Of a stretch of 27,111 bases of DNA, positions 1-27,111 are shown piece by piece. Each line of letters begins with the position of its first letter. Position 1 is the first letter of the stretch. Below the pieces are notes generated by a model. It was not told the DNA's origin and ran no database searches. It was given only the letters and a program-made list of their open reading frames with translations. The stretch comes from a virus. The stretch lies in the IMG/VR virus record IMGVR_UViG_3300025647_000219, positions 1 to 27,111 of that record; one strand, 5' to 3'. The translations under genes were made by a program, and so were the position numbers.

Positions 1-344
1 TCACCACGAACAATAACAGGAGCGAAAATACGCATTTTAGCATCCAACTTTTTAGCCAAACGCCAATTTTCCTTATCATTTGTTCCACGAAGTTGCTTAG
101 CAAACTCAACAATAGGATCTTTTTCACCCCAGTTGGTTGGAGAAATCATTACTCGGTTAGTAATGTCATAATGGAAATAAACCTCTGAAAATGGGTTATT
201 TTTGTTAAACTTAGACGGTACAATTCGTACTGTCTGCTTACCTACACTTGGTTTCCAAAAAATGTTTTTTTTGTCACCTCCACCGCTTGGAGCAGATTTG
301 CTCTGCATAGCGTTTAATCGATTGCGAATTTCATTCAAATCCAT
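1..344 (-). CDS. 32: gp32-like single-stranded DNA-binding protein, 3' end cut by window edge
   Basis: The first 114 residues can be read; the gene runs off the left edge. I recognise the N-terminal and early core part of the T4 gp32 family: a basic leader (MDLNEIRNRLNAMQS), then FWKPS, GKQTVRIVPSKF, NPFSEVYFHYDI, SPTNWGEKDPI, and the DKENWRLAKKL / MRIFAPVIVRG segment. In T4, gp32 coats ssDNA cooperatively during replication, recombination and repair. The zinc-binding part and the acidic C-terminal tail would lie outside the window. The ATG at 344 is the only reasonable start; its context GTTATGG is shared with the next two genes upstream. It is the last gene seen of a replication group with the family A polymerase, 53 bases after the 154-residue gene. 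Family assignment is by recalled sequence pattern. Confidence 0.82.
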   Translation of the reverse strand, partial: MDLNEIRNRLNAMQSKSAPSGGGDKKNIFWKPSVGKQTVRIVPSKFNKNNPFSEVYFHYDITNRVMISPTNWGEKDPIVEFAKQLRGTNDKENWRLAKKLDAKMRIFAPVIVRG

Positions 345-397
345 AACTTATACATTGTTTATAACTTAATTTAATAAAAACTGATTAATGGGCCAAA

Positions 398-862
398 CTA
401 TAGCTCAATAATCTTATAAATTTTTGTATTTAATTGCTTTAACTCATTATGGTTAGTCAATAAAATACAGTTTCTATAATGTTGCCAACTCACTCTATAT
501 TGTGGATCAACAACCCCACCATTTAATTTTTTAATTAACTCATTTAGAGCATTTATTGTATAGAGTGTATTAGTATCTTTTTTTCTATGTACTAAAATAG
601 TATTCTCAGGAATATCACTTACATTACCTTGCTCAACATTGTATGTAACAACATATTCATCTGTACTTTTAACGTACAAGACAAACATTTTATTATACAT
701 TATAGAGTATGAGCTTGTGATTCCATTTACTAGTTCATCTAAATCTTCTAGGCTAGTAAAGGTACAAAATAACTTATTATTCACGTCACGTATATTAGTT
801 GGATCAAAATCGTATCCTCCATACATATATTTAGGCCTCTGTAAAATCGTAGGTGTTTCCAT
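398..862 (-). CDS. Hypothetical 154-residue protein between polymerase and gp32-like gene
   Basis: I do not recognise this protein. It is soluble-looking, without a signal peptide or membrane segment, mixed charged and hydrophobic, with the end NTKIYKIIEL. The start at 862 overlaps the last 32 bases of the polymerase gene and has the context AAGTTATGG, matching the gp32-like gene. A second in-frame ATG (codon 13, at 826) lies 5 bases after the polymerase stop, with AGAGG a few bases upstream inside the polymerase end, so the true start is uncertain. Its position between two replication genes suggests a replication or nucleic-acid role, but that is inference from context only. Confidence 0.7.
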   Translation of the reverse strand: METPTILQRPKYMYGGYDFDPTNIRDVNNKLFCTFTSLEDLDELVNGITSSYSIMYNKMFVLYVKSTDEYVVTYNVEQGNVSDIPENTILVHRKKDTNTLYTINALNELIKKLNGGVVDPQYRVSWQHYRNCILLTNHNELKQLNTKIYKIIEL

Positions 863-2114
863 AACTTTTCTTAATTAATAACTTATATTTTTTAAATATG
901 TTTTCTATTTCAATATCTATATCTTTTTCGTTTTCTCCAAGTTCAAATAAAAAGCTGTCATAAGTATACAACACAATCCTTGTTTTGCGCCCTCTCAGTA
1001 ACCTATGTATATCCATCAGTATATATGTGTTTACAGCACTTTCTATGTTTTGTAACATATAATTAAAAAGTTTTTGTGGATTCATTTTGTCCAACTTTTC
1101 CTTCTCAAAAATATACCCTGAGTACGGAACTTCTACCCTTCCTTGCTCATTAAACTCTTTCCAGTTCTCTTCAATAAACTTACTTACTTTTTGAAAAAAT
1201 TCCAAATGCGCGTACTCTTTAAATACGCCACCATAAAGTTGTTTGAACGTAAGTTCTTTTGCTTCTTTGTATGAAACGCCATAGAGCGAAGCGAACGTTT
1301 GGTGGACATCCTGTCCATTAAAATCCATGGCAACCAAACGAGAAGCAAGATTGGGATGGTATGCACTAATATCAAACTCCACGAATCCATACTTCGATAT
1401 GTAGCTTCTCCTTGAGCCATTTTCTTTATTTAAAGCGGCAAAATTAATGCCATTGAAAGTATTACTTGGTCTACGAGTTGTTGTAACCAAATTGTAATTG
1501 GTATAAACTCTATTGTCTTTAACAGAATAAAATTCTTTAGTTGGTTCATAGTATTTATCAAATTCTTCTTTATCTATATTAATTCCATTCTTTTCAATTC
1601 CAAAAAAAGCTAATACCACTTTATTATTGTAAAAATCAAAGTATGATGGTAGTTCTTTAGGTATTATACTACGAACCTGTATATAAATATGTTCGTATTT
1701 TTCGTAATGTTTACCTACTGGAATAAGTTTGTTTACTTTTGGGTAATCTGTATTATAAAAATGCGAGTAAACAGGTAATTCGTCTTGTATATACGTAGGG
1801 TTAAGTATGGAAAGGTCGAGCAAGCTTTTGATTTGAAAGTAATATAGTGTTTGCTTTTTATCTCGAACCCATATGCGCTTTATATTTCGTAGAATACTGT
1901 CTATAACCGTTTTATTAAGCGAGAAAGTCTCACTATGGTCAACGCTCAATATATAACCTTTGTTGTCGTTAAACGGTCTAATATAAACTAATGAAACATC
2001 ATTTAGAGCAGGATGAACTTTATCATGATAAGGAATTACTTCAACAAACGCCTCTTCTATAGGTTTTTGTTTTAAATAATCTAATTGTTCTTCTGTCTCT
2101 ATTAACCAAAACAT
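831..2114 (-). CDS. Compact family A (Pol I-like) DNA polymerase
   Basis: Residues about 205-425 match the family A palm and fingers: an R..S..FNGINFAAL segment (215-228), motif A as VEFDISAYHPNLASRL (D248), motif B as AKELTFKQLYGG (K286, F290, Y294, G295), and motif C as LYTYDSFLFEL (D386). The two catalytic aspartates and the O-helix Lys/Phe/Tyr/Gly are present. Against E. coli Pol I, the motif A glutamate (E710) becomes H253, the motif C His-Asp-Glu becomes Tyr-Asp-Ser, and R754 falls on Y282. At 427 residues it is shorter than a Klenow fragment. The first 170 residues have the feel of a worn 3'-5' exonuclease fold, but I cannot find the four DEDD acidic residues. Phage RM378 is known for keeping polymerase and exonuclease in separate genes, which may apply here. 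It overlaps the next gene by 32 bases. Confidence 0.8.
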   Translation of the reverse strand: MFWLIETEEQLDYLKQKPIEEAFVEVIPYHDKVHPALNDVSLVYIRPFNDNKGYILSVDHSETFSLNKTVIDSILRNIKRIWVRDKKQTLYYFQIKSLLDLSILNPTYIQDELPVYSHFYNTDYPKVNKLIPVGKHYEKYEHIYIQVRSIIPKELPSYFDFYNNKVVLAFFGIEKNGINIDKEEFDKYYEPTKEFYSVKDNRVYTNYNLVTTTRRPSNTFNGINFAALNKENGSRRSYISKYGFVEFDISAYHPNLASRLVAMDFNGQDVHQTFASLYGVSYKEAKELTFKQLYGGVFKEYAHLEFFQKVSKFIEENWKEFNEQGRVEVPYSGYIFEKEKLDKMNPQKLFNYMLQNIESAVNTYILMDIHRLLRGRKTRIVLYTYDSFLFELGENEKDIDIEIENIFKKYKLLIKKSYGNTYDFTEA

Positions 2115-2117
2115 AAC

Positions 2118-2145
2118 CTTGATTTACTATTAATATAGTATCAAG
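2118..2145. other. Imperfect inverted repeat between tail and replication genes
   Basis: CTTGA (2118-2122) pairs with TCAAG (2141-2145), and TACTAT (2125-2130) with ATAGTA (2135-2140), leaving a two-base bulge and a TAAT loop. It sits just upstream of the polymerase ATG (2114) and 22 bases beyond the stop of the preceding structural gene. There is no T-tract on the gene strand, so an operator or a promoter-associated hairpin is as likely as a terminator. Confidence 0.35.
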
Positions 2146-2167
2146 ATTTTGTAAGACCAAATTATAA

Positions 2168-3169
2168 TTAAATATTAGAAAGGTAAGTATTTAATGATGT
2201 ATAAAGAGTAGTTGCTTCATCTTCTGTTAAGTAACTTCCCCAAAAATCCGCTTGAATAAAAATACCACTAGGAGTGTACCAGTTAGATCCATTTATACCA
2301 CGTTGTAAAATAACAACAGAACTTGTTGGTAAAGTAGATGTTGTTACAGAAGCAGTAGCTAAAGCTCGGAAAGTATTATTAGCATTATCATAAGGTTGTA
2401 GAGTACTAGCAGTTACATTAGCTAATAAAAACCTTGGAGCTATTACTCCACGTTTGTATTCATACTGTGTAGCACCAGAAGTATTAGTATAATAACCAAA
2501 AAAAGAATTACTGTAATATGGACTATAAATGTTTATTATATTATAAACACCGCTGCCAGATATATGTCCATGGAAACCAACATTAGCTCTAGATACTTGT
2601 ATATTAGGAGTATTATAATAAACAAAACATCCATGAGATGAAAAAGACTGAGAGAAATTAGAACCTGATGCTGGGATCCAATTTGTATTTAAGTAAGCAT
2701 TTGTACCATTTCCAGTAAATCCTGTTGATGGTATAAATGATGGAGAATTAATTCTATCAACAGCATAAGAAGAAGTATTTTTCCAATTTATAGAGGCAAA
2801 ATCTTCATCACCATCTGTAGCGAACATATAAAATAAATCTAATTTATCCCATACACCTTCTGTTTTTAAGGTAGTAACTAAAGCACTTCCAAGTTCTTGA
2901 ACAGTTTGAGAAGGTAAAACATATCCTTGATCTGTAGCATATGTTAATACAGACTGATAATCAGCATCAGCTGCAGGAGGATTATAGTAATTAGCAGAAG
3001 GTGATTCAACAACAGGAACAGGAACAAATTGTCTATCTTCTCTTCTAGAATTATTAGGTCTTAAAAATCCACTTTGTCTAATTCTATTAAGGATAGAATC
3101 TGCTGTTTGAGCTTCTGCTTTACCAAAGTTTTTAGCTTTTAATGATGAGTTTTCTTCTTGCAATGCCAT
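2168..3169 (-). CDS. Virion structural protein with LamG/lectin-like C-terminal region
   Basis: The 333-residue protein has a short helical N-terminus (EENSSLKAKN), a basic linker with RRED, and a proline-rich stretch near residue 60. From about residue 130 it becomes a beta-rich domain with many Ser, Thr, Asn and Tyr. The end, WGSYLTEDEATTLYTSLNTYL, is the pattern I associate with phage concanavalin/LamG-like appendage proteins, which often close with LT..E...LY...N.YL. That suggests a surface-exposed sugar-binding or decoration role. It is the last gene of the tail block, and a TATAAATAT nonamer lies 7 bases before its ATG. The fold assignment is tentative. Confidence 0.6.
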   Translation of the reverse strand: MALQEENSSLKAKNFGKAEAQTADSILNRIRQSGFLRPNNSRREDRQFVPVPVVESPSANYYNPPAADADYQSVLTYATDQGYVLPSQTVQELGSALVTTLKTEGVWDKLDLFYMFATDGDEDFASINWKNTSSYAVDRINSPSFIPSTGFTGNGTNAYLNTNWIPASGSNFSQSFSSHGCFVYYNTPNIQVSRANVGFHGHISGSGVYNIINIYSPYYSNSFFGYYTNTSGATQYEYKRGVIAPRFLLANVTASTLQPYDNANNTFRALATASVTTSTLPTSSVVILQRGINGSNWYTPSGIFIQADFWGSYLTEDEATTLYTSLNTYLSNI

Positions 3170-3176
3170 AATCTAT

Positions 3177-3185
3177 TATAAATAT
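3177..3185. promoter_or_regulatory. TATAAATAT box upstream of the 3169 gene
   Basis: The plus strand reads TATAAATAT; the gene strand reads ATATTTATA, 7 bases before the ATG. Here the gene strand also contains ATAAATA at 3189-3183, because the site continues as TTTATG, so both orientations are present. One member of the set listed as a finding. Confidence 0.45.
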
Positions 3186-3195
3186 TTATGTTTTT

Positions 3196-3801
3196 TTATT
3201 TGTATAATTTTAAATATCCTCCTGTTTTTTTAATAAATAATCTAAACCCAAGAGCTTTATTTTGGACTTCAGCTAAGGCAACTATTTTTTTATTAATTTG
3301 TTCTACTTCTTCTTTTATACCTGAGATTTCCCATGGTATAGAAAATGTAGTATAGTATTGCCATAGATAAGAACTATTTTCAGAAGATAAATTTTCAAAA
3401 TCAGTTGAATTAATTTCAATAAAGAGATTATCATTTATTTTTTTAGAAAAATATCTTTGTATTTCTCCTAGTTCATAATCTTGTTTTGTTGGTTTTGGAT
3501 AATAAGGAGTAGGTAATTTTTTATCTTCAGGGTCTTTACCTAATAAACCAACATATCTTTGAAGAACAGGGTTAGTATCTTTACTTAAAGTAACTACAAG
3601 AGGATCATCTTCAGTAATAGTTTCTACTAAAGGAATTAATTCTTGACTAGGACCATCATTTGGAGTTTTACCTGTAAAGAAAGTTCCATTATAAAGTTTA
3701 TAATAATATCCTGTATATTCAGCTCCTGTAATAGAAATAGAAAATTCTCCTCCACGAGTATATAAATCTGTTACTATTCTATTTTTAGGATAATATGCCA
3801 T
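3196..3801 (-). CDS. Tail/baseplate-associated structural protein, unknown
   Basis: A 201-residue protein with no transmembrane segment. The N-terminal half has GAEYTGYYYKLYNGTFFTGK followed by PNDGPSQEL, a pattern I have the impression of from other phage virion genes but cannot name. The C-terminal part, EEVEQINKKIVALAEVQNKA, is a short amphipathic helix that could trimerise or dock. Its ATG shares one base with the stop of the hub gene upstream (TAATG), so the two are translationally coupled and probably act together at the baseplate. Function unassigned. Confidence 0.6.
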   Translation of the reverse strand: MAYYPKNRIVTDLYTRGGEFSISITGAEYTGYYYKLYNGTFFTGKTPNDGPSQELIPLVETITEDDPLVVTLSKDTNPVLQRYVGLLGKDPEDKKLPTPYYPKPTKQDYELGEIQRYFSKKINDNLFIEINSTDFENLSSENSSYLWQYYTTFSIPWEISGIKEEVEQINKKIVALAEVQNKALGFRLFIKKTGGYLKLYK

Positions 3802-6800
3802 TATTTTTTAGGTCTTCTAATTGAACTTACTGTTAAACTTTCTAATTTTGTTTTCCATTGGTTGTTAGATACAGTATGGGAAATACCTTTGATTAAGAAA
3901 TCAATAACTCCACCTTCTAATGCATCTGATGATCTATAACTATATGGTAATATTTCTTCTGTAATGGAGAATCGTTCATAATTTTTCATCCCTGAAAGGC
4001 CATCCATTGTAAGGGATAAATTAAATGGTATAAAGAAAGGAGCGGGTATTTCTTCTTTTTCAGCTTTTATTCCTACTTCAAATAAAGATACATCTCGGTT
4101 AATTGATTTTAATGATTCAATATTTTGAGGATCATATTTATTGTTTTCATATATATCTTCAACAAAAGTATTCATTTGATTTATTTTATCACCAAATATA
4201 ACATTTGGGTCAGTTGTAGTATTATTATTTGATTTTGCTTTTATACTTTGTGAGTCTAATTTACTAGGAATAATTCTATCTTTTAAACCAGTATTTAATT
4301 TAGATAAACCAGTAGCATTTTCACCTACAATATTACCTGAGGATTGGGCAGATATAGTAGCCATAGAAGCCATATTAGGAGGTAATTGGACTTGGAAATC
4401 AATGTCATTTAAAAAACTACCTTGGGTACTTGGTTGTAAACCATAAGCTCTAAACCTTCCTATTTCAGGAATAACTGGTTCAGCCTTTTTAACTTCTACT
4501 TTATTAAAACTTAAACCAATTCCATTCTCATCAACAATTTTTATTTGGTTTGAGTCTCCATCATAGACTGTGTTTAATTTATTTACACCCCCTAAAGTAT
4601 CAGAAATATACATACAAACACTATTTAAAAAACTTAATAATGTTACTTTACCATTTGGATCAACGTTTTGGGCTAAAGTATCAGCTACAAAATCAATATT
4701 AACCATTATATTCATTAATCGGGCGGCATCTTTTTCACCTTCAATAAAATAATTTTTTAAGTTAGGTTGATTTGGGTTTGTTCCATTTAGACTAATCCAA
4801 TTAAAATTTGCTTCAAAATCTTCAATTGTTGTTGTTTGTTTTTTAGTTTTAGAATCTGTAACTGTATTTGATTTTTTTCCTTTAAATTGTTTAGTATAAT
4901 TTATAGGTATAATACAAATTTTAGGATCTGAGGAGATTTGAGAAGGAAAATGTTTTAAAATATTTGCTTCAACATCTGTATCTATAGTTAGATAAGGGTG
5001 TCCTTTGGATGCTGTCATTCCTGGGGTAGAACCTGATATAGGAGTAGTTATTTGGGGGATATCAAATTTTTTACTATCATCATAAATAAGTAAGTTATAA
5101 GTCATCCAATCTAACATATAACCAAATCTAACATAATATTGAGTAATATCAAATGTTGATCTTCCAGTTGAAGCATCATGGGATACTGCTTGAAAATTTA
5201 ATTTACAAAAATCAGGATTTTTTATATTGTTTAATTGTTCACCTGTAAATTTTTTAAATTCTTCTGTTATTTGTTCTTTAGTAAATCCTTGATCTTTTAA
5301 AGTTCTTTCTATAACTTGTTTTTGAATATCATTTAATTCTATAGTTTCTTTAATTTCACCAGTTGTTTTATTAGCTGAATTTTTAATATATTCAATCCAA
5401 AGATATAATTGTCTATTAAAATTACTTTTATCTCTATATTCTGCAGCAGATTGTGGAAAATTTTCAAATTTTTCTTTTAAAAGAGCTAATTCTTGTTGAG
5501 CTTGTTTAAGACGTCTTTGTGCTGCTTGTTTTGTTGCAGTTGCTCTTGCTAAAGCACCTGCGGCATTTTTGGCTAATTCATTTTTTTGGTTTCCTTCTTC
5601 TTTTACTTTATTATATATCTTTAGTAACTCACTTTTAATTTCAGAATATGAATAATCTAATGGTTTTTTTGTTGTATCCAGGGGAGTTACCCCAGCACTT
5701 ATTTTTACTCTATTTGATTCTATAGTAAGTAAACGAGAGTATTCTGATGCAGTTACAGCTCCTGGTCCTGTTTTTTTACTAAGGGAAACTGGTTTTCCTC
5801 CATTAAAAAGATCAATTATAATTTGTGATTCTTTTGAGTAAAGTCCTGGGTTAAGTGCTTTAAAGATTATACGTCGTATACTAGTTTGAAAATCACTAGA
5901 TGAAGATTCTATATCAGCAAATAGTTGATTTATTAGTTTATCTGAGTTGACAAAATCTTTTTTATCAATATATTGAAGAAGTAAAGAATCATTGATTTTA
6001 GGTAAAGGATTTTTTAATCCAGCTAAAAGAGAAACTTGACCACTACTACCTCCCTTTGACTGAACTAATGCTGAAAGTCCTGCATTAACTGCTCCAAGAG
6101 TAATGTTTCTGAAAGCCGAACCTGCAACATTGTCATCTATGATGGCCCCTGTTGTATCAAGTTTACCTTGAGAATATATTTTTGTTACAGTTGCTGTAGA
6201 TAAGGCGGTATCTAAACTTAACTTTCCTACTCTAGTGATAAAAGTTTCAACAGTGGCTGTTAGTAAATCAGTGCTATCTGATACTTCATCTAAAGCAGCT
6301 TGGGCTGAGACAACGGCATTTTCCGCTGCAGTTACTTGGCCTTCTATTCGTTCAATTTCAGCTTCAAGTTCTCTTGCTTTTATTTCTTCTTCATTTAATA
6401 GATCTGAAGGTTTAGCTCCTGTATTTCCTGCTACTGAGGTATTTATTTTAAGGGCTTCAATTACATCTCCTAAACCAACTAAATTTAAAGTAATATTATA
6501 AGATCCATCATTATTATATTTCCAAGTAAAGTTTACAACTTTACCTAACATAGCGTCATAGTTGTAATAGTCATCTTTTCTTTGTTCTTTAATAGAATCT
6601 ATAATATCATTTTGGGTTGATTTGTTATCAAAAAATTTATTAAACGGTTTGGTATAAAAAGTAGGTCTATTAACTAAATTAGGATCCCATTGGTTATCTC
6701 TTATAGTATTATCAATGTAAATATTATGTCCCCATTCTAAAAGCATTGTATAACCAATTCTTAAATATAATAAATCAAATATTTGAAGTTGTTCTACAGA

Positions 6801-7403
6801 ATATACTTTACAATTTACAGTTGCTTTAGCTAAAGCACCTCTGTTATAATAAGAAATATTGGCATCTAAAATACCAGGCATTGGTCTATAACCTTGTTCT
6901 CCTAATCCACCCCAACCATAAACTGAAGTTGATGATAGGTCAATGTTTTCAGTTCCATATCCTTTTGGGCTGTTATCTCCTTCACCTACCCCATATTTTT
7001 GAGCAAATGTTTTATCATCGGTGTTAACAGAGACTGTTCCACCAAATAAAACACATTCTTCTGCTAAAGATTTTCCTTGTAAAAAAGTTGGAAGATTTCT
7101 ATCTTGGAGTGGTTTTGTAGATTCTTCTGTTAAAAAATCTTGTGGTGTAGATGTTTCTTGATCAAAAATACTTAGAGTTGGAGGTGTTTGAAGACCAAAA
7201 AGATTAGAAGTTTGATTAGAGAGTAAATTATTTGATTCTATATTAATAGAAGAAGCTAATCTAACAAACGCTGTTTTGTTATTTTGATAAAGTAAATGTT
7301 TATCTAATTTTGGGTTTACACCCATAAATGTTTGTCTTGCTTCAATTTGTTTTATAACCTCAACATCAAAGGATTCACCTGTAATATTTCCTCTTTTACC
7401 CAT
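3801..7403 (-). CDS. Very long putative baseplate hub protein (1200 residues)
   Basis: The N-terminal third holds GYRPMPGILDANISYYNRGA, LRIGYTMLLEWGH (215-226) and a DGSYNITLNLVGLG strand region (299-312), which reads like a hub beta-domain. The C-terminus holds VIDFLIKGISHTVSNNQWKT, resembling the end of gp27/gpD-type hub proteins, where a barrel strand is followed by a His and a Trp-Thr pair. Between them are two helical, Ala/Glu/Gln-rich segments (about 335-375 and 590-655) likely to form coiled coils, plus a glycine- and serine-rich part. T4 gp27 is about 390 residues, so this protein is about three times longer. It lies directly after the gp53-like gene and before two structural genes. 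Hub identity is inferred from pattern and position; a tail-tip scaffold is the alternative. Confidence 0.6.
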   Translation of the reverse strand: MGKRGNITGESFDVEVIKQIEARQTFMGVNPKLDKHLLYQNNKTAFVRLASSINIESNNLLSNQTSNLFGLQTPPTLSIFDQETSTPQDFLTEESTKPLQDRNLPTFLQGKSLAEECVLFGGTVSVNTDDKTFAQKYGVGEGDNSPKGYGTENIDLSSTSVYGWGGLGEQGYRPMPGILDANISYYNRGALAKATVNCKVYSVEQLQIFDLLYLRIGYTMLLEWGHNIYIDNTIRDNQWDPNLVNRPTFYTKPFNKFFDNKSTQNDIIDSIKEQRKDDYYNYDAMLGKVVNFTWKYNNDGSYNITLNLVGLGDVIEALKINTSVAGNTGAKPSDLLNEEEIKARELEAEIERIEGQVTAAENAVVSAQAALDEVSDSTDLLTATVETFITRVGKLSLDTALSTATVTKIYSQGKLDTTGAIIDDNVAGSAFRNITLGAVNAGLSALVQSKGGSSGQVSLLAGLKNPLPKINDSLLLQYIDKKDFVNSDKLINQLFADIESSSSDFQTSIRRIIFKALNPGLYSKESQIIIDLFNGGKPVSLSKKTGPGAVTASEYSRLLTIESNRVKISAGVTPLDTTKKPLDYSYSEIKSELLKIYNKVKEEGNQKNELAKNAAGALARATATKQAAQRRLKQAQQELALLKEKFENFPQSAAEYRDKSNFNRQLYLWIEYIKNSANKTTGEIKETIELNDIQKQVIERTLKDQGFTKEQITEEFKKFTGEQLNNIKNPDFCKLNFQAVSHDASTGRSTFDITQYYVRFGYMLDWMTYNLLIYDDSKKFDIPQITTPISGSTPGMTASKGHPYLTIDTDVEANILKHFPSQISSDPKICIIPINYTKQFKGKKSNTVTDSKTKKQTTTIEDFEANFNWISLNGTNPNQPNLKNYFIEGEKDAARLMNIMVNIDFVADTLAQNVDPNGKVTLLSFLNSVCMYISDTLGGVNKLNTVYDGDSNQIKIVDENGIGLSFNKVEVKKAEPVIPEIGRFRAYGLQPSTQGSFLNDIDFQVQLPPNMASMATISAQSSGNIVGENATGLSKLNTGLKDRIIPSKLDSQSIKAKSNNNTTTDPNVIFGDKINQMNTFVEDIYENNKYDPQNIESLKSINRDVSLFEVGIKAEKEEIPAPFFIPFNLSLTMDGLSGMKNYERFSITEEILPYSYRSSDALEGGVIDFLIKGISHTVSNNQWKTKLESLTVSSIRRPKK

Positions 7404-7407
7404 TTTT

Positions 7408-7731
7408 TTAGACTGTATTTAATTGATTGTACAAAGCTTTTATTTGCGAAACGTTTGAAGGTATTCTAATTTCTGTTCCTTCATTTATAAATAACGATGA
7501 AAATCCTATTTTATCCGGATTAGCACAAGCTATTATCCAATACAAACTTGAATCTCCATAAAATTGTTGGGCTAACAAATCTAATCTATCACCTAAAGTT
7601 GTTATAGCATATGTATCATTTACTGATAATGGTATTTCTGGGTATTTAACTGTTTGATAAATAGCTGTAGGGAACTTATTTGGAGTTCCTTGACTAGATT
7701 TTAACGGTATTGAATTGTATCTGTTAGCCAT
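7408..7731 (-). CDS. 53: gp53-like baseplate wedge protein with LysM-type fold
   Basis: The 107 residues are mostly one LysM-like unit: YAITTLGDRLDLLAQQFYGD, then SSLYWIIACANP, then a Gly-Thr-Glu-Ile-Arg-Ile-Pro strand. That GDRLD..A..FYGD..LYW.I...N signature is shared by T4 gp53 and tail protein X families, which staple baseplate or hub parts together rather than binding free peptidoglycan. The gene is 4 bases upstream of the hub gene and 15 bases after the tube-initiator-like gene, the right place for a baseplate component. I am confident about the LysM-like fold and less so about strict orthology to gp53. Confidence 0.72.
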   Translation of the reverse strand: MANRYNSIPLKSSQGTPNKFPTAIYQTVKYPEIPLSVNDTYAITTLGDRLDLLAQQFYGDSSLYWIIACANPDKIGFSSLFINEGTEIRIPSNVSQIKALYNQLNTV

Positions 7732-7746
7732 TAGTTACATAGATTA

Positions 7747-9189
7747 TTATAGAGGAGTTGCTCCTCCAGTTAGGTCTTGATTTTGTGTAATAGGTGTTTG
7801 AGGATTAGGTTTTTCTTTTATTTTTATAACACCCCCACCGTATCCTCCACCATTGTTTGTATCACTGTTTAATTTACCATAATTTATAAAAGGAGCATCT
7901 ACAAATCCACCATTTCCTGTAGTAATATAATCAGGATTAACTGTTTTAGGTATAAAAGAATGTATAGGTTTAAAGTTAAATCCTGATATTTCAATTAATT
8001 TAGGCATAACCCATCCTCCTGTATTATTGTTAGATTTATTATCTTCAGAACCAATATCCCAACCAGCATCATTATTAATAGTATAATTTAAAGAAGTTAA
8101 TACTCCAGGAACATCTTTTAAATAATCTCCAATAGTTAATTTTATTAAATTACCTCTCATAAACCCACCATTTGAATAATCAGGGGCCATTATTGATGCT
8201 AAATAATTTAATTTTGAATATACAGATCGTTGTTCAAAAGCTGATAATACAGGTACTTTAAATGTGAATGAAATATCTCTAGAAAAACCATTATAGAAGT
8301 AAAAATTTTCTCCTCTACCCATATATTTTTGAGTACCCCAATCAGCACCAAAACTATCAGCTAAACCTTCTATATATGATCTAAAATGAATGTAAGTATT
8401 ATTTCCACTACCATCATTGTTAATAACAGTTATATAAAAAGGAACTGTATCTGCTTTTACTAAATCAGATTTTGCTGTTAAGTCTCTGTATAAAGCAGCA
8501 GTTGTTATTTTATCAACTCTATCCTTTATGTTTTGTTCATTACCAAAATCTTTTGGTTTTTGTAAATATGTTTTACCTTCACCATATTGACTTCTAGTTT
8601 CTCTAGGAATTAATAAATTAGGTTGACCATATAAATAACCAGCACCTTGGTTTACTCCTGAAGGACCACCATTAGATAAAATAACATTTGCTAAATGAAG
8701 ACCTGTTGGGGCTAAAGTTGTGTTAACTAAAGGTGAAGTTGGATTATATGTTACTTTCCATTTTGTTTGATCAGGACCATATAATTGTATTTGTTCAGCT
8801 ACATATAAACCAAACTGTTTAGCTAAAAAAACTATTCCATTTTCTGAAGAAAGAAAACGGGTCATTCTATTAATATCTCTAGGGACAGCTGTTTTAAGAG
8901 CTGTTCCTCCTCTAACAAGTTGGTCAAGACCTAATCCAGGAATATCTTGGGCTGGAAAAGCAGGAATTGGGTTTTTAACCCAATCTTGTTTGTTAAATTT
9001 ATTTAAAAAAGGACTATTACCTCCTCCAGGTGAATCACCACTATATTTTAAGTTTTTAAAATTATTACCTGCTCCTCCAGTAGGATATCCTTTTTCAGTA
9101 TATGGCTGATAAGTATCAGTTACACCTTTTCGTGAATTATAGGTGTACTTAAAATCTTGAGGATTAGTTAATAAATTTTTTAAACTCAT
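7747..9189 (-). CDS. Baseplate / tail-tube-initiator-like structural protein
   Basis: A 480-residue protein with Gly/Asn/Pro-rich ends and an ordered middle. Residues about 255-385 carry MGRGENFYFYNGFSRDISF, then KLNYLASIMAPDY, FMRGNLIKLTIGDYL and DVPGVLTSLNYTI. This is the tail-tube-like fold pattern seen in baseplate proteins that start the tube (the T4 gp48/gp54 type), where a strand-rich domain mimics a tube subunit. The C-terminal about 70 residues are Gly/Asn-rich with a KIKEKPNPQTP tail. It follows the 81-residue gene with a 3-base gap and precedes the LysM gene. The family is by pattern recall; another baseplate role is possible. Confidence 0.6.
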   Translation of the reverse strand: MSLKNLLTNPQDFKYTYNSRKGVTDTYQPYTEKGYPTGGAGNNFKNLKYSGDSPGGGNSPFLNKFNKQDWVKNPIPAFPAQDIPGLGLDQLVRGGTALKTAVPRDINRMTRFLSSENGIVFLAKQFGLYVAEQIQLYGPDQTKWKVTYNPTSPLVNTTLAPTGLHLANVILSNGGPSGVNQGAGYLYGQPNLLIPRETRSQYGEGKTYLQKPKDFGNEQNIKDRVDKITTAALYRDLTAKSDLVKADTVPFYITVINNDGSGNNTYIHFRSYIEGLADSFGADWGTQKYMGRGENFYFYNGFSRDISFTFKVPVLSAFEQRSVYSKLNYLASIMAPDYSNGGFMRGNLIKLTIGDYLKDVPGVLTSLNYTINNDAGWDIGSEDNKSNNNTGGWVMPKLIEISGFNFKPIHSFIPKTVNPDYITTGNGGFVDAPFINYGKLNSDTNNGGGYGGGVIKIKEKPNPQTPITQNQDLTGGATPL

Positions 9190-9192
9190 TTA

Positions 9193-9438
9193 TTAATCTT
9201 TAACTGTGTATTTTTGAGGTGATTTACCAGCAATAGCATCATCTCTATTTAATTGAGAAGTTGAAGCATTTGGATTATCTAATTTTGAAACTTGACTATA
9301 AGTACTAGGTTGTCTACTATCAATATCTAATATAGAAGCACCAGCGTTTACATTATCTAATCTAGAAACCTGGCTATACTTTTGAGGGTCTTTATTAATT
9401 GTTAAGTTTGATGTTTTAAAGCTATCTAAAAGTGCCAT
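9193..9438 (-). CDS. Small repeat protein (81 residues) between tape measure and baseplate genes
   Basis: Not a family I know. It contains an internal duplication: KYSQVSRLDNVNAGAS (about 20-35) is repeated as TYSQVSKLDNPNASTS (about 46-61), and a third partial copy, QKYTVKD, closes the protein. It is polar, low in aromatics and without cysteine, so probably extended in solution. A TATAAATAT box lies 13 bases before its ATG. Sitting between the tape measure and the tube-initiator-like gene, it may be a short connector or a chaperone peptide; this is inference. Confidence 0.6.
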   Translation of the reverse strand: MALLDSFKTSNLTINKDPQKYSQVSRLDNVNAGASILDIDSRQPSTYSQVSKLDNPNASTSQLNRDDAIAGKSPQKYTVKD

Positions 9439-9451
9439 AATTTATTTTTAT

Positions 9452-9460
9452 TATAAATAT
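9452..9460. promoter_or_regulatory. TATAAATAT box upstream of the 9438 gene
   Basis: In the 25-base gap between the tape measure stop and the 81-residue gene. The plus strand reads TATAAATAT, the gene strand ATATTTATA, 13 bases before the ATG. Confidence 0.45.
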
Positions 9461-9463
9461 TGA

Positions 9464-12400
9464 TTATCCCATTTTGTATCCACCTATTACTAAGCTTTCA
9501 CCTACTTTTCTACTATCCATATAAACATTTCCTCCTTGTTTAACTGCAGCTATTAATTCATCCATTTTAGCATAAAATTCTCTTAATGGAATTACAGCTT
9601 CAGGTCCTGCTTCACCTACTAATGCTTTTGTTGGTTTGTTAACAATACCTCCAGCGGCCATTTCCATATCATAACCGCCGCCCATGTCACCACCCATATC
9701 ATTATCATTTCTGTCTCTAACAGCTCCTACTAATCCTGTTGGGTCTATAGCTTCTAAAGCGCCACCTAGACCTTCTCCTGATGCTAAAGCAGTGCCTGCT
9801 GATAATGCTAATCCAGCAACCATACCTATTGGACCTAACATACCTAACATGCCTCCCATTCCTCCTCCTCCTTTTCCAATTCTTCTAACAGCATTATTTA
9901 GATTTCTAAATAAACCACTCATTTTAGTTTTTAAACTTCTAAACATACCTTTCATACTTCTGTTTAAGTCTCTAAACATCTTTTTAGAATCTCGTCCTAA
10001 TTTTTTAACATTTCTACTTAAACCAGAAGTTATTCTTCTAAGTCTACTTGATTGTTGTCTATTTGATCTACTAATATCGCGACTAGCTTTTTGCATAGTT
10101 CGTTTAGTATCTCTAGCATTTTTATCAGTTTGTCTTTTTATATCACGAGATGCTTTTTTAGTTAAATTAGATTGTTCTTTAGAGTTTTTATTGGCTTGTT
10201 TTTTAAGACTATTAGTTTGTTCTTTAGATTCTTCTTTTTGTGCTTCTGAAGCCTCTTTAACAGCGTCTACAGCTTCTTTAGAAGGATCTTTAGCAAATCT
10301 GCCTTTTTCATCTCTAAATTGACCATTTTTATCTTGTTGTGGACCTTTTAATGAGTCAGGAATATTTTTGCTAAGACTTTCTGGTAGGTTTTCAACAATT
10401 GTATAGGAAGGGTTAGATTTATCACCAATTTGTTTCTTTTTCCATCCTAGTCCTTCAAACATTTTTCTTCCTAAAAATGTTCCTACATTTCCAAGTATAG
10501 TACCTGCTGCTCTTATAGCACCTCCAGCTACTTTACCTCCAAATAAGTATCCTAAAGTTGAAATAATAGGATTATTCTTAACAAATTCTCCAATCTTATC
10601 TAACATACCAGTAACACGCTTAGCCAGTTTTTCAGCATTATCAGGCATGTCATTAATAAACTTTTTTACTTCAGGATCTGTTAATAATTTTTGTAATTTT
10701 TCACCAAACCAGTCTGCAAATACTTTTTTAACTCTAATGGCTGCTTCTCTAATCTTTTGAACTAAAGGATCTAAAGCTTTAAAATAACCTAAAGAAGCGG
10801 CTTGTTTAGCTCTTTCAATTTCTTCTTCTCTTTCAGCTAAACTAACTCCTGATTTCATTGCTGCTAATCCGTCTTCTTGTTCATCAACCAAATTACCATT
10901 TAATGCTAGGTTGGATTTTTGGTCAGATAACATTTTAGCTAAATCCTGTCTACTTAAACCAACAGCTTTAGCATATGCTTCCTGTTGAACAACATTCATT
11001 TTATTAAACTCTTCAATAGAGCCAGCATTTTTAGCTATTTCTTCTTGTAATGTAGCTACATCACCATTTAAAGCAGCTTCTCTAGCTTTTTCAAGGTTTA
11101 ATTCTTTACCTGTTAAGAGTTCAGCTTCCATTTCAGCAGCTAAACTGTCTTCAATATTTAATAAACTATTTGCTATATCTTCAGCTTTAGCTAATTCTAA
11201 ACCATATTTTTTAGCGTCTGCTACAATTTTAACTAATTCTCCTTCTTGGCCTTTAAATCTTAACTTAATTACATCTGAAGTTTTGGCTACATCTCCTAAT
11301 AATACTTTTTGACTAACTGCTAATTTATTATTTTTAATAGCAGATAAAGCAGCATCAGCCATATGTTCTGCTACTACTCCTGAATCGTCTCCAGATAATT
11401 TAGCAAATTTATGAATATCAGCTAAGTTTTCTGCGGACATTCCAGCGAATGTATTTAATCCAATAAAGGTTTTTAATGTTTTTTGGCTTAACTTTTCAGT
11501 ACCACCCATAGCACCATACAAAGCTTCAGCTGATTGTACTGAGGCGGCTTGAGTTGGTCCCATTCCTCTTACAGCACCCGCTAGTTTAGAAGCAGCCCCT
11601 TGAGCTAAACCTAAACTCCTAGCTAATGAAACATTTTCTCCAGATATTTTTTTAGCAGCTTCTAATCCTTCTTGATAACCTTTTTTAAGATGTCCAAATA
11701 ATTTTTGAACACCGCTGATGAAAAAACCTATCATTGCTAAAGGACTAAAAACAGTTGAAATTACTGATCCTAAAGATTTAAAACCAATAGCTGCTCTTTT
11801 AAGAAGGCCAGGAAATCCTTTTAATGGTTTAGTACCACCTTCTGTCATTTCGTAACGAAATCTTTTCATTTCGGTACTTAAATCCTTAAGTTTGAGATAT
11901 TTTGATATACCACCAGCACCAATTTTATTTAAGGCACTATCAATTTTATCAAAAGTTTCAGCAGTTGTAGAAGTAAGAGCTTTTTGGGTTTCAAGAGATT
12001 CATTTAAATACTCATTATTAGCTTCTAAAGTTTTGCTTGTTTGTTGTAATAAAGAATAATTTTGTTCTTCAATACTAAGACTTTCTTTTTCAGCAATTAA
12101 AGCGTTGCTTTGTTCAAAATATTGTCGGGCTAATTCATCTGCTTTTTCTTTAGCACCTTTAACTCCTAATGTTTCTTGTTCTCTTAATTTAGATAATAAT
12201 TCTTTTGATTTATCTAAACCTTTCTCTTGTTCTTTAATGTTTTTAAGTCTTTCAGTTCCTTCTTTACCTATTTCTTTTTCAAGAGTAATTTTTTGTCTAG
12301 CTATTTCATTTATTAATTTATCATTTTTAGCTAAGTCTTTTTGGATGTCATTAATAGAGTTATATTGTGATGCTAATGATTGTGTTAATTTAGTAGCTTT

Positions 12401-12610
12401 TTTAACTGATTCTACTGCTAAATTATTTTGGGTATAGTTTTCTTTATTAGCTTTATTTAAAAAAGTTATTTTGTCCTTAATTTGACCAACAAGATTTAGC
12501 TGTTCAGCTAATAATCTATTAGACTCCTCTAAGTTTTTTTTCCTTATAGCTTCAACTTTATCATCCTTAGGAGGAGTTTGGGATTTATCTTTACCTGTTT
12601 GTTTAGCCAT
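9464..12610 (-). CDS. Tape measure protein (tail length determinant)
   Basis: A 1048-residue protein with the usual tape-measure build. The first about 230 residues are a lysine/glutamate-rich coiled coil. A hydrophobic segment follows near 280-305 (SVISTVFSPLAMIGFFISG), then an alanine-rich helical body. A second Gly/Ala hydrophobic patch lies near 690-720. A very basic Arg/Lys/Ser region spans 770-900, and a Gly/Met-rich hydrophobic segment near 920-950. It ends with the hallmark GGIVNKPTKALVGEAGPEAV followed by IPL. By position it equals T4 gp29: it sets tail length, is threaded inside the tube, and the hydrophobic segments may enter the host membrane on ejection. It lies after the chaperone-like pair and before the baseplate genes. 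Confidence 0.9.
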   Translation of the reverse strand: MAKQTGKDKSQTPPKDDKVEAIRKKNLEESNRLLAEQLNLVGQIKDKITFLNKANKENYTQNNLAVESVKKATKLTQSLASQYNSINDIQKDLAKNDKLINEIARQKITLEKEIGKEGTERLKNIKEQEKGLDKSKELLSKLREQETLGVKGAKEKADELARQYFEQSNALIAEKESLSIEEQNYSLLQQTSKTLEANNEYLNESLETQKALTSTTAETFDKIDSALNKIGAGGISKYLKLKDLSTEMKRFRYEMTEGGTKPLKGFPGLLKRAAIGFKSLGSVISTVFSPLAMIGFFISGVQKLFGHLKKGYQEGLEAAKKISGENVSLARSLGLAQGAASKLAGAVRGMGPTQAASVQSAEALYGAMGGTEKLSQKTLKTFIGLNTFAGMSAENLADIHKFAKLSGDDSGVVAEHMADAALSAIKNNKLAVSQKVLLGDVAKTSDVIKLRFKGQEGELVKIVADAKKYGLELAKAEDIANSLLNIEDSLAAEMEAELLTGKELNLEKAREAALNGDVATLQEEIAKNAGSIEEFNKMNVVQQEAYAKAVGLSRQDLAKMLSDQKSNLALNGNLVDEQEDGLAAMKSGVSLAEREEEIERAKQAASLGYFKALDPLVQKIREAAIRVKKVFADWFGEKLQKLLTDPEVKKFINDMPDNAEKLAKRVTGMLDKIGEFVKNNPIISTLGYLFGGKVAGGAIRAAGTILGNVGTFLGRKMFEGLGWKKKQIGDKSNPSYTIVENLPESLSKNIPDSLKGPQQDKNGQFRDEKGRFAKDPSKEAVDAVKEASEAQKEESKEQTNSLKKQANKNSKEQSNLTKKASRDIKRQTDKNARDTKRTMQKASRDISRSNRQQSSRLRRITSGLSRNVKKLGRDSKKMFRDLNRSMKGMFRSLKTKMSGLFRNLNNAVRRIGKGGGGMGGMLGMLGPIGMVAGLALSAGTALASGEGLGGALEAIDPTGLVGAVRDRNDNDMGGDMGGGYDMEMAAGGIVNKPTKALVGEAGPEAVIPLREFYAKMDELIAAVKQGGNVYMDSRKVGESLVIGGYKMG

Positions 12611-12630
12611 CTTACAATTAAGTTATATGT

Positions 12631-12639
12631 TATAAATAT
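12631..12639. promoter_or_regulatory. TATAAATAT box upstream of the tape measure gene
   Basis: The plus strand reads TATAAATAT within TATAAATATTTA. The gene strand reads ATATTTATA, 20 bases before the tape measure ATG. Confidence 0.45.
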
Positions 12640-12657
12640 TTAAACATATAGCTTTTA

Positions 12658-12957
12658 TTATTTTCTTACATTCTGTCTGTAAGTTTGGGCAGCTGCTAAT
12701 GGATTATTAAAATCAATTTCTGTTGAAGAAGAATCTCCCCCTGATGAATTTGATTTATTTTCTTCATCATAATGGTCAAGCATTAATTTAAAAGTAAATT
12801 TTCTTAACCAGATAGGCATGTTATAGACAGTATGCCAGTCATAACCACCTTTACCATGAAATACTATTTCATGTATTTGTTTAAATAAATAAAGTCTATA
12901 GTCCGAAGTCAGGCCAAAAAAAGTTGAGATTAATTGGTATACGAACGTCCTCCTCAA
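12658..12957 (-). CDS. Downstream partner of the chaperone/hub gene, probably read by frameshift
   Basis: The open frame has no ATG until codon 47; the only early start is TTG at 12957, inside the previous gene. The well-formed part starts after the overlap: a helical stretch with DYRLYLFKQIHEIVFHGKGG, then YNMPIWLRKFTFKLMLDHYD, then a Ser/Gly/Asp-rich linker and a final helix (NPLAAAQTYRQNVRK). It overlaps the 259-residue gene by 62 bases in the +1 (equally, -2) frame, and a run of seven T lies in the overlap just before the upstream stop. The place, immediately before the tape measure, is where phages put tail-assembly chaperones made by programmed frameshift. I think it is mainly produced as a fusion of about 338 residues; independent TTG initiation is the alternative. 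Confidence 0.65.
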   Translation of the reverse strand: MRRTFVYQLISTFFGLTSDYRLYLFKQIHEIVFHGKGGYDWHTVYNMPIWLRKFTFKLMLDHYDEENKSNSSGGDSSSTEIDFNNPLAAAQTYRQNVRK

Positions 12958-13675
12958 CGCCGTCCTCTGTAGTATGAGTAAAAGTCATATTAATATCTGG
13001 CTGGATACTTTTAATATATTCTCTTAAGGCTCTAGAGTCAGCAGCTAACATATAATTATCTACAAAATCACGAATTGTTTTTCTATCATCATCTCCATTA
13101 ATAGATAAGATCATATGTTTTAATCTTGTAGTTGTTTCTGGAGAAGCATTTTTATTAATTTTTTGGATACCTTTAATTTCTCCTTCAATAATTTTTTCAT
13201 CTTTACCATTTAATAATTTAAATGTAATTTCATTTTTAGATTTTGGTAAAGTAAATTTGAAAGAGTTAACACCTGGTTCATCGATAAGATCTTCTCTTAA
13301 TTCAATATTATCTAATTCACCTAACTCAACATTATATTCATTTCCTTCATAGGTAAAACTATAATCAGAACCATAACCTAATACACGAGCAGCTACCATT
13401 ATAGCATTTTTATCACCTACTAATAACTCATCATAATCACATTTTGTAAGAATTAATGATTGAAGTAATTTGTCAACTACAATACCTTTTGAAATGTAAT
13501 TTTGGTTAGTTAAAATGTCTTCTTCTTTAGCAGTCATGTACTTCATTTCAATAGTTCCTGAATGAAGTGGGCTTGATTTAGGATACAATAATCCTTTTGA
13601 AGGTAATTCTACGTGCTCGGAAGGGAATTTAAATTTTGATGTTTCTTGAACAACTTGAGTTTCGTTATTTTCCAT
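12896..13675 (-). CDS. 26: T4 baseplate/hub family protein, possible tail-assembly chaperone
   Basis: The 259 residues match the T4 baseplate family (gp26/gp51 type) as I recall it: HVELPSKGLLYPKSSPLHSG, then EMKYMTAKEEDILTN, a KGIVVDKLL segment, LLVGDKNAIMVAARVLGYG, and a C-terminus closing with NFFWPDFGL. In T4 these proteins help assemble the baseplate hub. In many related phages the member sits between tube and tape measure, where a tail-assembly chaperone is expected. It is the first gene after the hairpin that follows the tube gene. The 3' end overlaps the next frame by 62 bases and may frameshift into it. The family call is fairly strong; the exact T4 orthologue is uncertain. Confidence 0.72.
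   Translation of the reverse strand: MENNETQVVQETSKFKFPSEHVELPSKGLLYPKSSPLHSGTIEMKYMTAKEEDILTNQNYISKGIVVDKLLQSLILTKCDYDELLVGDKNAIMVAARVLGYGSDYSFTYEGNEYNVELGELDNIELREDLIDEPGVNSFKFTLPKSKNEITFKLLNGKDEKIIEGEIKGIQKINKNASPETTTRLKHMILSINGDDDRKTIRDFVDNYMLAADSRALREYIKSIQPDINMTFTHTTEDGVEEDVRIPINLNFFWPDFGL
12916..12922 (-). other. Candidate ribosomal slippery site (T7) in overlapping frames
   Basis: The gene strand reads AAC TTT TTT TGG in the upstream frame and ACT TTT TTT GGC in the downstream frame. A +1 slip gives 253 + 85 = 338 residues, and a -2 slip gives 339. The upstream stop TAG follows five codons after the TGG. Confidence 0.5.
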
Positions 13676-13707
13676 AATCTATTTTTGTTATAACTTTTTA
13701 TATCATA

Positions 13708-13716
13708 TATAAATAT
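13708..13716. promoter_or_regulatory. TATAAATAT box upstream of the 13675 gene
   Basis: The plus strand reads TATAAATAT, the gene strand ATATTTATA, 32 bases before the ATG. It lies 6 bases beyond the T-tract of the terminator hairpin, so it would restart transcription directly after it. Confidence 0.45.
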
Positions 13717-13721
13717 GCCAG

Positions 13722-13753
13722 AAAAAAAGAAGCTCGCGATTTCTCGCGAGCTT
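13722..13753 (-). terminator. Intrinsic terminator after the tail tube gene
   Basis: A perfect 10-bp stem, AAGCTCGCGA (13730-13739) with TCGCGAGCTT (13744-13753). On the gene strand it has a GAAA (GNRA) tetraloop and then a single C and seven T (13728-13722). It lies 20 bases past the tube stop. Five T on the plus strand (13752-13756) would allow weaker termination the other way. The G+C-rich stem stands out in this AT-rich sequence. Confidence 0.85.
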
Positions 13754-13773
13754 TTTATGTTTTCTTTTTAAAA

Positions 13774-14262
13774 TTAGAAATTCAATACGCAATAATCCAT
13801 ACCAACAGTCATTGTAAGGTTCACAGCGGCATCAGCTGTATCCCAGTTATAATCACCGAAGTTGGCTTCTTTAATAAAGGCTCCTTTAATTACCCATTCT
13901 GATACAATATCACCTACTGGACCTAAGATATCAATGGTTAAGTCTTTTTTATACATGTCTGAGTAACCATCTCTACCTGTTACTGATTCATGATGCATAC
14001 GTACCCATTCCATTACAGACAAAGCTCCTGATGGTGTAATAGGATCAAACAATGTCATCTGAATATCACCCCATGTAGTTCTACCTTTAACTTTTCTATA
14101 AACGTTAATATGGTTAAGAACAATTTCAGGTTGGCTCAATGTAACAGCGTTAACACCTTTGATTAAGTATGCCGGAATACCGTCTATGTATAGAATAAAT
14201 CTATTTGGAGTCTTTGGTTCAAAGGCGGTAAAGAAAATTTCGTTTGCGTTTAGTATTGCCAT
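13774..14262 (-). CDS. 19: Tail tube protein (T4 gp19-like)
   Basis: At 162 residues it is almost the length of T4 gp19 (163). Characteristic parts are TPNRFILYIDGIPAYLIKG near the N-terminus, RKVKGRTTWGDIQMTLFDP in the middle, WVRMHHESVTGRDGYSDMYK, then VSEWVIKGAFIKEANFGDYN and a final strand ending in MDYCVLNF. It polymerises as stacked hexameric rings inside the sheath, the channel for DNA. The gene directly follows the sheath gene, as 18-19 do in T4, and is closed by a strong hairpin terminator, consistent with a high-copy product. A TATAAATAT box lies 13 bases before its ATG. Confidence 0.9.
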   Translation of the reverse strand: MAILNANEIFFTAFEPKTPNRFILYIDGIPAYLIKGVNAVTLSQPEIVLNHINVYRKVKGRTTWGDIQMTLFDPITPSGALSVMEWVRMHHESVTGRDGYSDMYKKDLTIDILGPVGDIVSEWVIKGAFIKEANFGDYNWDTADAAVNLTMTVGMDYCVLNF

Positions 14263-14275
14263 TTTATTATTTTAT

Positions 14276-14284
14276 TATAAATAT
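14276..14284. promoter_or_regulatory. TATAAATAT box upstream of the tube gene
   Basis: The plus strand reads TATAAATAT, the gene strand ATATTTATA, 13 bases before the ATG. With the terminator downstream of the tube gene, this would frame the tube gene as its own transcription unit. Confidence 0.45.
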
Positions 14285-14299
14285 TCTATCTTTAAAAAA

Positions 14300-16084
14300 T
14301 TAACCCGGGAAAGTAGCTCCTGTTGGTAAAATGTTGAAATCCAAATAAATAAATTCAGCAGTTTTAGTTGGTTGTAAATAGATCTGACCAATTAATTCAT
14401 TTCTATCAATTACATCTGCTGTGTTATTTGAATCGTCCATAATTACTTTATAAGCAAACAAACCTTGTTGTTGTTGAACTGATTCTAAATATGGGTTAAC
14501 TTGGTTTAAGAAACTAGTACGAGTAGCTACTGTATTTTGTTCAAATACTAAGTTATTAGCAATATCGCTGATTCTAGTTTTTAAAGCAATTAACAATCTT
14601 CTAACATTTACTCTATCCAAAGCAGAAGCTCTAGTTTGTAATGTTTTCTGACCATATACTACAACTCCTTGTCCTGGGAAAGTAGCTACTGGGTTTACTT
14701 TGTTTTGGTAAAGTGTATTTCTATCACTATTAGTTAATTTCTTTTCAGCACTAATAGCGTTTATAATACCTCCTCTATTCAAACCAGCTGGAGCAAACCA
14801 TGGAGCAGCAATTGTGTCGTTATTAACATATACCGCTGGAATCATAGTAGAAGCTGGAACCCAAGTAAATTCACCTGTTAATGGATCAACTGTTTGAACC
14901 CAAGGCCAGTAAGTAGCAGCGTATGAAGTATCTATTGTATTAGCGTATTGAGATACCGCTGTAACTGTACTACCATATAAAGCCATATCGATCACTGCAA
15001 TAGCATCTCCTCTGTTTGTAGTATTGTTTACTAAAGTATTTAATGAAGTTATACCAGTAGCATTGTCATAAGCTAAACCTGGTACTGCGATTACATTATA
15101 AGCATATTCATCTTGGTTTGACATGATATCAATACCACCAGTAATATTAGCAGCACTTAAACCTTGAATGTTAGTAGAAGTAATATTGTTGTAGTATTTA
15201 TCGGCTCCACTAGTTCCTAAATTACCTATAGCATTTCCAAAGTAACCTTGTTGAGCTACTGGGATTGAAGCTGTAAACTCAGCTTTAGCATTTCCATTGT
15301 TATCATAGAAATAAGGAGTTTTATATGGTACTGAAGTAATAGTAATATAATTACTTCTATTTGGATAGTTTCCAGAAGTATTTACATACTCATATTTACC
15401 ATTTGAGCCTGTAGCAACTGTAAATGTTTGGTTACCAATTACTCTTTCAATGTAGTTTGGTTGAGTTGGGTCTAATGATAAGTTAGTCCAAGTTTCTAAT
15501 ACAACTTTACTATTTGTATTATCATCTCCTCTTCTTACTAATAATGAAAAAGTTCCTGAAGCTGTATTTGGTGATACAATTTCATAACGTAAGTTATCAA
15601 TAGTACCATTTGTTAATGAACCACTAGCATCTATACTACCTGAACTGTTTTGGTTAGCTCCATAACTTAATGGAGCGATAGTAAATGAAGCTGATGAGTT
15701 AAGGTTTGAAGCAGCGCCTAATTCAACTGTGTTAATAATACCTGTAACATCACCGTCATTTTGACTACCGGTAATTGAAATTGCTGATGCAGCTGTGAAT
15801 GAACCACTAGCTACTCTAGTAACCCATAAACTTTCTCCTCCGTTTTGGAAGTAGTTATAAGCTGCTGTTGATGTGAAATAAGTGTATTGAGTCGAACCAC
15901 TCAAAAACGTACCGCCAAAATAAGTCAAATATTCTGAGAAGCTAGTAATTCTTCTTGGAACATAAGGCTGACCTTTTACTGTTGGACCAACAATAGCTGC
16001 TCCAATAGTAGCTGCTGCTTGGCCGGTAACTGTTAAATCGTTTTCTCTTGCTAATACGCCTGGAGATAAAAGTGTTTCTGCCAT
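14300..16084 (-). CDS. 18: Tail sheath protein (T4 gp18-like)
   Basis: A 594-residue protein starting LLSPGVLARENDLT, the N-terminal linker pattern of contractile sheath proteins. A central variable, Ser/Thr/Asn-rich region (about 100-330) likely forms the protruding surface domains. The conserved C-terminal core has KVNPVATFPGQGVVVYGQKT, LDRVNVRRLLIALKTRI and the closing strand LIGQIYLQPTKTAEFIYLDF followed by NILPTGATF. T4 gp18 has 659 residues. It contracts to drive the tube through the host envelope. The gene stands 37 bases ahead of the tube gene and has a TATAAATAT box 23 bases before its ATG. The surface domains are one plausible target of the neighbouring sugar genes. Confidence 0.93.
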   Translation of the reverse strand: MAETLLSPGVLARENDLTVTGQAAATIGAAIVGPTVKGQPYVPRRITSFSEYLTYFGGTFLSGSTQYTYFTSTAAYNYFQNGGESLWVTRVASGSFTAASAISITGSQNDGDVTGIINTVELGAASNLNSSASFTIAPLSYGANQNSSGSIDASGSLTNGTIDNLRYEIVSPNTASGTFSLLVRRGDDNTNSKVVLETWTNLSLDPTQPNYIERVIGNQTFTVATGSNGKYEYVNTSGNYPNRSNYITITSVPYKTPYFYDNNGNAKAEFTASIPVAQQGYFGNAIGNLGTSGADKYYNNITSTNIQGLSAANITGGIDIMSNQDEYAYNVIAVPGLAYDNATGITSLNTLVNNTTNRGDAIAVIDMALYGSTVTAVSQYANTIDTSYAATYWPWVQTVDPLTGEFTWVPASTMIPAVYVNNDTIAAPWFAPAGLNRGGIINAISAEKKLTNSDRNTLYQNKVNPVATFPGQGVVVYGQKTLQTRASALDRVNVRRLLIALKTRISDIANNLVFEQNTVATRTSFLNQVNPYLESVQQQQGLFAYKVIMDDSNNTADVIDRNELIGQIYLQPTKTAEFIYLDFNILPTGATFPG

Positions 16085-16107
16085 GTTTGTGTTTTAATTT
16101 ATTCTAT

Positions 16108-16116
16108 TATAAATAT
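16108..16116. promoter_or_regulatory. TATAAATAT box upstream of the sheath gene
   Basis: The plus strand reads TATAAATAT, the gene strand ATATTTATA, 23 bases before the sheath ATG, in a 109-base non-coding gap that holds a second copy at 16175. Confidence 0.45.
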
Positions 16117-16174
16117 GTTAAAGTTGTTCAAAAGTTCATTATTATAAAAACAATTAAGTAGAAACCCTTTCAGT

Positions 16175-16183
16175 GATAAATAT
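16175..16183. promoter_or_regulatory. GATAAATAT box, second copy in the gap before the sheath gene
   Basis: The plus strand reads GATAAATAT, the gene strand ATATTTATC, 11 bases past the stop of the 251-residue gene and 90 bases before the sheath ATG. It could be a tandem promoter for the most heavily needed tail protein. Confidence 0.35.
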
Positions 16184-16193
16184 GGTGTTTTTT

Positions 16194-16949
16194 TTAAATA
16201 TACGTTATTGTATAGAAAAAGTCTGTGTCAAAAGTTTGGGTTTCAAATTCTAATATATTACCAGCCAAACCATTTACTACTATACCATTTCCAACACCTG
16301 CACTTCCAGAAACTGTGGCTGTTACAAAACAATTTAATCCTAAAGTTTTACCACTTAATTCAGTAATAGTAACAGAAGCAGTAGCTGGGTTACCTGTTTT
16401 ATCAGCACCAGCAATAAATTTAAGTGAAGCTCCTGTAACTTTAACACTACCACTTGGAAAATATGTTCCTTCAACAGATGAAACTGATGGTGAGTTAACT
16501 ACATTTGTTGCCCAAGAAGAAGTTCCAGTTAAGTTTCCTATAAATAAAGAAGCAGATAACGCGTTTGTAGATGGTTGATACCATAAACCAGAATAATCTG
16601 ATCCTGAATCAACTAATAATGTAGAGTATTTAGGATAACCAGAAGTACTATCTGCTACAAAAGGCACTAAAAATTGATTTGTTGAAGTTACACTACTGCT
16701 AACTACTATTTGACTTGCTTTACTAGCTGAGTCTGCTGTACCAGTCACATTACCTTTTAAACTACCTGTATATCCATCTAAAGAATTTACACTACCTGTT
16801 AAAGTTAATGATCCTGAAATTGTAATATCATAAGCAGCTGCTCCTGTTAGAGCATCAACTGATTGAGATACATGCCAAGACTCAATAGAATAGTTTTGTG
16901 AAATTTGGTCTGAGCCTGTAGCAAATATTTGTTTTAATATAAGTGCCAT
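16194..16949 (-). CDS. Fibre-like virion protein (251 residues)
   Basis: Ser/Thr/Gly/Val-rich beta protein. Short units such as ISGSLTLTGSVNSLDG, GSLKGNVTGTADSASKAS and IGNLTGTSSWATNVV are the G...GTA..A type repeats common in phage tail fibres and whiskers. The C-terminus, GLAGNILEFETQTFDTDFFY, looks like a compact cap. No cysteine cluster and no signal peptide; one cysteine near 203. It lies between the sugar cassette (23 bases away) and the sheath gene, with a GATAAATAT box 5 bases before the ATG. The high Ser/Thr content makes it a second conceivable glycosylation target. Confidence 0.65.
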   Translation of the reverse strand: MALILKQIFATGSDQISQNYSIESWHVSQSVDALTGAAAYDITISGSLTLTGSVNSLDGYTGSLKGNVTGTADSASKASQIVVSSSVTSTNQFLVPFVADSTSGYPKYSTLLVDSGSDYSGLWYQPSTNALSASLFIGNLTGTSSWATNVVNSPSVSSVEGTYFPSGSVKVTGASLKFIAGADKTGNPATASVTITELSGKTLGLNCFVTATVSGSAGVGNGIVVNGLAGNILEFETQTFDTDFFYTITYI

Positions 16950-16954
16950 TTAGC

Positions 16955-16963
16955 GATAAATAT
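16955..16963. promoter_or_regulatory. GATAAATAT box upstream of the 16949 gene
   Basis: The plus strand reads GATAAATAT, the gene strand ATATTTATC, just 5 bases before the ATG. It sits in the 23-base gap after the last cassette gene, so the tail genes may start a new transcript here. If it is a -10 element the transcript would be almost leaderless. Confidence 0.4.
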
Positions 16964-16972
16964 TATTATTTT

Positions 16973-18811
16973 TTAAAAAGTATTAATTAATTTAATATAT
17001 TTTTTTATTTTATCAGGATCATTATGTAAAGGAATTAAAGACAAAATTAATGATTTAGTAATTATTTTTATTTTTTCAAAGTCTTCATTTACTTGATTTT
17101 TAAAAAAAGATAATAAATTGTCTTTATATGATTTTTTAATTTTTTTATCCATTAATATTTCATCATATCCTATTAATGATTGATATATTTTAGCATAATC
17201 ATAAAGAGATAAACCATAACAAGTTTTTTTAGTTCCTACTATTCCTCTAACATCAACAAATTTTATATCCTCCACAGTAGTTAATAATATATTACTAAAA
17301 ACACAATCTCCATGAATCATTACACTTTTATAACCTTCATTTTCAATATAGGTTAATTGGTCTTTAATTTGTATAATATCATCTTCATTTACACCATATA
17401 GTTTATAATCATACATGGCTATTCTTTTAGAAAATTTATCACTTAAATTAGGGTAACTATAATATATTTCATTGTTTTCTATATTATTATGTAATAATTT
17501 TATTTTATCAAATAAAAGTTGAAGATGATCAGTTGTGAGAATATTATTTACATACATTGTACTAAAATTAATACCTTCAATTGTTTCAAGTTCTAAACTA
17601 TTATTAGTATAAGAAATTAATTTAGGAAACAATTTTTGAATTTCTTCAGTTCCATTATCTTGAACCCACTTATAATATTCTATTTCACCTTGAAGTTTAG
17701 GATCTAAAGATTTTTTTATAAATGTATTTCCTATTTCAACTTCATTAAAATGTCTAGCAGAAACATCTTCCATATAAAACCCTAATGTTTTATTTAAATC
17801 AGTTTTTGGATTTATCATCAAATCATCAACATAATAATGAGCATAAGGTTTTCCAAAATATAACTCATCATATGGAATATTATATTTTTCTAATGTTTCA
17901 ATTGTAATTTTTCCAATATCAGCTATTACTCCTCCAATATTACCACTATGGGTTCTCATTCTTCTAGCAGTATAAATAATAATAGTATGACCTTTTTCTT
18001 TTAATTTTTTTAAATAATTAATAGTGTCAAGTATTGGTTCTACTGAAGTATAATCATCTTTAATTTTAGGGTATGTGACTAATGTATTATCTAAATCAAA
18101 ACAAAATCTCTTCTTTGGAATATCATATGTTTTAGAAAACTGGATAATTTGTTGGGGGGTTCCAAGTACATGGAAATCTGTGACTTTAATAGGAATAAAT
18201 TTTTCCCCTTTTTCAATCATTTTTTCTATAACTTGAGAAGTATATAATTCATGTTCATTTTTAAATCCAATTTCTAATATTTGTTTTTTTAATGTTTGAG
18301 AATCTTTAAAAACATAACAACCACTATTAGCATTATTTGAAATTTTAATTTTCTCTTTTATATTAATAATTGAGTTATCTTTTATTTGAATATAAGAATA
18401 AATAGGGTTTGGATTTTTAGATTCAAAATAAAGAACAGAGTTTTCTTCTACTGTTTTAATTTTTTCAAGTATATTTTCTTCATACCAAGTATCCCCATCT
18501 AAAACAATAACTTTACCTTCAATTTTAAAACAATCTAACCCCATTAATACAGTTTCAGAAGCTCCTCTAGTATTAGGAATAGGAGCTAATTGGATATTAG
18601 GATATTTTGAATTTATAATTTCACTAAAATTATAATATTCTAGATACTCATTATACGGAATAAAAATTTTATCATCTTTAGTTATTTTTAAAGAGTCTAA
18701 AAGCCAAAAAATAATTTCTTTACCTAAAACTTTAATTAAAGGTTTAGGCATATGGTATCCATATTCAGAAAATCTTTTTCCTACACCACCTAAAGGAATT
18801 AATATATTCAT
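16973..18811 (-). CDS. Three-domain sugar-activation protein: nucleotidyltransferase, HAD phosphatase, kinase
   Basis: The 612 residues read as three enzymes in one chain. Residues 1-225 are a nucleotidyltransferase of the sugar-nucleotide type: LGGVGKRF (7-14), MPKPL (21-25), and VLDGDTW with the D105/D107 metal pair. Residues 233-345 are a HAD phosphatase: CFDLDNTL (D239, D241), YTARRM (280-285), and GKPYAHYYVDD with K321 and D329/D330. Residues 360-612 are a choline/aminoglycoside-type kinase: MIHGDCVFSNIL (D502, N507) and FVDVRG (D520). Kinase, phosphatase and nucleotidyltransferase are the three chemistries used to make GDP- or ADP-heptose, normally on two or three proteins. The substrate cannot be read here; a phosphocholine- or capsule-type activation is the alternative. 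It overlaps the upstream GT by ATGA. Confidence 0.78.
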   Translation of the reverse strand: MNILIPLGGVGKRFSEYGYHMPKPLIKVLGKEIIFWLLDSLKITKDDKIFIPYNEYLEYYNFSEIINSKYPNIQLAPIPNTRGASETVLMGLDCFKIEGKVIVLDGDTWYEENILEKIKTVEENSVLYFESKNPNPIYSYIQIKDNSIINIKEKIKISNNANSGCYVFKDSQTLKKQILEIGFKNEHELYTSQVIEKMIEKGEKFIPIKVTDFHVLGTPQQIIQFSKTYDIPKKRFCFDLDNTLVTYPKIKDDYTSVEPILDTINYLKKLKEKGHTIIIYTARRMRTHSGNIGGVIADIGKITIETLEKYNIPYDELYFGKPYAHYYVDDLMINPKTDLNKTLGFYMEDVSARHFNEVEIGNTFIKKSLDPKLQGEIEYYKWVQDNGTEEIQKLFPKLISYTNNSLELETIEGINFSTMYVNNILTTDHLQLLFDKIKLLHNNIENNEIYYSYPNLSDKFSKRIAMYDYKLYGVNEDDIIQIKDQLTYIENEGYKSVMIHGDCVFSNILLTTVEDIKFVDVRGIVGTKKTCYGLSLYDYAKIYQSLIGYDEILMDKKIKKSYKDNLLSFFKNQVNEDFEKIKIITKSLILSLIPLHNDPDKIKKYIKLINTF

Positions 18812-19890
18812 TTTGCTATAAATCTACAATTAAGTTTATCATATGTGTCATTATTCACATAAGTAGTTATTGTATGTTCTTTATTATCATACATCATTTT
18901 ACTCATAAAAACCATATCTTCTTGTCTATCAATAATATCGTAACACCAAGCTTTAGGAGATAAGGTTACTTTTTTATAATAACCTTTGTTTGAAACTATT
19001 TCAACATCAACAGAATCATAATCCATATTTAAATAAAAAAGTACTAATCTGTTTTTATCAGGTTTGTGACCACCATCAACATCAAGTCTAGCTATCTTTG
19101 GAATGTCTTTCCATTTATCAGTCCATAAACCTGAGGATGAAATTCTATCAAATTGGGAATTTGGAAATTGAGTTCGAGTAAAATTATGGTAAAAAGTTCC
19201 TTGAATGTTTTCTTTTAAATTATAATTAAACACCATAGCAAGAATATATTCACTCCATTTACCAACATATCCTATTTTTTTACATAAAGACCAAAATTCA
19301 TTATCGTTTTTCACATAATCAAATCCCTGAAGTGTTTTGTTTGAGTATCCACAAAAATGTAAATCAATTAAAAATTGGTAATTTTGTGCCCATTTACCTT
19401 CTTGACGTTTACCATATATTAAAAATTCTTCATTTTCAAATTTATTAAGGTCATCTAATATGGTTTGAAATTCAACTTCATCAAACAACATATCATACTC
19501 AATCCTAAAAACTTTTTCATATCCAAGTTTTTTAGCTTCTTTAGATGCAAATATAAAACCGTTATAAACATTGGCCACATGGTCTGATACTCCTTCTAGA
19601 GGCATCCAATTTTCTAATGTTTTTCCTTCTACCTCAAAATACACATAAGGCATATCATATTGTTTATTTTCTAATACATCATTAGGAGGATATCCTACTA
19701 AAAAACCATCAAGATATTCACAATAATAGTCAACATATTGTTCAATACCCCAAGAATTATTAAATTTATTAATTAATAATATTTTTCTTTGGGGGTCTAA
19801 TTTTTTAAGTTGGTTAATTAATTCAAGGGTGACTTCAAATTTATCTTTAGAAGTTAAATAACCATCTATAACATACAATATATTACTCAT
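18808..19890 (-). CDS. Putative GT-A-type glycosyltransferase (360 residues)
   Basis: The first about 260 residues resemble a GT-A nucleotide-sugar transferase: MSNILYVIDGYLTSKDKF, a Rossmann-like start, then EKVFRIEYDMLFDE (126-138), where an acidic triad replaces a plain DxD, and later SGLWTDKWKDIP. The last about 90 residues (HKPDKNRLVLFYLNMDYD onwards) form a small beta-rich domain of unknown use. No signal peptide or membrane anchor, so it acts in the cytoplasm. Its stop overlaps the start of the three-domain sugar-activation gene (ATGA), and it follows the FkbM gene by 10 bases. Glycosyltransferase assignment rests on the motif and on context; acceptor and sugar are unknown. Confidence 0.55.
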   Translation of the reverse strand: MSNILYVIDGYLTSKDKFEVTLELINQLKKLDPQRKILLINKFNNSWGIEQYVDYYCEYLDGFLVGYPPNDVLENKQYDMPYVYFEVEGKTLENWMPLEGVSDHVANVYNGFIFASKEAKKLGYEKVFRIEYDMLFDEVEFQTILDDLNKFENEEFLIYGKRQEGKWAQNYQFLIDLHFCGYSNKTLQGFDYVKNDNEFWSLCKKIGYVGKWSEYILAMVFNYNLKENIQGTFYHNFTRTQFPNSQFDRISSSGLWTDKWKDIPKIARLDVDGGHKPDKNRLVLFYLNMDYDSVDVEIVSNKGYYKKVTLSPKAWCYDIIDRQEDMVFMSKMMYDNKEHTITTYVNNDTYDKLNCRFIAK

Positions 19891-19900
19891 GGTTTTTTAT

Positions 19901-20572
19901 TCAACGATTATCAATATGGATTATAACTTGATTATAATATTCTATAAAATGTTCATTCCACAAATCCCATTTAATACCTTGACCATCAACTGAAAATAAA
20001 TCATGGTTTGGGAATAATTTTAAATATATATCCCTAAACTCTCTAAATTGTTCTTTTTGTTTTGGAGTTTCTAAATGCCATTCACCTACTATTTTTCTAA
20101 TATTTTCTTTTATCCACCAAATATTTTCTCTATTGAATATTTCATACTCACCTCCCTCACAATCTGTTTTTAAAAAATCAATGCTGGAAATGTTATATTC
20201 ATCAATAAAAGTTTTAAATCTTATACTTTCAACTGTTTCAATTTTATTAACAGAACCATATACTTCAAATTCATCATACCCATCTATATTAGATATACCT
20301 TTAGGTATTATTGTATAATTTAAACCATTAAGATTATTTTTTAAAGATGTTAATTCTTCTTTACTAGGTTCAAAACAGTAAACATGTTTTGGGTTTTTTT
20401 CTTTAATTACAAAAGGAAAAGGACCATTGCTAGCTCCAAAGTCAACAACAATATCATTTTCTTCAACTTCAAAAAGTCTAGTGTATAAATTATAGTTTGA
20501 AAATTCTTTAATAATTTGTTCTTTGTACCAATCATTGGCGGTACCCCAATCAAAAGTTGTAAAATCTATCAT
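19901..20572 (-). CDS. FkbM-family SAM-dependent methyltransferase
   Basis: The 223-residue protein carries the FkbM pattern: SAM motif I VVDFGASNG (42-50), HVYCFEPS with the acidic residue E68 (63-70), the valine/isoleucine strand YTIIPKGISN (86-95), and IDFLKTDCEGGEYEI (131-145), the signature motif of the family. FkbM enzymes O-methylate hydroxyls, often on sugars or glycolipids. In this cassette the likely role is to methylate the transferred glycan, changing its charge or recognition. It begins inside the stop of the GT4-heptosyltransferase fusion (ATGA) and so is translationally coupled to it. High confidence for the family; the substrate is unknown. Confidence 0.85.
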   Translation of the reverse strand: MIDFTTFDWGTANDWYKEQIIKEFSNYNLYTRLFEVEENDIVVDFGASNGPFPFVIKEKNPKHVYCFEPSKEELTSLKNNLNGLNYTIIPKGISNIDGYDEFEVYGSVNKIETVESIRFKTFIDEYNISSIDFLKTDCEGGEYEIFNRENIWWIKENIRKIVGEWHLETPKQKEQFREFRDIYLKLFPNHDLFSVDGQGIKWDLWNEHFIEYYNQVIIHIDNR

Positions 20573-22851
20573 AATTTTAATTTATTAAATACTTGTAAGG
20601 GTGTTATTGATTTTTGACATATATGTTGATATTCAGTTCCTTTATAGACGGGGCACCAGTCCCAATCACCAGCATCAAAAATATGTACTGGATCATTCCA
20701 ACATTTTATACATAAATCATTTGTTATTTTAGTTAAATTAGAAGTAAATTCATGCCCTTCTTTAACAAAACCATTAATCATATAAGTATGATTTCCTAAT
20801 GCCCAATTGATCCAAGATAATCCTGAACCTAGTCCTATAAAGGCTTCGGCGTAATGTAAATAAGTAGCTACCTCATCCCATGATTTACCATACAGATTTA
20901 AACCATAAGATATTTTATATTCAGTTCCTGTTATAACAACTATATCATAACCAATTTGTTTTAACATTTTAGCTAATGATTTCCAATTATTATAAGTCCA
21001 TTCTTTACATCCTGAAGTTGCTTGTGGTCCAAAAACTATATATTTTTTCTTTTTTGGTCTTAATCCTATATTAAAATTAATTCCATAGTTTAATTCTTTA
21101 AATTCTAAACCTAAAATATCTGTAGCTGTTTGTTGTAAAGGAATTAAATTTACTTGGTTAGGATACATTTCAAATTTATTCCATTTACCAGAATCTCCTT
21201 TAAACCATCCTATTTGATATTTAACATCACATTTTGTAGACTGGCCAGGTTCTAAAAATTCAATATCTTTATATGGTTCTAATTCTTTAAACCAATTATT
21301 ATGGAATGTACTTAAAATAACTTTACAATTATGTTTTTTAGCAAAATCAACAGCATATGGTGCCCATGCTATTGTATCACCTATTGATTTTGAGTCTAAA
21401 GCTATTAATACCCGTTTATTATCTAAAGTAAATTCATCTATTATATCTCCATTAACTTTAATTTTCCATTTAGTATAATACACTCTAGAACATTTAGTCC
21501 ACATATTATTTGTAATAGTATCTTTATGAACAATATTATTATTTTCATCTAAAAATTCAATATAATATTCCTGATCATTTTCTCCTGTGATTTCTACTTT
21601 AGGACCTTCTAAATAACTAATGTTTATTTTATTATTTTGAGGGATATGGGGATGTTTTTTATGAAATTCTAATAATGTGTTATAACCTATTTTTCCTATA
21701 TTTTCCCAACTAAAATTACGTCTAATTTCTTCTGATTCTTTTAATGCTCTTTTTTTACATTCATCATGTTTTATATAAGAATACATCATCATTAATTGTA
21801 AATGATTAAAATCAGGTTCATAATAGTTACCTGGAAGATCACTCATTTTATATCTAGCATATGAGTTTATATCAGCTGGTTTTTCTCCTAAAATATTTAC
21901 TGGTATTCCTTTATTTTGGGCAAATTCAAGTTGGCCTGAACAATTGGAGTAAATTGAAGGTGTTCCACAAGCCATTGCTTCAATTAAAGGTAAATTCCAA
22001 CCTTCAGAACGGGAACAAGATAAAAATACATTACATGATTTTAATATTTTAATATAATCTTCTCTTGAAGGAAAATGAACTATTTTAATACGTGGATCTA
22101 TTAAATTATAATGAGCTAGTCTTTCTTCTGTTGTTTCAAACCCATCAATTTCTTTACCAAAAACATTATCTATAGAAACAATTAAATCAACAGGTTCATT
22201 ATTTGTAAATGTATTTAAAAATGTTTCAATAATTTCTTTAGTTGATTTTCTATAATCCCATCTACCTGCTAAAAAGAATTTAAATCTACCATCTGATGTT
22301 AGTTCATGGGTTGTTTCTTCAGGGTAGAAAATATTAGTATCTACACCTTCAGGAACTACTTTAATTTTATCAGAATCATATCCTTGTTTTATTGTTACTT
22401 CTTTTTGCCATTTTGACGGAACCCATAATTCATCAAATTCTTTTAATTTTTCAAAATATTCTTCAGGTTGTAAAGTAGATTCCCAAACATTATAAGCTAT
22501 TTTAGGACCAACATAACTATCATAAAAATAATGGTGATTAGTTTCACTTAATACTAAATTAATATCCGGTCTAAAATTTTTAGAGTCTGATGGGTACATT
22601 AATATATCAGTTCGATGTGGTTTTTGAGTCCATAAAGTTTGTTGATACAACATACTTTTATCAATATCAGTTAAATAACTCTCACCATTATGGGGAGTGT
22701 CAGACATACCCTCCCAAGAATTTCCTATAGAAAAATTTCTAATTTTTAGTTGTAAATATTTATTTAATTCTCTAAAAAAATCTCTTGTATGGTGGTTATA
22801 ACCTGTATTTCCTATATAAGAACAATGAGCGTATATTTTTAATTTATCCAT
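20569..22851 (-). CDS. GT4 glycosyltransferase fused to autotransporter-heptosyltransferase-like domain
   Basis: The 760-residue protein has two transferases. Residues 1-400 are GT-B/GT4: VVPEGVDTNIFYP (165-177), FLAGRWDYRK (193-202) and SEGWNLPLIEAMACGTPS with the E283-x7-E291 pair. Residues 408-760 match the bacterial autotransporter heptosyltransferase (TibC/AAH) family as I know it. There is a beta lead-in (ISYLEGPKVEITG), then VLIALDSKSIGDTIAWAP, a KEWTYNNWKSLAKMLKQIGY segment, FIGLGSGLSWINWALGN (671-687), INGFVKEGHEF, and a cysteine finger C714-x2-C717-x15-C733-x11-C745 with CWND. In that family four such cysteines bind iron, and the enzyme adds heptose to Ser hydroxyls of repeat proteins. 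Its start overlaps the acetyltransferase gene by 8 bases and its stop overlaps the FkbM gene by ATGA. Confidence 0.82.
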   Translation of the reverse strand: MDKLKIYAHCSYIGNTGYNHHTRDFFRELNKYLQLKIRNFSIGNSWEGMSDTPHNGESYLTDIDKSMLYQQTLWTQKPHRTDILMYPSDSKNFRPDINLVLSETNHHYFYDSYVGPKIAYNVWESTLQPEEYFEKLKEFDELWVPSKWQKEVTIKQGYDSDKIKVVPEGVDTNIFYPEETTHELTSDGRFKFFLAGRWDYRKSTKEIIETFLNTFTNNEPVDLIVSIDNVFGKEIDGFETTEERLAHYNLIDPRIKIVHFPSREDYIKILKSCNVFLSCSRSEGWNLPLIEAMACGTPSIYSNCSGQLEFAQNKGIPVNILGEKPADINSYARYKMSDLPGNYYEPDFNHLQLMMMYSYIKHDECKKRALKESEEIRRNFSWENIGKIGYNTLLEFHKKHPHIPQNNKINISYLEGPKVEITGENDQEYYIEFLDENNNIVHKDTITNNMWTKCSRVYYTKWKIKVNGDIIDEFTLDNKRVLIALDSKSIGDTIAWAPYAVDFAKKHNCKVILSTFHNNWFKELEPYKDIEFLEPGQSTKCDVKYQIGWFKGDSGKWNKFEMYPNQVNLIPLQQTATDILGLEFKELNYGINFNIGLRPKKKKYIVFGPQATSGCKEWTYNNWKSLAKMLKQIGYDIVVITGTEYKISYGLNLYGKSWDEVATYLHYAEAFIGLGSGLSWINWALGNHTYMINGFVKEGHEFTSNLTKITNDLCIKCWNDPVHIFDAGDWDWCPVYKGTEYQHICQKSITPLQVFNKLKL

Positions 22852-23392
22852 TTATAAATTTATCAATAAAACTTTCTATATTATTTGACCACATTATCAT
22901 AGCATTATCTTTAATTTTTTGTTCATCCCAGTTCCACCAAGAAATTAATAATAATTTTTTAATTTGTTCTTCTGTAAATCTATATTTTACAATCTTGCCT
23001 GGGTTTCCTGCTATAATAGCATATGGGGGAACATCTTTAGTTACTGTTGATCCAGCTGCTATAATGGAACCATTTGAAATTTTAACACCTGACATTATAG
23101 TTGATTTAGCACCAATCCAAACATCATTTTCAATTATAATGTTTCCTTTACAAGTTGGATGTCCCATATCCATATGCATTTGAGCAATTTCAGGAGTAAC
23201 AGGTCCCCATAATTGAGAAGATGTAGTTATCCAATCAGATCTATGGTTAGCATGAAGAAAAAAGTTACAATCTCTTCCAATTGAATTATATTTACCTAAA
23301 ATTATTTTATAATCATCACTCCATGATATAATATTAACATTACGATCAAAGTACGTACCTATATCTGATATCCATAAATGTATATTTTCCAT
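22844..23392 (-). CDS. Hexapeptide-repeat (left-handed beta-helix) O-acetyltransferase, CatB-like
   Basis: The 182-residue protein shows hexapeptide repeats: IILGKYNSIGRDCNFFLHAN (30-49), with the candidate catalytic H50 in ANHRSDW, then GNIIIENDVWIGAKSTIMSG (83-102), VKISNGSIIAAGSTVTKDVP (103-122) and PYAIIAGNPGKIV. The C-terminal helix with ISWWNWDEQKI is typical of the xenobiotic/CatB branch. Such enzymes are trimers that use acetyl-CoA to acylate a hydroxyl or amine, often on a sugar. Here it is the second gene of the sugar cassette, 6 bases after a GT and overlapping the GT4 fusion by 8 bases. Glycan acetylation is the natural inference. Confidence 0.85.
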   Translation of the reverse strand: MENIHLWISDIGTYFDRNVNIISWSDDYKIILGKYNSIGRDCNFFLHANHRSDWITTSSQLWGPVTPEIAQMHMDMGHPTCKGNIIIENDVWIGAKSTIMSGVKISNGSIIAAGSTVTKDVPPYAIIAGNPGKIVKYRFTEEQIKKLLLISWWNWDEQKIKDNAMIMWSNNIESFIDKFING

Positions 23393-23398
23393 AATATT

Positions 23399-24187
23399 TT
23401 ATGTTTTATGAAGTTTAAATTCATCATCATAAGAAATCCAATAAGTATAATTATTAGATATTAAGGATAAAATAGATCTAAATAAATATTTTTCATTCCA
23501 ATCAAAAAAGATCCACACATCTTGAGGGGACTCAGTTAAAGCAAAATCAACAATATATTCATTTCTGACATCATATATATCATATCCTAAATTTACAATT
23601 TCATGAGTAAAATCAATTTGAACTTGTTCAATATCTTTATAATTATTACTTAAAACATGAGGTAATGAACCTAACTTATTATAAACTTCATTTAATACTT
23701 TAGTTGAAGATATTCCGGTGGTGTGTCCTAAATGTTTTTTGTTATTACACCAACCATTAGCTTCTCTAACAACCATTCCAAAATAACCACAATTTGGAGA
23801 AGTTAAAAATTTATTTTTAAGATATATGTCCCAATTATCCTCAACAAAAAAATAATCATCTTCATTAAAAATAAAATAATCATATTTACTTCTATGTTTT
23901 TCAAATAATTCTGAAAAGGCAGCAAAACTCATTCCTATATTATTTCTAAAATTTATCTCAATTTCAGTACCGTTAATAAATTTAGGTACTATTTTAAAGA
24001 TTTCAGAGACATATTCATAATCTTCTTCTCTAATATTAAAAGTAAAAATAACTTTTGATAAAGAATTTTTTATTTTATATAAATATTCTATTTGTTTTTT
24101 AAGCAAAAAAAGTTTATCATTAGTATATTCAGGAAGTTGTTTACGTCTTTCACCTAAATAAAAGTTAATAATATAACAGGTTTTCAT
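23399..24187 (-). CDS. Putative GT-A-like glycosyltransferase (262 residues)
   Basis: A cytoplasmic protein without a signal peptide. The N-terminal region begins MKTCYIINFYLGERRKQLP; a central DYFIFNEDDYFF (103-114) has the acidic cluster N-E-D-D at the place where GT-A enzymes bind the metal and nucleotide sugar. It continues with YFGMVVREANGWCNNKKHLG and a KVLNEVYNKL segment. It resembles nucleotide-sugar transferases found in phage and capsule clusters, but not a single family I can name. It is the first gene of the sugar cassette and precedes the acetyltransferase by 6 bases. A 62-base A/T-rich gap before it may hold a promoter, but I see no clear one. Confidence 0.55.
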   Translation of the reverse strand: MKTCYIINFYLGERRKQLPEYTNDKLFLLKKQIEYLYKIKNSLSKVIFTFNIREEDYEYVSEIFKIVPKFINGTEIEINFRNNIGMSFAAFSELFEKHRSKYDYFIFNEDDYFFVEDNWDIYLKNKFLTSPNCGYFGMVVREANGWCNNKKHLGHTTGISSTKVLNEVYNKLGSLPHVLSNNYKDIEQVQIDFTHEIVNLGYDIYDVRNEYIVDFALTESPQDVWIFFDWNEKYLFRSILSLISNNYTYWISYDDEFKLHKT

Positions 24188-24249
24188 TTTTAAAAATATA
24201 GGATTTATAACTATTCTAATATAATAAAACTATTTTAAAAAACCAAATT

Positions 24250-24447
24250 TTATTGTGGGATTCCTACTTTATCTTGAAAATACTGTTGTAAGAAAGTTTG
24301 AGTGTAAAAATAATATCTTGGATTAACTCCACTTAATCTATATCGAGAACCTACTTCTTTACATTTATTTAAAATAGTTTCCTCTAAAGTAGATGAAGGT
24401 GTATAACCTAAAAATTGTCTTGTTGATATAAAAGTTTCAGTCGGCAT
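24250..24447 (-). CDS. Small hypothetical protein (65 residues)
   Basis: An unrecognised 65-residue protein, starting MPTETFISTRQFLGYTPSST, with one helix-prone segment (LEETILNKCKEVGSRYRLSG) and an aromatic C-terminal stretch (YYFYTQTFLQQYF). Its ATG stands 1 base after the stop of the 225-residue structural gene, so the two are coupled, which suggests a virion or assembly accessory. No function can be assigned. Confidence 0.55.
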   Translation of the reverse strand: MPTETFISTRQFLGYTPSSTLEETILNKCKEVGSRYRLSGVNPRYYFYTQTFLQQYFQDKVGIPQ

Positions 24448-24448
24448 A

Positions 24449-25126
24449 TTAATAAACAGTTACTACTACACTTAATCCAGTTGCTGCTCCAAAATTAGCA
24501 ACAGCCGCTGCTCCATAAGTTGTCCAGTCAAATAAATTACTACCTCCTCCAATACCAGCACCCCCAACATAATTTGTTCCATTTATATCTATATCACATG
24601 ATCCTCCTCCAAATCCTGGATCCATATTAACATCTATATACCAATAACCTTGAGCTATAATAGGGGTACTATTTTGAGATATATCTGTAGGTCCATAAGA
24701 AGTACCTGTTGGTACACCTCCTGAGTTTCCAGCTAAATAAAGATAAGTTCCTGAATTATCATAAAATGATAAGGTACAGTCTTGTACATCATTATTAAGT
24801 GGAGGTGGAGGTGGAGGAGGTGGAGTTAAATTATTTATTACAGTTAATTGTACTTGATAAGTACTTTGGTCATAAAAATAAGTTAAATTAGCGAAATCTT
24901 CTACTCTAAAAGGTCCTGAGGTACTAACTGAAAGACCATATATTCTATTTAATCCTACATTGGCACTTTGGCCCCATCCATTATAAGAGATAGTATTATC
25001 TCCATTAGGTCCTTGAAAATAACTATAAGAGGCTAGATCTTTAAAACTAACATTTGTACCTGTACCTCCATTAGCTTCATTGTAGATATCTCCATTTATT
25101 TTAATATTTGAAGAAGGTACAGCCAC
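24449..25126 (-). CDS. Virion fibre-like protein with octaproline hinge (225 residues)
   Basis: The start is GTG at 25126; no ATG lies near, and the gene begins 2 bases after the stop of the preceding one. The N-terminal half ([27 protein letters not shown]) resembles the short adaptor region of phage fibres and structural proteins. A run of eight prolines at residues 102-109 separates it from a second, Gly/Ser/Asp-rich, beta-like half that ends SVVVTVY. A poly-Pro stretch of this length normally needs elongation factor P to translate. Two-domain adaptor or decoration protein is my reading; the exact role is unknown. Confidence 0.6.
24801..24825. repeat. Short GGA/GGT tandem repeat encoding octaproline
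   Basis: The plus strand is a run of GGA/GGT triplets, giving CCT/CCA proline codons on the gene strand. It is a length-variable linker candidate. Confidence 0.7.
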
Positions 25127-25128
25127 TG

Positions 25129-25473
25129 TTATGTAGTTATATTAGTAATAGTAAAAGTAGTTCCAGGTGATAAAGCTTCTAATTGATTTACTACTTCTGA
25201 TGTTACCCAATATAAATACTTATCTGTTACATTTGTTCCAAAAGTATCAATAGGAGAAGATCCTGTTATATAAAAACCTATACTAGTTATATGTCTATCA
25301 GCTCCACCCATAGTAGGGATAGAACTAGTTACAAATGTCATATAATCCTTATACATTCTAGTTTCAACAGGAATTTCATCTCCTGTAGAAGCTAAATAAG
25401 GAGTTATTCTAAAATAAGGAGCATCATAACTAGCGTTATTGTAAGTAAAAGTACCTGTGGCTTGTATTCCCAT
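25129..25473 (-). CDS. Small virion-type protein (114 residues)
   Basis: A soluble, beta-rich protein with many Thr and Ile; it begins [20 protein letters not shown] and ends [12 protein letters not shown]. The middle has a [16 protein letters not shown] helix. No cysteine cluster or membrane segment. It lies 2 bases after the stop of the fibre gene and 2 bases before the GTG of the octaproline protein, all on one strand, so probably a tail-fibre accessory or adaptor. I do not recognise a family. Confidence 0.55.
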
Positions 25474-25475
25474 AA

Positions 25476-27111
25476 TTATTTATTTTTTAATTTTTCAATT
25501 TCTTGTTTTAAGTTATCTATTTGGTCTTGTTGTTCTTTAATACCTTCAATTAACAGACCTACTAAGTTACCATATGCTACTGATAAATATCCTTCAGAAT
25601 CAGTTGAAACTGCTTCTGGGGCTACTTTTTCAATTTCTTGGGCAATAACACCCATTTTTCTCTTAGTTTGATCAGTATCCGTTTTTAAGAAAGTAACACC
25701 TCTAATTTCTTTAATTTTTTCTATAGCATTTTCAATTACTTGAATTTCAGTTTTCTTTCTAATATCTGAAGATGCTATGATATCTCCTGAGGCATATATT
25801 GAATCACCTGATACATCTAGAGCTACATGTAATGGATAACTTGGAGCTGCTGTTCCAATACCTACTCTTTTGTCGTTTCTAACTATTAGAATACTAGTTC
25901 TAGAATCATCAACAAATTGAGCACAATAAGTAGCAGAAGTTGTTCCTGTACCTCTAACAGCAAATTCTGTGGATGATGGAGGAGTGTTAGTTGAAACATC
26001 ATATCCTACAAATACACCTTTATCACGACTAACAGTATCAGTATCCATTAAGATTGACTTATATGCTCCTGAACCAGCTCCGTAGTTGTAGCCAGCAAAT
26101 TGAGTATAAGATGTATTACTGTATGGGAAAATAAATCCAGAAGCAGAACCGCCTGTTTGACCACATCCAAAGAAGGCATAAGTGTCGTCTCTGAAGTCCA
26201 TAATTGAGGTTCCATTGCCTGTTTCTACTACAAAGTTTTTAGTTGCGGATGTAGTACCTGATCCTTTAACACTTAATGTAGCATTAGCTGAAGCTCCGCT
26301 TCCTACTTTTAAATAGGATCCATCAAATGTTAAATTAGCTTCACCATTAATAGTTGATGTACCAGTAGCTGTTAATACATAATTGTTTGTATTGTTAGAT
26401 ATAGTAGCAGCACCACTTGTACCTGATGAACCTGATGTACCTGATGAGCCGCTAGTTCCTGATGAACCACTTGTACCACTAGCTCCAGCAGCACCTGAGG
26501 TACCAGATGAACCACTTGATCCTGAGGTACCAGATGAACCACTTGATCCTGATGTTCCTGAGCTTCCACTTGTTCCACTTGTTCCAGCAGCTCCTGTTGC
26601 ACCTGTTGCTCCTGAAGTACCACTTGATCCTGATGAACCACTAGTTCCTGAACTTCCGCTTGAACCTGATGTTCCTGAGCTTCCTGAAGTACCAGATGAA
26701 CCGCTTGTTCCTGAAGTACCTGCTGCACCTGCAGCACCTGTTGCTCCTGAGGTTCCTGATGAACCTGATGAGCCACTTGTTCCGCTTGAGCCACTTGACC
26801 CAGATGTTCCTGAACTGCCTGATGTACCAGATGTACCTGATGTTCCTGAAGCACCACTAGCTCCTGAACTTCCACTTGTACCACTTGAACCTGAAGAGCC
26901 TGAAGTTCCTGAAGAACCTGAAGAACCTGAAGTTCCGCTTGAACCTGAAGTTCCGCTTGAACCTGATGTTCCGCTTGAACCTGATGTTCCTGAAGCACCT
27001 GGAGAACCAGTAGCTCCTGATGTACCTGAAGAGCCTGAGCTTCCACTAGTTCCTGAAGAACCTGAAGAGCCACTTGTTCCGCTTGAACCAGAGGTACCTG
27101 AAGAACCAGAG
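25476..27111 (-). CDS. Tail fibre/adhesin with Gly-Ser/Thr-Ser repeat and Peptidase_S74 chaperone, 5' end outside window
   Basis: One open frame runs from the window edge (codon boundary at 27110) to the stop at 25476, 544 residues, without a break. The visible 5' part, 27110 to about 26400, is a near-continuous Gly-x-y triplet repeat (GSSGTS, with GAA, GAT variants), a collagen-like rod rich in Ser and Thr. Then follow [20 protein letters not shown]-type strands, a beta region with [19 protein letters not shown], and at the C-terminus [20 protein letters not shown] through [16 protein letters not shown], the Peptidase_S74 intramolecular chaperone. The Ser of SDIRKK (codon at 25769) is the expected self-cleavage site, and a coiled coil closes the protein. 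It should form a trimeric host-recognition fibre; the Ser/Thr rod is the best local candidate for glycosylation. Confidence 0.85.
26400..27111. repeat. Tandem Gly-x-y coding repeat of the fibre rod
   Basis: About 79 triplets encoding Gly-Ser/Thr/Ala-Ser/Ala in a row, with degenerate 9- and 18-base units such as CCTGATGAACCA. It runs off the right edge. The other frames also stay open because of the repeat, making long but false frames on both strands. Confidence 0.85.

Follow-up and report, generated by a model that had tools for sequence, protein, structure and literature searches.

A phage protein that fuses nucleotidyltransferase, HAD phosphatase and APH-fold kinase domains as a probable one-polypeptide route to a nucleotide-activated sugar

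A single phage protein carries a nucleotidyltransferase, a HAD phosphatase and an APH-fold kinase, and this full fusion is a new form of a widespread, known, uncharacterised sugar-activation module. We consider that the protein probably provides a complete pathway from a sugar phosphate to a nucleotide-activated sugar. This kinase, phosphatase and nucleotidyltransferase logic had been put forward in the original prediction from the DNA letters, and the domains, motifs and gene linkage described below agree with it. The gene is located in the window (the whole stretch of viral DNA analysed, 27,111 nt), which sits exactly inside a 55.7-kb IMG/VR viral contig. The parent contig, from a phage of marine type, harbors genes for RNR, DnaB helicase, UvsX, PhoH, tail tube and tail sheath, in line with the earlier description of the product as a phage protein. 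The ORF and its domains are as follows.

16973..18811, minus strand: tri-domain ORF of 612 aa with an ATG start, in the order nucleotidyltransferase, HAD phosphatase, APH-fold kinase
18128..18811, minus strand: domain 1 (aa 1-228), GT-A-fold sugar-1-phosphate nucleotidyltransferase (PF00483, 4evw)
17777..18112, minus strand: domain 2 (aa 234-345), HAD phosphatase related to EcbF/BcbF (TIGR01689, 9iqw, 1xpj)
16979..17749, minus strand: domain 3 (aa 355-611), APH/PKL-fold small-molecule kinase with H500-G-D502, N507 and D520 (Foldseek)

The three active sites had been described as intact, and we located all of the motifs on which this description was based: GGVGKRF (aa 8-14), DGD (105-107), DLDNT (239-243), VDD (328-330), HGD (500-502) with N507, and DVRG (520-523). 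When the protein was aligned with 11 homologues sharing 42-57% identity with it, G9, G11, R13, K23, D105, D107, D239 and D241, as well as K321, D329, D330, H500, D502, N507 and D520, were invariant in all 12 sequences. As the catalytic residues are invariant across proteins at this level of identity, a chance ORF or a pseudogene was ruled out. AlphaFold2 modelled each domain of the whole protein well (mean pLDDT 85.8), while the relative placement of the domains was not fixed (pTM 0.54). The GC content of the ORF is 22.5%, below the 30% of the window and the 35% of the contig, which suggests that the gene is acquired DNA.

Domain 1 contains GGVGKRF, PK23, D105/D107, E153-K154 and LGTPxQ. Residues 7-226 match the Pfam family NTP_transferase (PF00483) with an E value of 6e-12 and 46 bits, above the cut-off of 21.2, and the GxGxRF, PK and catalytic Asp pair of this family are present. 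The closest relative in both sequence and structure is 4evw, a nucleoside-diphosphate-sugar pyrophosphorylase from Vibrio cholerae RC9, which ranked first in the profile search (1.7e-39, followed by ST0452 at 3.6e-14 and HddC at ~1e-12) and in Foldseek (1.1e-14). In contrast to the fused domain 1, 4evw is a stand-alone protein, and we found no published function for it. The NCBIfam HddC model matches 11 of 18 members of the nucleotidyltransferase family, and MurU is a weak sequence match. Judged by sequence relationships, domain 1 groups with the sugar-1-phosphate enzymes (RmlA/HddC-like).

Residues 234-338 match TIGR01689 (EcbF-BcbF) with an E value of 5e-22 and 78 bits, which is below the 162-bit family cut-off, as are the matches in nine cellular genomes tested; domain 2 is thus a related HAD rather than a member of TIGR01689. 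It also matches 9iqw (3e-33) and 1xpj (5e-30). Its place in the HAD superfamily is indicated by D239, D241, K321, D329 and D330, and this D, D, K, DD set is kept in 20 proteins. A GmhB match to this domain was not found in Pfam, NCBIfam or structure-profile searches. PHROGs and phage records, that of P-SSM2 among them, give HADs of the same family (L013:6995-7339; phrog_1238) the misleading label 'phosphoheptose isomerase'.

The C-terminal part of the protein (residues 345-602) matched no named family, PHROGs of unknown function being the sole matches. The AlphaFold2 model of the kinase alone (mean pLDDT 91.8) was assigned by Foldseek to the APH/choline-kinase/maltokinase fold, with maltokinase and glucosamine kinase as the top matches (probability 1.0, E 2e-7) and with APH and ethanolamine/choline kinases at about equal E values (2e-7 to 4e-7). 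Besides the fold, the HGDxxxxN loop and the metal-binding Asp of this group are present, and the kinase homologues match Pfam APH weakly. Neither a GHMP nor a PfkB match was obtained for the tri-domain protein in Pfam and NCBIfam. Taken alone, the modelled kinase fold would fit sugars, aminoglycosides and choline or ethanolamine alike.

This breadth bears on the possibility, raised earlier as a refutation, that the protein is a phosphocholine or phosphoethanolamine enzyme composed of a LicA-like kinase and a LicC-like cytidylyltransferase. The kinase fold does span ethanolamine and choline kinases, from which the C-terminal domain could not be distinguished, and one bacterial relative weakly matches Pfam Choline_kinase. 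The same check came out otherwise at the N-terminus, which is of the sugar-1-phosphate type: CTP:phosphocholine cytidylyltransferase (1jyk) matched domain 1 at only 1.1e-4 and within residues 3-71 (70 residues), and 4evw, ST0452 and HddC rank far above it. In addition, such a pathway would have no use for the conserved HAD, and LicD was absent among the scanned neighbours (Pfam). On the affinities of domain 1 and the presence of the HAD, we rejected this reading as very improbable.

The full fusion is not confined to the window. When the HAD-kinase part was used as the query, the three domains were detected within a single ORF (608-635 aa) at 11 further viral loci. A genome scan added a fused copy on each of four marine bacterial contigs, assigned to Neomarinimicrobiota, alphaproteobacteria, Pelagibacteraceae and Prochlorococcus, so that the same one-ORF domain order occurs in 16 proteins altogether. 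No INPHARED phage record contains the full tri-domain architecture. In a concatenated-domain tree constructed by a quick method, a single branch (SH-aLRT 100) separates the 16 fused proteins from all others, in keeping with a fusion that arose once. Copies from viruses and from cells are interspersed in this quick tree, and the window protein is nearest to the Neomarinimicrobiota copy and to L016, its nearest viral relative. L016 has a DNA alpha-glucosyltransferase-like (PF11440) gene at 1241-2494 in a cluster with fucosyltransferase and GT25 genes; with this PF11440-like gene, a role in DNA modification is conceivable for L016. A human faecal phage scaffold (L011:4120-5271) encodes a 383-aa HAD-kinase fusion without the nucleotidyltransferase, in which DVRG is changed to LDSE.

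The genome scan also revealed ~26 bacterial and archaeal loci, from Legionella to Planctomycetota, Verrucomicrobiota, candidate phyla and thaumarchaea, where the kinase, HAD and nucleotidyltransferase are encoded by adjacent genes or as pairwise fusions, including HAD-nucleotidyltransferase and nucleotidyltransferase-kinase. As the scan was seeded with the fused protein, this count indicates widespread linkage and is not an unbiased rate; 10 further loci had the HAD alone. The unfused module recurs next to GT2, GT4 and WavE LPS genes, and its neighbours overall include glycosyltransferases, epimerases, aminotransferases and FkbM methyltransferases. The same set is found in annotated capsule/LPS clusters on independently recorded plasmids of Legionella sainthelensi, E. 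coli (p3347558_2), Citrobacter and Caballeronia, with profile E values of 1e-24 to 4e-95. In these capsule/LPS modules (Legionella with WavE, p3347558_2, thaumarchaea), all three families are adjacent as in the phage protein, but the genes are separate or only partly fused, and the kinase often bears another nucleotidyltransferase-like domain, whereas the phage protein is fully fused. Many module kinases have an extra N-terminal region of ~220-240 residues, some of which are recognisable as a second nucleotidyltransferase domain; the extra domain was seen in L040, L046, L079, L080 and L081, and is a recognisable nucleotidyltransferase in L040.

In the marine thaumarchaeal contigs L040, L042, L056 and L064, a gene for a fused HAD-nucleotidyltransferase precedes that for a kinase with the extra N-terminal domain, and their clusters also contain glycosyltransferases and hexapeptide transferases, as in an archaeal glycan cluster. 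On the Citrobacter and Caballeronia plasmids, the stand-alone nucleotidyltransferase bears the annotation 'glycosyltransferase family 2'. By gene size alone, CJSA_1353-1355 (240, 507 and 132 aa) suggest the same module in Campylobacter, and the Campylobacter fructose literature yielded no matching characterised enzyme. We found no assayed cassette member and no assigned product for the kinase-HAD-nucleotidyltransferase module in the literature consulted.

The fixed company of kinase, phosphatase and nucleotidyltransferase fits a route from a sugar phosphate via a 1,x-bisphosphate and a sugar-1-phosphate to an NDP-sugar. The three domains, their conservation, their fusion and their gene linkage are observed here, and we infer the order of the steps, the phosphorylated substrate, the sugar, the nucleotide and the acceptor. 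The starting substrate would be a host sugar phosphate, e.g. a pentose 5-phosphate, hexose 6-phosphate or heptose 7-phosphate. The C-terminal kinase would phosphorylate the anomeric carbon to yield the 1,x-bisphosphate, the middle HAD would remove the terminal phosphate already present on the substrate, and the N-terminal domain would couple the resulting sugar-1-phosphate with an NTP. Neither a KpsF/SIS isomerase, for which the control phage was positive, nor GmhA (SIS_2) was found in any of the 12 tri-domain viral records, several of which, including that of the window, are fragments; the substrate would thus come from the host.

The HAD nearly always accompanies the kinase and nucleotidyltransferase, and a simple route with only the latter two would need no phosphatase. 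This pairing also bears on whether a free sugar could instead be activated by an anomeric kinase and a nucleotidyltransferase as in AmgK/MurU-like salvage, with the HAD as an editing or post-transfer phosphatase. The maltokinase and glucosamine kinase matches and the weak MurU match are consistent with such salvage, and the HAD phosphatase domain of C. jejuni Cj1432 works after ribose-5-phosphate transfer (PMC12096443). However, across the cassettes the HAD is tied to the kinase and nucleotidyltransferase and not to transferases, and no phosphoribosyltransferase-type domain was recognised beside it, and we regard activation of a free sugar as rather improbable.

The nearest experimentally linked set of kinase and HAD is that of RB69-type phages, whose DNA carries arabinose (PMC6024577; PMC13390438). 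A role in UDP-arabinose synthesis was proposed for RB69 ORF53_52c and ORF055c (PMC6024577), and neighbouring RB69-type genes were later tabulated with homology to RmlA and aminoglycoside phosphotransferase and with a phosphatase domain (PMC8056088). In T4-type phages, e.g. O157 typing phage 6, kpsF, a 561-aa nucleotidyltransferase-kinase gene and a HAD gene adjoin one another. Inactivation of the homologue in Thanatos nearly abolished phage growth (PMC12838424), and the arabinose route was still uncharacterised in 2026 (PMC13390438). By profile search, the RB69-type cassette (RB69p051/p052/p055; Thanatos TH1_060 homologue) has kinase (1.8e-36) and HAD (2.3e-19) components of the same families as the window protein. 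In contrast to the window protein, with three fused domains and no isomerase found, the RB69-type cassette has its HAD as a separate gene, includes an adjacent KpsF isomerase and serves DNA as the acceptor.

These similarities raise the possibility that the window protein makes an activated pentose, e.g. NDP-arabinose, as proposed for RB69, destined for a protein glycan or for DNA. The RB69-type kinase and HAD lie beside an arabinose-5-phosphate isomerase, but they are only ~30% identical to those of the window, and the nucleotidyltransferase half is very divergent from domain 1 (5e-4). Against a pentose also stand the SIS isomerase not found in the tri-domain viral records (several of them fragments) and the acetyl-, methyl- and several glycosyltransferase genes of the window cluster, which looks like a set for protein or polysaccharide decoration and not for base modification. 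We consider the pentose conceivable, if unlikely. Only through the RB69 link would a pentose come somewhat ahead of a heptose as the product.

The genes at 16973-24187 constitute a glycan cluster between the fibre and sheath genes, with the following surroundings.

14300..16084, minus strand: tail sheath, downstream boundary of the cluster (PF04984/PF17482, phrog_23)
18808..19890, minus strand: protein of unknown family, 360 aa (no Pfam, NCBIfam or PHROG matches)
19901..20572, minus strand: FkbM-type methyltransferase (PF05050, 2e-13)
20569..22851, minus strand: GT4 glycosyltransferase fused to a TibC/Aah-type (BAHT, GT9) heptosyltransferase domain, 760 aa (Pfam GT4 and GT9)
20617..20712, minus strand: BAHT iron-finger cysteines (CxxC ... 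C ... C), aligned with TibC C339/C342/C358/C370 (PMC4358343)
22844..23392, minus strand: hexapeptide (CatB/Vat-like) O-acetyltransferase (Pfam, NCBIfam)
23399..24187, minus strand: protein of unknown family, 262 aa, upstream end of the cluster (no Pfam or NCBIfam family)
25476..26201, minus strand: C-terminal end of a tail-fibre-like protein with an S74 chaperone domain, upstream boundary of the cluster

The tail-fibre-like protein is 4182 aa at full length in the longer contig. The ORF at 18808..19890 overlaps the tri-domain ORF by four bases, so translational coupling of the two is likely; its product had no match in 50,697 phage records. The proteins at 18808-19890 and 23399-24187 are possible glycosyltransferases of an unrecognised family. 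The NDP-sugar donor would feed the phage's own glycan cluster and, as this sits between the fibre and sheath genes, most likely serve to decorate a virion protein.

The original prediction had hinged on the neighbour being a heptosyltransferase, and this was borne out. The BAHT domain matches TibC (4rap) at 3.8e-29 and TIGR04414 at 3e-57 with 194.1 bits, just under the cut-off of 200, and the four iron-finger cysteines, the catalytic Asp (GD; Asp110 equivalent) and the Lys230 equivalent of TibC/Aah are all kept. Differently from TibC/Aah, the domain is fused to GT4 and encoded by a phage, and TibC Arg286, which contacts adenine, is not kept, nor, by alignment reading, is it kept in three other phage homologues. 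We dropped the loss of Arg286 as a sign of a non-ADP donor because phage BAHT domains without a nearby tri-domain gene share this loss. As the neighbour lies beside a giant tail fibre, the phage may O-heptosylate its own adhesin. The GT4-BAHT protein has a counterpart in a Microcystis phage (98% query coverage, 44% identity). Microcystis phage Mel-JY01 encodes a protein of 1226 aa (L075:4750-8430), deposited as an FkbM methyltransferase, whose two ends are formed by GT4 and TibC-type domains, and near it a 639-aa cytidylyltransferase-like protein (L075:11243-13162); the pair is a candidate donor-plus-transferase set.

With a genuine BAHT domain next door, the product could be read as an activated heptose, made from heptose-7-phosphate via the 1,7-bisphosphate and used by the TibC-type domain. 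The GDP-heptose pathway (GmhA, HddA, GmhB, HddC) follows the same chemical logic, and HddC shares the superfamily of domain 1, is among its nearest solved relatives and matches most of the family in NCBIfam as described above. However, the pathway consists of separate proteins, in which HddA is a GHMP kinase and GmhB belongs to another HAD subfamily. The phage kinase is APH-fold, and GHMP, PfkB (HldE-type) and GmhB families were all unmatched, as was GmhA (SIS_2) in the 12 viral records. ADP-heptose is usually made by HldE, which is unrelated to the tri-domain enzymes. It is ADP-heptose that TibC uses as its donor (PMC4358343). Furthermore, TIGR04414 found no match in any of the 11 further viral records with a tri-domain gene, and the Microcystis phage and huge phages have BAHT domains with no tri-domain gene in the fetched flanks. 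The assignment to heptose is therefore not supported, and we judge this product possible but quite improbable. The heptosyltransferase and the tri-domain gene may share a glycan without sharing one step. It is very unlikely that one polypeptide converts a host sugar phosphate to an activated heptose with which the phage's own BAHT, which lacks the adenine-contacting arginine of TibC and may take another nucleotide, heptosylates the giant tail fibre, as a phage counterpart of autotransporter-style hyperglycosylation.

The module to which the fused protein belongs is met repeatedly in capsule and LPS clusters, and its range takes in bacterial phyla, thaumarchaea and phages. Knowing its product would suggest functions for genes annotated at present as 'HAD hydrolase' or 'capsular biosynthesis protein' and would also clarify the arabinose route of RB69. 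The tri-domain protein itself is a possible single-enzyme tool for NDP-sugar synthesis.
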